Shown piece after piece: positions 1 to 64,000 of a stretch of DNA of 64,000 nucleotides. Under the pieces are notes generated by a model. The model searched no databases, was not told the origin of the DNA, and saw nothing but the letters and a program-made list of their open reading frames with translations. The position numbers and the translations under genes were made by a program. Location: the NCBI RefSeq assembly GCF_014385065.1, contig NZ_JACRTA010000001.1, forward strand, positions 372,001 through 436,000, read 5' to 3'. Source of the DNA: Lentihominibacter hominis. GTDB taxonomy: Bacteria; Bacillota; Clostridia; Peptostreptococcales; Anaerovoracaceae. Each line of letters opens with the position of its first letter. The stretch's first letter is position 1.

Positions 1-3000
1 TATTGCCTGAAAGGTTCAGGTTCTTCACCGTTCCCTTCCCATCTATGCTGCCAAACAGTCCCTGATCATCTTTTGCCGCTGATATAACCAATCCTGTTAT
101 TTTTTTGCCTTTGCCGTCAAATGCTCCAGAATATGGATCATTACTGTTATTTCCTATAGGATACCATGTCTCTCCTGTCAGCGTTATATCCTGTATAAGC
201 TGCGCATCTGCAGAGGTCATTCCTCCGTTTACTTTATTGACAAACCATTTCAGCTGGGCTTCACTGGAAATCTCATATACGCCTCCCTTGAATGAAGGTT
301 CATCACACTGGCTCTCCGGCCATATACCTGCATCTTCAGCAGTTTTGACAGTGCCTGCTTTTGCTGTTATTTCACCCGGCATATTTTTACTTGACACGAT
401 AACACTTATATCTTTTCCCAGATCCTCATTTGTCAGCAGATAGCTTTCTTCTGTCGCTGTTTCTATTTTTTTAGCTCCTCTATACCATTGATATTTCAAA
501 GCAGAGGCAGATTCACTTCCTGAATATTTTACCGTGAGCTTATGCCCCTCTACCGCATATCCGTTTATTTTCGCAGTCCCGGTGAATCCTTCTATTTCTT
601 CTGATTTCCCCTTTACTATTCCTGACAGACTGTTGTCCATACATTTAGCATATACCTTTGTTCCTACGAGTTCATTAGGTATAGTATATGTATCAGAAAC
701 AGCCAACACCTCCTGCTCTCCACTCCAGTCACGATACCATACAAAGATAGGCTCTTTACTGTTTCCGCTCTTATAAGAAGCCCTTACAGTATCGCCTACA
801 CATATGGACTTCGGAAGCGTTAAAGATCCATCTATTGTCTTTTTTAAATCTGTCATTTCCGTAAGAGACTCTGCCTTGATCAGAATCTCTGCAAGAGGAA
901 CTGCTTCTCCTCCGTTGGATCCGCTTGCTGCGATATCGAGAAGGTTCAAATAATAAGCTTCACTTACACCACTGACCATTTCTCCTACGGCTCCGCCTAC
1001 GCGAAATTCCTCGCTGCTTTCAGTCTCTTGATAAGCCCCGCTGACATCGCCTATGCTATACAGTTTTTCTGCCTTAGATCCTACAGTGTTTATTCCCACA
1101 CAGCCGCCTACTCCGCTTCCTCGGCTCACTACATTTCCGGTATTATAAAGAGACAATACATTACTGTCATTGCGGCCTATTATACCTCCTACAAAAGCAG
1201 ACCTACTTTTTGCAGTACTTATAATGTGTCCGCTATTGACACATCTGCTTATATTTCCATCAAAATCTTTATCATTGGTATTGTCTGCAGCTATACCTGC
1301 AGCAAATGTCCCTGTTGCTGTCACCAGTCCGGTATTTACTGATTCCGATATACTGCCGCCCTTGTTTGAGGCAGTTATCCCGGACACATATGAACCTCCT
1401 GAAACATTTCCGTTATTCGTACACTTTATTATGGTTCCGCCTTTTAAATTGACGCCGGATATACCTGATGTATAATTGCCGCCGGATACGGTTACATTGG
1501 ATATCACTTCTGATATCAATCCTTCGTTATATCCTGCTACCGCTCCGCTGTTATCGGCATTTTTGATCAAGCCTGATATAATGACATTTTTGATGCTTCC
1601 TTTATTATAGGCAATCAGCCCGGCTCCGCTGCCTCCTTTTATATAAAGATTGTTTACAGTATATCCGTTTCCGTCCAGCATTCCCAGAAAAGCTTTTTCT
1701 TCACGGTTTCCTCCAATAGGTTCCCACGGCTGATTATTAAGATCCACATCTTCAGTCAGGACACCTTTTATATCAGGGGTATTTTCGGCAGAATCTGCAA
1801 ACCACTTCAAATCTCCCGGTGATTCAAGCTGATAAACGCCCTCTATCTGTTCAGGTGCCTGTTCTGATGCAGTTCCGTCCCATCCGTCTTCCGAAGGAGA
1901 AGGTCCGTCAGGATCTGTTGCGGTCTTATCCGTCTGCCATAAAAGAACCGGGTAGCCATTGTTTATGCCTTCTTTATCAGCAGTAAATAATTCACCCAGC
2001 TCTGATTCTTCCACGCCACATGTGAGGACTTTCAGTTCATCAGATGTCTTAGGCAGAATACTGCCGTTTTGAATAGCATAATCGCCTTCTTTTCCCACAG
2101 CCTCTTCTGCTGTTGAGTCAAGATAATATACTCTGTCAACTGATTCCGGTTTATATCCCAGACTCCCCGCTATGCCGCCGGCATTGCCTACTGCCGCAGT
2201 GCTGACAGAGCCTGCAGAATATGCATTCTTTATATGTCCATATCTGAATTCTCCTACAACACCTCCGGCAACTCCTGCTTCTGCCGATGCCTTTACAGAC
2301 CCTATGCTATATACGCCCTCAACAGTTCCTCCCATATATAGGCTTCCTGTTATTCCTCCAACGAAGCTGGCGCCTTCAACGCTGCCTGCATTATATGAAT
2401 CAGTAAGAGCTTCACTGGCATTGGAGTATACGCGGCCGGCTATACCACCTGCATAATTTCCCGTTGCTGCTACCTTGGCCAGATTAGAACATTTAGAAAC
2501 TGATATGTTGCTGTCCAGCTCTCCTACTATTCCCCCTATATATCCTTTTCCGCTGACTGATACAGATGATGTAGTATGGCAGTTTGTGATGTTTCCTTTA
2601 GAATCCCCTGCAACGGCTCCCACATAATTTGCCGATGACATGATGATACTGTCAGAAATCGTCAGGTTCTTCACTTCTCCGCCTGCTCCCACATATCCGA
2701 AAAATCCCGTATTTGACAGCGCCTTATTATTGATATACAAACCCGAAACAGTATGTCCGTTTCCATCAAAAGTACCTGTATACGCCTTGCTGCTTGATAT
2801 ACCTTTAGGAGTCCATTCATATATACTGCTGCCTACGTCTACGTTTACAGATTCATTTATCCTTATGTCCGCCGTAAGCTTAGCAGAAGCTTTGAGATCC
2901 GCTTCTTTGTTAAACCACATGAGTTCGTCAGACGTACTTATAAGATACACTCCGTCTTTGTCTTTAGACGGCTCATCAGTTGTTTCTCCGTCCCATACAG

Positions 3001-5494
3001 TCTGTATGACAAGGTATGCTTCATCCACTGTCAGATCCGCATAGTTCACCGTAAACTCTCCGCTTACAGATTTATATCCGGCACTCGATACCCTATAAGT
3101 ATAATTCCCGTTAGGCAATGAAAAACTGCCGTCTTTCTCTGCAGTGATAACTGTTTGCGGATATTCCTTGCTTGCCACTGTTATAACAGTATCAGAAGCC
3201 TGCCCTCCTGTCTCTTTGACAAAAGGTATTGATACTTTATATGTCTGCTGCTTCACAAGAGATATGATCTTTTTGTCTGAATCTTTATTTCCCTTTACAT
3301 TAAAAGATCCGCTCTTTGAAGTGTATCCATATGCCTTCGCTTCGTATTGATAAGGGTTTCCGCTCTTAGGCAGACTGTAAGTCCTTCCGTCTGCCATCGG
3401 AGTCTGTTCCCTGCCATCCTTATCTCTGACCGCAAGCTGTATATCCTCAGGCTCTGTTTCAAATACATAATCATATTTTTTCACCTGCAAAGCTGCACTT
3501 ATCTCCTGCCCTCCGTAAGCAACGGTAAATTCTCCGCTTACAGTATCATACTCATCGCATGATACCGTATAACTGTAATTACCGTTTTTTAGATAATAAA
3601 TATTTGAGTCGCCTTCAGACGGATCTACGATTTTTCCTGCCGAGTCTTCCACTGTCAAGTGGGCTTCTGCAGGATTGATAATAAACTTTACTGCATACTG
3701 TGAATTGGGGTCCTGCCATCCCAATATCGGCATTCCCCCATCCGGATCTACGGCAAAATTCCCTCCAAGTTCCGCAGCAAAGTCCGCAGACTTCATTTCA
3801 CCGGATGTTTTAGATGAAATCCCTTTTGTATCCTGAGAATAACCATCTCCTTGATCGCATGCACTTTCAAGGTAATAGCAGCTCTCTGCTTTTGCAAGTC
3901 CTGTTGTGGAAGTTCCGCTATAATTCTTGCCGCTGCTGTTTCCTATCACGCCGCCGCATGTTACATCGGAAACATTAGTATCCTTACTTACATTCCCCGT
4001 ATTATAACAATGCTTAACATCTAAACTATAGCTGACGCCGGATACTCCACCTGCTATTCCTCCTATTCCTTTAGCATTAGTATCATTGAAATCATTAACA
4101 GGAGAAATCCCCTTGATACTGCCTGAGTTATAGCATGATTCAACTGTTGATGATTTTCCTGCCGAATCGCCTAAAATACCGCCGACTCCGTATATCCCTG
4201 TTATATTCCCTGTATTAAAAGACTTTTCAATAGTTCCGTCAAGACTTCCGGAAATACCGCCTGTGCGTTTCAATGTACTCGTTATGCCCGCCGTATTGCC
4301 GCACATAGAAATAACTGAACTGCTGGATGCCCCACCTGCTATTCCTCCTGTGCAGTATGCATATGAACTCGGCTTACCTTTGTTTACTATTTGACCATTA
4401 TTGAAACAATTGGAGATATCAGCGCCCATGGCTGTCGCCGTTATTCCTCCCACGTAATCTCCGCAGCCTGATATTTTACCGTTATTTGTACATGATACTA
4501 TGCTGCTGCCTGCTCCTGCTCTTGAAGCAATGCCTGCAGCATATCCCTTACTAACAGCTGTGACATTCACATTGTTTACACAGTTTTCAATGCTAAAAGC
4601 CTCCCCATAACTGATTACACCGGCAGCATAGCTGGTGCCGGATGTGCTTGTAGTAACACTCCCGTTTAGTGTGAGGTTTTTTACAGTTGCGCCCTTGGCA
4701 TATCCTATGAATGCCTGATAAGCTTTATCGTTATTGATATTAAGGCCTGTAATTTTCTTTCCGTTTCCGTCAAATGTCCCGCCGTAAATCACATAATCAC
4801 TGTATGTATTGACAGTCTGGCCTATAGGAATCCATTCCTTATCTGAAATATCTATATCCTCTTCCAGTACTGCGCATAACTCGGATGTACTTTTTTTGGC
4901 GCTGCCGTTTACTTTCTCGGCAAACCACCGAAGCTGAGAAGCATTTTCAATCTCATAGGGCTCCGTTTCGGTGCCTTTGCCTGCAGGTTCCGAATCGTTT
5001 ATTTCCGCCGTCTTTACTGCCGCATCCCCTATTTTTGCCGATTCTTCGTCTTGGATCACCGTTACGAGAACTGTCTTGCTCTCTGCTGAAGCTTTGCTTT
5101 CGCCCAAAGTATTTGTCACTGTAACTCTATAATACGTTTTTCCCGCAGTATCAGTGTCCGGAAGATATTCCTTTTCAATGGAATTTTCTATATCAGAAAA
5201 AATCTTTCCATCTGTACTTTGCTGCCACTGATACGAAATATTTCCTCCATCTGAAGATGATGCCTCAATACAAAGAAGCTCTGCTTTTTCTCCTTTTTCA
5301 TATGAGATTTCCTCTTCTGGAATATCCTTCTCTATTTTCGGTTCCGCTGCTGTCCCCATTTCCCTGCTGATAACTGTCGGATCTGATGAAGATATCTCCC
5401 CACCATATGCCCATGACGGCATCAGAGAAGTGAACAGCATCATAAGAATCAATACTGCTCCTAAACTTTTACCTTTTCTTCTTCTCTCACTCAT
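1..5494 (-). CDS. Giant secreted GLUG-repeat surface protein, C-terminus beyond window edge
   Basis: At least 1,831 codons are open with no stop before position 1, so the protein is larger still. It starts at ATG 5494 behind GGAGG six bases upstream. Residues 1-31 are a signal peptide (basic RRRKGK, then a hydrophobic stretch ending PSWAYG). About residues 50-130 are an Ig-like domain with an ISYQWQQSTDG core. Then come repeated beta-helix modules, each opening with a Y-I-L-WF element and a 'GTFDGNGKKITGL'-type GLUG motif, followed by many GGI.G...G.I..C.N.G turns (about 175-540, 845-1130, 1217-1515 and from 1738). Between them lie three PEGA/carboxypeptidase-regulatory-like beta domains (about 600-815) and two more Ig-like domains (about 1555-1675). 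GLUG proteins are usually cell-surface or adhesin-like; the ligand is unknown. It lies 38 bp downstream of the FecR/DUF4430 gene and so falls under the same cobalamin riboswitch. The anchor (LPXTG, SLH or similar) would be in the missing part. Confidence 0.88.
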   Translation of the reverse strand, partial: MSERRRKGKSLGAVLILMMLFTSLMPSWAYGGEISSSDPTVISREMGTAAEPKIEKDIPEEEISYEKGEKAELLCIEASSSDGGNISYQWQQSTDGKIFSDIENSIEKEYLPDTDTAGKTYYRVTVTNTLGESKASAESKTVLVTVIQDEESAKIGDAAVKTAEINDSEPAGKGTETEPYEIENASQLRWFAEKVNGSAKKSTSELCAVLEEDIDISDKEWIPIGQTVNTYSDYVIYGGTFDGNGKKITGLNINNDKAYQAFIGYAKGATVKNLTLNGSVTTSTSGTSYAAGVISYGEAFSIENCVNNVNVTAVSKGYAAGIASRAGAGSSIVSCTNNGKISGCGDYVGGITATAMGADISNCFNNGQIVNKGKPSSYAYCTGGIAGGASSSSVISMCGNTAGITSTLKRTGGISGSLDGTIEKSFNTGNITGIYGVGGILGDSAGKSSTVESCYNSGSIKGISPVNDFNDTNAKGIGGIAGGVSGVSYSLDVKHCYNTGNVSKDTNVSDVTCGGVIGNSSGKNYSGTSTTGLAKAESCYYLESACDQGDGYSQDTKGISSKTSGEMKSADFAAELGGNFAVDPDGGMPILGWQDPNSQYAVKFIINPAEAHLTVEDSAGKIVDPSEGDSNIYYLKNGNYSYTVSCDEYDTVSGEFTVAYGGQEISAALQVKKYDYVFETEPEDIQLAVRDKDGREQTPMADGRTYSLPKSGNPYQYEAKAYGYTSKSGSFNVKGNKDSDKKIISLVKQQTYKVSIPFVKETGGQASDTVITVASKEYPQTVITAEKDGSFSLPNGNYTYRVSSAGYKSVSGEFTVNYADLTVDEAYLVIQTVWDGETTDEPSKDKDGVYLISTSDELMWFNKEADLKASAKLTADIRINESVNVDVGSSIYEWTPKGISSSKAYTGTFDGNGHTVSGLYINNKALSNTGFFGYVGAGGEVKNLTISDSIIMSSANYVGAVAGDSKGNITNCHTTSSVSVSGKGYIGGIVGELDSNISVSKCSNLAKVAATGNYAGGIAGRVYSNASEALTDSYNAGSVEGASFVGGITGSLYMGGTVEGVYSIGSVKASAEAGVAGGVVGEFRYGHIKNAYSAGSVSTAAVGNAGGIAGSLGYKPESVDRVYYLDSTAEEAVGKEGDYAIQNGSILPKTSDELKVLTCGVEESELGELFTADKEGINNGYPVLLWQTDKTATDPDGPSPSEDGWDGTASEQAPEQIEGVYQLESPGDLKWFADSAENTPDIKGVLTEDVDLNNQPWEPIGGNREEKAFLGMLDGNGYTVNNLYIKGGSGAGLIAYNKGSIKNVIISGLIKNADNSGAVAGYNEGLISEVISNVTVSGGNYTSGISGVNLKGGTIIKCTNNGNVSGGSYVSGITASNKGGSISESVNTGLVTATGTFAAGIAADNTNDKDFDGNISRCVNSGHIISTAKSRSAFVGGIIGRNDSNVLSLYNTGNVVSRGSGVGGCVGINTVGSKAEKLYSIGDVSGAYQETESSEEFRVGGAVGEMVSGVSEAYYLNLLDIAASGSNGGEAVPLAEILIKAESLTEMTDLKKTIDGSLTLPKSICVGDTVRASYKSGNSKEPIFVWYRDWSGEQEVLAVSDTYTIPNELVGTKVYAKCMDNSLSGIVKGKSEEIEGFTGTAKINGYAVEGHKLTVKYSGSESASALKYQWYRGAKKIETATEESYLLTNEDLGKDISVIVSSKNMPGEITAKAGTVKTAEDAGIWPESQCDEPSFKGGVYEISSEAQLKWFVNKVNGGMTSADAQLIQDITLTGETWYPIGNNSNDPYSGAFDGKGKKITGLVISAAKDDQGLFGSIDGKGTVKNLNLSGN

Positions 5495-5532
5495 TTCTTG
5501 CCTCCAATATATCTTCTTCCCATCTCTAAGTG

Positions 5533-6717
5533 CTATATCCCATTGCACGTATAATTCCAGACTATTACATCGCCCTTTTTCATTTCGTAAGAGCTGCATC
5601 CGTAATTAGGCGCCCAGCCATTGACAGTATACATCCAGCCTGATCTGCTGCCGCAGTCAAACTCATAAAGATTATTTATCCCTTCTATATAATAACTGCC
5701 ATACGCAGGCGTATATGAATATTCCAGCTGAATTCCGGCTGAGCTGCAGGCTCTTTTCAGCACATCAAAACCTGTTTCTCCATCTCTGAACTCAACTGCA
5801 GATGAAGCCAGTATTACTCCATTTGAAGGCACGAATCTCTCCTTTCCGGCTTTGAGACTTTCCATATTGCTGAGTATAGAGTCGCATCTTATCTGTATAG
5901 TGCAGGTATTTATCTTTTCACTGATACCCGATGTCTTAGAGTCTGAGGACAGACCCTTTTCTCCTGCTTCTATGACTTCTCTCTTATGATCTTCCTCTTC
6001 TTTCTCAGTCTTTTCTATTTGCTTTTTTCTACCGGCAGTAACTTTATTAATATCATCTTTGCTGAAGCAAAGATGATGTCCGTCTTTATCAGCTATCAGA
6101 GCCTTATCTATATTAAAATCATTAAGGGATTCCGCTTCAAGATCTGATATTGATATGTCTGACTTTACAATATCTGCTGTTTTCCCTTCTTTTACCGTTT
6201 CTTCAGCTTTTTGCGTCTTTATTTCGACAGACCCCTTAAAAACTTTTATTCCTGTAGATCCTGTCTGCATATTTACAGAAAATACAGCATCGTCAGACGA
6301 TATTTCACATTCTCCGGCTGTAATCCCATCAAACTGTGAACCTTCGTTAAGTATGGAAAACAGCTCTCCGCTGTCCATCTCTATAGACAAAGATTCCTCA
6401 TCAAGCCCATCCAGCCCGGTTCTTGTATTCTCCGCCATGTAAACTGTGTTTTCCCCTGCTTCTACAGACGCACCGGAGCTTGATCTTGTCTCAATCATAT
6501 CATCTGTACGCAAAGCAGCTTTATTTTCAAGTGTATATGATATACCGTCTCTTTTGACATTCACTACACCTGTCACATCATCTGCTTTCGCATAACTTCT
6601 CTGAGCTCCGAACCAGCCCTTAATACCTGCAACAGTCATAAAACCGCAAAACGCTATGACAGCTATCAGTATCACCATAATGATATTAAGTAGTTTCTTA
6701 TTATTCTTTACTCTCAC
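5533..6717 (-). CDS. Membrane-anchored FecR-domain / DUF4430 (transcobalamin-C-terminal-like) protein
   Basis: This is a 394-residue protein. Residues 9-31 are one hydrophobic segment, giving an N-terminal membrane anchor or uncleaved signal. About 40-190 form a FecR-like beta domain (DDVTGVVNVKRDG, then repeated short beta strands and GSTGIKVFKGSVEIKT). A Lys/Glu-rich linker around 225-265 (KKQIEKTEKEEEDHKR) leads to a C-terminal DUF4430 domain, about 272-394, with the hallmark SGWMYTVNGWAPN and DVIVWNYTC motifs. DUF4430 resembles the C-terminal domain of eukaryotic transcobalamin/intrinsic factor, so corrinoid binding is plausible but not shown. The start has AGGAGGA directly upstream. It is the first gene after a cobalamin riboswitch and its terminator, and is followed 38 bp on by the GLUG protein. 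The inferred role is extracytoplasmic corrinoid capture or a B12-regulated surface scaffold. A general ligand-binding role for DUF4430 is the alternative. Confidence 0.87.
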   Translation of the reverse strand: MRVKNNKKLLNIIMVILIAVIAFCGFMTVAGIKGWFGAQRSYAKADDVTGVVNVKRDGISYTLENKAALRTDDMIETRSSSGASVEAGENTVYMAENTRTGLDGLDEESLSIEMDSGELFSILNEGSQFDGITAGECEISSDDAVFSVNMQTGSTGIKVFKGSVEIKTQKAEETVKEGKTADIVKSDISISDLEAESLNDFNIDKALIADKDGHHLCFSKDDINKVTAGRKKQIEKTEKEEEDHKREVIEAGEKGLSSDSKTSGISEKINTCTIQIRCDSILSNMESLKAGKERFVPSNGVILASSAVEFRDGETGFDVLKRACSSAGIQLEYSYTPAYGSYYIEGINNLYEFDCGSRSGWMYTVNGWAPNYGCSSYEMKKGDVIVWNYTCNGI

Positions 6718-6738
6718 TTTTCCTCCTATTTAACGCAT

Positions 6739-6768
6739 AATAAAAAGCGTCCTTTCCGAGGGCGCTTT
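6739..6768 (-). terminator. Riboswitch-linked intrinsic terminator
   Basis: On the minus strand AAAGCGCCC pairs with GGACGCTTT (9 bp, one C-A mismatch) around a 7-base loop, followed by five T. It ends only about 21 bases before the FecR/DUF4430 start codon, downstream of the cobalamin aptamer. It is therefore best read as the expression platform of that riboswitch: transcription would stop when the ligand is bound. Confidence 0.75.
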
Positions 6769-6904
6769 ACGATAATATACATAACACAAAACTGAGCAGA
6801 TATAAATCCTCACATTTTTACACAAAAAATAATAATTGAATTTTGCCGTAATGCGCTGCTCAATTTTTAACGATATACTCCGTCTCACCTCAGAAGACTT
6901 ACGC

Positions 6905-7105
6905 ATCAAGCTGACAGGTCTACCGACTTAATCCTTATCATGGAGCCATCCCGAACATAATAATTCTCCAAAACCTACTGAGACGTCTTCCCGAAACTTC
7001 CGCTTCAGTGACTTGCCTTGCAGTCATACAACTACATAGCCTGTCCTTTCGTAAATATCACGGTTGCTGAGACACAGTGCCGGATTCTCACCGGCTTCCG
7101 ATATA
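6905..7105 (-). ncRNA. Cobalamin (B12) riboswitch aptamer
   Basis: The minus strand shows, in order, the conserved parts of the cobalamin aptamer: GCCGGTGAGAATCCGGCACTG (7077-7097 as its complement), CAGCAACCGTGA, then AAGTCACTG and CGGGAAG, and finally the B12 box AAGTCGGTAGACCTGTCAGC (complement of 6910-6929). A promoter lies just upstream and an intrinsic terminator between the aptamer and the FecR/DUF4430 start. The exact aptamer ends are approximate. Downstream TGAGAC (near 6880-6890) is complementary to GTCTCA segments inside the aptamer and may take part in the switch. Confidence 0.9.
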
Positions 7106-7136
7106 TGTCTAACTTGAAATATTCATTTATATACCT

Positions 7137-7165
7137 ATGCTATAACTGTTGCTATTTTTTGTCAA
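7137..7165 (-). promoter_or_regulatory. Promoter of the cobalamin-riboswitch operon
   Basis: A minus-strand TTGACA (complement of 7160-7165) is followed 17 bp later by TAGCAT (complement of 7137-7142). Transcription would begin just before the riboswitch aptamer. The promoter lies immediately beyond the stop of the ykkD-like gene, which separates the two riboswitch units. Confidence 0.65.
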
Positions 7166-7172
7166 TGTTTTT

Positions 7173-7487
7173 TTACCCACACAGCCTCAGACCTATAACT
7201 CCTGCAATTACCAGCAGTATAAAAAATATTTTTTTCTTATCTCTGCTTTCTCCGAACACCAAAATTCCAAACAGAACTGTAAATACAGTCCCAAGCCCTG
7301 TCCAGACAGCATATGCTATCCCCAGAGGCAGAGTTCTGGTAGCCACCGACAGTAGGAATATCCCGAGCCCTGTTATGAAAACTGTAAGCACTGTAAACTT
7401 TTTATTCTTAAATCCGTCAGACAATTTCATACAAACGGTAAATCCCAGTTCACAGAAAGAAGCGCATACTAATACTATCCACATCAT
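7173..7487 (-). CDS. ykkD: SMR-family exporter subunit, YkkD-like (paired guanidinium exporter)
   Basis: A 104-residue small multidrug resistance protein with four hydrophobic helices and the SMR glutamate in the first one (CASFCELGFTVCMK). The LGIAYAVWTGLGTVFTVLFG segment is typical of helix 3. Its ATG overlaps the TGA of the upstream SMR gene by 4 bases, so translation is coupled. SMR pairs under guanidine-I riboswitches form heteromeric guanidinium/proton antiporters in the cytoplasmic membrane. That function is inferred from the pairing plus the riboswitch, not from the protein sequence alone. General quaternary-ammonium export is the alternative. Confidence 0.88.
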   Translation of the reverse strand: MMWIVLVCASFCELGFTVCMKLSDGFKNKKFTVLTVFITGLGIFLLSVATRTLPLGIAYAVWTGLGTVFTVLFGILVFGESRDKKKIFFILLVIAGVIGLRLCG

Positions 7488-7837
7488 TGCTGCTCACCTT
7501 CATCTTCCTCACAAAATTTCAGCCCTATTATTCCGGTTATCAGCACCAGCAGAGACATAACTTTTGCCACGCTCAGTATTTCATCAAGCAAAATTATACC
7601 GATTGCCGTAGTTCCGGCTATCCCTATCCCAGTAAAAATCGCATATGACATGCCTATACCGAATGTCCGTATACCTCTTTCCAACAGAAAAAAGCTAAGT
7701 ATAAGAAATGCTATAGTTACTATTGAAGGCACAAGGACTGTAAAACCATGAGACTGTTTCATGAAATACGCCCATATTATTTCTATAAGCCCTGCGGCAG
7801 CCAAACATATCCACGCCGTTTTATTATCTTTCTTCAT
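7484..7837 (-). CDS. ykkC: SMR-family exporter subunit, YkkC-like (paired guanidinium exporter)
   Basis: A 117-residue four-helix SMR protein with the conserved glutamate in helix 1 (AGLIEIIWAYFMKQSHGF) and helix 3 GIGMSYAIFTGIGIAGTT. The tail is acidic (KFCEEDEGEQQ). The start has AGGAGGAAAG upstream. It is the first gene after the guanidine-I riboswitch and is translationally coupled to the second SMR gene. Paired SMR proteins work as asymmetric dimers. The predicted role is export of guanidinium from the cytosol when the riboswitch senses it. Confidence 0.88.
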   Translation of the reverse strand: MKKDNKTAWICLAAAGLIEIIWAYFMKQSHGFTVLVPSIVTIAFLILSFFLLERGIRTFGIGMSYAIFTGIGIAGTTAIGIILLDEILSVAKVMSLLVLITGIIGLKFCEEDEGEQQ

Positions 7838-7861
7838 ATACCTTTCCTCCTATTAAACTGA

Positions 7862-7976
7862 AAAACCCGGGAAAAGCAGAATACTTCTCCCGGGCTTTTA
7901 TCCCTCCGTGTCCCTCTTTTGAGGCAGCTTCCTCTCGGACCAGCACTTGCTGCAAACGCAAATCGGAACCCTAGAA
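7862..7976 (-). ncRNA. Guanidine-I (ykkC) riboswitch with overlapping terminator
   Basis: The minus strand carries the near-invariant ykkC-motif blocks: CTAGGGTTCCGA (complement of 7963-7974), GGTCCGAGAGGAAGC, then GGACACGGAGGGATAAAAGCC and CCCGGGAGA. The last block pairs with TCCCGGG followed by five T (down to about 7861) to form the terminator. Guanidinium binding would keep the terminator open. It directly precedes the paired SMR genes, the commonest context for this riboswitch. Confidence 0.96.
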
Positions 7977-7989
7977 AGCATTTTTTTAT

Positions 7990-8018
7990 ATTATAGCTAT
8001 TATCCGTCTGTTACGCAA
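7990..8018 (-). promoter_or_regulatory. Promoter of the guanidine riboswitch unit
   Basis: Minus-strand TTGCGT (complement of 8013-8018), 17 bp spacer, TATAAT (complement of 7990-7995), ending about 15 bases before the aptamer. The -35 lies within the 3' end of the broken XRE gene. Confidence 0.65.
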
Positions 8019-8188
8019 GTGAATATTTCATTTTACTCGAATACATGAATTTCTTTGTAACAAGTTTACTATGCGAATAAAATTCTTCTATTTCGTGATA
8101 ACCTGCGGAAACATTAATCAATTCCGCCAGTTGTTCCTGAGAATATTCATTTTTTCTTTAAGTATTTCAGTTTTTCGGAAAATTTCAT
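8011..8188 (-). pseudogene. Frameshifted remnant of an XRE-family (HTH_3) regulator
   Basis: An ATG at 8188 has a good GGAGG seven bases upstream and encodes MKFSEKLKYLKKK, then TGA at 8147-8149. Removing one A from the A6 run (complement of 8150-8155) restores a frame reading NEYSQEQLAELINVS, the classic first half of an XRE/HTH_3 DNA-binding domain. The restored frame continues to TAA at 8011-8013 but loses family resemblance after INVSAGYHEIE, so the domain is also truncated. The intact RBS suggests recent decay, an A-run length error or phase variation. The 3' end overlaps the guanidine-riboswitch promoter. Confidence 0.6.
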
Positions 8189-8241
8189 ATCATTACCTCC
8201 ATGAAAATGGTGGCATTCGCTTTAAATCACAGCATCTCACC

Positions 8242-8712
8242 TTATCTCGCATTTTCACAGATATACCTGACATACTCAAGAGGCATCTGAGTTTTCTTTG
8301 CAACATCTTCAACTGTCATTCCTGATCCAAAAAATCTCTTGGCAACAAAATCCATAGACTCTCCGATTTCTATAACATGGCCATCCGGATCATATATCCT
8401 CACAACACGCTGACCCCAATGGTGTTCTTTCACCCTGTTCAGATATTTTATCTCTTCCGGATAATCCTCCAGCCTTTCGAGAAATCCATCAATATCATTT
8501 TCTTCAAAATACAGCTCGGCATTAGCATCTCCAAAAACCACTTTCTTTTCTATCAGCTTTTCCCATATCTGTCTGTCCTGAAGAGCCAGCCCTTCTGTCA
8601 TCACCACATTGCCATCAAAATCTAAAACAGGCTTAAGACCAAAAATATCACCGTAAAACTTTTTTGACCTTTCTATATTGCTGACAACCAACAGCAAATT
8701 TTTCAATTTCAT
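8242..8712 (-). CDS. VOC / glyoxalase-bleomycin-resistance superfamily protein
   Basis: The ATG at 8712 (MKLKNLLLVVSNIERSKKFY) is chosen because GGAGG lies just upstream; a longer in-frame start exists at 8760 without a good site. That gives 156 residues. About residues 1-116 form a paired beta-alpha-beta-beta-beta VOC domain with YGDIFGLKPVLDFDG near the start and VVRIYDPDGHVIEIGES near its end, where VOC enzymes carry the metal-ligand Glu. A C-terminal 40-residue extension (GMTVEDVAKKTQMPLEYVRYI) looks like a short helix-turn-helix. VOC members include glyoxalases, dioxygenases and binding proteins; no substrate can be assigned. It lies downstream of the asnS operon, separated by a terminator. 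Confidence 0.82.
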   Translation of the reverse strand: MKLKNLLLVVSNIERSKKFYGDIFGLKPVLDFDGNVVMTEGLALQDRQIWEKLIEKKVVFGDANAELYFEENDIDGFLERLEDYPEEIKYLNRVKEHHWGQRVVRIYDPDGHVIEIGESMDFVAKRFFGSGMTVEDVAKKTQMPLEYVRYICENAR

Positions 8713-8762
8713 AATTAATCCTCCTAATGGAGCAAAAGCGCATCTAAAAGCCCTGCTCATAT

Positions 8763-8797
8763 AAAAAAATGCATAGGAACAAAAGCTTCCTATGCAT
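8763..8797 (-). terminator. Terminator of the greA-lysK-asnS operon
   Basis: ATGCATAGGAA and TTCCTATGCAT (8769-8779 and 8787-8797) form a perfect 11-bp stem with a 7-base loop. Reading minus-strand, it is followed by seven T. It begins 10 bases after the asnS stop codon. Confidence 0.9.
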
Positions 8798-8807
8798 ATT
8801 CATTTCA

Positions 8808-10202
8808 CTAAAACTCAGCAGATTTAGGTGTCCTCGGGAACGGCAGAACGTCTCTGATATTACCCATCCCTGTTATATACATGATAATTCTGTCAAAGCC
8901 CAGTCCGTAGCCTGAATGCTTCACTCCGCCATACTTACGGAGATCCATATACCACCAGTAGTCTTCCTCTGTCATTCCGATTTCTTCGATTCTTTCCTTA
9001 AGAACATCGTAACGTTCTTCTCTCTGGCTTCCTCCGATTATTTCTCCAACGCCCGGAACAAGCAGATCGCAAGCTGCTACAGTTTTATTGTCATCATTAA
9101 GCCTCATATAGAAAGCCTTTATTTCTTTAGGGTAGTCAGTAACAAATACAGGCTTCTTATATATTTTTTCTGTCAAATATCTCTCATGTTCTGTCTGAAG
9201 GTCTATCCCCCACTGCACAGGATACTGGAACTGCTCTCCTGATTTTTGCAGAAGATCTACAGCTTCAGTATAAGATATCCTTTCAAAATCAGAATTTATT
9301 ATATTACTTAGCCTATCAATGAGACCTTTATCTATAAATTTATTAAAAAACTCCATTTCTTCAGGCGCGTTTTCCATGACATAGTTTATTATATACTTCA
9401 TCATGGCCTCAGCAGTATCCATATTATCAGCAAGCTCGGCAAATGCCATTTCCGGTTCTATCATCCAGAACTCAGAAGCATGTCTTGCAGTATTGGAATT
9501 TTCTGCTCTGAATGTAGGTCCAAATGTATATACATTCCTAAAAGCAAGCGCAAAAGTCTCCGCTTCAAGCTGACCGCTTACCGTAAGTCCCGCTTCCTTT
9601 CCGAAAAAGTCATCGCTGTATTCTACCTTGCCGTCATCACCCTTAGGCAGATCATTCATATCAAGAGTTGTAACCTTGAACATCTCGCCTGCTCCTTCAC
9701 AGTCACTGGCTGTTATTATAGGAGTATGGACATAAACGAAATTCTTGTCCTGAAAGAATTTATGAATGGCATAAGCCACCATGGATCTAACTCTAAACAC
9801 CGCTGAAAAAGTATTGCTCCTCGGTCTTAAATGAGCTATTTCTCTCAGAAACTCCATACTGTGCCTTTTTTTCTGCAAAGGATAATCCGGATCGGAACCT
9901 GCTTCTATCACTATTTTTTTAGCTTTTATCTCAAAAGGCTGTTTGGCATCAGGTGTAAGGACAAATGTTCCCGTCACCTTAAGAGCCGCCGAAATAGGAG
10001 CTTTTGCAATCTCCTCAAAATTATCGAGAAACTCAGCTTCATATACAACCTGTACCGACTTAAAGAAACTGCCGTCGTTCAGTTCTATGAATCCGAATTT
10101 GTTCGAGCCTCTGTTAGTCCTTACCCACCCGCTTACAGTGATTTCACTGTCTGCATGCAGCAGGCTTTCTCTATAAAGGCTTTTTACCTCAACATCCTTC
10201 AT
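8808..10202 (-). CDS. asnS: Asparaginyl-tRNA synthetase
   Basis: A 464-residue class IIb synthetase that charges tRNA-Asn. About residues 1-105 are the OB-fold anticodon-binding domain ([24 protein letters not shown]). The catalytic core follows, with motif 2 ([15 protein letters not shown]), the class IIb signature and motif 3 ([15 protein letters not shown]) near the C-terminus. The length is normal for AsnRS, and HASEFW with [10 protein letters not shown] fits AsnRS rather than AspRS. It is the last gene of greA-lysK-asnS, 39 bp after lysK, and is followed by a strong terminator. No T-box leader is visible. Confidence 0.97.
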
Positions 10203-10241
10203 CTTTCTCTCTCCTAATCATATCACTGAATCACCAAATCG

Positions 10242-12266
10242 TTAGCAAATCCTCGTGCCTTCCGGAATGATGTCGTCTACAAAGATTACTTGGCATCCGC
10301 AAGCATTGTTTGTACCTGCCAGAAGCATTCCCTCACTTGTAACCCCCGTAAGCCTTGCAGGCGCAAGATTTGCTACTACTATAATCTTCTTTCCTTCCAG
10401 TTCTTCCGGCTTATAGTCGTTCTTTATACTGGAAACTATCACTCTTTCTCTGAGACCGTCAAAGAGTGTCAGCTTATAATTACTATGGGCTTTTCTTATT
10501 TCCTGACATTTTAATATTTTACATACCCTCAAATCCATAGCAAAGAACTGATCAACATTTATTTCAGGTTCTACTATAGGCTGCACCTCATCAGGCTCAC
10601 CGTAGACCTTGACTTCTTTTTCAGGTTCTTTCTCTGCTTCCATGGCTGCTTTTTCCAGAGCCTCCTCTTCTTCTGTCTTAGGGAAACTGAAATCAAGCAG
10701 GTGCATGAATCGTTCTCTGTCTATTGCATATAAAAACAAGTAGAGACGAGGACCTCTCTCCTTACTTATCAAGAGCCTGTACACATTCTTAAAGAACTGT
10801 CCCTGAATTTTTTTGAGATTTTCCACATCTGCTCCGAAAACCTCCTTAGGTATATCATAAAGTTTGGTATTGAGTGAATCAAGATCGTAATCTCCGGCCT
10901 TAATGTAATCATAAAGCAGCGAGATTTCTTTCTTTTCTTCATCCGAAAGTGTGTTATAAAGATCCCAGTCTCTCCAGCCTCTCAATTTATTGGCACTTTC
11001 GGGAGCGCACTGATACAACCAGTATTTAGCTCTTTCAAGTCTCGTATCAAAATCTTTATATTTGTATGGAGTTCCTATCTTCTCAAAGACAGTCTCCATC
11101 ATAGGCACGTTAAAATCCACTATAGAGCCAAGCTGCACCAAAAGTCCCATAGGAACAGTCTTTATCGATCTTCCTTCTATGAGACTGTATTCAATAACAG
11201 AACTGTTATGTTCATTTGCCTTTCCTTCCATGTATTCGTTATACATTTTATCAAACTCGAAATATTGACGCAGTATACCCTCATCAAAACAGAAATCAAA
11301 GGCCTTTTTAGGATCCGTTTTAGAATAAAGCCATAGGATCACTTCCGGTTCATATATCTTCAATAGTGTTTCAGGTGTAAGATTCAAACCCGACGAACCC
11401 GACATCTTCCCTGTAGATCCTTTAATGCCGATAAACTCATAACCCTGAAACATCGGCGGTTCAAAGCCGAATATCTTTCTCGATATGACGCTGCTTGTTT
11501 CGTAGCTTCCCCCCGGACTCGCATGATCCTTACCGCCCGGCTCAAAATCAACGCCTTCATATCTCCATCTCATAGGCCAGTCTATCTTCCATGCAAGTTT
11601 GCAGTTAAATTCTTTGGCAAAATCAAAAGTACCTTTATGCCCGCATTCACATTCATATTCGGCTACAGTACAGTCATCGGAAACAGATATTATTTTCGTA
11701 GTATCTCTTCCGCACTCCGGACAGAATATGCTTACAGGGAAATACGCATCTCTCTCCCCTTCCTCAGCGTCCTGTGTACGAAAGCTGTCAAGAATATCAA
11801 AGATTTCTTTTCTCTTTTTGATGGCTTCGATAACATCTTCTTTATATTTGCCTGATGTGTACATATCAGTCTGATACCTGTAATCCATCTCTATACCGAA
11901 CTTTTTAATGGAATCCATGAATTCCGCCTCAAAATACTTGGCATAATTGGCATGTTGCGTCTCAAAAGGATTAGGAACTGACGTATACGGAAGTCCTATA
12001 TACTTCTCGAATTCATTGTCGGGATCAACAGCTTTGACATTAACCGGAACTTTTCTGAATCTGTCGTATTCATCCCATGAAAAAAGAAGGCGCGCTTTCT
12101 TGCCCTTTTTCACCAAAGCCTTCGCAACAAACAGACTCGTTGCGATATCTCTGAAATTTCCGATATGGATAGATCCCGACGGGCTGATTCCCGCCGCACA
12201 AACATACTCCTCTTTATCAGGATTCCTCTTGATGATCTTATCCGCTATTTTTTCCGCCCAATGCAT
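10242..12266 (-). CDS. lysK: Class I lysyl-tRNA synthetase with fused C-terminal tRNA-binding domain
   Basis: A 674-residue protein. About residues 1-520 are an archaeal-type class I LysRS: SPSGSIHIGNFRD contains the HIGH-like element, CPECG and CECGHKG form zinc ligands, PGGKDHASPGGSYE is in the active site, and KMSGSSGLNL is the KMSKS loop. An acidic linker of about 50 residues (EEEEALEKAAMEAEKEPEKE) leads to a C-terminal EMAP-II/Trbp111-like OB fold (VDQFFAMDLRVCKIL, then NLAPARLTGVTSEGMLLAG). That domain binds tRNA non-specifically and is common on MetRS, not on LysRS. ATG 12266 is preferred over TTG 12269 because GAGGTG is then five bases upstream. It lies 31 bp after greA. Most bacteria use the unrelated class II LysRS, so this is a notable form. 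Confidence 0.94.
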   Translation of the reverse strand: MHWAEKIADKIIKRNPDKEEYVCAAGISPSGSIHIGNFRDIATSLFVAKALVKKGKKARLLFSWDEYDRFRKVPVNVKAVDPDNEFEKYIGLPYTSVPNPFETQHANYAKYFEAEFMDSIKKFGIEMDYRYQTDMYTSGKYKEDVIEAIKKRKEIFDILDSFRTQDAEEGERDAYFPVSIFCPECGRDTTKIISVSDDCTVAEYECECGHKGTFDFAKEFNCKLAWKIDWPMRWRYEGVDFEPGGKDHASPGGSYETSSVISRKIFGFEPPMFQGYEFIGIKGSTGKMSGSSGLNLTPETLLKIYEPEVILWLYSKTDPKKAFDFCFDEGILRQYFEFDKMYNEYMEGKANEHNSSVIEYSLIEGRSIKTVPMGLLVQLGSIVDFNVPMMETVFEKIGTPYKYKDFDTRLERAKYWLYQCAPESANKLRGWRDWDLYNTLSDEEKKEISLLYDYIKAGDYDLDSLNTKLYDIPKEVFGADVENLKKIQGQFFKNVYRLLISKERGPRLYLFLYAIDRERFMHLLDFSFPKTEEEEALEKAAMEAEKEPEKEVKVYGEPDEVQPIVEPEINVDQFFAMDLRVCKILKCQEIRKAHSNYKLTLFDGLRERVIVSSIKNDYKPEELEGKKIIVVANLAPARLTGVTSEGMLLAGTNNACGCQVIFVDDIIPEGTRIC

Positions 12267-12297
12267 CAAAACACCTCTTTCTGTAACTTGCTTCCGT

Positions 12298-12783
12298 TTA
12301 TTTTATTATGTTTACTATTTCGTAATTGATAACTCCGTCAGGAACTTCCACTGCGATTTTTTCGCCTTTTTTGTGTCCTATGAGAGCGTGTCCCACTGAT
12401 GACTCGTTTGATATCTTACCCTCAAAAGGATCGGCTTCCGTAGCTCCCACGATTGAGAACTGTTCCTCGGCTCCGCTGTCTAAATCTTTTACAACGACTT
12501 TAAGGCCTACGTTTACAACATCCCCTTTTACATCTTCATCCTGAACAATCTTGGCCTTTCTGATCATAGTTTCCAGTTTATGGATACGTTCCTCAAGCTC
12601 TGCCTGTTCATTCTTAGCCGAATCATATTCAGCATTCTCAGAAATATCTCCGTATGAGATAGCTTCCTTTATCCTCTCGGCAACCTCTGCCCTCTTAACG
12701 GATACAAGCTCCTCATGCTCGGCAACTATCTTATCATATCCCTCTTTGGTTAATAAAATCTCCTCGTTCATGTTCTCTGTCAT
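12298..12783 (-). CDS. greA: Transcription elongation factor GreA
   Basis: A 161-residue protein of typical GreA length. Residues 1-75 form the N-terminal coiled coil that enters the RNA polymerase secondary channel, with ISYGDISENAEYDSAKNEQ holding the catalytic acidic loop. The C-terminal FKBP-like domain includes ISNESSVGHALIGHKKGE. It rescues backtracked polymerase by stimulating RNA cleavage. It is the first gene of an operon with lysK and asnS, a common Firmicutes neighbourhood for a lysS gene, driven by a consensus promoter at 12824-12852. Confidence 0.97.
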   Translation of the reverse strand: MTENMNEEILLTKEGYDKIVAEHEELVSVKRAEVAERIKEAISYGDISENAEYDSAKNEQAELEERIHKLETMIRKAKIVQDEDVKGDVVNVGLKVVVKDLDSGAEEQFSIVGATEADPFEGKISNESSVGHALIGHKKGEKIAVEVPDGVINYEIVNIIK

Positions 12784-12823
12784 GTTTGGTAAATCTCCTT
12801 TCGACCAATTGTCGTATCGAATT

Positions 12824-12852
12824 ATTATACTTTAAAACCATACGCTTGTCAA
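12824..12852 (-). promoter_or_regulatory. greA operon promoter (consensus sigma-A)
   Basis: Minus-strand TTGACA (complement of 12847-12852), a 17-bp spacer and TATAAT (complement of 12824-12829). Both hexamers are perfect. The -35 is part of a 10-bp inverted repeat shared with the divergent promoter. Confidence 0.9.
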
Positions 12853-12884
12853 CGATTGCAGCCCTTTGAAATCATTGACAAGCG
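12843..12884. repeat. Inverted repeat holding the two divergent -35 boxes
   Basis: CGCTTGTCAA at 12843-12852 is repeated as its exact complement TTGACAAGCG at 12875-12884, with 22 bp between. Each arm contains the -35 hexamer of one of the divergent greA and HAD promoters. It could be a shared operator or simply a conserved -35 context. Confidence 0.6.
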
Positions 12885-12903
12885 GCTTTCCTAATGGTAT
12901 TGT
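12875..12903 (+). promoter_or_regulatory. HAD hydrolase promoter
   Basis: TTGACA at 12875-12880, a 17-bp spacer, TATTGT at 12898-12903. The start codon at 12943 follows 39 bp later, with an AAGGAGG site at 12928-12934. Confidence 0.8.
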
Positions 12904-12942
12904 AAAGGTGCTTATAGTAGTATATACAAGGAGGCGTCAATT

Positions 12943-13581
12943 ATGAAAATAAGCGGAGTTATTTTTGATATGGACGGAACACTGCTGGATTCAACTGAAA
13001 TGTGGCAGGGCGCCGCAGGAAGATACATAATGTCCCTGAGAAAAACACCTGCTTCCGATCTGGGAGCAAAAACCAAAGCCATGACACTTGATCAGCTCTG
13101 TAGTTATCTCAAATCAGAATATGCAATCGCTACGACAGAAGAAAAAATAGCCAAAGGATTCAACACCATTCTCCGTGAAGACTATCTGGCAAGTGTGGAT
13201 ATAAAAGAATATGTTCCTATCATTCTGGAAAGATTCAAACAAAAAGGGATAGCTATGTGTATAGCTACTTCCACAGACAAGAACATAGCCGGCGAAATAT
13301 TGGCACGGCTTGGAATAAGAGACTACTTTTCTCATATAGTCACATGTGAAGAAGCCGGATCGGGAAAAGAAGACCCTGACGTATTCATCCGCGCACAGCA
13401 GGTCCTTGGTACTCCGAAAGAAGAAACCGTGGTCTTCGAAGACGGCGTACTGGCTGTGAGAGGTGCAAAGGAAGCAGGTTTTTATGTCATCGCCGTGGCC
13501 GATGAAAGCGAGAAGGAAAACAAAGAAGAAATAAAAAAACTTGCTGACAGATATATAGAAAGTTTTGAAGAACTTATGTAA
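12943..13581 (+). CDS. HAD-superfamily hydrolase, beta-phosphoglucomutase-like
   Basis: A 212-residue subclass IA HAD protein. Motif I is IFDMDGTLLDST (nucleophile Asp9 and general acid Asp11), motif II is CIATSTDK, and motif III/IV centre on GKEDPDVFIRA and VVFEDGVLAVRGAKEAGFYVIAV. A helical cap lies at about residues 17-85. The family contains beta-phosphoglucomutases and many small phosphatases for sugar phosphates, nucleotides or damaged metabolites; the substrate cannot be read from the sequence. It is a single-gene unit between its own promoter and a bidirectional terminator. Confidence 0.9.
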   Translation: MKISGVIFDMDGTLLDSTEMWQGAAGRYIMSLRKTPASDLGAKTKAMTLDQLCSYLKSEYAIATTEEKIAKGFNTILREDYLASVDIKEYVPIILERFKQKGIAMCIATSTDKNIAGEILARLGIRDYFSHIVTCEEAGSGKEDPDVFIRAQQVLGTPKEETVVFEDGVLAVRGAKEAGFYVIAVADESEKENKEEIKKLADRYIESFEELM

Positions 13582-13587
13582 AAAGAT

Positions 13588-13640
13588 ATAATGCCGGAAA
13601 ACCAATGATAATCAGAGATCATAGTATTCCGGCATTATTT
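13588..13640. terminator. Bidirectional terminator between HAD gene and orr operon
   Basis: AATGCCGGAA (13590-13599) pairs with TTCCGGCATT (13627-13636), a perfect 10-bp stem, and the 27-base interior can pair further (GATAATC...GATCAT). T-rich sequence follows on the plus side. The flanking genes converge, so it can serve both strands. Confidence 0.75.
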
Positions 13641-13670
13641 GCCTAATTATTTTTTAATAATATTATTCTG

Positions 13671-14765
13671 CTATATGTATACCTTTTCAATATTAGGCGA
13701 ATTCGTCACATACACAAGATTCGCATAGCATGGTACAAGATCTATAACATCTCCTACCTTTATATCTCTATCAGCATCTTGTACATCTAAAATTGTATGA
13801 TCGCTGGAAGCTCCAATGATACAGATTCCTTTATCTTTTACCGTCAGCTGCTCGGGGAAAGCATAATCAACTTTTCCCAAAGCTATAAGCGCTCTTTTTC
13901 TTATTCCTTTATCTTCATATTGCGGCTTATTGCCGAAAGCGTCAAACATTATATCTCCTACCGGGTATGTTGGCTTGTCCTTTACCTCTATAACTTCTGC
14001 TCTGATAGTAAAAATATCACGATTCATGAAATTCATATCATAACCCCACAAATCTTGGAGATCTTTAGCCAGCAATATACCTTCTCCCACTCTGAGCATA
14101 TTTATCCTTGAAGGCAGATTTCCTTCTAATATTCTCGGAAGCGTACTTGTTGCTCCTCCTGAAATAAATTCCAGTTCCCTGCCAATCTCAGCCTCAACAG
14201 CTTCGGCGCACTCCACAAGTTCTTCTAACTTCTCAGGAGTGGCAGCCACAGAACCGTAGCAGCCCAAGTTAGTACCAACTCCCGCAAGTTTAAGGTTATG
14301 AAAATCATTTTCCACCATAAGCGCTGCCTGCACTAAATCATCTTTATCCCAAAATCCCTCTCGCAGATCTCCCAGGTCAGCCATGAGAATAACTTGATGT
14401 TCTTTATCCTGAAGACCTGCCTGAATATTGAGCTCTTTTAATACTTCAATCTCACTGTTGAGACTTATATCTGTTATTCTCACTACATCAGCAGCTTCAC
14501 TGATCATCGGTATTCTTATCATCATAAAAGGTGTCTGAATGCCTGTTTTTCTAAGAGGCTCCAGCTGCTCAAGCCTTGATGAAGCAATGAACCTGCAGCC
14601 CGCCCTTGCAAACTGTTCCGCACACTCAGCAAGGCCCGTACACCCCTTGATAACACCGGCAACTTCTACGCCAAAATCACTGCACTTTATATTTATCCTG
14701 TCTATATTTTGTTTTAATTTCTCCAGATCGATAACCAGCTCCGGATACCGTCTCCGTCTGCCCAT
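13671..14765 (-). CDS. orr: Ornithine racemase (PLP-dependent, fold III)
   Basis: ATG 14765 (MGRRRRYPELVIDLEKLKQN) is chosen for AGGAGG nine bases upstream, giving 364 residues; an upstream in-frame start at 14798 lies inside the preceding gene. It has an alanine-racemase-like TIM barrel with Lys40 in VAGVIKG as the probable PLP Schiff-base lysine, then EFISGGATSTLPRIL and INMLRVGEGILL as phosphate-binding segments. The family (Orr/YhfX-like) includes the clostridial enzyme that makes D-ornithine for oxidative ornithine breakdown, and related racemases for other amino acids. It is the last gene of an operon with two acyl-CoA ligases (stop-to-start gap 4 bp), not beside ornithine aminomutase genes, so the true substrate may differ. 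Confidence 0.83.
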   Translation of the reverse strand: MGRRRRYPELVIDLEKLKQNIDRINIKCSDFGVEVAGVIKGCTGLAECAEQFARAGCRFIASSRLEQLEPLRKTGIQTPFMMIRIPMISEAADVVRITDISLNSEIEVLKELNIQAGLQDKEHQVILMADLGDLREGFWDKDDLVQAALMVENDFHNLKLAGVGTNLGCYGSVAATPEKLEELVECAEAVEAEIGRELEFISGGATSTLPRILEGNLPSRINMLRVGEGILLAKDLQDLWGYDMNFMNRDIFTIRAEVIEVKDKPTYPVGDIMFDAFGNKPQYEDKGIRKRALIALGKVDYAFPEQLTVKDKGICIIGASSDHTILDVQDADRDIKVGDVIDLVPCYANLVYVTNSPNIEKVYI

Positions 14766-14769
14766 GATG

Positions 14770-16584
14770 TCAATCCTCCTTTTTATTGTCTGCGGCAAAC
14801 CTGATAAGCTTGTTGGAAGTATTCTTCACAAAATCAGTTTTTCTTATGATTACTTTCCTTATCTTTCTGAAAGCTGGAGAAGCTTCATTTATTTTATCAA
14901 TTTCCTCCCATACAAGTTTCTTCACAGCTTCTGTATCGTAGTCCTCTCCTAAGATTTCATTCACGACCTCATCATCCAGCTTTATAGCCGCAACGATAAC
15001 TGTATCCTGCGCATCTGCGCTGTCCTGCCCGAATACAAAAGACTCCTGAACGAATGATATATTAGACAGCAGATATTCTATCTCCTCAGGATATACATTT
15101 TTCCCGTTCTTAGTTATTATTACATTCTTCTTCCTTCCTGTTATAAACGCATATCCTTTGTCGTTCATATATCCGAGATCGCCTGTATGGAACCATCCAT
15201 CTTCATCTATTACCTCAGAAGTCTCCTCAGGCATCATGTAATAACCCAACATCACATTTTCTCCCCTCAGACATAATTCTCCTATACCTTCATCATTTAT
15301 ATCCACTACTTTCATTTCAAACCCAGGAAGAGGTTTTCCTATTGATGCCGGATCAGGAGCTGTATCAGGATTAAGCGCTCCCATGGGAGCACATTCGGTC
15401 AAACCATACCCTTGCACCGCAGGTATTCCGAAGTCTCTCAGTCCATTGAGGACATCAGGATTGATGGCAGCTCCTCCGCAAATCATCATCCTCATTCTTC
15501 CTCCGAATACATCGGTAATCTGTTTGAAAAATATCTTTCCCAGATCCATGCCGATTTTCTTGGTTGCCGAGTTAAGCTTTATCACCTTCTTCAAAAGCTT
15601 TTCTTTCCCCTGCTTTCTTATATTTTTCCATATGGTTCTGTACAAGCTCTCAAATATGAGCGGAACACCTAAGAACATAGTTGGCTTTACTTCCTGAAGA
15701 TTTTTAGTTATATATTTAAGTCCCTGACAGTAAGCTATAGATGCACCTTTGTAAAGAGGCATCAGAAATCCACACGTACATTCATATGTGTGATGCAGCG
15801 GAAGTACTGAGAAAAATATATCCCATGTATGAACAGCCAGAACTGTGGGAGCTGCCATAAGGTCTGCAGCAATATTCTTATGAGAAAGCATGACTCCTTT
15901 TGACGCACCTGTAGTTCCTGATGTAAAAAGAAGTATTCCCATCTCTTCATTATTTATCTCTGCGTCAAGAAACCTCCTGTCACCGGCTTGTATCATTTTT
16001 TTACCGGCTTCTTTCATTTCTGTCCACGAAAAAATTTCTTCTTGTTTCTCTTTCAGACTGAAATTAACAAGAATTTTTAGTTTTGTATCTCCCTCGGTCT
16101 TTATCTCCTTAAAAATTTCCTGATATTTATCAGAAAAAATCACACATTCCACGTCTGCCCTGATAACCAGATTCTTAAGCTCATCACTGCTGAGCTCCTT
16201 ATCAAAGGGAACTACCGTACCGGTACCGCATACAGCCGCCAGATATGAGACAGACCATTGATAGGAATTCTCCCCTATTACAGCAATTCTCTTGCCTTTA
16301 AGGCCATTATCGATAAGAGCCGTTCCCAAACCATTGACGTCAGCCAGCATTTCTCTGTAGGTGATTGTTTTATAAGGACTGTTGTTATCCGGCTTATACC
16401 TAAACGCCGGATTATCATTATACAGCTCCGCGCTGGTCTCTATCATATGTTTAATATCTGTGATGGGTCTGCTGTCCTTATATCTTACAGCAGGATCATC
16501 TATCTTTTCTATTCTTTCTATCAGACTGCCGGCCCATACCAATTCATTGCTTTTCCTCTCGCTGATCTGTCTGTTTTTTTCCAT
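14770..16584 (-). CDS. AMP-dependent acyl-CoA synthetase (long-chain fatty-acid ligase-like), copy 2
   Basis: A 604-residue ANL-superfamily ligase that adenylates a carboxylate and transfers it to CoA. The P-loop LLFTSGTTGASKGVMLSHKN is near residue 215, GYGLTECAPMG is the A5 motif, WFHTGDLGYMNDKGY is A7 and GRKKNVIITKNGKNVYPEEIE is A8. The C-terminal lysine region reads FVKNTSNKLIR. The length and the long insertion before A3 fit long-chain acyl-CoA synthetases (FadD/ACSL). No membrane helix is seen. It sits 8 bp after a second, clearly homologous ligase and just before orr. Confidence 0.9.
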   Translation of the reverse strand: MEKNRQISERKSNELVWAGSLIERIEKIDDPAVRYKDSRPITDIKHMIETSAELYNDNPAFRYKPDNNSPYKTITYREMLADVNGLGTALIDNGLKGKRIAVIGENSYQWSVSYLAAVCGTGTVVPFDKELSSDELKNLVIRADVECVIFSDKYQEIFKEIKTEGDTKLKILVNFSLKEKQEEIFSWTEMKEAGKKMIQAGDRRFLDAEINNEEMGILLFTSGTTGASKGVMLSHKNIAADLMAAPTVLAVHTWDIFFSVLPLHHTYECTCGFLMPLYKGASIAYCQGLKYITKNLQEVKPTMFLGVPLIFESLYRTIWKNIRKQGKEKLLKKVIKLNSATKKIGMDLGKIFFKQITDVFGGRMRMMICGGAAINPDVLNGLRDFGIPAVQGYGLTECAPMGALNPDTAPDPASIGKPLPGFEMKVVDINDEGIGELCLRGENVMLGYYMMPEETSEVIDEDGWFHTGDLGYMNDKGYAFITGRKKNVIITKNGKNVYPEEIEYLLSNISFVQESFVFGQDSADAQDTVIVAAIKLDDEVVNEILGEDYDTEAVKKLVWEEIDKINEASPAFRKIRKVIIRKTDFVKNTSNKLIRFAADNKKED

Positions 16585-16592
16585 ATTACCTC

Positions 16593-18335
16593 CTAATCTT
16601 CATCTTCACGTATAGCAGCGCCTGTTCTTCTGATCTTACGTGTAGATGTCTTTTCAAACTCTTCATTTCGAAGCTTGAATCTTTTTACTCTTTTATATGC
16701 AGGCATTTTATCGTTTATTTCTTCTATAGAGTTTTTTATAACGTCAGAAAGTGCTCCATCACTTAAAACTCCCATTTTTTCTTTAATATTTTCAAAGTTA
16801 GGGAAGATCTCTGCTTTTACTGCTATATCGCCATTCTTTTTATCCAGAGTCCCATATACTACAACCTCTTCGATAAACGGCTGCTCCAAAAGGAGATATT
16901 CAATCTCTTCAGGAAATATATTTTTACCGTTTTTCGTAACTATAACATTCTTCTTTCTGCCACATATGTACAAGAATCCTTCATCATCAAATCTGCCGTA
17001 GTCGCCGGTGTGTAGCCATCCGTCTTTAAGTACCTCCTCCGTAGCCTCAGGATCAGAGTAATATCCTATCATTACAGATGGCCCTTTGCATATGATCTCG
17101 CCCACTCCGTCAGCATCTTTGTTTATTATCTTAACTTCTGTACCCGGCATAGGCTTGCCTACAGAATCTGCTTTACTGTAGCAGTCTCTGTTCACAGCTA
17201 TTATGGGAGCATTTTCCGTCATGCCGTAACCCTGTATCATAGGAAGTCCCAAAGCCTCATAGTCTCTTATGACCTGCGGATTAATGGCGGCGCCTCCCGA
17301 TATGAACAATTCCAGATTATTGCCCAAACTCATATGTATTTGAGAAAAAATTTTTCTCATAACTTTCTGATTGTTAAAAAGTCTCGTCTTTTGTGCCAGC
17401 ATCATCATTTTTTTCATTTTACCGGCCGCTCCTGAGGCTTCCGCCTGTTTCCAGACCTTCTTATGCATTGTCTCGAAAACAGCAGGGACTCCCAGCATTA
17501 CAGTAGCTTTACTTTCTTTCAGATTCTGCTGTATATATCTCAATCCTTCACATATAGCGATATACATTCCCTGATACAAACCTGTAAAAACATGACATGT
17601 AAGTTCGTATGTATGATGCATAGGCAATACAGAAAGGCCGCCTCCCGGTTCTCTTATCTTAACGTATTTAGACATATTATATACATTTGCGGAAAGATTC
17701 TTATGGGAAAGCATTACTCCCTTCGCCATTCCCGTAGTTCCCGACGTAAACAATAAAGAACACATGGCCTCTCTGTCTATCACTGCATCTATAAAATCTC
17801 TGCTACCACTCTCAAGCAGCAGATTTCCTTCGGCCAAAAGCTTTTCCCAGCTCATGATGTCATCCTCATCATTATCGGCATCTATATTTATTTTCATTGC
17901 CGCACTTATATCTTCCGATGAGTTAAGAGCATTCATAACCTTTTCTTTCATCTTTTTTGAAAAAACTATAGCTTCTGCGCCGGACCGCTTTATAAGATTG
18001 CCGATTTCTATCTCTGTCAGGTCTTTATCAAGCGGTACGATAACTCCCGTACCGTTTGTAACCGACAGATACGTCACTACCCATTTATAACTGTTTTCTC
18101 CTATGAGCGCTATTTTTTTCCCTTTTAAGCCCATATCAATAAATTTTGTTCCCAGCGCATTGATATCGTTTCTAAGCTGTATATATGAAATCGCACGGTA
18201 CGGACCTCCCGGAACATCCTTTACAAGAAAAGCCGGCTTTTTGCCAAAGAGTTCAGCGCTGGAATATATCATATCCCGAAGGTCGTTTATATACCGCATT
18301 TTATATAATACGTCTTTATATTTTCTGCTGTTCAA
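16593..18335 (-). CDS. AMP-dependent acyl-CoA synthetase, copy 1
   Basis: A 580-residue paralogue of the next gene with the same motif order: SLLFTSGTTGMAKGVMLSHKN (P-loop), GYGMTENAPI (A5), WLHTGDYGRFDDEGFLYICG (A7) and KNVIVTKNGKNIFPEEIE (A8). The C-terminal FEKTSTRKIRR supplies the catalytic-lysine region. The two copies align throughout but are clearly diverged, which suggests an old tandem duplication with different acyl specificity or a heteromeric role. It lies 13 bp after the C_GCAxxG_C_C gene in the same operon. Confidence 0.9.
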   Translation of the reverse strand: MNSRKYKDVLYKMRYINDLRDMIYSSAELFGKKPAFLVKDVPGGPYRAISYIQLRNDINALGTKFIDMGLKGKKIALIGENSYKWVVTYLSVTNGTGVIVPLDKDLTEIEIGNLIKRSGAEAIVFSKKMKEKVMNALNSSEDISAAMKINIDADNDEDDIMSWEKLLAEGNLLLESGSRDFIDAVIDREAMCSLLFTSGTTGMAKGVMLSHKNLSANVYNMSKYVKIREPGGGLSVLPMHHTYELTCHVFTGLYQGMYIAICEGLRYIQQNLKESKATVMLGVPAVFETMHKKVWKQAEASGAAGKMKKMMMLAQKTRLFNNQKVMRKIFSQIHMSLGNNLELFISGGAAINPQVIRDYEALGLPMIQGYGMTENAPIIAVNRDCYSKADSVGKPMPGTEVKIINKDADGVGEIICKGPSVMIGYYSDPEATEEVLKDGWLHTGDYGRFDDEGFLYICGRKKNVIVTKNGKNIFPEEIEYLLLEQPFIEEVVVYGTLDKKNGDIAVKAEIFPNFENIKEKMGVLSDGALSDVIKNSIEEINDKMPAYKRVKRFKLRNEEFEKTSTRKIRRTGAAIREDED

Positions 18336-18348
18336 TTACCACATCTCC

Positions 18349-18756
18349 TTATTTCTGAGCCAGATACTCCTCTAATATTTCAGCTGCGTCCTGTACACAG
18401 CCGTCGCAGCTTCTGAGAATCTTTTTTGTCTCTATTCCTTTAAGCTCCTTGCATATGATTGACTGATTTTTTTCTTTGAATTTTTCGGTAAGAGCCTTCA
18501 TAGCTTTATAACTGTCTTTCTTTGTCTTTGGGGCATCAAGAGCTCCGTCTGATTCCACCATGCCTACGACCGCAGCCATTGCTGAAACTGCTCCGCAGGT
18601 CCCCATACTACCCATTCCCAATCCAAAGGCTTCCATAACTTCAAAAACTTCTTTTTCATCTCGTCCGAGCTTATCGCAAAAGGCGCATGCAACAGCCTGC
18701 GCACAATTATACTTTTTCTTATGATTTGCAACCGCTTTTTCTGCTAATACTCCCAT
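18349..18756 (-). CDS. C_GCAxxG_C_C family redox protein
   Basis: A 135-residue protein matching the family by its conserved cysteines: YNCAQAVACAFC near residue 17, GTCGAVSAMAAVVG near 53 (the GCAxxG element reads CGAVSA here), SIICKELKG near 99 and LRSCDGCVQDAAEIL near 115. These proteins are probably secreted or cytosolic redox or metal-binding proteins; no enzymatic role is established. No signal peptide is visible. It lies 3 bp from the FAD dehydrogenase stop and 13 bp from the first ligase, so it is co-transcribed with both. Confidence 0.85.
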   Translation of the reverse strand: MGVLAEKAVANHKKKYNCAQAVACAFCDKLGRDEKEVFEVMEAFGLGMGSMGTCGAVSAMAAVVGMVESDGALDAPKTKKDSYKAMKALTEKFKEKNQSIICKELKGIETKKILRSCDGCVQDAAEILEEYLAQK

Positions 18757-18759
18757 TTA

Positions 18760-20148
18760 TTATTCCTTCTTTCCATATTTCTCAGCTAAGATTCTTCCTA
18801 CATATACACCGCTTGCCGACGCCTGCGAAAGGGAATGGGTCACTCCGGATCCATCACCTAATGCATAAAGTCCCGGCACAGCAGTCTGCAGATTCTCATC
18901 CACATCTATCTTTGAGTTATAGAATTTTACCTCTACACCGTAAAGCAAAGTATCTTCATTAGCCGTTCCCGGCGCAATCTTATCAAGAGCATATATCATC
19001 TCGATTATATTATCAAGCTGTCTCTTTGGTATCACCAAACTGAGATCTCCCGGAGTAGCCTGAAGAGTAGGTCTTGTAAAACATTTTTCCATTCTTCTGG
19101 CACTGCTTCTCCTTCCTTTAACAAGGTCTCCGAATCTCTGCAGAAGGACTCCGCCTCCCAGCATATTGGAAAGCCTCGCTATGGATTCACCGTACTCATT
19201 GCTGTCTTTAAACGGCTCCGTAAATTTATTTGATACAAGTAAAGCAAAATTTGTATTTTCTGTTCTGAGTTTCGGATCTGCATAGCTGTGTCCGTTTACA
19301 GTAACTATGCCGTTTGTATTCTCTGCAACTACCTCCCCATATGGATTCATACAGAAGGTCCTTACCATATCATTATATTTATCTGTCTTATATACTATTT
19401 TACTTTCATATACATCATCTGTTATATGTTTGAAGATTTCTGCGGGAAGCTCCACTCTCACGCCTATATCTACCCTATTTTTCTTTTGTTTTATACCAAG
19501 CTGGTCACATATTTGAGAGCTCCATTTAGATCCTGATCTTCCCGTAGCCATTACCAGATCTTTGCATCTGTACTTCTCACCTTTATCTGTGGTAAGTACA
19601 AAAAAGCCATCGTCTCCAACCTCTACATCTTCTATGATAGTATAAAATTGAGTCTCTATTCTTTCACTGCAGTAATCAAAAATCTTTCCCAATATCCTTA
19701 CATTCCTGTCAGTACCCAGATGCCTCACTTTAGCCTCCAGCAGGTGAAGATTATTTCTTAGCGCAGTAGTCTTAAGCTCAGAACTTGCCGTAGAATAAAG
19801 TTTGGCATCGGAGCCTCCCATGCTGCAGAGAACCTCATCCACGTATTCCATCAGTTCCAAAGCTTTATCCACGCCCACATAATTATGAAGATCTCCTCCA
19901 AACTGGGTCGTTATATTATATTTTCCATCTGAAAGAGTGCCGGCTCCCCCATAGCCATTCATTATATGACATGGTGAACATTTCAGGCAATTCTTAGCTC
20001 CGGCCTTGATGGGACATTGACGCTTCTGCAGATATGCGCCTTTATCTATCATAAGTATCTTTGCATCAGTCTCCAGCCTCGCCAATTCATATGACATAAA
20101 CACACCGCTGGCTCCCGCTCCGATTATTATAATATCGTAAGTTTTCAT
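18760..20148 (-). CDS. FAD-dependent dehydrogenase (COG2509-like)
   Basis: A 462-residue flavoprotein. Residues 3-35 are the FAD dinucleotide fold (IIIGAGASGVFMSYELARL). A Cys-rich segment CPIKAGAKNCLKCSPC near residue 45-60 precedes NGYGGAGTLSDGKYN, and ATGRSGSKW and GLYALGDGSGVTHSLSQASA are later FAD contacts. The family resembles geranylgeranyl-reductase or thiazole-type oxidoreductases of unknown substrate. It heads the operon of C_GCAxxG_C_C, two acyl-CoA ligases and orr. The four visible cysteines near the N-terminus may be redox-active or hold a metal. Confidence 0.87.
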   Translation of the reverse strand: MKTYDIIIIGAGASGVFMSYELARLETDAKILMIDKGAYLQKRQCPIKAGAKNCLKCSPCHIMNGYGGAGTLSDGKYNITTQFGGDLHNYVGVDKALELMEYVDEVLCSMGGSDAKLYSTASSELKTTALRNNLHLLEAKVRHLGTDRNVRILGKIFDYCSERIETQFYTIIEDVEVGDDGFFVLTTDKGEKYRCKDLVMATGRSGSKWSSQICDQLGIKQKKNRVDIGVRVELPAEIFKHITDDVYESKIVYKTDKYNDMVRTFCMNPYGEVVAENTNGIVTVNGHSYADPKLRTENTNFALLVSNKFTEPFKDSNEYGESIARLSNMLGGGVLLQRFGDLVKGRRSSARRMEKCFTRPTLQATPGDLSLVIPKRQLDNIIEMIYALDKIAPGTANEDTLLYGVEVKFYNSKIDVDENLQTAVPGLYALGDGSGVTHSLSQASASGVYVGRILAEKYGKKE

Positions 20149-20232
20149 ATATACCTCCGGTTAAATAACATAGATATTTTAATTTTATAATATTTCAGCC
20201 TAAATTACCATACCTTTTGTCCCTTATACATG

Positions 20233-20272
20233 AAAACCGACAGAGGTGATAGACTAAATCTCCCTCTGCCGG
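20233..20272 (-). terminator. Terminator of the DUF1292 gene
   Basis: On the minus strand CCGGCAGAGG pairs with CCTCTGTCGG (10 bp including one G-U) around a 16-base loop, followed by TTTTC. It starts about 30 bases past the DUF1292 stop. The rest of 20149-20302 holds leader sequence of the FAD dehydrogenase gene and nothing else recognisable. Confidence 0.75.
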
Positions 20273-20302
20273 CTGTAAATAACAACATATTGTGATATCA
20301 GC

Positions 20303-20575
20303 TTAAACTTCTTCTACTGCCAATTTTTCAAATTCAGCAACGACTTTATTGAATTCGTCATCATCCTTGATATCTATAAGTTCGTATTCTTCATCTGATT
20401 CTCTATAACCGTAAATATATACATCCTCTGTTCCCAGTGGGTTCAGAGCTATATACTCTTTTCCCAACGCGTCAAAAACTCCCAGTATACCACACTCTGT
20501 AGCTTCTCCGTCATCAAATTCAAGAGTCATGATATCCTCTTCTTCATACCCATACAAATCTTTTTTATCTGACAT
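20303..20575 (-). CDS. DUF1292 family protein (YrzB-like)
   Basis: A 90-residue acidic protein starting at ATG 20575 (MSDKKDLYGYEEEDIMTLEF), chosen for GGAGG six bases upstream; a longer frame upstream has no site. The family pattern is clear: ITLEFDDG-type N-terminus, YIALNP, VYIYGYRE and a C-terminal IDDDEEFEKVVAEF-type helix. YrzB-type proteins are small cytosolic proteins of unknown role, usually next to yrrK/mreB-like or alaS clusters in Firmicutes. Here the gene stands alone between its own promoter and terminator. Confidence 0.88.
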   Translation of the reverse strand: MSDKKDLYGYEEEDIMTLEFDDGEATECGILGVFDALGKEYIALNPLGTEDVYIYGYRESDEEYELIDIKDDDEFNKVVAEFEKLAVEEV

Positions 20576-20618
20576 CGCTTTCCTCCGTACTAAAAATAAA
20601 TTTCTGTTTATTAGCATT

Positions 20619-20647
20619 ACTATACCATTATGTTTACTTTTTATCAA
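20619..20647 (-). promoter_or_regulatory. DUF1292 gene promoter
   Basis: Minus-strand TTGATA (complement of 20642-20647), a 17-bp spacer, TATAGT (complement of 20619-20624). Confidence 0.75.
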
Positions 20648-20926
20648 CAAAATATTCCTTTTGACTCTGTATCTCAGTCTATACAAAAACATTACAGCCT
20701 TTTTGGATAAATTGTATAGTCAGCGTCAACAATTCAAACTGTGAAAGTCTTATCTTAAAAACCATCAGATAATTTTATATAATTTACATCTTAATACATT
20801 AAAGACACATAATTAAATTTAACCACAGCTAAAACTTTTGCTATACCTCTTGACAATCCCTATAAAAATGACCGACAATAAGACTTATTATTAAAACACT
20901 TAAAATCTGTCGTTATGGAGGATCAT
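20648..20926 (+). promoter_or_regulatory. AT-rich leader of the sigma-54 activator gene
   Basis: No gene is supported here. A TTGACA at 20850-20855 with GACAAT 18 bp later is the best promoter candidate for the downstream activator. The start codon at 20927 has GGAGG at 20917-20921. Confidence 0.35.
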
Positions 20927-22360
20927 ATGAGTAAAAAGCCGCCTTTTGATTTTGAAAACAATCCGGATTTCTATCTTAACGAAGTCTACGGGATAATTGT
21001 CATCGATATGGAAGGCAAGATAAGATACCTGAACAGACAGTGCATGAAGCTGATCGGCTACACAAATCCTACTTATGATCAGGCAAGAGAACTATTCGGC
21101 AAGCCTGTTATTGATGTTTTTCCTTATACCCATATGCTGGAAAACCTTGCGCCCGATATCACAAAACCTCAGATTGTTTTTTATAAATCTAATTATGGTA
21201 TGGGAATCTCCATGAATGTGCCTCTTATCTATAATGGTGAAAAAATCGGACTTATGGAATACGATCTTGTCAACGAAGAAAAAGTTTTCATGGAGCTTAC
21301 CGACGATTATAATGCCTTTCTTAATGATCAGCTCAAACAGCTGCAAAAAAAAATAATTAAACTGGAACAAAATAAATATACCATAAACAATATAATAGGT
21401 TTTTCAAAACCTATGAATACTCTCCGTCAATCCATAACCACCGTGGCAAAATCCAACTCCACAGTTTTGATATTGGGTGAAACGGGAACAGGCAAGGAAC
21501 TTGTAGCTCACGCCATACACAACCTCAGCAACAGAAAATACAACCCTATGGCTAAGATAAACGCTTCTGCTTTTCCGGAGAATTTAGTTGAATCGGAACT
21601 CTTCGGATATAAAAAGGGATCTTTTACAGGAGCCAGCAAAGAAGGAAAAATCGGTAAGTTCGAGTACGCCAACCACGGTACTTTATTCATAGATGAAATA
21701 CAACAGATGCCTATGAATATACAGCCTAAATTCTTAAGAGTACTCCAGGAACATGAAGTAGAGCCCATCGGAAGTCACGAGTCTGTACCTGTGGATGTAA
21801 GAGTTATCGTGGCGTCCAACCAAGATATCCTACAGATGGTGAAAGATAACAGATTCAGAGAAGACCTCTTCTACCGTCTTAATGTTATAAAAATAGAGAT
21901 ACCCCCTCTCCGTGAACACCTGGAAGATATAGACGAACTGGCGGATTATTATATCAATCAGCTGAACATGGAGCTGGGATTTAAAATAAATGGTATAGAA
22001 CCGGCCGTTATAGACAGGCTAAAACAATATAACTGGCCCGGAAATATAAGAGAATTGAAAAATGTGCTGGAGCGGGCTATGAATTTCGCAACAGAAGATA
22101 TCCTGACCTTAAATGATTTTAATTTCTTTACGCCATCAAAAGGACCGTCTCTGCCTGACTACAGCTCCAACGGCAATCTGATAGAAGAAACGAAAAGGAA
22201 AGCAGAAAAGGAGCTCATTGAACAAGTCCTAAGCCGCTTCAACTATAATAAAACCCATTCTGCCAACTTCCTTAACATCTCCAGACCTCTTCTTCATCAA
22301 AAAATGAAAAGACTTGGAATCCCGCTGAGCCCTTCAAAGGATAACAATCATGAAACTTAA
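20927..22360 (+). CDS. Sigma-54-dependent transcriptional activator with PAS sensor
   Basis: A 477-residue enhancer-binding protein; ATG 20927 is preferred over 20915 because GGAGG then lies five bases upstream. About residues 15-125 are a PAS domain (YGIIVIDMEGKIRYLNRQCMK) that should sense a ligand or redox state. About 150-385 are the AAA+ domain: Walker A GETGTGKELVAHAIH, the sigma-54 contact loop GSFTGA, Walker B GTLFIDEI, and the R-finger region FREDLFYRLNV. The C-terminus (about 430-475) is a Fis-type helix-turn-helix (NKTHSANFLNISRPLLHQKMKRLGI). It opens RNAP-sigma-54 promoters. The one strong -24/-12 promoter in the window, at 28103-28120 before an amidohydrolase/permease pair, is the obvious candidate target. 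Confidence 0.95.
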   Translation: MSKKPPFDFENNPDFYLNEVYGIIVIDMEGKIRYLNRQCMKLIGYTNPTYDQARELFGKPVIDVFPYTHMLENLAPDITKPQIVFYKSNYGMGISMNVPLIYNGEKIGLMEYDLVNEEKVFMELTDDYNAFLNDQLKQLQKKIIKLEQNKYTINNIIGFSKPMNTLRQSITTVAKSNSTVLILGETGTGKELVAHAIHNLSNRKYNPMAKINASAFPENLVESELFGYKKGSFTGASKEGKIGKFEYANHGTLFIDEIQQMPMNIQPKFLRVLQEHEVEPIGSHESVPVDVRVIVASNQDILQMVKDNRFREDLFYRLNVIKIEIPPLREHLEDIDELADYYINQLNMELGFKINGIEPAVIDRLKQYNWPGNIRELKNVLERAMNFATEDILTLNDFNFFTPSKGPSLPDYSSNGNLIEETKRKAEKELIEQVLSRFNYNKTHSANFLNISRPLLHQKMKRLGIPLSPSKDNNHET

Positions 22361-22410
22361 AAAATATTAAATACGAGACTAAAAATAATCAGCCTCGTAT
22401 TTAATATTTT
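22361..22410 (+). terminator. Terminator of the sigma-54 activator gene
   Basis: AAAATATTAAATACGAG (22361-22377) and CTCGTATTTAATATTTT (22394-22410) are perfectly complementary over 17 bp with a 16-base loop. It begins at the stop codon. The flanking genes converge, so it may act on both strands. Confidence 0.85.
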
Positions 22411-22735
22411 CACATATATCGACTTAAAACTTTGTCAATGTTATACAGCATGAACTCTAAAAAAATCCGATCTGATTTTCAAGCCAAATATATTCAAAAA
22501 CAGACTCCCATTTAAAAAGAATTACTGTATGCCGCAGCCTTTTCATCCTATCGCCCGTCGGTAGGAAAGTGATCAAATACAAATTCATAATAAAATACAA
22601 CTGACAAAATAAGCGAACGTACATTATCTTTATCTCATTTCATCCATTCAAAAAAATTACCTCTGAATTCTGTCACCATCTTCAACGGTTCTGCCATAAA
22701 TATACACTTGATTAATTATACATAACTCTTCTTTT
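22411..22735. other. Non-coding AT-rich gap downstream of the FtsX permease gene
   Basis: About 325 bases with no supported gene. The minus strand holds only short frames of 20-30 codons (one begins MAEPLKMVTEFRG near 22690), too short and without ribosome-binding sites to call. No tRNA, repeat or insertion-sequence end was seen. Confidence 0.5.
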
Positions 22736-25285
22736 TCAATCCATTCTTATCCTATCAACAACGCTGTCTTTACTCATTTTCCTAAACTGATATTTCGGTA
22801 TTGCATATGCTATAACTGCCAGAACAGGTATCATCAGCACGCACGGTATCACCGTCAACTTCATTCTAAAGAAAAAGGCTGCGCCTACTGTATGCGACAG
22901 TATGTTTTCTGCGCCGAAAACAATGATTAAAACGGCAATTATAAATGAGCCCGCCAGATACAGAGCACCTTCCGCCACAAGCATCTTTGACAGCTGTCTC
23001 TTCGTCATTCCCACCACTTCCAAAAGCGCCAGCTCTTTTCTCCTGCTCAGCACCGATGTTGCAGTAGTATTGAAGAAGTTCATTATCCCGATAAACGCCA
23101 GTACGGCAACGAGGAATCCGCCAATCGTATAGAACTTGCTGATATATCTCTGAAAGCTTGCCTTCATATCAAGGATTGAAAACACATTAATCATATCATT
23201 TTCCTTGAGGACAGTTTCATCTATGTACTCTTTAATCTGCTTATCCGCTCCCTCCTTTGAGTCTATGGCAGCATACATGGCACAGTCGTTTCCTGTCCGT
23301 GCGATATACTCATCCTCCGGCACCATTACTGTAATAAAAATCATGTCAGCATACGGATAATCAAGAGAATATGGCATCAGTGCCTCACCAAGCACCTGAT
23401 AATCTTTCACATTGCCATTGCTGTACTTCATCTGAAACGATGAACCTTTATCGTAATATGAGAACGGCTCTTCCGCATTGCTGTCACCATAATCCACTAT
23501 TATATATTCCCCTGACTTAAACTCATCCCATGATGCCGCATCTCCCCGCCATTCCAGCTTGTCAAATATGGATTCACTTATCCCCAGAAAATGAACGCTG
23601 ACCTTATTTGAGGTCTTAGCCTCCTCCCATAATTCCTTTTCATAGTCAGACCAATGTTTCTCATATTTTTTCGCAAAACCTTCCCATGCTGCGAGAAGCT
23701 TCGGCTCCATATCATGTTTTTCATCGGAATAATAGACATACCCTGTTTTTTCACTTCCCGGGCAGTCATCAAGCAGCTCTCTGATTTCCGGTGTAATGCC
23801 GTTAAAGTTGGTATTATATATACTTCCCGTCATCTGATCCATCTGAAAATCCGAAGCCAGAAATGTCTTTTTATACATATTGAAATCATACCCCTGCACC
23901 AGCATTACGATACAGTTTACCACCACCATGGAAAGAGCAATGGACAGCATAACTATAATGCCTTTCTTCCGGTTTCGCAGCATATTCTGTACTGCCATCC
24001 CCCACCATGTGACGGAAGAATCTCTTTTCGTTTTTCTCCTTGCTTCATCTCCCTGAGCAAGACGAAGCGCTTCCACAGGCGATACCTTTTCCACTATCCT
24101 GCACGCCTGTATGCTTGAAAGATACACAGTCAAAAGGGTAATAACCGCAGCGGCTATAAAAATCACCGGATTTGCTGATATTACAGTTTCTGCCGTCTTT
24201 CCTGCCTGAGCGCTGATTTCCGCATCTGCCGTAAGGAACGGTGCCATAAAAAATCCTGCTGCATATCCGAGAATAAGCCCTATGGGAATTCCTATGGCAG
24301 ACAGACTCCACGCCTGCATTCTGACGATTTTCTTAAGCTGCTTCCCTGTTGTTCCCACATTTTTCAAAAGTCCGTATGCCCGTATATCTGTTTTTACGGA
24401 AATACTGAAAATATTGTAGATAATAAGATATCCTGCAAGTATTATAAACAGAATCATTATGATTACAGATGAAAATGACAAGGAGTCCTCTTCCATCAGA
24501 TCATAGGCAGGGTTTGTCTGAAAGCCTGTGCCTGCCTGTGTAAATCCTGCATCTTTTGACAGCTCTTCCGTTTTCTTCTGTAAGTCCCACAAACTCTTGT
24601 ACCATACACAGCAGTCCCTGCCGCCGTTGAGTATTCCGTTTTCAAGCTCCGCCTTTGTTACAGGGTATGCCTTCTCTGCTGCATATTCCTCCGACACCCA
24701 TATCATCTGGCTCATAACAGCCTTGTCTCCCTGCCAGAAACCGCAGATGCGAAAAGTATCTGTCACCAGCTTCTTTGAAAGCGGGTCTGATTCCCATGTA
24801 AGAGTTATTTCCTGCCCTATTCGCGGCTCAACTCCCATAGCATTTAAAACTATTGTGCTTACGGCTATTTCATTTTTATTTTCAGGAAGTCTTCCCTCTG
24901 TAGGTGTGCAGTTAAAGCTTTCCGCTAGATTTTTATCTGCATATCTTACTTCAGAAGAGAATCCAAAACGCTCGTCCATAACTGCACCCAGGAATATTCC
25001 TGTACCGAATCTTTCTATATTATCATTTTTCTTTATGGCTTTCTCCGTCTGTAAAGCTTCTTCATAGGATAAATCCTGTGCTATTGCATGGGAAGAATCC
25101 ATAAACTGCTTGATATCCGTAGCTCTCTTGGAAAGGATAAGTGATGCTGTTCCCATAAAGAGACTGGTAAACAAAAGTGCAGTAAGCATGATTGCAATAA
25201 CGGCAATTATATTTCTGCTTTTATTCATTTTCATAAAGCGCTTTGTAAGAAGCCTGAGGGTCTGTCTGTTCTCTACCTTTACCAT
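22736..25285 (-). CDS. FtsX/MacB-type ABC transporter permease
   Basis: An 849-residue permease with ten or so hydrophobic helices. It has one N-terminal helix (about 24-46), a large extracytoplasmic domain, a first FtsX block of three helices (about 270-400, VIIMILFIILAGYLIIYNIF), a central helix near 430-455, a second large extracellular domain, and a second FtsX block at the C-terminus (about 710-830). This architecture matches mechanotransmission ABC systems that export or remove antimicrobial peptides, lipids or proteins. It is 10 bp downstream of its ATPase gene and next to a two-component system. The large extracellular domains would bind the substrate; none is identified. Confidence 0.92.
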   Translation of the reverse strand: MVKVENRQTLRLLTKRFMKMNKSRNIIAVIAIMLTALLFTSLFMGTASLILSKRATDIKQFMDSSHAIAQDLSYEEALQTEKAIKKNDNIERFGTGIFLGAVMDERFGFSSEVRYADKNLAESFNCTPTEGRLPENKNEIAVSTIVLNAMGVEPRIGQEITLTWESDPLSKKLVTDTFRICGFWQGDKAVMSQMIWVSEEYAAEKAYPVTKAELENGILNGGRDCCVWYKSLWDLQKKTEELSKDAGFTQAGTGFQTNPAYDLMEEDSLSFSSVIIMILFIILAGYLIIYNIFSISVKTDIRAYGLLKNVGTTGKQLKKIVRMQAWSLSAIGIPIGLILGYAAGFFMAPFLTADAEISAQAGKTAETVISANPVIFIAAAVITLLTVYLSSIQACRIVEKVSPVEALRLAQGDEARRKTKRDSSVTWWGMAVQNMLRNRKKGIIVMLSIALSMVVVNCIVMLVQGYDFNMYKKTFLASDFQMDQMTGSIYNTNFNGITPEIRELLDDCPGSEKTGYVYYSDEKHDMEPKLLAAWEGFAKKYEKHWSDYEKELWEEAKTSNKVSVHFLGISESIFDKLEWRGDAASWDEFKSGEYIIVDYGDSNAEEPFSYYDKGSSFQMKYSNGNVKDYQVLGEALMPYSLDYPYADMIFITVMVPEDEYIARTGNDCAMYAAIDSKEGADKQIKEYIDETVLKENDMINVFSILDMKASFQRYISKFYTIGGFLVAVLAFIGIMNFFNTTATSVLSRRKELALLEVVGMTKRQLSKMLVAEGALYLAGSFIIAVLIIVFGAENILSHTVGAAFFFRMKLTVIPCVLMIPVLAVIAYAIPKYQFRKMSKDSVVDRIRMD

Positions 25286-25295
25286 ATTATCGCCC

Positions 25296-25973
25296 CTATC
25301 TTACGCTTCCGGAAATTATTTTTCCGTCTTCAATACGCATGATACGATCTGCCATCTGTGCGATTTCTTCATTATGTGTAATCATAACAATAGTCTGATG
25401 AAAGCTTTCACTTGTTATTTTAAGCAGCCCCAGTACATCCTGACTTGTCTTTGAATCCAGATTTCCGGTAGGCTCATCGGCTAATAAAATAGCTGGTTTA
25501 AATGCCAATGCTCTCGCAATGGCTACCCTCTGCTGCTGTCCTCCCGACAAAGCATTTGGAAGATTTGCCATTTTCTTTCTAAGTCCCAGTATCTCGATTA
25601 TCTCATCAATATATTTTTCATCAGGTCTTCTGCCGTCCAGCTTCACCGGAAGGACAATATTTTCCCATACATTGAGCATAGGTACCAGATTATACTGCTG
25701 AAAAACAAAACCGATATTTCTTCTCCTGAATATAGTAAGCTCTTCATCCGTCATGTGATTAAGCTCCTGCCCGTCCACAATTACCTGTCCCGATGTGGGG
25801 ACATCCAGTCCGCCTATCATATGAAGCAGAGTTGATTTTCCACTTCCGGAGGTACCTACAATTGCCATGAATTCGCCTTTCTCCACTTCCAAATTCACAC
25901 CGTCAAGAGCCCGAACTTCTGCTTCGCCCTGCCCGTAAATTTTTCTTAAATCTACTGTTTTCAAGATTTCCAT
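25296..25973 (-). CDS. ABC transporter ATPase (LolD/MacB-type)
   Basis: A 225-residue ATPase: Walker A GTSGSGKSTLLHMIGGLD, Q-loop FVFQQYNLVPMLNVWENI, signature LSGGQQQRVAIARAL, Walker B ILLADEPTGNLD, and H-loop IVMITHNEE. The sequence is typical of the MacB/LolD/FtsE class, which pairs with FtsX-fold permeases. The start has GGAGG. It is separated by 109 bp from the upstream histidine kinase gene, a gap that holds a perfect inverted repeat, and sits 10 bp from the permease. Confidence 0.96.
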   Translation of the reverse strand: MEILKTVDLRKIYGQGEAEVRALDGVNLEVEKGEFMAIVGTSGSGKSTLLHMIGGLDVPTSGQVIVDGQELNHMTDEELTIFRRRNIGFVFQQYNLVPMLNVWENIVLPVKLDGRRPDEKYIDEIIEILGLRKKMANLPNALSGGQQQRVAIARALAFKPAILLADEPTGNLDSKTSQDVLGLLKITSESFHQTIVMITHNEEIAQMADRIMRIEDGKIISGSVR

Positions 25974-25994
25974 GTCTGCCTCCTAAATAATAAC

Positions 25995-26027
25995 AAAGTC
26001 TGTATCACTTTTTACAATACAGACTTT
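25995..26027 (-). promoter_or_regulatory. Perfect 11-bp inverted repeat between kinase and ABC genes
   Basis: AAAGTCTGTAT (25995-26005) and ATACAGACTTT (26017-26027) are exact complements with an 11-base AT-rich loop. On the minus strand it is followed by GTTATTATTTAGGAGG, so it is only moderately U-tailed. It may be an attenuating terminator that lowers ABC expression, or an operator for the neighbouring response regulator. Confidence 0.55.
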
Positions 26028-26082
26028 ACCATTAAAATGTTTCCATCCAGTTTCTCAAATATCACAGTTTTGATACTTTTGG

Positions 26083-26979
26083 TTATCTTGGCAAAAACAC
26101 AGAAAATACCGAACCTTCCCCCGGTTTTGATATTACCTTGATATAACCCTTCTGAACTCTTATTATCTCTCTTGCAAGGTAAAGTCCTATTCCGACGCCT
26201 TCCTGATCCATCACAGTAAAGCTGCGGTAAAATCTCGTGAATATTTTAGGGATTTCCTCTTCTTCTATACCTATTCCAGTGTCTTTAATATCAATACGCA
26301 AGAAAAATGAATACTCCTGCACCGTGATATCAACTGTTCCTCCCTTCGGTGTGTACTTTATTGCATTGTCCACAATGTTTCCCACTGCCTCGGCAGTCCA
26401 TTTCAAATCATACATAGCCTCAAAATTCGTATCGGATACACTAATATCAATTTTCTTTTCCTTTGACTTCTCTATGTACTGGCTCTTTACCTGTTTCAGC
26501 AAATCCGATATTTTTATCATCTTAGGGCATACGGAAATAATACCGCTTTCCAGTCTCGACAGATTCACAAGTGAATCAATTAGAAATTCCAGCTTTTCCG
26601 TCTGCTCCAAAATAGTATCCACCACTTCTTTATTATCTTCGTTTCCTTCGGACAAAATCTGTCCATATAGTTTGAGATTTGAAACAGGCGTAAGGGTCTG
26701 GTGTGCGATATCGGAAATAAGGCTCTGTATCATATCTTTCTGTTTCTGCCTATTCTCTCCTGCAAGAAGACTTTCATCGAGATATTGCTTAAGGCTGTTT
26801 TCCAGTGCGGAATATTTTTCTTCGGAAATTTCCGTCCTGTTTAGCTCCCCACCTTTCGCCGTATCTATCATTTCTTGCAGTTTACTTAAAAGTCTTTTTT
26901 CCCTTTTGTAAAACACCACATACCAGAATGCTCCCGATACTATAAAGGCAGTCAGCACAGTAATAATAAGCCATATCAT
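26083..26979 (-). CDS. Sensor histidine kinase
   Basis: 298 residues from ATG 26979, which overlaps the response-regulator stop as ATGA and has GGCGGTG upstream; an in-frame ATG at 26994 is less likely. A single N-terminal helix (IWLIITVLTAFIVSGAFWYVVFY) is followed at once by a short linker, then the dimerisation helix with the phosphoacceptor in ISDIAHQTLTPVSNL, and the ATPase domain (N-box VGNIVDNAIKY, G1 IDIKDTGIGIEEEEI, G2 GVGIGLYLAREI). With no real extracellular sensor, it belongs to the intramembrane-sensing type that usually reads the state of an adjacent ABC exporter. Confidence 0.93.
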   Translation of the reverse strand: MIWLIITVLTAFIVSGAFWYVVFYKREKRLLSKLQEMIDTAKGGELNRTEISEEKYSALENSLKQYLDESLLAGENRQKQKDMIQSLISDIAHQTLTPVSNLKLYGQILSEGNEDNKEVVDTILEQTEKLEFLIDSLVNLSRLESGIISVCPKMIKISDLLKQVKSQYIEKSKEKKIDISVSDTNFEAMYDLKWTAEAVGNIVDNAIKYTPKGGTVDITVQEYSFFLRIDIKDTGIGIEEEEIPKIFTRFYRSFTVMDQEGVGIGLYLAREIIRVQKGYIKVISKPGEGSVFSVFLPR

Positions 26980-27659
26980 GATTTCACCGCCCATGTATAT
27001 CCGATTCCGTATACGGTTTTTATGTATACAGGATGCTGCGAATCATCTTCAAGCTTATCCCTGAGGCGTTTTATCACCACCGTCAGAGCATGATCATCCA
27101 CAAATTCCGTATCTCCCTGCCATATTGAATCAATAAGATAACTTCTCTTCATTGTGGCGCCTTTATTAACACACAGAATCTTTAAAAGTTTCTGTTCCGT
27201 CTTGCTAAGCTCTAAAGGCTCTCCATCTTTAAAAAATTTCATCTTATCAAAATCAAAATCAAAATCGTCTATTTTCACACGGCTGTCAGTTCTCTCACCT
27301 ATATTTCTCAGTCTTGCACCGACTCTTGCACGAAGAACCATTAAACTGAACGGCTTTGTAATGTAATCATCGGCACCAGCTTCAAGTCCCGTCACGATAT
27401 CCACTTCCATATTGTTGACCGTAATAAGAATGACAGGTACGGAGCTTTGCCTACGTATTTCCTTCACAAAATCAATACCGTTTCCGTCAGGCAAATTTAC
27501 ATCAAGCAAAATAAGTGAAATATCCTGTTCCCTCATAATTTGCCTGCCGTCATTTAAAGTCCTGCACTGGTAAAAATTGTAGTCTTTGTTTTTCAAAGCA
27601 AGACACATTCCGTCATTTAGTTTTTTATTATCTTCTATTATTAATATATTTTGTTTCAT
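26976..27659 (-). CDS. OmpR-family response regulator
   Basis: 227 residues. The receiver domain (1-118) has the phosphoacceptor Asp in LILLDVNLPDGNG, acidic pair IIEDN at the N-terminus, and the conserved Lys in DYITKPFS. The C-terminal winged helix (about 130-225) includes ELSKTEQKLLKILCVN and DDHALTVVIKRLRDKLEDD...VYGIGYTW. It forms a two-component system with the kinase, whose start overlaps its stop, and probably controls the downstream ABC genes. Its start codon has AAAGGTAC upstream. Confidence 0.95.
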   Translation of the reverse strand: MKQNILIIEDNKKLNDGMCLALKNKDYNFYQCRTLNDGRQIMREQDISLILLDVNLPDGNGIDFVKEIRRQSSVPVILITVNNMEVDIVTGLEAGADDYITKPFSLMVLRARVGARLRNIGERTDSRVKIDDFDFDFDKMKFFKDGEPLELSKTEQKLLKILCVNKGATMKRSYLIDSIWQGDTEFVDDHALTVVIKRLRDKLEDDSQHPVYIKTVYGIGYTWAVKS

Positions 27660-27954
27660 TGTTGTACCTTTTTACTCACTGTCAATACCAGTATTCTTTT
27701 GAAAACACCCTATGTTTGTAGCTGTAACATATGCATTGCTACTAACATTATATCTTAAAACTATCATACATTCATTCTTGTCAGAATAATTTTTATTGTT
27801 TCCTTGGCTAAAAACTGCCATATTACAAAAATCAAGTATCATATTTTCCGTCACCATCAATAACTTGCATTGTATTATCTTAATATCATCTTTTTCATTA
27901 TTTCAAACAGACATTTTTTCTTCGTTAAAATAAAATCAAGACTTTCGTAATTGC

Positions 27955-28047
27955 ACGCTTACACTGTAAGTTTTTACTTACATATTGTGCAAACCTCTGA
28001 ATTTGACACTATTTTTTGAATTATCAGAGGTATGTGTAATTCTACAC
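27955..28047 (+). promoter_or_regulatory. Candidate enhancer sites for the sigma-54 activator
   Basis: Several dyads lie 55-150 bp upstream of the -24/-12 promoter, the usual place for activator sites: TTACA-C-TGTAA (27959-27969), GTAAG-TTTTTA-CTTAC (27966-27981), CCTCTGA...TCAGAGG (27994-28000 with 28024-28030) and GTGTA-ATTC-TACAC (28034-28047). The sites share TTACA/TACAC/CTTACAT words. Which is the real recognition element cannot be told from one locus. Confidence 0.45.
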
Positions 28048-28102
28048 TTACATACGGTTGCTTTTATTTTCAGAAAATCATTGAATTTTCAATACTTTTA
28101 AG

Positions 28103-28120
28103 TTGGCATAAGACTTGCTT
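28103..28120 (+). promoter_or_regulatory. Sigma-54 (-24/-12) promoter
   Basis: TTGGCATAAGACTTGCTT matches YTGGCACG-N4-TTGCW with the exact GG-to-GC spacing of 10 bases. The C after TGGCA and the following G are replaced. Predicted transcription starts about 12 bases on, near 28131, and the amidohydrolase ATG is at 28153 with an AGAGGTG site. A sigma-54 activator is encoded 7 kb upstream. Confidence 0.8.
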
Positions 28121-28152
28121 TATTATTTGGCAGCTAGAAAAGAGGTGAATAA

Positions 28153-29769
28153 ATGAAAGCTAATCTAATAATTAAAAGTAATTGTATATTTGACAGTATT
28201 GATGAAAAGCCATTTTCCGGATTCGTTGCTGTAAAGGACAACAAAATCCTCGCAGTGGAAAAAAACTCCGATTTTTCCGGATATGCCGATGAGAACACCA
28301 TAATAAAAGAATTCGGCGATAACACTGTTATGGCAGGTTTTCATGACAGTCACACCCATCTGATAATGGGCGGGCTGTTCAAGACCTACGTCAATCTGGC
28401 AGATGCAAAAAGCGAAGAAGAAGCCGCCCTAATGGTAAAAGAGGCTGCTGACAAAGATCCCAATAAAGAAGGATGGGTACGCGGATTTTCCTGGTACCAT
28501 GTTTTCTGGGACAACAGACAAATGCCTACATACGCGTCATTGGACAAGTATTTTCCGGACCGCCCCGTTTGTCTTCTGCATGCCGAAGCCCACGGCGCAT
28601 GGGTGAACAGCGCGGCAATGAAGATAATGGGTCTCACAAAAAATACTCCGGATATTGAAGACGGAACAATAATAAGAGATGAAGAAGGAAATCCTACAGG
28701 AGTTCTTTTGGAGGCAGCTACAGGACTGGCTACAAAATATGCCTTTGATTTCACACCTGAAGAAGAAAGAACTATAATACTTTCATTTATGGAAGCGGCA
28801 AAAAAACTGGGAATAACTTCAATAAACGATGTTCAGCCTTATTACCACGGAAACATGGGCAATTTAAAAGTATACAGTCAAATGGACAAGGCAGGTGAGC
28901 TGACAGCAAGAGTACATGCGGCTCCTGATCTTCTCGGCGATCTGGACAAGGTTCTTGAGGATAGAGAAAAATACTCTTCTGACAAACTCCGTATAGATCA
29001 TGTCAAACAGTTTCTGGACGGAGTCATAACTACGCACACAGCCCTCGTACTGGAAGAATATACAGATGCACCCGGCAATTTCGGCGAAGATCCAAGCAAC
29101 CTCGGAGCTATAGGCAAGGCAGTTCCCGAAGCTCACAAAAGAGGTCTTTCTGTAAAACTCCATTCATGCGGAGACAGATCAGCCAGATATGCCCTAGACT
29201 ATATCGAGACAGCTATAGATAAATACGGGAAAAACAAATGCCGTCATGCTATAGAACACCTTGAACTCGTCAGTGATGATGATTTTGACAGGATAAAAGA
29301 ATTCGGAGTCATCCCTTCAGTACAGCCCGAACACCTTGCGCTTACACAGACTTTCGCAGCTAACCCTTATCCTGAAGTTTTAGGAAAGGAAAGGGCTGAT
29401 AAGACATTCCCTTACAGATCACTGTACAACGCTGCAGGAGTCCTTGCAATCGGAAGCGACTGTCCTGTAGTTGACAATGACCCATTCCTCGAGATTTTCA
29501 GAGGCGTTACAAGAGTGCATAACGACGGAATGCCTGAAGGAGGATGGACACCTTCAGAAAAACTGACACTGAGTGAAATGTTAAAATTTTATACATATGG
29601 TTCAGCTTACGGAGTTCTGAGAGAAGATGAGCTCGGCTCTCTTTCCGAAGGAAAATTTGCTGATATCGTAGTCCTTGACAAGGATCTTTTCGCAATCCCG
29701 GAAAAGGATCTGATAAGCAGAAAAGTCATAATGACTGTAATGGACGGAAATATCATTTACGAAGCCTAA
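28153..29769 (+). CDS. Amidohydrolase (YtcJ/Amidohydrolase_3 family)
   Basis: 538 residues. An N-terminal beta-sandwich (about 1-55) leads to the metal-binding barrel starting with GFHDSHTHLIMGG (two His ligands near 64-66), DHVKQFLDGVITTHTA with the bridging carboxylated-Lys region near 285, KLHSCGDRSARYALD (His near 335), AIEHLEL (His near 370) and the catalytic Asp in LAIGSDCPVVDNDP near 435. Family members are metal-dependent deacylases or deaminases acting on amides, hydantoin-like or ring compounds. It precedes an APC permease 90 bp on and has a sigma-54 promoter, suggesting an inducible catabolic pair: take up a substrate, then hydrolyse it. The specific substrate is unknown. Confidence 0.9.
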   Translation: MKANLIIKSNCIFDSIDEKPFSGFVAVKDNKILAVEKNSDFSGYADENTIIKEFGDNTVMAGFHDSHTHLIMGGLFKTYVNLADAKSEEEAALMVKEAADKDPNKEGWVRGFSWYHVFWDNRQMPTYASLDKYFPDRPVCLLHAEAHGAWVNSAAMKIMGLTKNTPDIEDGTIIRDEEGNPTGVLLEAATGLATKYAFDFTPEEERTIILSFMEAAKKLGITSINDVQPYYHGNMGNLKVYSQMDKAGELTARVHAAPDLLGDLDKVLEDREKYSSDKLRIDHVKQFLDGVITTHTALVLEEYTDAPGNFGEDPSNLGAIGKAVPEAHKRGLSVKLHSCGDRSARYALDYIETAIDKYGKNKCRHAIEHLELVSDDDFDRIKEFGVIPSVQPEHLALTQTFAANPYPEVLGKERADKTFPYRSLYNAAGVLAIGSDCPVVDNDPFLEIFRGVTRVHNDGMPEGGWTPSEKLTLSEMLKFYTYGSAYGVLREDELGSLSEGKFADIVVLDKDLFAIPEKDLISRKVIMTVMDGNIIYEA

Positions 29770-29859
29770 AACATTTATCAATAATTACCGAAATCAAAGT
29801 TATCATCCATCAATGCAATCATATTAATTTATTCAAATCTGATTACAAGGAGAAAAGAA

Positions 29860-31272
29860 ATGTCAAATAATGAAATAAACAACAACATCGAAAACTCCGG
29901 CGGTAATCTCGACAAATTCCATTACAAACAGGAATTAAACAGAGTAATGAAACTGCCTTCAGTAGTTTTCTTCGGTATAGCCTACATGGCTCCAATCACA
30001 ATCTTTTCCACTTACGGACTTGTCTGTGGCATGACTCACGGAATGCTGGCGCTTACATACACTGTCGCCACTTTGGCAATGATGTTCACAGCCCTCAGTT
30101 ACAGGCACATGGTAAGAGCATTCCCTATCGCCGGATCTGTTTATACATATACCCAGAGAAGTATAAACCCACATATAGGATTCATGGCAGGCTGGGGAAT
30201 ACTGCTGGACTACATCCTTCTTCCTATGTTCAACTATGTAACACTCAGTCTTTATATGAACATACTCATTCCTCAGATCCCTACGACAGCATGGATAGCG
30301 GTATTCATCGTTATAGTAACAGTCGTAAATCTTTTCGGAATGAACTTTACGAAGATATTCAACAACACGCTTATCATTATACAGCTGGTTTTCGTTGTAG
30401 CGGTTGTCATCTTCTCCCTCAAATATATATTCGGAGGCGGAGGTCTTGGTACTATACTGGACCCATCGGCATTCTTCAATGCTGAGGAATTCGCAAAACC
30501 TGAAGTTGGCTGGGCTACCATTTTCAGCGGCGCATCTATTCTGTGCATGTCATTCCTCGGTTTTGATTCCGTAACTACTATAGCAGAAGAAACTGTAGAA
30601 CCTGAAAAAACCATAGGACGCGCTCTTCTTATAACATGCTTTGCTGCAGGCGGTTCCTTCATCGTAATGTCATACATTATGCAGTCTGCATGGCCTGAAG
30701 CTTGGTTCTCATTCGAAAACCCTGACTCCGGCGCATATGAATATATGTTCCATGTTCTCGGTAATGTAGTAGCTCTCATATTCTGTGCCATGATGGTAAT
30801 AGGAGCCACAGCATCTGCCGTAGCCTCTCAGGCATCAGCTGTAAGAATCCTCTTCGGAATGGGAAGAGACGGACTGCTGCCTAAAAAAATATTCGGTTAC
30901 GTAAACAAAAAAACTAAAATACCTTCAATCAACGTAATCATCGTTGCTGTAATATCATTATCAGCAATGATTCTGGATCTGTCTGCCGCAGCATCACTGG
31001 TAAACTTCGGAGCTCTTTTGGGCTTTGTAATGGTTAACCTCTCTGTAATAGCTCATTATTTTATAAAAGGTAAAAGACGAAAAGGCGCTGATATAATCAA
31101 GTTCCTCATCTGCCCTATAATAGGCGCTGTGATATGTGCTGTTTTATGGATCAACTTAGACAGCCTGTCAAAGACTCTGGGAATCCTGTGGTTAGTCCTT
31201 GGATTCATCGCACTTGCTATTTCCACAAAATTCTTCAGGTCACTGCCTCCTGACATGAACCTGAGTGAATAA
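29860..31272 (+). CDS. APC-superfamily amino acid permease
   Basis: 470 residues with about 12 hydrophobic helices. The first is VVFFGIAYMAPITIFSTYGLV (about 36-56), followed by the APC-type FPIAGSVYTYTQRSINPHIGFMAGW motif between helices 2 and 3 and FDSVTTIAEETVEPEKTIGRALL between helices 6 and 7. APC carriers import amino acids, polyamines or related amines with protons or by exchange. Its AGGAG site lies 90 bp after the amidohydrolase stop on the same strand, so it should be co-expressed from the sigma-54 promoter and feed that enzyme. Confidence 0.92.
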   Translation: MSNNEINNNIENSGGNLDKFHYKQELNRVMKLPSVVFFGIAYMAPITIFSTYGLVCGMTHGMLALTYTVATLAMMFTALSYRHMVRAFPIAGSVYTYTQRSINPHIGFMAGWGILLDYILLPMFNYVTLSLYMNILIPQIPTTAWIAVFIVIVTVVNLFGMNFTKIFNNTLIIIQLVFVVAVVIFSLKYIFGGGGLGTILDPSAFFNAEEFAKPEVGWATIFSGASILCMSFLGFDSVTTIAEETVEPEKTIGRALLITCFAAGGSFIVMSYIMQSAWPEAWFSFENPDSGAYEYMFHVLGNVVALIFCAMMVIGATASAVASQASAVRILFGMGRDGLLPKKIFGYVNKKTKIPSINVIIVAVISLSAMILDLSAAASLVNFGALLGFVMVNLSVIAHYFIKGKRRKGADIIKFLICPIIGAVICAVLWINLDSLSKTLGILWLVLGFIALAISTKFFRSLPPDMNLSE

Positions 31273-31333
31273 TTACACCGACTTTATATATAACATATGG
31301 ATGATACATACTTTTTAAATTTTAGTTCACAAG

Positions 31334-31366
31334 AAAACAGCTTCCCGAATATCGAGAAGCTGTTTT
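31334..31366. terminator. Bidirectional terminator between APC permease and uvrC
   Basis: AAAACAGCTTC (31334-31344) and GAAGCTGTTTT (31356-31366) form a perfect 11-bp stem with an 11-base loop. A-rich and T-rich flanks serve both strands, and the flanking genes converge. Confidence 0.88.
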
Positions 31367-31376
31367 CATTGTTTTA

Positions 31377-33245
31377 TTATTTTATATTCTTATGGAAATA
31401 CTTCCAAACAGCTTTCGCTGCACTTGTATTCATTCCTTCTACCTCTTCCAACTCTCTGACTTCTGCGGCCCTTATAGCATCTACGCTCTTGAAATGTTCT
31501 AAAAGAGCTGATTTTCTCGAAGGTCCTATCCCTTTTATATCATCAAGAACTGAACGCGAAGCACTTTTGCTTCTGAGATTTCTGTGATATTCTATGGCAA
31601 ATCTGTGAACCTCTTCCTGCATACGCCCTATATATTTAAAAAGCATAGGTTTTCCCTTAAGTGATATCTCTTGATACTCCCCATTCCCGCTTTTTCTGTA
31701 AACAAGACCTCTCGTTCTGTGTTTATCGTCTTTGACCATTCCCACAACAGGAATATCAAATCCTGTCTGATCTATTACTTCAAGAGCTGTCGAAACATGG
31801 CCTTTGCCTCCGTCCATAAATATTATATCAGGGAGAACTTCAAATGCCGCATCTCCTCGGAAAACTCTGGCAAAACGCCTTGATAAAACTTCTTTCATGG
31901 ATCTGTAATCATCCTGTCCTTCAACACTTCTTATCCTGAATTTTCTATAACTGCTTTTATCTGCCTTTAATCCATTAAATACAACCATGGCACCTACTGT
32001 ATCAACTCCATTTGTATTAGAGATATCATAAGATTCAGCTCTGAACTCTCTTCCATCATACTCCCCCGAAACCTTACCCATTTCACTGAGAATATAAAAG
32101 ATATCTGCCCCCAAACTCCGTTTACGCTCTCGGGCATTAGCCGCTCGATCATCTATGGTCTTTACCATCTCTATTACATCTTTAAAAGCCATATCAACAA
32201 GAGCCTTCTTTTCTCCCTTCTGAGGTTTTATCAGTTTCACACTATGACCTGCCAGCTCCGACAGATACTGTTCAAGAAGATCCCTGTCATTAGGCATCTG
32301 AGTAAGAAGTATCTCTTTGGGGAAATTAGCAAGTCTGCTGTAATGCTGATTTAAAAATGCCGATACCAGCTCTTTGCTGTTTTCTTCCTGTGAGGCTTCC
32401 ATTTCGTAAGATTCCCTTCCGACAAGTTTTCCATCCCGCACAAAGAAAAGAACCATATGAGTTTCCTCTGTACCTCTTGCCGGTATTACTATATCTATAT
32501 CTTTGCTGTGCTGCATCACTACACGCTGAGTTGCTGACAGTGCTTTCGCAGCTTCAATATAATCTCTGTATACCGCTGCCTGTTCATAATCAAGCTGCTC
32601 GGCGGCCTCCTCCATAAGGCCTTTAAGCCGCATCAGTATTTTCTTGTTTTTACCGTTAAGAAAATCTTTCGCTCCTTCAACACTCTCCGCATATTTTGTT
32701 TTATCTACTCCTCCACTGCAGATCCCTCTGCACTGATTTATATGATAATTCAGGCACGGTCTGAATCCGACCGGAAAAGATGTTGCCGAACAACGTTTAA
32801 GAGCAAAACTGCTATTCAGCAGATCTACTATTTTATTGACTGCTCCTGCATCACTGTAAGGTCCGAAATATTTTCCACCGTCTTTTTTAACGATTCTGGT
32901 CTTTATCACCCTTGGGTAATCTTCATTCGTTATCTTGATATATGGATATGTTTTATCATCCCTAAGAAGAATATTATATTTAGGTCTGTGCTTCTTTATA
33001 AGATTGCACTCTAAAATCAGAGCTTCCATTTCACTGCCTACTGTAATATACTCAAACTCTGCAATCTGGCTAACCATGCTCCTCACTTTTGGCTGCATAT
33101 TTTTAGCAGATTGAAAGTATTGTCTGACTCTGTTTTTTAAAGAGACTGCCTTTCCCACATAAATAATATTTCCCAGCTTATCCTTATGCATATACACTCC
33201 CGGACAATCCGGAAGATTTTTAAGATTTTCCTGTATATCAAACAT
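31377..33245 (-). CDS. uvrC: UvrABC excinuclease subunit C
   Basis: 622 residues, the normal UvrC length. The GIY-YIG nuclease domain is at 12-95 (CPGVYMHKDKLGNIIYVGKAVSLKNRVRQYF), a UVR coil near 205-240, the RNase H-like C-terminal nuclease at about 380-540 (DISNTNGVDTVGAMVVFNGL, DIIFMDGGKGH), and two HhH motifs at the end (LDDIKGIGPSRKSALLEHF). It makes both incisions during nucleotide excision repair. It is the last gene of the serC-apgM-carboxypeptidase-uvrC operon, 6 bp after its neighbour. Confidence 0.97.
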   Translation of the reverse strand: MFDIQENLKNLPDCPGVYMHKDKLGNIIYVGKAVSLKNRVRQYFQSAKNMQPKVRSMVSQIAEFEYITVGSEMEALILECNLIKKHRPKYNILLRDDKTYPYIKITNEDYPRVIKTRIVKKDGGKYFGPYSDAGAVNKIVDLLNSSFALKRCSATSFPVGFRPCLNYHINQCRGICSGGVDKTKYAESVEGAKDFLNGKNKKILMRLKGLMEEAAEQLDYEQAAVYRDYIEAAKALSATQRVVMQHSKDIDIVIPARGTEETHMVLFFVRDGKLVGRESYEMEASQEENSKELVSAFLNQHYSRLANFPKEILLTQMPNDRDLLEQYLSELAGHSVKLIKPQKGEKKALVDMAFKDVIEMVKTIDDRAANARERKRSLGADIFYILSEMGKVSGEYDGREFRAESYDISNTNGVDTVGAMVVFNGLKADKSSYRKFRIRSVEGQDDYRSMKEVLSRRFARVFRGDAAFEVLPDIIFMDGGKGHVSTALEVIDQTGFDIPVVGMVKDDKHRTRGLVYRKSGNGEYQEISLKGKPMLFKYIGRMQEEVHRFAIEYHRNLRSKSASRSVLDDIKGIGPSRKSALLEHFKSVDAIRAAEVRELEEVEGMNTSAAKAVWKYFHKNIK

Positions 33246-33251
33246 ATCAAA

Positions 33252-34685
33252 TCAATTCCCGAAAGGGTTCTTCTCTTTCTGCCATTCCTTTCTTCTCATA
33301 TGTCTTTCTCTTTCGGCCTTCCTTCGTTTCTTCTTTTTTCTTCTGTATCTGACCATCATAATTCTTATGATCATGAGAATTATGAGGAAAATTACGACTC
33401 CTATTATAAACGTCAAAATGTTCTCATCCGCAATACCTATATATGAAAGTATGCCTCCTTTTTCTATCCCTTCCATCGCGACAAGTTTTGCAAAGGATAC
33501 AGGATCGCCATCTTCATTATAGGCTATAAGATATCCCAAAGACTGTCCCTTCTCTACAGGCGCCTTAAGAATACCGTCATTCTTTACAGTCTCGACAGTA
33601 ATTCCACCGCCCTTATGATCCTTATTAAGCGTTATATCAAGATCTTCCGATAAACCTACCGCAACATGGCTTTTCTCTCCTTGCCACACTCTCAGCTCAT
33701 CGAGATTCTCTTTGCCCTTAGCTGCCACATATGTGTAATATTTTGAAAAGCCATAGTCCCATAAAGCCATCACATCAGCAAACCGCTGCTCCTTCGAAGT
33801 TGAATTGAGACTCACGGCTATGAGCTCTGTATCTCCTCTCACAGCTGAACCACAGAAACAGTTTCCTGCCGTACTTGTGTAACCTGTCTTTATTCCCGTA
33901 GCGCCTTCATACTTAAATGGGCGCTCCTTTCCATTAACCTTAACGGTTTTTTTCTCTTCATAAAGACAAAGATTTGTATTTTTCATAATTCTTTCTTTTG
34001 AAAGCTCTGTCGCCGGGATCGTATATTCCTCCGTAGCTACTATTTTACGAAAGTCTTTGTTATTCATAGCTTCTCTTGATATCATGGCGATATCATAAGC
34101 TGTAGTGACATGGGCTGCGCTGCCATAAGTATTAAGTCCGCTGGCATTTGAAAAATTCGTATCCTTTGCACCGCATCGTGCAGCTCTTTCATTCATCTTC
34201 TGGGCGAAGTTTTCCACAGATCCGCTTATCGTTATAGCCAGTGTGTCAGCCGCATCATTGGCGGATTCAAGAAGAGTTGCATATATAAGCTGCCTTACGG
34301 TCAGGACTTCACCCTTTTTAAGCTTAATATTTGTTCCTGTCTCATCTGCATTTAACGGAACCGTTACCTTCTGATCCATATCCAGAGTTTCAAGAGCTAC
34401 CAGTGCAGTCACGATTTTCGTTATGCTTGCCGGGTCTCTGCGTTCATATGCATTTTTGGCATAAAGGATCTCTCCGCTTCCCGCATCTATAACTATACCT
34501 GAGGTACCGTCTATAACAGGAGCATCCTCCCAGTTTATATCTGCAGATGGAGTCAGTTTGATACCCGGCCCCTGATCTGTATTATTCTTTTCGTCAGCAA
34601 AAGAAGGCGCTCCTCCCGTCAGAATAAGCGCCATCATCAATGCATATATCGTAAATTTTATTAACCTGTCTTTACTTCTTTTCAA
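33252..34685 (-). CDS. D-alanyl-D-alanine carboxypeptidase (PBP5/DacF type)
   Basis: The probable start is TTG 34685, which places a signal peptide at once (KRSKDRLIKFTIYALMMALILTGGAPSFA), giving about 477 residues; its Shine-Dalgarno is weak and upstream starts exist inside apgM. The serine-peptidase motifs are SITK (SxxK) in RDPASITKIVTALVAL, SAND (SxN) and KTGYTSTAG (KTG), so the enzyme should trim D-Ala from peptidoglycan stem peptides outside the membrane. A PBP5 C-terminal beta domain follows, then, unusually, a real C-terminal helix (ILTFIIGVVIFLIILMIIRIM) and a strongly basic tail (RYRRKKKKRRKAERERHMRR). It overlaps apgM by 14 bases and precedes uvrC by 6 bp. Confidence 0.88.
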   Translation of the reverse strand: MKRSKDRLIKFTIYALMMALILTGGAPSFADEKNNTDQGPGIKLTPSADINWEDAPVIDGTSGIVIDAGSGEILYAKNAYERRDPASITKIVTALVALETLDMDQKVTVPLNADETGTNIKLKKGEVLTVRQLIYATLLESANDAADTLAITISGSVENFAQKMNERAARCGAKDTNFSNASGLNTYGSAAHVTTAYDIAMISREAMNNKDFRKIVATEEYTIPATELSKERIMKNTNLCLYEEKKTVKVNGKERPFKYEGATGIKTGYTSTAGNCFCGSAVRGDTELIAVSLNSTSKEQRFADVMALWDYGFSKYYTYVAAKGKENLDELRVWQGEKSHVAVGLSEDLDITLNKDHKGGGITVETVKNDGILKAPVEKGQSLGYLIAYNEDGDPVSFAKLVAMEGIEKGGILSYIGIADENILTFIIGVVIFLIILMIIRIMMVRYRRKKKKRRKAERERHMRRKEWQKEKNPFGN

Positions 34686-35886
34686 AGAAAAAGTCTGCGA
34701 GTTCAAATCCACTGTTAAAATACATCCCTTTCTCACCTGATTTTTCGCAGAAGCATTTGCTTTCATCATATGGTTCTTCCTTGGTACTGTCATATATTAC
34801 AAACGGTACCGGTGTTGCAGAATGAGTTCTCAGCGCAAGAGGCGTCCTGTGATCAGGAACTACGAGAATCCTGAAATCCTCACCTGCTTCTCTGAAATAA
34901 TCTACAATAGGTTTCAAAACTTTCGTATCGATACTGTGCATACATGCTATCTTTCCTTCCTGATCCCCTTGATGTGAGCATTCATCAGGACCTTCAATAT
35001 GCATATAGACAAAATCCATTCCGTTCCTGTATTCATTAACAGCTGCCTTGGCCTTACCGTCAAAATTCGTATGAAGAGTCCCTGTTGCTCCTTCCACATC
35101 CACTGAATTAAGGCCAGCACATATAGCTATTCCCTTAATCAAATCGACTGCAGAAATAGCGGTACCTTTGATCCCATATTTATCATAAAAAGATGAAAGG
35201 CTCGGCTTTTTCCCCTGTCCCCATATCCATAGTGTATTTGCAGGATTAAGGCCTCTTTCTATTCTTGATTTATTAACAGGATGATCTTTGAGGATCTCAT
35301 AACTCTTCTTCATTATATCAGTAATGAACTGTGACCCCTCTCCCTTCGGAAGATGCTCTCCCACGCGCTGGGTAAGAACATCATGAGGAGGAGTCAGTTC
35401 ATAGTCTGTGGAGCCATTGTGAACTATCATGCAATGTCTGTAGCTTACACCTGTATAAAACTTTATGTTTTCGTTGGAAAAAGCTTCATTTACAGCCTTA
35501 ATAAGTTCATCCGCCTCTTCCGTAGTTATATCGCCGGAACTATGATCTGTTATGATAAGATCCTCATACTCCCCTTCACCCGTAAGGGTTATGATGTTGG
35601 TTCTGAACGCCACATCTGTATCAGACATATCTATACCTATGCTGGCAGCTTCGAGCGGGGATCTGCCGGTAAGATATACGGACGGATCATATCCCATAAC
35701 GGAAAGATTGGCAGCATCGCTTCCCGGAGCAACCCCCGGCGGTATGGTCTTTACCATACCTACCATTCCCTTATGCGCAAGCTCATTTATGTTCTTTATA
35801 TCTGCCACTTCAAGAGGCGTTCTGTTCCCCAGAGCTTCTATATTATCATCGCCGGCACCGTCCGGAACCAATATCAGATATTTCAT
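34672..35886 (-). CDS. apgM: Cofactor-independent phosphoglycerate mutase family protein (ApgM type)
   Basis: 404 residues of the alkaline-phosphatase fold. The N-terminus KYLILVPDGAGDD holds a metal-binding Asp and PGSDAANLSVMGYDPSVYLTGRSPLEA the Ser nucleophile loop; VYMHIEGPDECSHQGD and VVPDHRTPLALRTHS supply the remaining His/Asp ligands. Archaeal-type ApgM proteins interconvert 2- and 3-phosphoglycerate, and a bacterial subgroup is annotated as a proposed homoserine kinase. Next to serC the first role would link glycolysis to serine synthesis, while the second would serve threonine. The sequence does not decide. Its start overlaps the serC stop by one base. Confidence 0.88.
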   Translation of the reverse strand: MKYLILVPDGAGDDNIEALGNRTPLEVADIKNINELAHKGMVGMVKTIPPGVAPGSDAANLSVMGYDPSVYLTGRSPLEAASIGIDMSDTDVAFRTNIITLTGEGEYEDLIITDHSSGDITTEEADELIKAVNEAFSNENIKFYTGVSYRHCMIVHNGSTDYELTPPHDVLTQRVGEHLPKGEGSQFITDIMKKSYEILKDHPVNKSRIERGLNPANTLWIWGQGKKPSLSSFYDKYGIKGTAISAVDLIKGIAICAGLNSVDVEGATGTLHTNFDGKAKAAVNEYRNGMDFVYMHIEGPDECSHQGDQEGKIACMHSIDTKVLKPIVDYFREAGEDFRILVVPDHRTPLALRTHSATPVPFVIYDSTKEEPYDESKCFCEKSGEKGMYFNSGFELADFFFEKK

Positions 35887-36974
35887 TATTTATTCTCCTC
35901 CTGGAATTTTTTCATGAATTCTATCAACGCATCTACGCCCTCAGCCGGCATAGCATTGTATATACTGGCACGCATGCCTCCAATCGATCTGTGTCCGTTA
36001 AGATTATGCATATTGTTCTTTTTGGCTTCTGCCACAAACTTCTTATCAAGCTCTGCATCACCTGTTACAAACACTACGTTCATCAGCGATCTGTCTTCTT
36101 TGGCTACCGGGCATTTGTAAAGACTGCTGCTATCTATGAAATCATACAGTTTTGCGGCCTTTTCCACATTTCTTTTGTGCATCTGTGCCACTCCGCCCAT
36201 TTCCTTAATATACTTGAACACTTCCCCTGCAATATAAATGGCGAAACAGTTGGGAGTATTATATGTAGAGTCATTATCAGCATGGATCTTATAATCGAGA
36301 TATGTCGGCACTGTTTCCTTAGCAAAACCTATAAGATCTTCTCTCATAATGGCTATCGCTATCCCGGAAGGTGCGATATTTTTCTGAACACCTGCATATA
36401 TGAGTCCGAATCTGCTGACATCTATTTCTTCTGAAAGTATGCATGAAGACATATCTGCCACCAGAGGTATATCTCCTGTATCCGGTATATACGGATAATG
36501 AGTCCCATATATGGTGTTGTTGTATGTAATATGGACATAATCAGCATCAGCCCTGAAATCTTCTCTTTTTACCTTAGGTATATATGAAAAAGTAGATTCT
36601 TCTGACGATGCCACGATCTTTATGTCCCCGAATTTTTCCGCCTCTTTGGCAGCCTTCTTAGCCCATGTTCCGGTCACTATATAATCGGCCTTTCCCGATT
36701 TTCTTAAAAGGTTCATGGGAACCATTGCAAACTGCAAAGTACCTCCGCCTTGGATAAACATAACCTTATAGTTATCAGGAATACTCAGAATGTCTCTGAG
36801 GTTTTTTTCTGCATCTTCCAAAATAGCTTTGAATTCAGCGGATCTGTGACTCATTTCCATTACGGATTCTCCACATCCCTTATAATTTGCCAGATTCGCA
36901 GCTGCATCTTCAATCACACTGATCGGCAGCATTGATGGTCCTGCCGAAAAGTTATATGCTCTTTCGTTACTCAA
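35886..36974 (-). CDS. serC: Phosphoserine aminotransferase
   Basis: 362 residues from TTG 36974, eight bases after GGAGG; the in-frame GTG upstream overlaps the ribosome-binding site. It is a fold-I PLP enzyme converting 3-phosphohydroxypyruvate and glutamate to phosphoserine: YNFSAGPSMLP at the N-terminus, FIQGGGTLQFAMVPMNLL for cofactor binding, VADMSSCILSEEIDVSRFGLIYAGVQKN with the PLP lysine at its end, and HRSIGGMRASIYNAMP near the C-terminus. It heads the operon with apgM, the carboxypeptidase and uvrC. The partner serA-like gene lies 19 kb away at 55.2 kb. Confidence 0.96.
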   Translation of the reverse strand: MSNERAYNFSAGPSMLPISVIEDAAANLANYKGCGESVMEMSHRSAEFKAILEDAEKNLRDILSIPDNYKVMFIQGGGTLQFAMVPMNLLRKSGKADYIVTGTWAKKAAKEAEKFGDIKIVASSEESTFSYIPKVKREDFRADADYVHITYNNTIYGTHYPYIPDTGDIPLVADMSSCILSEEIDVSRFGLIYAGVQKNIAPSGIAIAIMREDLIGFAKETVPTYLDYKIHADNDSTYNTPNCFAIYIAGEVFKYIKEMGGVAQMHKRNVEKAAKLYDFIDSSSLYKCPVAKEDRSLMNVVFVTGDAELDKKFVAEAKKNNMHNLNGHRSIGGMRASIYNAMPAEGVDALIEFMKKFQEENK

Positions 36975-37044
36975 TTTGGTCACCTCCACTTTATATAAAT
37001 CATTATCAATTTGAGTATATTCAAAAATACCTATAATAGATTAT

Positions 37045-37073
37045 ATTATATCACTTTACTAAGCTGTAGTAAA
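37045..37073 (-). promoter_or_regulatory. serC operon promoter with overlapping dyad
   Basis: Minus-strand TTTACT (complement of 37068-37073), 17-bp spacer, TATAAT (complement of 37045-37050). The -35 and first part of the spacer form TTTACTA-CAGCT-TAGTAAA (37055-37073), a 7-bp perfect inverted repeat that could be a repressor site. Confidence 0.65.
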
Positions 37074-37125
37074 GAACATGTATATACCCGGTCGATATAA
37101 TTAATAGTCTTCTGCATTTTCATAA

Positions 37126-37160
37126 GAAAAGAACCGCAGCGGCAATCGCCGCAGCGGTTC
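37126..37160 (-). terminator. Terminator of the hyu operon
   Basis: GAACCGCAGCGGC (37131-37143) pairs with GCCGCAGCGGTTC (37148-37160), 13 bp with one central mismatch and a 4-base loop. Minus-strand transcripts end in TTTTCTT. It follows the last gene of the hydantoinase-type operon. Confidence 0.88.
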
Positions 37161-37211
37161 TTCTCTGAAGGTAATGTTATCAACATCGGAAGAATCTATG
37201 ACTGACTGTAC

Positions 37212-38435
37212 TTAGATAACAATCTCTTTCCATTTATAAGGATAACCTGTAGCCATCATTCTGTCTATGAACATATCCGGGTCAAGCTGATCAGCAAATA
37301 TGATTCCCTTTTCCATATCACAGCTTCCAAGAAGCAAGGTTCCTACTGCCAGAGGCAGGGCGACATATACAAGAGCTGTTCCGTAAAGCTTTACAAGTTC
37401 AGGTCCCGGAGCATTCATCTTAGGACAGTTTGCTCTGTATGTAACAGTCTTGCCATCTTTCTTCCCCGATACTTCAACAATAAGTTCTATGAAAGCTGTT
37501 TTATCTGCATATTCAAGAGCTTCTTCTGATTCTGCAAATATATTGTTTGCAGGAGGCGGAACAAGGCTGCTTACAACATCTATAGGTTTCACCTTAACTC
37601 CGCCCACTTCTATCTCTTCCTGCGAGCACAAGCCTATGGCATAGAAGATAGCCGGCTGGTACATCATATAATATTTGAAGTCAACATCCTTTACTCCCTT
37701 AAATGTGGAAGGCATGCTGTAGATCTCTTCATGTGAATGATGTGTCACGGGAAGTTCGCCTACAGGAGCCGGAAAGCTGCACATCTCCATTCCGCCAAAC
37801 GGAGGATATTCTACATATTTTCCATCCTCCAGCGCATATGTGGATGAAGCACAGTCTATGAGAGCTTGTTTAGGCGACCAGCCGGGATTCCAAGGCCTCA
37901 AAACCCAGTCATACGGTTTTTCATCAGGAAGGATAGTGGCTTTTCCTATTCTCATCTTGATGCTGTCAACTTCATCAAGCCTGTTTGCAAATTTTCTTGC
38001 CAGCACATTAGTCCAGCCGGGAGCAAAGCCGCATCCAAACAGAGCCGTAAGTCCTGCCTCTTTAAATTCTTTTGATAATGTCAATTCCTCAGGACCTTTT
38101 CCGTCAAGAAATTCATCCCAGTACGGAGTATCAAAGGCTGTATTGATATAGTTAGCCTTAGCTTTAAGAGCCCCCTTCATCACATACTGAACCATCCAAG
38201 GCATTACCATATCTATGACTACATCCACGCCTTGTGCCGCTCTGGCCACGTCATCAGGATCAGTGGCATTAATATGATCCGTCTTGATTTTATCACTTCC
38301 TATATTTTTAGCCACTTTCATGGCAGTCTCTTCTTTCAGGTCTGCCAAGATTATCTCATCTATCTCTTTCTGCCTTGAGAGGATGGAGGCGCATGCGCCT
38401 CCCTGTCCTCCGGCACCAACGATCAAAACTTTCAT
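37212..38435 (-). CDS. Saccharopine dehydrogenase-family NAD(P) oxidoreductase
   Basis: 407 residues. An N-terminal Rossmann fold (KVLIVGAGGQGGACASILSRQKEIDEIILADL) is followed by VDVVIDMVMPWMVQYVMKGALKAKANYINTAFD, typical of saccharopine/carboxynorspermidine dehydrogenases. The central catalytic domain has FGCGFAPGWTNVLARKFA. It probably acts on an imine made from an amine and a keto acid. No lysine-pathway partner is near. It is the last gene of the hyu operon, 17 bp from hyuB, so it may process the product of that enzyme or maintain a cofactor. Confidence 0.82.
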   Translation of the reverse strand: MKVLIVGAGGQGGACASILSRQKEIDEIILADLKEETAMKVAKNIGSDKIKTDHINATDPDDVARAAQGVDVVIDMVMPWMVQYVMKGALKAKANYINTAFDTPYWDEFLDGKGPEELTLSKEFKEAGLTALFGCGFAPGWTNVLARKFANRLDEVDSIKMRIGKATILPDEKPYDWVLRPWNPGWSPKQALIDCASSTYALEDGKYVEYPPFGGMEMCSFPAPVGELPVTHHSHEEIYSMPSTFKGVKDVDFKYYMMYQPAIFYAIGLCSQEEIEVGGVKVKPIDVVSSLVPPPANNIFAESEEALEYADKTAFIELIVEVSGKKDGKTVTYRANCPKMNAPGPELVKLYGTALVYVALPLAVGTLLLGSCDMEKGIIFADQLDPDMFIDRMMATGYPYKWKEIVI

Positions 38436-38452
38436 TGACGTCTCCTTTCATA

Positions 38453-40153
38453 TTACAGACTTACTCCGTATTCACGCGCAGCAGCGTCTTTTGAAATCAC
38501 TTCATTTTTAACATCTTTTTTAACAAGCTCAGGATCTCTTTCTTTAGGATCTCCATATCCGCCGCCGCCCTGAGTTATCATCGTAACTGTCTCACCGGCT
38601 TTCATAGGATAATTATCAAACATAGTCATGAGATATTCGTGATCCTTGGTATATCCTCCTATGACTTTTTCCTTATCTGTGCCCATATTAACAATCACAG
38701 AGCTTGGAAGACCATCTTTTCCTCCGCATACTCCCGGAGGCCCGAACCGGCTTCTTCCCATTCCGAGATTCATAGTAGCATTCTGAAGAATCTTCCAGCT
38801 TACTTGAAGACCAAGCCCGCCTCTGAACTTGCCTGCTCCTGCGGAATCTGTTTTAAATTCTCTTTCTGTACAGATAACAGGATAGAGCAGTTCCATCTGC
38901 TCAGGAGTAAAATCCATGCAGTTTCCATGCCTGCTGTATGTGGCGCTCATGCCATCTCCATAAGGCGTTCCGCCCCATCCTCCTGGAGGGAGTTCTCCAA
39001 ATGTATCGGATACTCCTTCTCTTGCATTTACTACACCCCATGATATAGGGTTGCAGTCTGCATAAGGCATTCCCACAATATCCTGCGGAATAGCCTTTTC
39101 AAGACACTGCCAGATAAGGTCAGCGGCTTTTTCACTGGTAATGAGATTGCCATAATACACAGGTGCCGGCCATCTCGGATTGAACACTGTATTTTCCGGA
39201 ACGATTATATGAATCGGTCTGTACATTCCTGCATTAGGAGGTGCATCAAGATCAAGGAAGAACTTGAGTCCAAAATATACTCCGGAGCAAGTCCCTGCCA
39301 GAGGGAAATTTACAGGTCCGTCTACAGTAGGGCTGCTTCCTGTAAAATCTACGGTTATGTCCTCATCCTCTATAGTAACCGTTGCTCTTACATAGATAGC
39401 CTCGTTATTAACTCCATCAGCATCTATATAATCTTCGGCTTCGTATACTCCGTTAGGAAGTTTTGCTATGGCAGCTCTTGTTCTTCTCTCAGTATAATCG
39501 AGAGCTTCTTCCATACAGGCTCTTACAGTTTCCTCACCATACTTCTCAACCAATTCGAAGAAATGCTTTTCTGCTGTATTAAGCGCTCCCATATGTGCTC
39601 TTATATCTCCGTCTATAAAATATGGAGCTCTTGTATTATTTCTTATGATATCTATAAGCCATGTAACCGGTTCTTTGTTTATGAATATCTTTGTAGGAGG
39701 AAGCCTCAGCCCTTCTTCAGCTATGTGTACAGCCGTAGGTGATTCTGAAGATGCTGCTTTTCCTCCCATATCCTGCCAATGACCTCTGCTGCAGGCATAT
39801 GCCGTAAGCTTTCCGTCCCAGAACAGCGGTGTTACAAATGTTACATCCATATTATGAGTCCCACCTCTGTATGGATCATTCAATATGACAACATCTCCTT
39901 CATTAAAATCATCCTTGAAAGCTTCTACTGCGGCATTTACACAATGGTGCATAGCAGCCAGATGTACAGGCACATTAGTAGTCTGACCTATAAGATTTGC
40001 TTTATCATCAAACAATGCATTGGAAAAGTCTACCTGATCGTACATGATCGGTGAGAAGGATATCTTCTGCAGTGTCTGTGACATCATCTTGGTTATATAA
40101 TCAAATGAGCTTCTCACTACCTCAAAAGTGATGGGGTCAAGTTTCTTATTCAT
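38453..40153 (-). CDS. Hydantoinase B/oxoprolinase family subunit (HyuB-like)
   Basis: 566 residues spanning the whole family: N-terminal LDPITFEVVRSSFDYITKMMSQ, then DVVILNDPYRGGTHNMDVTFVTPLFWDGKLTAY and DFTGSSPTVDGPVNFPLAGT, and the C-terminal GGGGYGDPKERD. Family members are the alpha-type subunits of ATP-dependent N-methylhydantoinases, 5-oxoprolinases and acetone/acetophenone carboxylases. They work with a HyuA-type ATPase subunit, present here 28 bp upstream. Whether this pair opens a lactam/hydantoin ring or carboxylates a substrate cannot be told from sequence. Confidence 0.92.
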   Translation of the reverse strand: MNKKLDPITFEVVRSSFDYITKMMSQTLQKISFSPIMYDQVDFSNALFDDKANLIGQTTNVPVHLAAMHHCVNAAVEAFKDDFNEGDVVILNDPYRGGTHNMDVTFVTPLFWDGKLTAYACSRGHWQDMGGKAASSESPTAVHIAEEGLRLPPTKIFINKEPVTWLIDIIRNNTRAPYFIDGDIRAHMGALNTAEKHFFELVEKYGEETVRACMEEALDYTERRTRAAIAKLPNGVYEAEDYIDADGVNNEAIYVRATVTIEDEDITVDFTGSSPTVDGPVNFPLAGTCSGVYFGLKFFLDLDAPPNAGMYRPIHIIVPENTVFNPRWPAPVYYGNLITSEKAADLIWQCLEKAIPQDIVGMPYADCNPISWGVVNAREGVSDTFGELPPGGWGGTPYGDGMSATYSRHGNCMDFTPEQMELLYPVICTEREFKTDSAGAGKFRGGLGLQVSWKILQNATMNLGMGRSRFGPPGVCGGKDGLPSSVIVNMGTDKEKVIGGYTKDHEYLMTMFDNYPMKAGETVTMITQGGGGYGDPKERDPELVKKDVKNEVISKDAAAREYGVSL

Positions 40154-40181
40154 GATGTTCTCCTTTCCTTTCTGTCTTTTC

Positions 40182-42215
40182 CTACAGATTCTCGATGATA
40201 AGACTTCTGTTGTTAGGGTCTATCCTGCATTTCTTACCCGGAGGAATGATGGTGGAAGACTTCTTTTCTCTCACTATAGCAGGGCCGCTGACGATATCTT
40301 CTGTTGTTATCAGACTTCTCTGGTATACAGGTGTATCCATTTCTTTTCCGTCAAAATAAGCTTTAACAGTTTTGCTTTTTGCTTCTTTCTTCTCTCCGGT
40401 CTGATCCTGTATATTGATTTCTTCTGCGATCTCACCTATAACTGTAGTGCGCAGTTTCGTTATCTCCACTTCACTGTCAGGATCATTTACAAAATAGATC
40501 TTCTTATGTGTTGCATGAAAATCCTCTGCAAGAGTCTTTACCGTGTCTTCTTTTATTACAAGATCATCACACTCTATCTCCAGCTCATAACTCTGACCCG
40601 TATATCTCATAGAGATAACATGCTTTATTGTCTCTCCGTTGGTAGGAACCTTCTGCGAATGCAAAAGTCCTATTCCCTCTTTATCCATATTAGAAAATCT
40701 CTTATTAATATCCTTAAGATCAAGATCATCCAGCTTGCTGAAGTAGAAACTTTCCACTTCGTTCTGAAGATTCATATTGATATCTCCGAATGCACACAAG
40801 TTGCCGGGTTCAGGCGGTACCAAAACCACAGGAACGCCTACTTTATCGGCACAGGCTACTGCGTGAAGTGATCCCGCTCCTCCGAAAGCCGAAAGAGCAA
40901 AATCTCTCGGATCTCTTCCTTTTCCGATAGTCACTTCTTTTACAGCGTTGGCCATGTTCTCGTTTACAATTTCAAGGATTCCCTTTGCTGTATCTATCAT
41001 GCTAAGTCCCAGTTTTTCTCCCAGTTTTCTTATACTCTCTTTTGCTCCTTCTACGTCAAGTTTCATATCTCCGTCAAGAAACTCATCAGCATCCAGATAT
41101 CCAAGAACCAGATTGGCATCGCATACAGTAGGTTCTGTTCCGCCTACCCCATAGCATACAGGCCCCGGATATGCCCCGGCACTTCTCGGTCCTACCTTTA
41201 AGACTCCTCCGGAATCCACCCATGCGATACTTCCTCCGCCTGCTCCTATGGATATTATTTCTATGAGAGGGATCGGTACCGGCATATCCCAATCGATCTC
41301 AAAATCTGAGCTCATAAATGGCTTGCTCTTTTCAATTATAGAAATGTCTGTACTGGTCCCTCCCATATCAAACGTTATTATATCTTCCTGTCCGGAGGCC
41401 TTTCCTATGGAAAGCGCTCCCACAACTCCTCCTGCAGGCCCTGACATAAGCAGTGTCTCAGGTTTCGTCCTTACAAGTTCTGCTGTTATCGCTCCTCCGT
41501 TGGACTGTACGAGAAGCAACTTACCTTTGAAGCCTTTGCCTCTCAGCCGATCTTCAAGATTTTCTATGTAATTGCTGACAAGGTGGTATAAAGCAGCGTT
41601 TATTATTCCTGTTGTGAATCTTCCCAGAGCTCCTATATTAGGCAGTATCTGAGATGATGCGATGACATATGCATCAGGCAGTTCTTCTTTCAGAATCTCC
41701 GCAGCACGTTTCTCGTGTTTGCCGTTCACATATGAATTCATAAAGCCCACACATACTGATGTTATTCCCTTTTCTCTTATCTTGGCAGCTACCTGTCTTA
41801 CATCGTTTTCATTCAATGCTTCCAGAACATTTCCGTCCTTATCTATTCTCTCTTCCACTGTAAAGCGGTTGTCTCTGCTTACAATAGGCTCCGGTTTCTG
41901 CTGATACGGATCATAAAGAACCTTTCTGTGAAATCTTCCGATCTCTATAAGATCTCTCATACCCTTTGTTGTTACGAAGGCTGTCTTTTCATATGTTTTC
42001 ATGATAACTGCATTTGTGGCTACCGTCGTACCATGCACTATCAACTCTATGTCCTCCGGTCTTATTTTTGACTTTTCTATTACATTGAGAACTCCGTTGG
42101 CATAGTTTTCAGGTGTTGACGATGAGCTCAGACACAATGATTTGCCTGTCTGTGTGTCATACGCATATAGGTCTGTGAATGTTCCCCCTATATCTATTCC
42201 TACTTTGTAAGCCAT
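40182..42215 (-). CDS. Hydantoinase A/oxoprolinase family ATPase subunit (HyuA-like)
   Basis: 677 residues. An ASKHA-type ATPase start (KVGIDIGGTFTDLYAYD), VHGTTVATNAVIMKT, then TFDMGGTSTDISIIEKS in the core and GGAGSLHAVACADKVGVPVVLVP. The C-terminal quarter is the hydantoinase/oxoprolinase C-terminal region. It should phosphorylate the carbonyl substrate, which HyuB then hydrolyses or carboxylates. The genes are separate, unlike eukaryotic fused 5-oxoprolinase. It lies 30 bp after the NCS1 permease gene. Confidence 0.93.
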   Translation of the reverse strand: MAYKVGIDIGGTFTDLYAYDTQTGKSLCLSSSSTPENYANGVLNVIEKSKIRPEDIELIVHGTTVATNAVIMKTYEKTAFVTTKGMRDLIEIGRFHRKVLYDPYQQKPEPIVSRDNRFTVEERIDKDGNVLEALNENDVRQVAAKIREKGITSVCVGFMNSYVNGKHEKRAAEILKEELPDAYVIASSQILPNIGALGRFTTGIINAALYHLVSNYIENLEDRLRGKGFKGKLLLVQSNGGAITAELVRTKPETLLMSGPAGGVVGALSIGKASGQEDIITFDMGGTSTDISIIEKSKPFMSSDFEIDWDMPVPIPLIEIISIGAGGGSIAWVDSGGVLKVGPRSAGAYPGPVCYGVGGTEPTVCDANLVLGYLDADEFLDGDMKLDVEGAKESIRKLGEKLGLSMIDTAKGILEIVNENMANAVKEVTIGKGRDPRDFALSAFGGAGSLHAVACADKVGVPVVLVPPEPGNLCAFGDINMNLQNEVESFYFSKLDDLDLKDINKRFSNMDKEGIGLLHSQKVPTNGETIKHVISMRYTGQSYELEIECDDLVIKEDTVKTLAEDFHATHKKIYFVNDPDSEVEITKLRTTVIGEIAEEINIQDQTGEKKEAKSKTVKAYFDGKEMDTPVYQRSLITTEDIVSGPAIVREKKSSTIIPPGKKCRIDPNNRSLIIENL

Positions 42216-42245
42216 TTTATACCTCCTCTTCTTTTCTTTATATTG

Positions 42246-43625
42246 TTATCGTTTTTTTGGTACTAAATAGTAAATTTTATCGTCTGTCTTTCTCGGCCTG
42301 TACGCAAGTTTATATATAGCTATATAAAGAATCCCGCTAGCCAGCATACCCGGAATAACAGCTCCTACAGGAGGCACATATATGAAACTCCATACGCATG
42401 TTATTCCTGCAGAAATGATGTAGGCGACAAACGCAATAACGTTAATACCTTTCCAGTAAAAGTATCTGCTCTCAGGCGTCTGCTTCAAAAGTTCATCGGC
42501 ATCATATGATCCGCATTTTATGAAGAAGTAATCCACCATTATGATGGCAAAGAGCGGTGCATAAAGGTTTCCCAGAAATGATACGAATGTCACTACGTGT
42601 CCGAGAATCCCCGCAAAGAGCGCTCCTGCCATGCAGACTGCCACCACTATAGTCAGAGCAAATGGATATTTAACTTTCGGAAAAATATTCATAACTGACA
42701 TAGTCACACTGTAAACAGCTGCGAAGTTGAGAGCCGAATTGGAAGCGAAAATAAGTATCGAACCTATAAATCCTACTCCCAAAGCTCCGAATATCAATGC
42801 CGGATTATACTCAACAGCGATACTGTCTATCTGGCAGACGCAGATCAGGATCATGCCTGACAGAATGATCAGTGATGTTCCAAAGACCACTCCCAGCGTG
42901 CTGCTTATTGCCCCTGCAACTTCCTTGCAGTTTCGGTTATAATCGGCCGCCATTCCCGTATACGCCAATATATATATGGCTACCATGTCTATAGCTTTGC
43001 CAAAGGTGATATCCTCTGCATTTCCTCCCACTACAGTATCCACAAAGCCTGTGCCATGAAGAGAATACTCCTTATAAAGGATATAACAGACTCCTGCGAT
43101 CATAACCACCATTACTACTTTCTCTATTTTCTCCACCCTTTTATATCCGAATATGGTCACTACGAAAACCAACAGTAAACTTAAGATGATATATAATTTC
43201 AAATTGTCATAACCAAGCAGTCTTTTGGAAATATAGTTGAGAGCGTTTCCTGCTATCTCCGACTGAAGGAAGGTCCAGACGCTGAGAGAAATTATATTCA
43301 GTACGGCCGGAAGGAAGGATCCATTAACTCCGAAAGTCCCTCGGGACAGGGTTGTCGTTGGCAGCCCTGTCTTCTGTCCGATCAATGAGATAGTCAGAAA
43401 CGGAATCCCTCCAAGTATCGATCCCAGTATTACTGCAACCGATGATTTCCAAAAGCCTAATGTCGGAATAAAGTAATAACCTGTAAACATCACCACCATC
43501 GTGAATGTGATTCCGAACCACAGGAAGAATGCTCCCCCTACTCCGGTCGTACGTTCATTCAGCGGTATCGGATGGATATTATCGTCAGCTACTTTCATGA
43601 TTTTATTTATCAAAGTACTTTTCAT
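42246..43625 (-). CDS. NCS1-family permease (cytosine/hydantoin-type)
   Basis: 459 residues from ATG 43625, chosen for AAAGGA upstream. About 12 hydrophobic helices begin with FFLWFGITFTMVVMFTGYYFI, and LSRGTFGVNGSFLPAVLNIISLSVW is typical of NCS1. NCS1 carriers import cytosine, purines, allantoin or hydantoins with Na+ or H+; Mhp1 is the hydantoin carrier. The placement directly before HyuA/HyuB points to a ring compound such as a hydantoin or creatinine-derived N-methylhydantoin, which is inference. Confidence 0.9.
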   Translation of the reverse strand: MKSTLINKIMKVADDNIHPIPLNERTTGVGGAFFLWFGITFTMVVMFTGYYFIPTLGFWKSSVAVILGSILGGIPFLTISLIGQKTGLPTTTLSRGTFGVNGSFLPAVLNIISLSVWTFLQSEIAGNALNYISKRLLGYDNLKLYIILSLLLVFVVTIFGYKRVEKIEKVVMVVMIAGVCYILYKEYSLHGTGFVDTVVGGNAEDITFGKAIDMVAIYILAYTGMAADYNRNCKEVAGAISSTLGVVFGTSLIILSGMILICVCQIDSIAVEYNPALIFGALGVGFIGSILIFASNSALNFAAVYSVTMSVMNIFPKVKYPFALTIVVAVCMAGALFAGILGHVVTFVSFLGNLYAPLFAIIMVDYFFIKCGSYDADELLKQTPESRYFYWKGINVIAFVAYIISAGITCVWSFIYVPPVGAVIPGMLASGILYIAIYKLAYRPRKTDDKIYYLVPKKR

Positions 43626-43668
43626 ATTTACGACCATCCTTTCAGCGGCAAAAGTCTACTTTTCATAT

Positions 43669-44337
43669 TTAAAAGTCAGACAACCGAGTAGGTCTTCCCA
43701 TTATGTCTCTTATTGCCTTAGCGTCAGGAATTCCAGCTTCCACAGTTCCTTTTTGATGCCAGTAGAGTTTGTTTTCATCTCTCCACTTATCCCAGAACAG
43801 CGGTCTTCCGGCTTCGTCCCATTCTCTCATGAGATCTTCTCTGGACTGGATAGCCCATTCAGGAGAATATTTTTCTCTGAAGAATTTAGGGATACAGTTA
43901 TGTCCTCCTCTTCCCAAATACTCATATATCTCATCTACCATTGATTCCTCATAAGGGATAGGATGCAGTCTGTAAACAATCTTTGCCTCACATGAAGGGC
44001 ACCCCCATGCTCCGCAGGATACGAACCCGTCTTCTCCATCACAGGCTATCCCCATTTCCTGTGCTGTAACTCCCTGACTCATACCTGACACATACGGCCA
44101 ATATTCATATTCTGAATATGTACATACATGTTCATTAGTCTCCGGCATAATACCCTTATAGAGCCATGACATTCCCTCGATCTGATGAGCCGAGCACGCT
44201 CCTTCCACTCTTTCCACTGTTACCAGAACATCATTTCCCAGCGACTTTTCACTTGGTCTCGCCTTCTTTATAACTTCTTCCGGCGGATACTGCAGTTTGA
44301 TATCTTCAAATGTTTTTTCATAATATTTGACAGCCAT
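43669..44337 (-). CDS. Cys-rich protein of the hyu operon, TIGR04076-like domain
   Basis: 222 residues from ATG 44337, six bases after GGAGG. The N-terminal half (LVTVERVEGACSAHQIEGM, VSCGAWGCPSCEAKIVYRLHPIP near 105-130) resembles small TIGR04076-type domains with conserved Cys residues; CPSC could hold zinc. The C-terminal 90 residues are rich in Trp, Tyr, Arg and Asp (FREKYSPEWAIQSREDLMREW) and not recognised. It shares the EVxGxC pattern with the next smaller gene, so the two look related. Small Cys-containing gamma subunits exist in acetone carboxylases, but no clear match is visible here. I do not assign a function. Confidence 0.6.
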   Translation of the reverse strand: MAVKYYEKTFEDIKLQYPPEEVIKKARPSEKSLGNDVLVTVERVEGACSAHQIEGMSWLYKGIMPETNEHVCTYSEYEYWPYVSGMSQGVTAQEMGIACDGEDGFVSCGAWGCPSCEAKIVYRLHPIPYEESMVDEIYEYLGRGGHNCIPKFFREKYSPEWAIQSREDLMREWDEAGRPLFWDKWRDENKLYWHQKGTVEAGIPDAKAIRDIMGRPTRLSDF

Positions 44338-44348
44338 TTCATACCTCC

Positions 44349-44768
44349 TTAATCTTCCCACTCATCATCTCTGGTAATACTGAATATAACGCCTCCGCAA
44401 GGTGTATACGGCGGCCCTGCATGAGTACAGTAAGTTTTACTTTCGCCTGTTATCGCCTGAAGGTGATCCAACTGTTCTCTCTTCATATGTACCCATCCCT
44501 GTCTGAAATGCAGATTGTCCAAAAGACCGTAACATACACACGGACAGTCTTCCATACGTATCTCATCATTAGTTCCCGCTGTAGTTATTACAAGAGCTAC
44601 GTCACCTTCCTTATAAAGAGGACATACGCCTCTGATCTCAGATACGGTAAATGTTGTCTTAACGGTCTTGCCCTCTGCTTTTTTCTGTAAAGCATATTCC
44701 ATCATTTCTTCCTTGGTATAAGTCTCATGGAACTTTTGGGGTTCTTTGATGTAATCAGCCGGTTTCAT
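44349..44768 (-). CDS. Small Cys-rich TIGR04076-like protein, first gene of the hyu operon
   Basis: 139 residues from ATG 44768 with GGAGG upstream; a longer frame to 44882 has no site. VKTTFTVSEIRGVCPLYKEGDVALVI, MEDCPCVCYGLLDNLHFRQGW and THAGPPYTPCGGVIFSI give a pattern of paired Cys and a GD motif like TIGR04076 proteins. No membrane segment. The gene opens the operon (small Cys protein, larger Cys protein, NCS1 permease, HyuA, HyuB, saccharopine-like). The likely role is an accessory or gamma-like subunit of HyuAB, by position only. Confidence 0.6.
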   Translation of the reverse strand: MKPADYIKEPQKFHETYTKEEMMEYALQKKAEGKTVKTTFTVSEIRGVCPLYKEGDVALVITTAGTNDEIRMEDCPCVCYGLLDNLHFRQGWVHMKREQLDHLQAITGESKTYCTHAGPPYTPCGGVIFSITRDDEWED

Positions 44769-44882
44769 AATTAATACCTCCTTGTTAATTAATTTGTCGA
44801 AAACATTTTTAAATTTTCTGTATATTAAGAATAATCTAAAAAGCTCACTTATCTGCAACCCCCAAAATAAAAAAATTTTCAC

Positions 44883-44910
44883 AAAAAAGTAAAGTCAACT
44901 TTGCTTTTTT
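44883..44910. promoter_or_regulatory. 28-bp dyad over the hyu operon -35 region
   Basis: AAAAAAGTAAAGT (44883-44895), CA, then ACTTTGCTTTTTT (44898-44910): 13-bp arms with one mismatch and a 2-bp centre, far too tight for an RNA hairpin. On the minus strand it contains TTGACT, a fair -35 for the hyu operon, though the matching -10 is poor. Read as a candidate operator. Confidence 0.45.
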
Positions 44911-44979
44911 ATGAAAATATTAAAAACTTTAAAAAACAGGTAACTATGGTATGAACCGTGAAAACAATTTATTTCAGAT

Positions 44980-45016
44980 AAGAAAGAGGCTGCAGCCATT
45001 TTATTGCCGCAGCCTC
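44980..45016 (-). terminator. Terminator of the MerR-methyltransferase gene
   Basis: GAGGCTGC (44986-44993) and GCAGCCTC (45009-45016) form a perfect 8-bp stem with a 15-base loop, followed on the minus strand by TTTCTTATC. It is 6 bases after the stop codon. Confidence 0.75.
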
Positions 45017-45022
45017 TCCTTT

Positions 45023-46267
45023 TCAGAAAACATATTCACCCGATTTAGCTATATAATTATAACAGATTATCTCATCACCTTTCTCATGAAACGGAAACTC
45101 ATCTCCTCCTCCCGGATCGCGCATAAGCTCCGGTCCTTTGCTCTCTACCATTTCGTATCCCATATTCCCTATTATCCGTTTATATTCCAACATGCTGCTT
45201 ATCCTGCCTATATCCGAATGAGGATATTCGGACTTGATATTTTTTATAGTTCTCGAGGATTTTTTGTAAAAAAACATAGTCCCGAAAATAAGAGATCTGA
45301 CCTTCATATACTTGTAAAGCTTCTCTATAGGGTATGCTTTATGAAAAAACAGAAAATTGCTTGACGAAAAATCATCTATGAATATATCTATACTGTCTTC
45401 TTTTATAGGCAGCTTCATACTGTCATCCAGTATGTAAAGAATATTAGGCTCCTGATCAAGCTCATCTATCCTGTTTTTCATGTGCATCAGCATACTTCTC
45501 GAACTGTACACGACTATATATCTGTTTTCTTTTGAAAGGAATCTGGCATTTTCAAAGAGAAATCCACATGCGAATCTATCTGTAGTTATAAACACCTTAT
45601 CCTTTATCTGCTTGAAAGCTGTTCTCCCTGTAAGCCAATGATACGCTTTTATCTGCAAATTGATGAACTCTGTGCTCAGATCTTTTATAAGAGTATCCAA
45701 AGAACTTTCAGGTATATTAAGTTCGGGGCTTTCACTCAATACAAGAATTCCGTCCTCGATTACAGCCGAATAACCGCATGAACACTGCAAAGTGCCCGAG
45801 ATTATCTGATTCTTTTCTATGTTGGCATTATTAAAAGAAAGAGATCTTCCACAGTCAGGACAGGCCAAGAGGTCAAGAAACGACAGCGATACTCCTGTAC
45901 GCTTATTGCTGTTTCTTATATTGCTTACCTCCATAATAGACTGATCTATCATACTGACTTTCTGTTCAAGCTCAGATATGTGACTTCTGATCTGCCCTTT
46001 CTTTTCCTCCAGCATATCCATAAATGTATTGTTTGTCTCATGATCCTTAAACTTAGTCATACGTTTTATGGACAAAAGCGTGTTGACTTCTTTCAGACAA
46101 AAACCAAAGCCTTTCATTTTCTTGATAAAAAGCATATCATCCCTGCACTTTTCATCAAAATCATACTGACTGCCGTTTCTGTCAGGGATTAATAACCCTA
46201 AGTCTATATAATATCTTACGTTTGCCGGAGTCGTATTAAACTCTTTGGCAAATGATCCAATCTTCAT
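45023..46267 (-). CDS. MerR regulator fused to zinc ribbon and degenerate methyltransferase domain
   Basis: 414 residues with a clear three-part build. Residues 1-70 are a MerR winged helix (IGSFAKEFNTTPANVRYYIDLGLL). About 75-118 are the dimerisation coiled coil (EEKKGQIRSHISELEQKVSMIDQ). About 130-175 form a Trm112-like zinc ribbon (LLACPDCGRSLSF, then TLQCSCGYSAVIEDGILVL). From about 200 onward a class I methyltransferase-like fold follows: ILDDSMKLPIKEDSIDIFIDDF matches motif IV, but the Gly-rich SAM motif I is absent (RYIVVYSSRSMLM). This suggests a sensor built from a former enzyme, binding SAM or another ligand. It is transcribed toward the hyu operon from its own promoter, which carries a MerR-style dyad, and is probably the operon regulator. 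Confidence 0.8.
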   Translation of the reverse strand: MKIGSFAKEFNTTPANVRYYIDLGLLIPDRNGSQYDFDEKCRDDMLFIKKMKGFGFCLKEVNTLLSIKRMTKFKDHETNNTFMDMLEEKKGQIRSHISELEQKVSMIDQSIMEVSNIRNSNKRTGVSLSFLDLLACPDCGRSLSFNNANIEKNQIISGTLQCSCGYSAVIEDGILVLSESPELNIPESSLDTLIKDLSTEFINLQIKAYHWLTGRTAFKQIKDKVFITTDRFACGFLFENARFLSKENRYIVVYSSRSMLMHMKNRIDELDQEPNILYILDDSMKLPIKEDSIDIFIDDFSSSNFLFFHKAYPIEKLYKYMKVRSLIFGTMFFYKKSSRTIKNIKSEYPHSDIGRISSMLEYKRIIGNMGYEMVESKGPELMRDPGGGDEFPFHEKGDEIICYNYIAKSGEYVF

Positions 46268-46327
46268 GAAGCTACCTCACCGATATACTGAATCCGATTT
46301 TAAAATAAACGTAAACTTTCATGTTAT

Positions 46328-46356
46328 ATTATATATTCTTTATTAAGAATTTTCAA
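46328..46356 (-). promoter_or_regulatory. merR-type promoter with operator dyad in the spacer
   Basis: Minus-strand TTGAAA (complement of 46351-46356), 17-bp spacer, TATAAT (complement of 46328-46333). The spacer is almost entirely ATTCTT-TATT-AAGAAT (46335-46350), a perfect inverted repeat in the place where MerR proteins bind. The spacing is 17 rather than the usual MerR 19-20, so autorepression is more likely than activation. Confidence 0.6.
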
Positions 46357-46369
46357 ACTTTTTATAAAA

Positions 46370-47035
46370 TCACTTCCATTTGAAATTTTCTCTGCCTGCC
46401 CCGAGTTCAAAATGGTACTTAGCTATTCCAAGATCCACTTTACTGTAAAAACCTATTCCTGCCTTTGCCGTCACAGTATTTTCCTCCAACGAAAATCTGA
46501 ATTTCTGTTGATTCATAGCTGTAGGAGCCAGCAACGCTGCATCAACTCCCTTTACAAACCACTGAGGTGTAATCTTTCCGGTTTTCATTACACGCGCTCT
46601 CGGTTTTGACTTATGAGGAATTCCCTGAGTCAAGCCATATCCTACAGCGATTACAAGACACAGCTTTTCTCCGGCCGCTATTGTGAAATGAGCTTTTCTT
46701 TTGCTATATGTCATTGCGACCCAACATGTATTCATTCCCAGAGTTTGAACATACAGCGCGATTTTCTCTCCCCAATAGCCGCATTTCTCATCCAGATCCG
46801 GATGGTTATCACCTATCAATGCTATATAGTTATTGACTCCTGAAAACTTTCCGTAATGAGCCATCAAGCTGTTAAATGCCTCCGGCTCATTGAGAATCAC
46901 CTGCATATGAAGTCCGCTTTGTTTATTGCATTTTTCAACAAAGGACAGCAGATCCTCTTTTACCTTACCTTCTATTGGTTTATCTGTATATGCTCTTACC
47001 GAATGCCTTTCTCTCATTGCCTGTAATAATTCCAT
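46370..47035 (-). CDS. Nitroreductase-family flavoprotein
   Basis: 221 residues from ATG 47035 with GGAGGG upstream; a longer frame to 47077 lacks a site. MELLQAMRERHSVRAYTDKPI is the classic nitroreductase N-terminus (FMN-binding RHSVR), with LLAPTAMNQQKFRF near residue 165 as the FMN pocket. TLGMNTCWVAMTYSKRK is a mid-chain helix. The family uses FMN and NAD(P)H and reduces nitro compounds, quinones or enones. It stands alone between two terminators; substrate unknown. Confidence 0.9.
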   Translation of the reverse strand: MELLQAMRERHSVRAYTDKPIEGKVKEDLLSFVEKCNKQSGLHMQVILNEPEAFNSLMAHYGKFSGVNNYIALIGDNHPDLDEKCGYWGEKIALYVQTLGMNTCWVAMTYSKRKAHFTIAAGEKLCLVIAVGYGLTQGIPHKSKPRARVMKTGKITPQWFVKGVDAALLAPTAMNQQKFRFSLEENTVTAKAGIGFYSKVDLGIAKYHFELGAGRENFKWK

Positions 47036-47082
47036 ATTTTTCCCTCCTGTAACGGATTGATTATAACATGATTTCAAATAAA

Positions 47083-47119
47083 AAGATCATTGACACCATA
47101 ATCACTTGCCAATGATCTT
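47083..47119 (-). terminator. Terminator of the BenE-carrier operon
   Basis: AAGATCATTG (47083-47092) and CAATGATCTT (47110-47119) form a perfect 10-bp stem; minus-strand transcripts continue into TTTATTT. It begins 14 bases after the carrier stop codon at 47133. Confidence 0.8.
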
Positions 47120-47132
47120 CAAATTTTTTCTG

Positions 47133-48365
47133 TTACCGTTGAATTTCTTTGCCCCACTGCTCACGTTCCATGCACAGCGATACGATCAGTCCGAAAACAA
47201 CAGCCCACACAGGCGCCCCTATGCCAAAGAGCGTCACCTTAGACAATCCTATGAGAAAGGCAGCTAATGCACCCATATGAAATTTGCCTGCTCCGAAAGC
47301 TCCCTGAAGAGAGCTGACAAGAAGCCCTGTCATGGCAAGACCGCATATAAGGTCTATCACTGTCTCGGGAAGCTGCATGATAACAGGTATCAATATTCCC
47401 GAGAGAACGCAGACTATCATAACTGCACAGCAGTAAATCACTGCGCCTACAAAGCGTGTCTTTTTTTCTCCTGCATCCTTTCCTGCCAGTATAGCTATGA
47501 CAGGACCTGCCAGAGATATTGTATGCCCGATGCCGAATGCAGCTAAAACCGAGCCTATCCCGCTGAGAGTAGTCACTGTATTAAGAGGCATATCATATCC
47601 GTTAGACTTGAGGACTCCATACCCTTTAAATACATCTGCCAATGCCATTATAACAAGAGGCAGCGATACTGTCAGTGCCACGTTTCCCGAAAAATCGGGC
47701 ATCACTATATAGGGATATGACAGCCCCACAGCTCCATCATCAAAACCCCCGCTGAAGCTGCTGCCATGTATGAATACAGCGCAGACTATCCCTGCCGTCA
47801 GAGCAATGATATGAGGAGGTACTTTCTTGGTTATAAGCGGAAAAACCACAAATGTCCCGGCTATTATGCAGCCTGATAAAGGGTCTTTTATTATTGAAGA
47901 GACTATATCCAGACCATAGCTCATAAACACTCCCGCCACCATTCCCAGCACTACGGGAAGAGGAAGATGCTCCCCTATCCACCCCATAAGTCCTGTTGCT
48001 CCTATGGCGAATAAGGCGACTCCCGCTATTATGAAACCTCCCACCATTTCTGCTATGGAGAATTCCTCAAACATAGGCGCCAGAACAACTATAGCGGTAA
48101 GTGACGCAGCAAAGTAAAAAGGAGTTCTGTAATACAGACTGGCAATAATAGAAATTATTCCTCCCACTGCCATGCTGCACATTACGAAAGAGGCTGCCTG
48201 CCGGGAAGTCAGTCCTGCACTGTTTGCCACAGAGGCCAGCATAGGTATGGCTCCCGACAAGACAAACACCAGAGAAGTCAGCGCTGCGAAAATAGAACAG
48301 CTGCTGCACTTCCAGTCTGCCTTAAGATCTCTGAATCCCTTACCCGGCTCAATCAGCGGACCCAT
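47133..48365 (-). CDS. BenE-family benzoate/aromatic-acid:H+ symporter-like carrier
   Basis: 410 residues, about 11-12 hydrophobic helices. The helix pattern and FGIGHTISLAGPVIAILAGKDAG and LTSLVFVLSGAIPMLASVANSAGLTS-type segments fit BenE/NCS2-like proton symporters for benzoate or nucleobases. Its start overlaps the amidohydrolase stop by 17 bases, so the two are translationally coupled. It could export the product or import the substrate of that enzyme. It is the last gene before a terminator. Confidence 0.78.
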   Translation of the reverse strand: MGPLIEPGKGFRDLKADWKCSSCSIFAALTSLVFVLSGAIPMLASVANSAGLTSRQAASFVMCSMAVGGIISIIASLYYRTPFYFAASLTAIVVLAPMFEEFSIAEMVGGFIIAGVALFAIGATGLMGWIGEHLPLPVVLGMVAGVFMSYGLDIVSSIIKDPLSGCIIAGTFVVFPLITKKVPPHIIALTAGIVCAVFIHGSSFSGGFDDGAVGLSYPYIVMPDFSGNVALTVSLPLVIMALADVFKGYGVLKSNGYDMPLNTVTTLSGIGSVLAAFGIGHTISLAGPVIAILAGKDAGEKKTRFVGAVIYCCAVMIVCVLSGILIPVIMQLPETVIDLICGLAMTGLLVSSLQGAFGAGKFHMGALAAFLIGLSKVTLFGIGAPVWAVVFGLIVSLCMEREQWGKEIQR

Positions 48366-49995
48366 CGTAAATCACTTTCCCTTCCGAAACCGTCATCACT
48401 ATAGGTATCTTGCAGATTTCATCAGCGGCAACCTGAAATATATCTTTGCCCAGCACTACAAAATCTGCATATTTCCCCGGTGTTATAGAGCCAGTAATAT
48501 CCTCGGCAAAATCTGCATAAGCCGCATTTATGGTAAAGCTGCGTATCATCTCTTCAACTGTTACTGCTTCATCTTTGTTAAGAACACTGTCGGGATCTGA
48601 CCAATCATCCCTGAAATCACATCTTGTAACGCCCATCTGTATAGCCGTAAGCGGCGCAGGAGGGAATGTCACAGGAAAATCACTTCCTGAGGCCAACAAT
48701 ACTCCCGCTTCATCCTTAAGACTTCTCATAGGGTACTCGTGTTCCGCACGCTCCATGCCAAGATATGGCGCTTCAAGACCGTAGAAATAACCTTTTTCCT
48801 TAGCAAACCAATATGGATTTGCAGAGGCTATTACTTTCTGCTTTTTCAGCCTGCCGTAGTCAGCCTTATCCACTATCTGCATATGAGCACCTACAGGTCT
48901 GATATTAGGCCTTCCGTTTTCCCTCTCGGAATATTCAAGAGCATCCAGCATCTGAGCCACTGCAGCATCTCCGATGACGTGACTGTGAGTCTGAAATCCG
49001 TTTGCCTCCGCCCATTTAAAATGCTCCCTAAGCTGTTTATCTGTCCAGATAGGTTCACCTATATAATCAGGCCTGTGAGCATACGGCTCTTTAAGATATG
49101 CCGTAGCGCCCTCTATCACACCGTCCAGCAGCATTTTGACGCTCTTAACCTGAAAATGGCCATCTTTATTACATCTTTCTCGTTCTTTAATATATTCGTC
49201 ACGTATCCCATCTATGGACTCAGGTCTGGTCATAAGTGAACCTCGGATCTTTATTCTCAGTTCTCCTTTACTATCCATCTCTTTATAGCACTTTAGATCA
49301 TTGGAATTAAGTTCCACCATAGGATCATGTACCATGGTTATGCCGAGACTTCCCATCAGATCTTCCAGAAATACCACAGCTTCCTTGATTTTTTCAACTG
49401 AATATATAGGCTTTATAGCATGAAAAGGCGCCTGAGCGTTTTCCCTGAATGTCCCCGCCAGCTCACCTGTATCAGGATCCAGTTCCACCACACCTCCGTC
49501 TATGAGCGTATCTTTCGTTACTCCGGCTGTCTTTATAGCTTTTGAATTTGCCCATATGGAATGATGATCTCCTGAATCGAGGACTATAGGTATGTCAGTC
49601 GTTATCTCATCAAGCCATTCTTTTCTCGGCCCCAGATCGTCAAAATACGTATTTATCCATCCTACGCCTTCTATAAAATCCGTATCAGGATGCTTGCTGT
49701 AAAAGTCTTTTATAGTCTCAATGCAGTCTTCCTTTGACTGAGCTTCCGCAAGATTCACCTTAAACAGCAACTCCTCAGCTCCCTGTAGAGCGTGTATATG
49801 AGAATCTATGAATCCCGGAAGCACCATATTACCGCCAAGATCTATGTACTCTGCATCCGGTCCCGCCTTTTCACGTACCTCCGTTTCCGTTCCCACAGCT
49901 GATATCTTATCACCTTCGACGCAGAAAGCTTCCGCCCACGGACACTGTTTATCCACTGTATAGATTTTTCCGTTACCGTAAATTTTTTTAGTCAT
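48349..49995 (-). CDS. Amidohydrolase (YtcJ/Amidohydrolase_3 family), second copy
   Basis: 548 residues from ATG 49995 with GAGGGG upstream; the in-frame start at 50037 lacks a site. PGFIDSHIHALQGAEELLFKVNL holds the first His pair, KSVKMLLDGVIEGATAY is the lysine-ligand region, HSHVIGDAAVAQMLDALEYSE and ASGSDFPVTFPPAPLTAIQMG carry the further ligands and catalytic Asp. It is a paralogue of the 28.2-kb enzyme, with matching length and motif order but clear divergence. It sits with two permeases and a BenE-like carrier, so it probably hydrolyses an imported amide or ring compound. Confidence 0.9.
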   Translation of the reverse strand: MTKKIYGNGKIYTVDKQCPWAEAFCVEGDKISAVGTETEVREKAGPDAEYIDLGGNMVLPGFIDSHIHALQGAEELLFKVNLAEAQSKEDCIETIKDFYSKHPDTDFIEGVGWINTYFDDLGPRKEWLDEITTDIPIVLDSGDHHSIWANSKAIKTAGVTKDTLIDGGVVELDPDTGELAGTFRENAQAPFHAIKPIYSVEKIKEAVVFLEDLMGSLGITMVHDPMVELNSNDLKCYKEMDSKGELRIKIRGSLMTRPESIDGIRDEYIKERERCNKDGHFQVKSVKMLLDGVIEGATAYLKEPYAHRPDYIGEPIWTDKQLREHFKWAEANGFQTHSHVIGDAAVAQMLDALEYSERENGRPNIRPVGAHMQIVDKADYGRLKKQKVIASANPYWFAKEKGYFYGLEAPYLGMERAEHEYPMRSLKDEAGVLLASGSDFPVTFPPAPLTAIQMGVTRCDFRDDWSDPDSVLNKDEAVTVEEMIRSFTINAAYADFAEDITGSITPGKYADFVVLGKDIFQVAADEICKIPIVMTVSEGKVIYDGSAD

Positions 49996-50065
49996 TTTAT
50001 TCCCCTCATATAAATTATTTAGATTTTTCAAAGGCAACCCATAAGCCTTTTTTTATCCTTGATTA

Positions 50066-51712
50066 TCAATCCTCTTTATGCGCCGGATCCCATTTCTTTC
50101 CTGCTGCAAACAGTGAGACTCCCAGAATCAGCATTACTACTCCGCCCCATCTTGCGATCTGAATCATCTGCCAGAAATCGCTCATTATGCCGGAACCATA
50201 CATATCAAGATAATATGCAGGTCCCCAATCTCCTTCATACCAAGCTAAGAAGAAGGAACCCAGAAATGCTATAGCTCCAAACATCAGGAAGAATATGCCG
50301 AATCTGCCTATATCCCCTTTAGCAAGCTTTGTCTTCGGATTAATCGGGCTTCCGTCAGGATCGTTCTTATTAAGTCCTCCGTATATCCATTTGAATATGG
50401 GATAGCAAACCACCGCAGCTATTATTGCGATGAATCCTAACAGGAAATACTCTGTGCCATTTACCAGAAAACTGATTATTCCTATTACCAGCGGACCTCC
50501 GCATATGTACACAGGAGCCAGCTTATTCTTAACATAGTACAAATCTCCTCGTTTCTCAACAGGGTAATCTTTTCTTATCTTAACATAAGCGAAACTCAAT
50601 CCTACATATGTTACGAATAAAATGGGTGACAGTATTGTGACCAATATCTCAAAGTTAAAGTTCACCAGTATCAGATTTACGGCCGCCAATATCAGTATCG
50701 GCCATACAGGCACCTTTCTCTTAGGAGAAACCTTGGAAAGGAATTTAGGACAGAGGTTATCCTGTCCCAAAACCATAAATGATCTGGATGCCGTGGCTAT
50801 TGATGCATTAAAAATAGCAAACTGCGCGATTACCGCCACTATCATGAATGCGGCTCCCGCCCAAGGTCCTATATGCTGATAAAGCACTGATGAATAATCT
50901 ATGGTTATTCCCCACTCAGTCCAAGGTCCGGTGGACACTATTCCGCCCAATGTAGGAAGTATATAGCTTAATGCTATTATAACGATACCCAGCTTCATCC
51001 CCTTTGATATTACTTTAGGATTTTCTATCTCTCCTCCAAGGAATGATATGGTAACGTAGCCACAGTACATCCATACTCCCACAGCTATACCTGTTCCCCA
51101 GCTTGACATTACGCCTTCTCCCTGGGGTATAACAGGATCCATAGGATTGTACTGCCAGTTTGCCATACCTACAAAAGCCACTGCAGCAAAAGCAATAAGT
51201 ATGATAACACTGAATATAGTGCTCAGTATGCTCACCTCCTGCAGACCTCTGAGATTGACAATCGTAAACAGTATTATTATGGCTGCTTTTATGATAAAGA
51301 TCATAGCAGGCGACATAGAGACAAACAAACCTATGTAATCCATTGCCAGTACCACGTATGCCGACCCTGTCAGATAAGCTGCCATCGACATCCAAAATCC
51401 GAAAGAAAAGCCCCAAAATTCTCCGAAAGCCATCTTTGCCCATACATAGGGCCCTGATTCAACAGGCGCCAGATTAGTGAGCTCCGAACAATATAAGCCT
51501 ATAGGCATTGCCCACATGAGAGGGATTAATACCAGAAGTATCAGTGTAAGCCCCGGACCTGCCGATGATATCATAGTCTCAATGCCAAAGGCGCCGCCGG
51601 CGCAGGCGCAATAGATTAAAAACGTCATTGCGCCTAATGAGAATACCTTTTTCTTAAGACCGGGCGTGACATCGGTAAGTACTTGCCCGCCGGTATAACT
51701 GCTTTTAGCCAT
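50066..51712 (-). CDS. APC-superfamily amino acid permease
   Basis: 548 residues with about 12-14 hydrophobic helices, starting FLIYCACAGGAFGIETMISSAG. APC features include LAPVESGPYVWAKMAFGEFWGF and a long C-terminal part (VKIRKDYPVEKRGDLYYVKNK, then two helices near 460-540). It is longer than the 29.9-kb APC carrier and belongs to a different subgroup. GGAGGATAA precedes the start. It lies 26 bp after the GPH transporter and 70 bp before the amidohydrolase in one operon. Confidence 0.9.
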   Translation of the reverse strand: MAKSSYTGGQVLTDVTPGLKKKVFSLGAMTFLIYCACAGGAFGIETMISSAGPGLTLILLVLIPLMWAMPIGLYCSELTNLAPVESGPYVWAKMAFGEFWGFSFGFWMSMAAYLTGSAYVVLAMDYIGLFVSMSPAMIFIIKAAIIILFTIVNLRGLQEVSILSTIFSVIILIAFAAVAFVGMANWQYNPMDPVIPQGEGVMSSWGTGIAVGVWMYCGYVTISFLGGEIENPKVISKGMKLGIVIIALSYILPTLGGIVSTGPWTEWGITIDYSSVLYQHIGPWAGAAFMIVAVIAQFAIFNASIATASRSFMVLGQDNLCPKFLSKVSPKRKVPVWPILILAAVNLILVNFNFEILVTILSPILFVTYVGLSFAYVKIRKDYPVEKRGDLYYVKNKLAPVYICGGPLVIGIISFLVNGTEYFLLGFIAIIAAVVCYPIFKWIYGGLNKNDPDGSPINPKTKLAKGDIGRFGIFFLMFGAIAFLGSFFLAWYEGDWGPAYYLDMYGSGIMSDFWQMIQIARWGGVVMLILGVSLFAAGKKWDPAHKED

Positions 51713-51738
51713 ATCAAGTTATCCTCCTTTCAGCCTTG

Positions 51739-53148
51739 CTATAAAATTCTTTCAAGCCCTGTATCGTCAGTCTCTTCCCCTGCTCTCTTCTTATCGAGCT
51801 GTACTATCAGCCTCTCATAGGCCTTCTTTGAAAGCGGATAAGCCATACAGCAAAGCGCCCCTAATATAAATGTTGCGATAGGTATTCCGAAAACTATATT
51901 GGCTATTCCCGTCACTGTTCCTTCACTCTGTACAGGAAGAGCCGGATCATATCCAACCATAGTCATGGTTATAGTAAGAACCTGAGTGCCCAGAGCAGTC
52001 GCCAGAGTAAACACAAATGCAAGCATTGAAAGCAGTGAACCTTCTTTTCGCTTTCCGTACTTATACTCATAAACCTCGCTGAGGTCATATATAAGCGGAT
52101 ATATCAAAAGCCAGTAAGAACTGTTTCCAATGCCAAATACTGCTAAAAGAACAAGCAGCATAGGGAAGGATGTCACCCCAACAAAGTACAATACGATCAT
52201 TCCCGCTGCGCTTAAGAGGAAGCATATTGTAAAAGCCTTCTTCTTATTTATCCTCATTGCCAGCGCCGATATCACAAGTGTCGTTATCATCGCCACAAAT
52301 ATGTTGATAAACATTGCCTGAGACATCTGGGCCTCGCTCATGCCTGCATAGAACAGTATGTAGTATATGAGTCCCGACTGAAATACGATGTAGCCTATGG
52401 CAAACATTGCCACGAACCCTATTATCCATCTGAAAGGCTTTAGTTTAAGGATCTGCCAATAAGTCTTAACAGGGTTTCTTTCCTTTTCTTCCTGCATGAG
52501 AACTTCCATAGGAAGTTCTTTTCCTTTAGTTGACTTCCATGTGATGAGAATAGCTATTGCGCAAGCCGCTGCCAGAATAATAGCGAAGTAGCTCCACGCT
52601 TCTCCCTCTGTAGCTCCTCTCTTTGCGAAAAATGCCACTGCTGTAAGAGGCAGTGATATTCCTATGATGTTACCTATGCAGTTAAAGATTCCCGCAGGAG
52701 TTCTGAGCTTAGTTCTTTCATCGTAATCTGAAGTGAGTTCAGGCCCCAAAGCATTATATGGTGTGAGAAACGATCCGTAGCCTATCCATACTACCAACAG
52801 CATTGCCAGATAAAATACGAATGCGCCGCTCTCTCCGAATCCGAATGGTCTGAAAAGCAAAATCATGCCTATCAAAAGCAAGACAGCGCCCATCACAAGA
52901 TACGGTCTTCTTCTTCCGTATCTGCTTCTTGTATTGTCACTCATAGGACCAATACATAGTCCGTATACTGCTGATGCAATGGTAGAAATAGAAATGATGA
53001 TTCCTGCCTTACCTGCGCTCAAACCTATAATCGCAGTAAGAAAATACAGCATGTACATGACTATAAAATTGTAAGATGCAGCGTCCGCTAATGATCCAAA
53101 TGCATATCCAAAAATAGTTTTATTGGACAGTTTGTTTGTTTTGTTCAT
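51739..53148 (-). CDS. GPH-family MFS transporter
   Basis: 469 residues from ATG 53148, with GGAGG eight bases upstream; a frame to 53223 has no site. Twelve hydrophobic helices, with IGPMSDNTRSRYGRRRPYLVMGA between helices 2 and 3, the hallmark of the glycoside-pentoside-hexuronide:cation symporters. GPH members carry sugars, glucuronides, betaines or isoprimeverose with Na+ or H+. It is the first gene of an operon with an APC permease, amidohydrolase and BenE-like carrier, divergent from an AraC regulator. Confidence 0.9.
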   Translation of the reverse strand: MNKTNKLSNKTIFGYAFGSLADAASYNFIVMYMLYFLTAIIGLSAGKAGIIISISTIASAVYGLCIGPMSDNTRSRYGRRRPYLVMGAVLLLIGMILLFRPFGFGESGAFVFYLAMLLVVWIGYGSFLTPYNALGPELTSDYDERTKLRTPAGIFNCIGNIIGISLPLTAVAFFAKRGATEGEAWSYFAIILAAACAIAILITWKSTKGKELPMEVLMQEEKERNPVKTYWQILKLKPFRWIIGFVAMFAIGYIVFQSGLIYYILFYAGMSEAQMSQAMFINIFVAMITTLVISALAMRINKKKAFTICFLLSAAGMIVLYFVGVTSFPMLLVLLAVFGIGNSSYWLLIYPLIYDLSEVYEYKYGKRKEGSLLSMLAFVFTLATALGTQVLTITMTMVGYDPALPVQSEGTVTGIANIVFGIPIATFILGALCCMAYPLSKKAYERLIVQLDKKRAGEETDDTGLERIL

Positions 53149-53356
53149 CGTTCGAACCTCCTTTGTTTTTTTAAATTCTACACAAAAGGACAAACGTAAA
53201 GTAGGTTCTTTCTTGGTAATCATTATGCAGTATATTGGTAATTTTCAGTTAATTCAGTTTTATTTTTATTAAAAAGGCTTATTTTATGTTATACTTATAC
53301 ATATCAAAAGACCGCTGACACTCAAAGCACTAATCTTCTTAAAAGGAGTTGTTAAT
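53149..53356. promoter_or_regulatory. Divergent control region between GPH operon and AraC gene
   Basis: 208 bases holding both leaders. TATACT near 53292-53297 is a fair -10 for the AraC gene. Repeated TTGGTAATCATT/TTGGTAATTTTC words near 53214-53248 are candidate AraC half-sites. No gene is supported here. Confidence 0.35.
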
Positions 53357-55171
53357 TTGTCTGCAAGCAATAACATCAACGTCCAGCTCATACAGCCGCT
53401 TATGAAAAAGTTCCCCTTTTCAGATGACTGCATATCAGCCTTCTCCTTTATCTCCATTGAGGAATATCCTATACATTCCCATCTTCATATGGAGCTTATT
53501 TACGTTGTGGAAGGAACACTGTCTGTAAAGGTTGGGGTTTCCGACTACCTGCTTCACGAAGGCGAATTCACCATAATAAATCCCTTTGAGCTTCATGCCC
53601 TGTACGCATCCGACGACACCAACAAAACGTGTATTCTTGAAATAAACACAAAGTTTTACGACCCATGCGCAGAAGGTACAATCTTTGTATCGGCCTATAA
53701 TCTTTACGAAGACGCTGCCAGCGAGGATTTTTCTAAAATAGTCAACACCATCAAAAAAATATTCACTCTCCATCTGTCGGCTGTCTCAGAAACAAAAGAA
53801 GACCCTCTTATATTTCCGGTAAAAGCAGAAAAAGACAGAGTCGAATACGAAAAGGTACTGCTTCGATCTCTCTTGAATTATTTTGAGCTTCACTTTACCT
53901 CGGAATATTTCCTGCTGAGCGATCATAAAGAAAACACTCTGAGAGACAACGCATTGCAGGCTGACAGACTAAAAACCATCCTGTTTTATTTCTATGAGCA
54001 TTTCCCTCAGAAAATACAGCTTCAGGATGTAGCAGATCTGACATTTGTCAATAGGTATCATATATCCCACCTGGTGAAATCGGGAATAGGCCTTACATTT
54101 TCTGATCTTCTGCAGCATATCAGAATAGAAAAAGCAGAAATATATCTTCTTGGTACCGATATGCCTATAAACCAGATCGTATTTGAACTTGGGTTTTCTT
54201 CCTACAGATACTTCAGCCAGCATTTTAAAAGTCTGTTCCACATGACACCTACTGCTTACAGAAAAAAGTATCAGGCAGCTACCATACGTTATAAAGATAT
54301 CTCATATTTGTCACCTACTTCAATATACGATATAACAGAGGCTCTTGAAGCACTGTCACACTATACAGCGAAAAACAGCTCTGATCTTCAGGAAAAGAGA
54401 TGCCAGATACTTCGCATTCCGTTCGGCGAACTGATATGTCATACTCAAATAACAGAAAAAAACAATATTCCTAATGCAAAGCACATAAATTTTCCAAACA
54501 ACAGCCTGCTTTACGATTCACCATATTTTGCTGCCGTCATGCTTGGCTGTATGGAAAACAATATGATAGACTTTAAAAGAAAATTTCCGCAATTTTTTAA
54601 ACCGGATACAAATATCTCATCAGTTTTCGGCACCTTTCCCGGAAATATGACTTCCGAAGGAATAAAAAAGGCGTCTTTCTATCTGAATGAATTTTTGGAA
54701 TCATTGGGCACAGAATCTTTACATCATATAAATGGCTGCTTTTCAGCAGCTTCAAAAGAAAAAATAACATTCCTTCTTTATAACATGCCGAAAGATATCC
54801 TTGCACTTCTTTCCAAAGAGCAGCTTTTATCTCCGCAAATTTTAAAAACAGTCGAAACAGCTGCACATTCCGCGCCTGAAAGAAAATATATCTTCGATAT
54901 GAACGGCATGAAAAAAATTTCTGTTCTGTTAAATGTTTTTGTGAAAATACAGCGGCTTCAAATAGATCTCGATGCCTTTTCTCAGTGGCAAAGACTGGGA
55001 TATCCATCCGAACTTGACAAAAAAATGATTTCACTTTTAAACGAAGCCTCTGCTCCTGATGTACATCTTCAGAAACTTAGCCTATTTCCCTGCGGGAAGC
55101 CTTTAGAAGTAACGCTTCCTCCGTTTGGTGTTCAGTGTATTACATTCTGGGACTTTACCCAATCGCTTTAA
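53357..55171 (+). CDS. AraC-family regulator with degenerate GH39-like C-terminal domain
   Basis: 604 residues from TTG 53357, eight bases after AAAGGAG. About 30-110 are an N-terminal cupin sensor (HSHLHMELIYVVEGTLSVKVG). About 205-310 are the AraC double helix-turn-helix (LQDVADLTFVNRYHISHLVKSGIGLTFSDLLQ, HFKSLFHMTPTAYRKKYQ). The C-terminal ~280 residues resemble the glycoside-hydrolase-39-type tail seen in some clostridial AraC regulators, ending with FSQWQRLGYPSELDKKMISLL and PLEVTLPPFGVQCITFWDF, but the barrel is much shortened. It probably senses a ligand for the divergent GPH-APC-amidohydrolase operon. Confidence 0.82.
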   Translation: MSASNNINVQLIQPLMKKFPFSDDCISAFSFISIEEYPIHSHLHMELIYVVEGTLSVKVGVSDYLLHEGEFTIINPFELHALYASDDTNKTCILEINTKFYDPCAEGTIFVSAYNLYEDAASEDFSKIVNTIKKIFTLHLSAVSETKEDPLIFPVKAEKDRVEYEKVLLRSLLNYFELHFTSEYFLLSDHKENTLRDNALQADRLKTILFYFYEHFPQKIQLQDVADLTFVNRYHISHLVKSGIGLTFSDLLQHIRIEKAEIYLLGTDMPINQIVFELGFSSYRYFSQHFKSLFHMTPTAYRKKYQAATIRYKDISYLSPTSIYDITEALEALSHYTAKNSSDLQEKRCQILRIPFGELICHTQITEKNNIPNAKHINFPNNSLLYDSPYFAAVMLGCMENNMIDFKRKFPQFFKPDTNISSVFGTFPGNMTSEGIKKASFYLNEFLESLGTESLHHINGCFSAASKEKITFLLYNMPKDILALLSKEQLLSPQILKTVETAAHSAPERKYIFDMNGMKKISVLLNVFVKIQRLQIDLDAFSQWQRLGYPSELDKKMISLLNEASAPDVHLQKLSLFPCGKPLEVTLPPFGVQCITFWDFTQSL

Positions 55172-55217
55172 AGTGATATAATAATTATGATTAGTTAGTT
55201 AAATGAGAGGTAAAAAA

Positions 55218-56348
55218 ATGTATAAAATTAGCACTCTAAACAAAATATCACCTGCCGGACTTGCTCGTCTGACTGATGAATACACAATAACAGAAAATGT
55301 TCAAGAAGCAAACAGTATCATACTCAGAAGCTATAACATGCACGATATGGACCTTCCGGCTGATCTCATGGCTGTAGGAAGAGCAGGAGCAGGCGTGAAC
55401 AACATCCCCCTCGATAAATGTGCCCAGCAAGGAATAGTGGTATTCAATGCTCCGGGAGCAAATGCCAACGCTGTAAAAGAATTATGTCTGGCAGGAATGT
55501 TTCTGGCTGCAAGAAATATCACCGAAGGATTCGAATGGGCTAAAACACTGATAGGCACTGAAGATGTTGGAAAAGCCGTAGAAAAAGGCAAAGGCCAGTT
55601 CGCAGGAACTGAAATCAAAGGAAAGACCTTAGGAGTTATAGGGCTGGGAGCTATCGGTGTGCTGGTAGCCAATGCTGCGGAAAGTCTCGGCATGAACGTT
55701 ATCGGCCATGACCCATTCCTTTCAGTAAAGGCCGCTCACTCGCTTTCCAATACCATCGATATTGCAGACTCCCTAAAAGATCTGTATCCTCAATGTGACT
55801 ACATAACCATACACGTTCCTGTAATGGACAGCACCAAGGCAATGATAAACGCAGAAGCTTTTGCACAGATGAAAGACGGAGTCGTCTTCCTCAACTTTGC
55901 CAGAGACAAACTGGTTAATGACAGTGATCTTCTGTCAGCCATAGACAGCGGCAAAGTAAAAAAATACATTACTGATTTCCCTAATGATACAGTCATAGGA
56001 AAAAAGGGAATTCTGGCGCTTCCTCATCTGGGAGCATCTTCTGCCGAAGCAGAAGATAATTGTGCTGTTATGGCGGTAGATCAGGTGATGGATTACCTTG
56101 AGAATGGCAATATCGTAAACTCTGTAAACATGCCTGCATGCACACTCGGACCAAAAAAAGGTACGAGGATATCAATCATCTCAAAAGCTGATGCAGGTGT
56201 ACTCGAAAAAGTTGCTGCAATCTGCGACGGTGATGTAATAAATAAGGTAAAAGGAGAATATGCCTATACACTCGCTGAAACTACCGGCGATGTGGATGAG
56301 TCAGCTATTACAGGAGAAGGAATCATAAGAGTAAGAATCCTCAGATAA
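55218..56348 (+). CDS. serA: D-3-phosphoglycerate dehydrogenase-type dehydrogenase
   Basis: 376 residues from ATG 55218 after GAGAGG; an upstream in-frame ATG at 55203 lies before that site. The N-terminal substrate domain includes VGRAGAGVNNIPLDKCAQQGIVVFNAPG, the NAD fold GKTLGVIGLGAIGVLVANAAE, and the catalytic Arg, Glu and His in VFLNFARDKLV, ITDFPND and ALPHLGASSAEAEDNCA. The C-terminal 60 residues form an ACT-like region (TRISIISKADAGVLEKVAAICDGDVI). Length and motifs fit the SerA type that oxidises 3-phosphoglycerate for serine synthesis. It follows the AraC gene on the same strand but has its own terminator. Confidence 0.88.
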   Translation: MYKISTLNKISPAGLARLTDEYTITENVQEANSIILRSYNMHDMDLPADLMAVGRAGAGVNNIPLDKCAQQGIVVFNAPGANANAVKELCLAGMFLAARNITEGFEWAKTLIGTEDVGKAVEKGKGQFAGTEIKGKTLGVIGLGAIGVLVANAAESLGMNVIGHDPFLSVKAAHSLSNTIDIADSLKDLYPQCDYITIHVPVMDSTKAMINAEAFAQMKDGVVFLNFARDKLVNDSDLLSAIDSGKVKKYITDFPNDTVIGKKGILALPHLGASSAEAEDNCAVMAVDQVMDYLENGNIVNSVNMPACTLGPKKGTRISIISKADAGVLEKVAAICDGDVINKVKGEYAYTLAETTGDVDESAITGEGIIRVRILR

Positions 56349-56382
56349 AACTAAAACCGGCTCTCTGTTTCTCTTAAAAATT

Positions 56383-56414
56383 AAGGTAGCAAAGTTAAAA
56401 TACTTTGCTACCTT
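56383..56414. terminator. Bidirectional terminator between serA and feoAB
   Basis: AAGGTAGCAAAG (56383-56394) and CTTTGCTACCTT (56403-56414) are perfectly complementary over 12 bp with an 8-base loop, followed by TTTTTA on the plus strand. The flanking genes converge. Confidence 0.9.
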
Positions 56415-56421
56415 TTTATAT

Positions 56422-58782
56422 CTAATAACCTATCAACATGCCTATCATTTTAACTATGAAAGCAGCCAGCCATGCTACAGTGCACTGTCCTGCTACTACC
56501 CCTATAGCCCATTTTCCTCCCAGTTCTCGTTTTACTGACGCCACCGCAGCAACACAAGGGGTGTATAAAAGACAAAATACAAGAAGCGATAACGCTGTAA
56601 GCGGACTTATAGCACCTACCAGAGCCCCTGTAGAGCCAAACAGTACAGAAAGAGTAGACACTACACTTTCCTTTGCCATAAATCCTGTCATCAGGGCTGT
56701 AGATATTCTCCAGTCTCCAAATCCGAGCGGAATAAACACCGGAGCTATCACTCCCGATATGGCAGCCAGCATACTCTCCTTTGAGTCAGTCACCACGTTC
56801 ATATGTACATCAAAAGTCTGAAGGAACCATATAGCTATGGTAGCCAGAAATATAACAGTAAACGCCCTCTGCATAAAATCCTTAGCTTTCTCCCATAAAA
56901 GAAAAGTAACATTCCTGGCTCCCGGCATCCTGTAATTAGGCAATTCCATAACGAAAGGAACCGGCTCACCCTTAAAGGCCGTGCCTTTAAGCAGAAGCGA
57001 CACCAAAATCCCTATTACTATCCCTGTTATGTATAATCCTATCATTACCAGCGCGCCATGACCCGGAAAAAACGCTGCGGTAAAAAACGCATATATAGGA
57101 AGCTTTGCCGAACAGCTCATAAACGGTGTGAGCAATATAGTCATCTTCCTGTCTCTTTCGGAAGGAAGCGTTCTGCTTGCCATAACTGCCGGAACCGTAC
57201 ATCCAAACCCTATAAGCATGGGAACAATACTCCGCCCCGAAAGTCCTATCTTCCTCAAAAGCTTATCCATAACAAAAGCGACCCGGGCCATATATCCGCT
57301 GTCTTCAAGCAATGACAGAAAGAAAAACAGCGTCACTATCACCGGGAGGAAACTGAGTACACTGCCTACTCCGTTAAAGATACCATCTATTACAAGAGAA
57401 TGTATTACACTGTTTACATCAAGCGCAGTCAACGCTTTATCAACCAGTTCTGTTACAGCTCCTATTCCTTTATCCAGCCAGTTGGATAGAAACGAACCTA
57501 TTACATTAAACGTCAGCCAGAAAATAACAGCCATTATACCTATGAAAGCCGGAAGTGCCGTAAATTTTCCCGTGAACACCTTATCCAGTTTATGACTTCT
57601 GGATCGTTCTTTGCTTTTTTCAGGTTTTATTACAGTAGCAGCGCAAACTTTTTCTATAAAACTAAACCTCATATCGGCAATGGCAGCGGCTCGATCCAAG
57701 CCGCATTCCTCTTCCATCTGTATAATTATATGTTCAAGCATTTCACGTTCATTCAGGCTCAGCCCCAGCCTCTCTAATATAATATCATCGCCCTCTGCCA
57801 GCTTACTTGCAGCAAATCTTACCGGCAAGCCTGCTTTTGCAGCATGATCTTCTATAAGATGCATTATAGCATGAAGACATCTATGTACAGCTCCTCCCTT
57901 TTCTTCAGAACTGCAGAAATCCATTCTTCCCGGACGTTCCTGATACCTGGCAACATGGACAGCATGATCCACCAGTTCATTTATCCCCTCCGCTTTAGCT
58001 GCAGAAATGGGAACCACCGGTATTCCCAGTATTTGCTCCATTTCATTGACTCTTACAGATCCGCCGTTGTCTTTTACCTCATCCATCATATTGATAGCAA
58101 GGACCATAGGAATGTCAAGCTCCATGAGCTGCATTGTGAGATACATATTCCTCTCTATATTAGTAGCATCCACAATATTTATTATCCCTTTGGGATCATC
58201 ATCAAGAACAAAATGTCTTGTCACCAACTCCTCACTGCTGTATGGAGACATGGAATATATACCCGGAAGATCAGTCACCATGGTATCATCATGATTCTTT
58301 ATGACTCCGTCTTTTCTGTCTACAGTCACTCCCGGAAAATTTCCCACATGCTGATTCGCTCCCGTGAGCTGATTAAAAAGTGTTGTTTTACCGCAATTCT
58401 GATTTCCGGCAAGAGCAAATGTCAGGGTTTCGCCTTCCGGAACAGGGTCTTCATCTGCTTTAACATGATATTTCCCTCCCTCTCCCAGACCAGGATGAGC
58501 TACAGCCCTTTCATAATTTGCATGTTTTCCGGTTCCATCAGTATCTGTCACATGATGAACTGTTATCTTCGCCGCATCATCTTTTCTCAAAGTAAGCTCA
58601 TAACCATGCAGTCTCAATTCTATAGGATCACCCATAGGCGCATGCTTTACCATTGTCACCTTTACACCCGGAATAAGCCCCATGTCAAGAAAATGCTGCC
58701 TGAGAGCCCCTTCTCCTCCTACGGATATTACTGTAGCTGTTTTTCCTATCTTCAATTCTTTCAATGTTATCTGTTCAATCAC
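56422..58782 (-). CDS. feoB: Fused FeoA-FeoB ferrous iron transporter
   Basis: 786 residues from GTG 58782, six bases after AAAGGAG. Residues 1-75 are a complete FeoA SH3-like domain (LKELKIGKTATVISVGGEGALRQHFLDMGLIPG), linked at about 75-125 to FeoB. The GTPase has G1 GNQNCGKTTLFNQLTG, G2 VTVDRKDG, G3 VTDLPGIYSMSPYSSEE, G4 NMMDEV and G5 SAAKAEG. The membrane part begins near residue 400 and includes the two gate motifs with MLIGFGCTVPAVMASR and CLLYTPCVAAVASVKRELG. It imports Fe2+. FeoA and FeoB are usually separate genes, so the fusion is a less common arrangement. It ends the mntP-rdgB-yihY-feoAB unit. Confidence 0.96.
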   Translation of the reverse strand: MIEQITLKELKIGKTATVISVGGEGALRQHFLDMGLIPGVKVTMVKHAPMGDPIELRLHGYELTLRKDDAAKITVHHVTDTDGTGKHANYERAVAHPGLGEGGKYHVKADEDPVPEGETLTFALAGNQNCGKTTLFNQLTGANQHVGNFPGVTVDRKDGVIKNHDDTMVTDLPGIYSMSPYSSEELVTRHFVLDDDPKGIINIVDATNIERNMYLTMQLMELDIPMVLAINMMDEVKDNGGSVRVNEMEQILGIPVVPISAAKAEGINELVDHAVHVARYQERPGRMDFCSSEEKGGAVHRCLHAIMHLIEDHAAKAGLPVRFAASKLAEGDDIILERLGLSLNEREMLEHIIIQMEEECGLDRAAAIADMRFSFIEKVCAATVIKPEKSKERSRSHKLDKVFTGKFTALPAFIGIMAVIFWLTFNVIGSFLSNWLDKGIGAVTELVDKALTALDVNSVIHSLVIDGIFNGVGSVLSFLPVIVTLFFFLSLLEDSGYMARVAFVMDKLLRKIGLSGRSIVPMLIGFGCTVPAVMASRTLPSERDRKMTILLTPFMSCSAKLPIYAFFTAAFFPGHGALVMIGLYITGIVIGILVSLLLKGTAFKGEPVPFVMELPNYRMPGARNVTFLLWEKAKDFMQRAFTVIFLATIAIWFLQTFDVHMNVVTDSKESMLAAISGVIAPVFIPLGFGDWRISTALMTGFMAKESVVSTLSVLFGSTGALVGAISPLTALSLLVFCLLYTPCVAAVASVKRELGGKWAIGVVAGQCTVAWLAAFIVKMIGMLIGY

Positions 58783-58804
58783 ATCTGGCTCCTTTATACT
58801 GCAC

Positions 58805-59671
58805 CTACAGATTCACAGGAGTTCTTTTACTTACCTGCTCTTTTTCCTTCGTATCATCCCATACCTTTATACACAAAACTCCGAGACACAGCACCCACGA
58901 CAGCAGATAAAACCAAAAAAGTATTGCTACTACCGATGATAATGCCCCATACAGCAAGTCATAATCCGCAAGTGAGTTTGCATATCTGGAATAACACAAA
59001 GTTACCAGCAACATACCTACCGAAGCAAAAAGACTGCCCGGAAGCATTTTGCGAAACTGTACCCTTTCCGTGGGCAGAAGGTAATAATTATAACTGACCA
59101 TGAGAAAATACAGTACAAAGCCCAGCACCCATCTGAGCCACATCCAGATGTTGTCTGCATATGTCTGAGAATCCAGTCCCAGCACAGACAACGCCAGTTC
59201 CAGTATCAGCTTGCCGTAAGCCAATATTATAAGTGAAAAAACTATGGTAAATATCGTTATTATTATCGTCTTGATTGCACGGAATCTCTCTACAAAATAA
59301 TTTCTTCCGGTACTCCGTCCTCCCGTAAGCGTATAATTCGTTATCCTCATGATGGCAAAGGAGGCTCTCGATCCTGCCCAGAGTGCAATTGCAGCAAAAA
59401 TAACAGAACTGAATCCGGCGGACTTGAATTCAAACAGCTGCCGCAGCATTCCCGACATTTCTTTACCTGTATAAGCTTCTATAAGTTTCAGCGCACTTTC
59501 CACTGAAATATCAAACAATCCCAGAAGCTGTGTCATCAACAGAAATATAGGAACGATAGAAAGCAGCAGAAAAAATGATACTTGTGCTGCGAACCCTTGA
59601 TAATATGGATCCTGAAGCTGTTTAAATCCCAATATAAGCATTTTAAGCAATCTTGTTCTAAATTTTGCCAT
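58805..59671 (-). CDS. YihY/BrkB-family inner membrane protein
   Basis: 288 residues, six or so hydrophobic helices. QVSFFLLLSIVPIFLLMTQLLGL near 30-52 and the LWAGSRASFAIMRITNYTL motif near 118 are typical of the family, with KMLPGSLFASVGMLLVTLCYSRYANSLADYDLLYGALSSVVAILFWFYL near the end. The role of the family is not settled (once called RNase BN in error, possible transporter). Its start abuts rdgB and it ends 22 bp before feoAB, all on the minus strand. Confidence 0.92.
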   Translation of the reverse strand: MAKFRTRLLKMLILGFKQLQDPYYQGFAAQVSFFLLLSIVPIFLLMTQLLGLFDISVESALKLIEAYTGKEMSGMLRQLFEFKSAGFSSVIFAAIALWAGSRASFAIMRITNYTLTGGRSTGRNYFVERFRAIKTIIITIFTIVFSLIILAYGKLILELALSVLGLDSQTYADNIWMWLRWVLGFVLYFLMVSYNYYLLPTERVQFRKMLPGSLFASVGMLLVTLCYSRYANSLADYDLLYGALSSVVAILFWFYLLSWVLCLGVLCIKVWDDTKEKEQVSKRTPVNL

Positions 59672-60280
59672 TTACAGGCTCACCTCTTTATCACGAAGTT
59701 TTTTGCCAAGCTCAGTCAAAGCATTGGCTCTGTGACTTATTCTGTTCTTTATTTCCGGATCTATCCGGCCAAATGACTCATTATACCCGGCAGGGACGAA
59801 CAAAGGATCATATCCGAATCCGTTTGATCCTTCCGGTTCCAGCAGCAAATGTCCATCTACTTCACCTCTAGCCACTATCTTATCTCCATCAGGGAATACC
59901 ATAGTTATAACAGAAACAAACCTTCCTGTCCGTTCTTCATAAGGAACGTCTTTTATAAGACTTATAAGTTTTCTGTTATTGGCTTCATCATCTCCGTCAG
60001 AACCTGAAAATCTTGAGGAATAAACTCCGGGAGCTCCACCCAGACAATCCACCTCAAGCCCCGAATCATCCGCTATGGTGATTTTTCCGCATAATTTCAT
60101 TATCTCATAAGCTTTTTTATATGAATTTTCCTCAAAAGTCTCTCCATCTTCCACTATCTCTATATCCGGAATGCCGGCCTCATTTCTTGATATTATAGTC
60201 ATTCCGAATTTTTTCGTTATTGCTTCTATCTCTCTTATCTTATGATTGTTCTGAGTTGCTGCAACTATTATCTTTTCCAT
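59672..60280 (-). CDS. rdgB: XTP/dITP diphosphatase (RdgB/HAM1 family)
   Basis: 202 residues. The N-terminus IVAATQNNHKIREIEAI, the central ITIADDSGLEVDCLGGAPGVYSSRFSG and the C-terminal GSNGFGYDPLFVP are the family's nucleotide-binding signatures, with SHRANALTELGKKL at the end. It removes non-canonical purine triphosphates (ITP, XTP, dITP) from the nucleotide pool, releasing pyrophosphate. It starts 25 bp after mntP and abuts yihY by a single base. Confidence 0.96.
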   Translation of the reverse strand: MEKIIVAATQNNHKIREIEAITKKFGMTIISRNEAGIPDIEIVEDGETFEENSYKKAYEIMKLCGKITIADDSGLEVDCLGGAPGVYSSRFSGSDGDDEANNRKLISLIKDVPYEERTGRFVSVITMVFPDGDKIVARGEVDGHLLLEPEGSNGFGYDPLFVPAGYNESFGRIDPEIKNRISHRANALTELGKKLRDKEVSL

Positions 60281-60305
60281 AATCCATCCACCTTACTTAC
60301 ATATA

Positions 60306-60857
60306 CTAAAATAATGCTTTTATCCCTATAACAGCCAATATCATTCCGCCCAAAATCTCGGCCCGGCAGCCAAGCATATTCCCAAATCTGCGACCTATAA
60401 AAATAGCCGCCACCACTATAAATACAGTCACAGCACCTATTATTGCCGACGGCCTGAAAATACCAATACCTACTGCGCTAAACCCTATTCCCACAGCAAA
60501 AGCATCTATACTTGTGGCTATAGCCTGAAAAAAAAGGATTTTTAATGTCATTATTTTCGCCGGACAGACTTCATGTTTTCTCAGATCCTCTACTCCTTCT
60601 TTTATCATCTTTGCGCCTATAATTCCCAATATCACAAATATTACTATTCCCGAATATCTAGTCATTATTTCGGCAAACAGTCCTCCTGCATAATATCCCA
60701 TTACCGGCATCAGCATCTGAAATACCCCGAAAAAAACCGGCATAGATATGTAAGTAAGCTTATTCAGATTCTTATAAACCATTCCATTAGTCATAGAAAC
60801 TGCTGCAGCATCCATAGCAAGCCCCGCACCGATCAGGAGAATATCTGTCAGACCCAT
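60306..60857 (-). CDS. mntP: MntP-type manganese efflux protein
   Basis: 183 residues from ATG 60857, with AAAGGGGA upstream; the in-frame start at 60881 has none. Six helices in two inverted repeats, each with an Asp-containing motif: GLAMDAAAVSMTNGM (residues 11-25) and IATSIDAFAVGIGFSAVG. These are the MntP metal-binding elements. The family exports Mn2+. No yybP-ykoY riboswitch or long leader is visible in the 150-base divergent region upstream. It is the first of four genes ending with ferrous iron import. Confidence 0.93.
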   Translation of the reverse strand: MGLTDILLIGAGLAMDAAAVSMTNGMVYKNLNKLTYISMPVFFGVFQMLMPVMGYYAGGLFAEIMTRYSGIVIFVILGIIGAKMIKEGVEDLRKHEVCPAKIMTLKILFFQAIATSIDAFAVGIGFSAVGIGIFRPSAIIGAVTVFIVVAAIFIGRRFGNMLGCRAEILGGMILAVIGIKALF

Positions 60858-61006
60858 ATAAGATCCCCTTTCTCTTAACAAAACATATACACACGATTAT
60901 ACCATACATGACCTGGACTTTCCAACTTTTATAGTGTAAAATGGCTCTTATAGCCTAAGTTTAAAACACACTAAAATAAATCATTGGCAAATTGGGAGGT
61001 CAATAT

Positions 61007-61921
61007 ATGGATATTGTAATTTTTGACGGTTATACCATTAATCCGGGAGATTTAAGCTGGGATAAGCTGGAAAATTTATGTGACAGGCTTACCGTATTTG
61101 ATGCCACACCCATGGATAAAGCATTGTCACGCATAGGAAACAGCGAAATACTCATGACAAGCAAATGCCCTATCACAAGAGAATTCATGGAAAAATGCCC
61201 TAATCTTAAGTATATAGGTTCTACTGCTACAGGATACAATAATATCGACATAGCCGCCGCTGCCGATATGGGTATAGCGGTAACCAATATACCATCCTAC
61301 TCTACTGACGCTGTAGCTCAGCATACCATTGCTCTTATAATGGAGCTGGCAAACAACGTAGGCTTGCACAATCAGTCAGTCCAGCAGGGACAGTGGACAG
61401 ACTGCAAATATTTCTGTTACTGGAAAAAGCCTGTAAATCTTCTTACCGGGAAGTCACTGGGAATAATAGGTTACGGCGCTATAGGAAAAAAAGTAGCAGA
61501 AATAGCAAAAGCTCTTGGGATGAAAATAAATATATACAGAGAAGATCCTGAAGGAGCTATGAAATCAGATTTCGTCTCTCTTCACTGCCCTCTTACTGAA
61601 GAAAACAAAAGAATGGTAAGCACGGATTTCATTGTCAACATGAAACCCGGTTCTGTTCTCATTAATACAGCCCGGGGAGGCCTTGTAGATGAACGAGCGC
61701 TGGCAGATGCACTTAAATCCGGATTTTTAAGTGCAGCCGCAGTAGATGTTTTGGAAACAGAACCACCTTCCGAAAACTGTCCTCTCATCGGACTGGAAAA
61801 CTGTATAATAACACCTCACATGGCTTGGTCGCCTATAGAGATGCGTCAGGCTGTAATAGATATTCTTGCAGACAATCTTAAAAGCTGGCTGCAAGGAGGA
61901 CGACTCAACAGAGTCGAATAA
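61007..61921 (+). CDS. D-2-hydroxyacid dehydrogenase
   Basis: 304 residues from ATG 61007, after GGGAGG. NAD fold GKSLGIIGYGAIGKKVAEIAKALG, catalytic Arg in NTARGGLVDERAL, Glu in DVLETEPPSENC and His in ITPHMAWSPIE. The N-terminal part (YIGSTATGYNNIDIAAAADMGIAVTNIPSYSTDAVAQHT) is the usual hinge and substrate loop. It resembles the hydroxypyruvate reductase/glycerate dehydrogenase group more than SerA (no ACT domain). It is followed 38 bp later by an NhaC-type carrier, so both may serve one hydroxyacid pathway. Confidence 0.9.
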   Translation: MDIVIFDGYTINPGDLSWDKLENLCDRLTVFDATPMDKALSRIGNSEILMTSKCPITREFMEKCPNLKYIGSTATGYNNIDIAAAADMGIAVTNIPSYSTDAVAQHTIALIMELANNVGLHNQSVQQGQWTDCKYFCYWKKPVNLLTGKSLGIIGYGAIGKKVAEIAKALGMKINIYREDPEGAMKSDFVSLHCPLTEENKRMVSTDFIVNMKPGSVLINTARGGLVDERALADALKSGFLSAAAVDVLETEPPSENCPLIGLENCIITPHMAWSPIEMRQAVIDILADNLKSWLQGGRLNRVE

Positions 61922-61959
61922 TACTTATCACTTTTCACCGATTTAGGAGGAAATCCCCA

Positions 61960-63240
61960 ATGAAACACAGAATTCTCGCACTGCTCCCATTCTTCATATT
62001 CGTAATAGTCTTTGCAGGAGCAGGCATTATCAGTAAAGACTTCTACAGTATGCCTGCTTACGTGGCCTTTATCATTGCACTGTTCGTAGCGCTCCTTCAA
62101 AACCGCAAAGTACCATTTGACGAAAAGCTTAAAATAATCGCCAAAGGAGCCGGAGATGTCAATATCATAACCATGGTTCTGATATTCCTTGTGGCCGGAG
62201 CCTTTTCAGGTATAGTAACTGCAGCCGGAGGTGTAGAAAGTACCGTCAATTTCGGACTTTCAATAATTCCTCCTCAGTTTATGGTAGTAGGCATATTCGT
62301 TATCGGATGTTTCATATCATTATCTATGGGGACTTCTATGGGAACCATCACTGCTCTTGCCCCCATAGCTCTGGGTGTAGCTGAACAGACAGGTTTCCCT
62401 ATTGCTATATGTATAGGCGCCACTGTATGCGGAGCTATGTTTGGAGATAACCTCTCCATGATTTCAGACACTACTATCGCTGCAGTAAGGACACAGGGAT
62501 GTGAAATGAAAGATAAATTCAAACAGAATTTTCTTATAGTTCTGCCTGCTGCACTTATAACAGTAATAGTATTTTATCTGCAAACCATGCACATGACATA
62601 CGAGCCAAACGTGTATGATTACAACTTCATCGAAATAATACCATATCTTGTAGTCCTGATAGGAGCTCTTATAGGCTTCAATGTGTTTGCCGTATTATTT
62701 TCAGGTATTATCCTTTCAATGATAGTAGGTATCTTCAATGGATCATTTACATTCATGGAATCATTTGGTGTTATAGGTGAAGGTATGACAGGGCTGTTTG
62801 AAATATCCATTATTTCCATAATAGTCGCATGTATAGTGTCTCTAATAAAAGAAAACGGCGGTATCTCCCTGATAATTGACGGAATCAAAAAATCAGTTAA
62901 CGGAAAAAGAGGCGCAGAACTCGGCATAGGTATACTGGTATTTCTGGTAGATATGTGTACAGCCAACAATACAGTAGCCATCGTAATGTCCGGTCCGGTA
63001 GCCAGAGAAATAGGAGATGAATTCGGAGTTCAGCCAAAACGTGTTGCTTCTATTCTCGATATTTTCGCTTCTGTAGGTCAAGGACTCATACCCTATGGCG
63101 CACAGCTTCTTACGGCAGCCGCTCTCGTAGGAATTACTCCTATAGCAATAATGCCTTATCTTTATTATCCTATACTTATGCTGATAAGTGTACTGCTGTT
63201 TATCGCATTCCGCCCGCAAAAAGATGTTGACGCGAAATGA
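61960..63240 (+). CDS. NhaC-family Na+/H+ antiporter-like carrier
   Basis: 426 residues with about 11-12 hydrophobic helices, starting directly after AGGAGG. FISLSMGTSMGTITALAPIALGVAEQTGFP and GATVCGAMFGDNLSMISDTTIAAVRTQG are the NhaC signatures, and FLVDMCTANNTVAIVMSGPVAREIGDEFGV is the second inverted-repeat half. NhaC members exchange Na+ for H+ or for organic acids such as malate-lactate. The neighbouring 2-hydroxyacid dehydrogenase makes organic-acid exchange possible. Confidence 0.93.
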   Translation: MKHRILALLPFFIFVIVFAGAGIISKDFYSMPAYVAFIIALFVALLQNRKVPFDEKLKIIAKGAGDVNIITMVLIFLVAGAFSGIVTAAGGVESTVNFGLSIIPPQFMVVGIFVIGCFISLSMGTSMGTITALAPIALGVAEQTGFPIAICIGATVCGAMFGDNLSMISDTTIAAVRTQGCEMKDKFKQNFLIVLPAALITVIVFYLQTMHMTYEPNVYDYNFIEIIPYLVVLIGALIGFNVFAVLFSGIILSMIVGIFNGSFTFMESFGVIGEGMTGLFEISIISIIVACIVSLIKENGGISLIIDGIKKSVNGKRGAELGIGILVFLVDMCTANNTVAIVMSGPVAREIGDEFGVQPKRVASILDIFASVGQGLIPYGAQLLTAAALVGITPIAIMPYLYYPILMLISVLLFIAFRPQKDVDAK

Positions 63241-63269
63241 TAAAATGTTGCATATGCAACGTTTTATCA
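63238..63269 (+). terminator. Terminator of the dehydrogenase-NhaC unit
   Basis: TGATAAAATGTTGCA (63238-63252) pairs with TGCAACGTTTTATCA (63255-63269) over 15 positions with one G-T mismatch and almost no loop, starting at the stop codon itself. ATTAAAAATATG follows, so its T-tail is weak. Confidence 0.6.
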
Positions 63270-63363
63270 TTAAAAATATGTTATTATAGGATAATAGAGT
63301 CGTGAAACAATATTTTCAATATTATAAACAAGTTATATCTTTAATTTGAAAGGTGTGATATAA

Positions 63364-64000
63364 ATGGTTGGATTTGACGTCAAGAAAAATATAGAGAAAA
63401 ATGTTATACAAGCCATAAAAGAGTTTGAGGAAAGGGAAGATATCGTCACTAAATTCGGCGATCCTATAATAGGTTACGTAGACGCTACCCATCTTCTCTT
63501 TGATATGTTTTTTACAAGACAGCTTAGCGATCATCCCAAACACATATACAGACCGGGAAATACTCTGATAGTACACTTCGTTCCCTATGCTGATGACATT
63601 ACAGAAAGTAATATGGGCAATTCAGAGCCTTCCGTCAAGTGGTCGAGGGCTTTTACAGAATCTATGTGGCTGTCCATGAAGCTTAACCGAGTGATTCGTG
63701 AAACGCTGAATATGGTGGGAAGACTTTCATCCTGTGCCAATACCCCTATAGACTGGAATGAAGAGCTTCATCATGAAAATTGGTCTCATAAAATGGCTGC
63801 CTATGCCGCTGGTATGGGAGAATTCGGTCCTGCCGGATCATTCTGTACAAAAGCGGGATTCGGAGGCCGCTTAAGCACTGTGATAACTGACGGAAAATAC
63901 GCTGATACTCCCATGAGCCTCAGTGACCAGCAGCTCAAAGAAGCATTTCGTACTATAATGACACAATGTTGTTATGAAGGAGCCGATAATATCTCCTGCA
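63364..64000 (+). CDS. QueG-like 4Fe-4S protein, N-terminal part (runs off window)
   Basis: An open frame of 212 codons with no stop before the right edge, from ATG 63364 after AAAGGTG. MVGFDVKKNIEKNVIQ opens it; YAAGMGEFGPAGSFCTKAGFGGRLSTVITDGKY near residue 148-180 resembles the epoxyqueuosine reductase/reductive dehalogenase-like G-LG-x-GKN...GSW-LG...LTDL pattern. No ferredoxin CxxCxxCxxxCP is reached inside the window. The family includes cobalamin-dependent iron-sulfur reductases. Assignment rests on this segment only; the true enzyme could be a divergent member. Confidence 0.55.
   Translation, partial: MVGFDVKKNIEKNVIQAIKEFEEREDIVTKFGDPIIGYVDATHLLFDMFFTRQLSDHPKHIYRPGNTLIVHFVPYADDITESNMGNSEPSVKWSRAFTESMWLSMKLNRVIRETLNMVGRLSSCANTPIDWNEELHHENWSHKMAAYAAGMGEFGPAGSFCTKAGFGGRLSTVITDGKYADTPMSLSDQQLKEAFRTIMTQCCYEGADNISC

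Follow-up and report, generated by a model that had tools for sequence, protein, structure and literature searches.

The left end of the Lentihominibacter hominis DNA analysed here (the window, 64,000 nucleotides) carries an operon that is probably part of a corrinoid uptake system repressed by B12: surface domains resembling transcobalamin would capture the corrinoid, and an importer of the ECF-CbrT type would take it up. Computation established the riboswitch, the domain architecture of the two encoded proteins (for the end of the giant one, via the protein P0121), the fold match of DUF4430, the co-occurrence of DUF4430 with ECF genes and the similarity of the S component to CbrT. The original prediction, a surface system controlled by a B12 riboswitch, is supported in its main computable parts, namely the RNA subclass, the DUF4430 fold and the ECF clustering. 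Features of the operon are collected in Table 1.

Table 1. Coordinates of the features of the B12 operon in the window
Feature	Position	Strand	Remarks
Promoter-like site TTGACA-17-TAGCAT	7137..7165	-	10/12 positions; consensus match only
Cobalamin riboswitch aptamer (RF00174)	6896..7142	-	Covariance match; conserved in alignment A3
B12 box AAGTCGGTAGACCTG	6915..6929	-	Read in alignment A3; identical in close relatives
L5 loop GTCTCAGCA	7065..7073	-	Its CTCAG complements CTGAG of L13
P13 hairpin GTCTTCTGAGGTGAGAC, kissing partner	6882..6898	-	6898-6886 can alternatively pair with terminator 6749-6764
Intrinsic-terminator-like hairpin, then TTATT	6744..6768	-	-9.1 kcal/mol; ahead of start codon of DUF4430 protein
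Membrane-anchored FecR-like/DUF4430 protein, 394 aa, GTG start at 6717	5533..6717	-	
N-terminal helix, residues 2-33, taken as membrane anchor	6619..6714	-	Hydrophobic by sequence
FecR-like beta domain, residues about 70-205	6103..6510	-	
DUF4430 domain, residues 301-392	5542..5817	-	Pfam and fold comparison
Giant secreted repeat protein, first 1,830 aa	1..5494	-	ORF leaves window at left edge

The two genes are separated by 38 bp. The terminator-like hairpin was detected by folding only, being absent from the scan that gave the promoter-like site. The plasmid collection gave no match. Between AsnRS and the B12 operon lies an ordinary guanidine-exporter-like pair of small multidrug resistance family genes (7484-7837 and 7173-7487, minus strand), with a Guanidine-I riboswitch upstream (7885-7985, minus strand, 80.7 bits).

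The aptamer scored 41.8 bits against RF00174 (gathering threshold 31.5 bits; E 3.7e-7) and contains the sequence AAGTCGGTAGACCTG, which fits the B12 box consensus; a cobalamin aptamer with an intact B12 box had been proposed, and both were recovered. In an alignment of the window RNA with nine close relatives (A3, 10 sequences), the mean column identity is 62% and the core is invariant. The hairpin 3′ of the B12 box exposes a loop complementary to L5. To survey this pairing, we assembled 72 riboswitches, comprising that of the window and the 71 matches within loci (E≤0.01) to R1, a model made from riboswitches that neighbour DUF4430 genes; there were 78 R1 matches in all, six with E above 0.01 being left out. 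L5 was readable in 40 of the 72 (32 had no readable L5), and a downstream complement of at least 5 nt was present in 24 of the 40. In 300 shuffles the count averaged 10.1 and never exceeded 17, a control that serves as a guide only since the riboswitches are related and a few of the 24 complements fall outside the expected hairpin. The paired sequences vary from one subclass to another (CTCAG/CTGAG, CCAAG/CTTGG, TCCCGC/GCGGGA), which fits the expectation for a kissing loop. RNAalifold returned only 12 pairs on the mixed alignment A2, making R1 mainly a sequence model; its matches were therefore cross-checked by coordinates and strand against an independent Rfam search, using rows above the Rfam cut-off (six sub-threshold rows left out). 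At least 58 of the 71 agreed among the Rfam matches listed.

When the leader 3′ of the aptamer is folded alone, P13 (6898-6886) pairs with the terminator (6749-6764) and neither hairpin forms. This suggests an OFF switch, and cobalamin would accordingly be predicted to turn the window operon off. Neither P13 nor the terminator forms in the minimum-energy structure predicted for the entire leader. As a conserved feature, the P13-terminator duplex has no statistical support: among the 16 riboswitches carrying the GTCTTCTG motif, to which the test was limited, it exceeded shuffles in two, that of the window not being one of them. According to the mechanism that we propose, sufficient cobalamin would fold the aptamer, L5 (CUCAG) would kiss L13 (CUGAG), the terminator would form and transcription would stop; under scarcity, the P13 strand could pair with the terminator, allowing the operon to be read.

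A second model, R2, represents the window's own subclass and was likewise derived from riboswitches close to DUF4430 genes; it gave 142 matches at E≤1e-6 in 346 genomes of one family. Sixty-eight of these reach at least 108 bits. After setting aside five with known context (in G001, G010 and G060, and two in G031) and one further match (G387:C121:4228), 62 remained in 59 regions, taken as up to about 7 kb behind the match and in several cases short contig ends. DUF4430, toroid, EcfT or EcfS genes occur in 22 of the 59, an ABC ATPase match only in 11 and none of these in 26, so that confinement of the subclass to DUF4430 clusters is ruled out. Elsewhere, window-type riboswitches precede cobalamin synthesis genes, namely cbiD, cbiG and cbiH (L160), cbiL with a CbiK-like chelatase below the curated cut-off (L202), and cbiB (L180). 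This lends independent support to the ligand class of the subclass.

Other contexts deserve mention in their own right. Strong R2 matches precede large surface-type proteins with Ig and LRR domains (L208) or a thioester domain (L186), with no DUF4430 in the stretch read. In L199, the riboswitch is followed by two genes of 393 and 367 aa that have no Pfam match at E≤1e-5 and may form another B12-regulated family. Three consecutive cobalamin riboswitches stand before one DUF4430 gene in L125 (7834-9031) and in L003 (7502-9764), short ORFs lying between them in the latter.

Pfam identified DUF4430 in the 394-aa protein with an E value of 1e-19 and FecR below threshold; NCBIfam returned no family for this protein at E≤0.01. 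As judged by fold comparison, DUF4430 corresponds to the beta domain of haptocorrin, intrinsic factor and transcobalamin, bearing out the relationship to animal B12 carriers claimed at the outset. An alignment of DUF4430 searched by sequence against solved structures gave no transcobalamin match, just weak unrelated ones; the relationship is hence visible by fold comparison only. Among the candidates scored, 3,468 homologues reach E≤0.001.

The first 1,830 residues of the giant protein gave only sub-threshold Pfam matches. GLUG repeats had been attributed to it; Pfam returned no GLUG motif, and the repeat label is founded on a glycine pattern occurring 13 times. By its sequence, the giant reads as a surface-anchored protein with a signal peptide. 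P0121, nearly identical to it, continues with DUF4430 (2078-2194), an alpha/alpha toroid (2270-2578) and a hydrophobic C-terminal segment, and the window giant most likely also ends in DUF4430 and a toroid, which the original prediction had missed. In fold class, these two would match the beta and the alpha domain, respectively, with which transcobalamin and intrinsic factor bind B12. By sequence, the toroid is nearer terpene cyclases than B12 carriers. No beta-propeller or DUF4465 family was returned by Pfam at E≤1 in either window protein (first 1,830 aa of the giant). Some giants of related clusters carry PQQ_2 beta-propellers (L028, L050, L126); BtuG being a B12-binding beta-propeller, these may constitute a further type of binder.

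Scanning genome contigs with the DUF4430 alignment yielded at least 594 loci, of which the best 80 were analysed. Profiles built from the same 80 loci that they count identified DUF4430 in 77, EcfA in 68, EcfT in 67, EcfS in 58 and the toroid in 45, all five together in 36. Representatives received Pfam and NCBIfam names, namely CbiQ (with one of the four tested under the cut-off), ECF ATPase and ECF S component; EcfA1A2 is fused in related clusters. With an alignment of 28 S components, all from relatives (A5), the best solved chain is 6fnp_A (E 1.1e-19), followed by RibU (2.8e-8); 6FNP is ECF-CbrT, the B12 transporter of Lactobacillus delbrueckii (PMC5997447). A search for ECF-type B12 transporters beside DUF4430 genes had been advised, and the relatives indeed cluster DUF4430 genes with an S component closest to CbrT.

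R1 places a riboswitch in 50 of the 80 loci, at least 45 with Rfam agreement among the Rfam matches listed. In at least 30 of the 80, the Rfam-agreed riboswitch lies no more than 1 kb upstream of a same-strand DUF4430, toroid, EcfT or EcfS gene. Genome-wide density, again among the Rfam matches listed, leads one to expect about 1.8 matches in the loci, which total 1.28 Mb. L015, L024 and L026 each have two riboswitches back to back, of which one faces a toroid giant; the second faces a DUF4430-ECF run in L024 and L026.

Since the giant ORF leaves the window, relatives were used to picture the left flank, the nearest of 349 genomes of one family being ranked by LysRS identity; with a best value of 91%, none was taken to be the species of the window. 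Of the loci fetched for this comparison, L120, L121 and L122 were left out of the Rfam scan. In G382 (L125) and G262 (L126), 90% identical each, LysRS is followed by riboswitches, DUF4430, EcfT, fused EcfA1A2-S and a giant of the f6 family, which in L126 is a PQQ propeller by Pfam. G235 (L128, 84%) has the order LysRS-AsnRS-riboswitch-EcfT-EcfA1A2-S-riboswitch-DUF4430-giant, and G294 (L127, 88%) has EcfT and EcfA after AsnRS with no DUF4430 gene labelled. L125, L126 and L128 have short DUF4430 proteins, of 202-240 aa, which are thus not strict equivalents of that of the window. L003 (G003, 85%) encodes a long FecR-like/DUF4430 protein and a toroid giant of 2,179 residues, then one gene (a DUF4143 ATPase), a riboswitch and EcfT-EcfA-EcfS-EcfT; LuxR and esterase genes occupy the place of the ATPase gene in L001. 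L123 (70%) reads LysRS-AsnRS-riboswitch-DUF4430-toroid-EcfT-EcfA-EcfS-EcfT, with one extra ORF after the riboswitch. The L003/L123 arrangement is our best guide to the possible content of the left flank, and we infer that the genome of the window has ECF genes there. The earlier guess of an ECF transporter in that place finds backing in several relatives that have a neighbouring gene in common (L003/L117, L123, L125, L126 and L128), and none in L124 (G407, LysRS 90%), whose 8.2-kb contig holds no DUF4430/ECF cluster.

This last locus, together with the close genomes in which the DUF4430 proteins are shorter and the giants are different (L125, L126, L128), would accommodate a different reading, whereby the window genome has a stand-alone surface pair lacking its own ECF module, the giant feeding a BtuFCD-type transporter or none. 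The genes that part the giant from the ECF genes in L003 and L001 point the same way, but EcfT-EcfA-EcfS-EcfT still follows directly after them in both loci, and we regard a stand-alone pair as doubtful. We also consider it unlikely that the substrate of the cluster is not cobalamin but a related compound, be it cobalt, a corrinoid precursor such as cobinamide, or a flavin. EcfT does match CbiQ, annotated as cobalt transport, but CbiQ-type EcfT proteins are common to many ECF systems. Likewise, the S component matches the riboflavin-type S family of Pfam, yet among solved chains it fares far better with CbrT than with RibU, and a two-domain carrier fold would be needless for a cobalt ion. On the side of a related compound, a cobalamin riboswitch of C. 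difficile precedes an ECF cobalt importer (PMC11477304) and CbrT itself also transports cobinamide (PMC5997447).

The least probable alternative accepts the riboswitch as genuine and takes the surface proteins as adhesins or sensors for another ligand, B12 being merely an environmental signal. Such a role would suit the repeat-rich architecture of the giant, the surface-type proteins of L208 and L186 and the signalling type of the FecR-like domain. FecR-type signalling is, however, unlikely for a 394-aa protein with few residues N-terminal of the membrane helix, and EcfT lies beside DUF4430 genes in 67 of 80 loci, the S component resembles CbrT and both fold classes of the B12 carriers seem to be represented. 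We favour capture and import, in which the membrane-anchored FecR-like/DUF4430 protein and the giant surface protein would be the operon products, and their domains would capture corrinoid for delivery to an ECF importer whose CbrT-like S component is encoded in the same cluster in relatives. A more specific version, which we hold tentatively, sees a clostridial counterpart of transcobalamin: DUF4430 and the adjoining toroid might clamp one corrinoid and hand it over to a dedicated ECF-CbrT, sharing ancestry with the animal carriers at least in DUF4430.

Comparison with known systems reveals likenesses and differences. Relatives' S component is closest to CbrT and EcfA/EcfT genes are present, as for ECF-CbrT; CbrT, in contrast, uses a general ECF module and sits in an nrdJ-cbrS-cbrT-pduO cluster (PMC5997447), whereas the relatives' clusters unite EcfA1A2, EcfT and surface DUF4430/toroid proteins. 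The term "DUF" does not occur in the accessible text of that article. DUF4430 shares the beta domain fold of transcobalamin, intrinsic factor and haptocorrin, but the order in P0121 (DUF4430, then toroid) reverses the alpha-beta order of transcobalamin and intrinsic factor, and the domains here are carried on giant surface proteins. Because of this difference in order, and because corrinoid binding is putative, the system is not placed in the transcobalamin family. BtuG, BtuH and BtuJ of Bacteroidetes are likewise surface B12 catchers from riboswitch-regulated loci (PMC8941943, PMC6977713, PMC13398666, as far as their accessible text goes), but BtuG (a beta-propeller) and BtuJ (a DUF4465 jelly roll) are Gram-negative and work with BtuB/BtuCDF. 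RUMGNA_00854 of Ruminococcus gnavus (PDB 3u7z) differs in consisting of just one short chain; its title is "putative metal binding protein".

A survey of gut micronutrients lists "CbrUVT" as a B12 uptake system, and states that the identification of transport systems of this kind across many gut genomes "remains an open problem" (PMC6593275). In the accessible part of the open-access full-text literature (subscription journals mostly outside, no preprints), no link of DUF4430/toroid proteins to B12 uptake in Firmicutes was found. ECF-CbrT importers and riboswitch-regulated surface B12 binders of Bacteroidetes are known; the combination of a DUF4430-toroid surface system with an ECF cluster of the CbrT type appears to be new. 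The window system appears to work like surface B12 capture with ECF import, using putative binding domains of the transcobalamin fold classes, and suggests a Gram-positive route to B12 capture. It offers a large gene set, a regulatory RNA and a specific hypothesis for binding. If true, domains similar to the carrier domains of human intrinsic factor would occur in gut-associated Clostridia, which would bear on the competition for B12 and on how the animal carriers arose.
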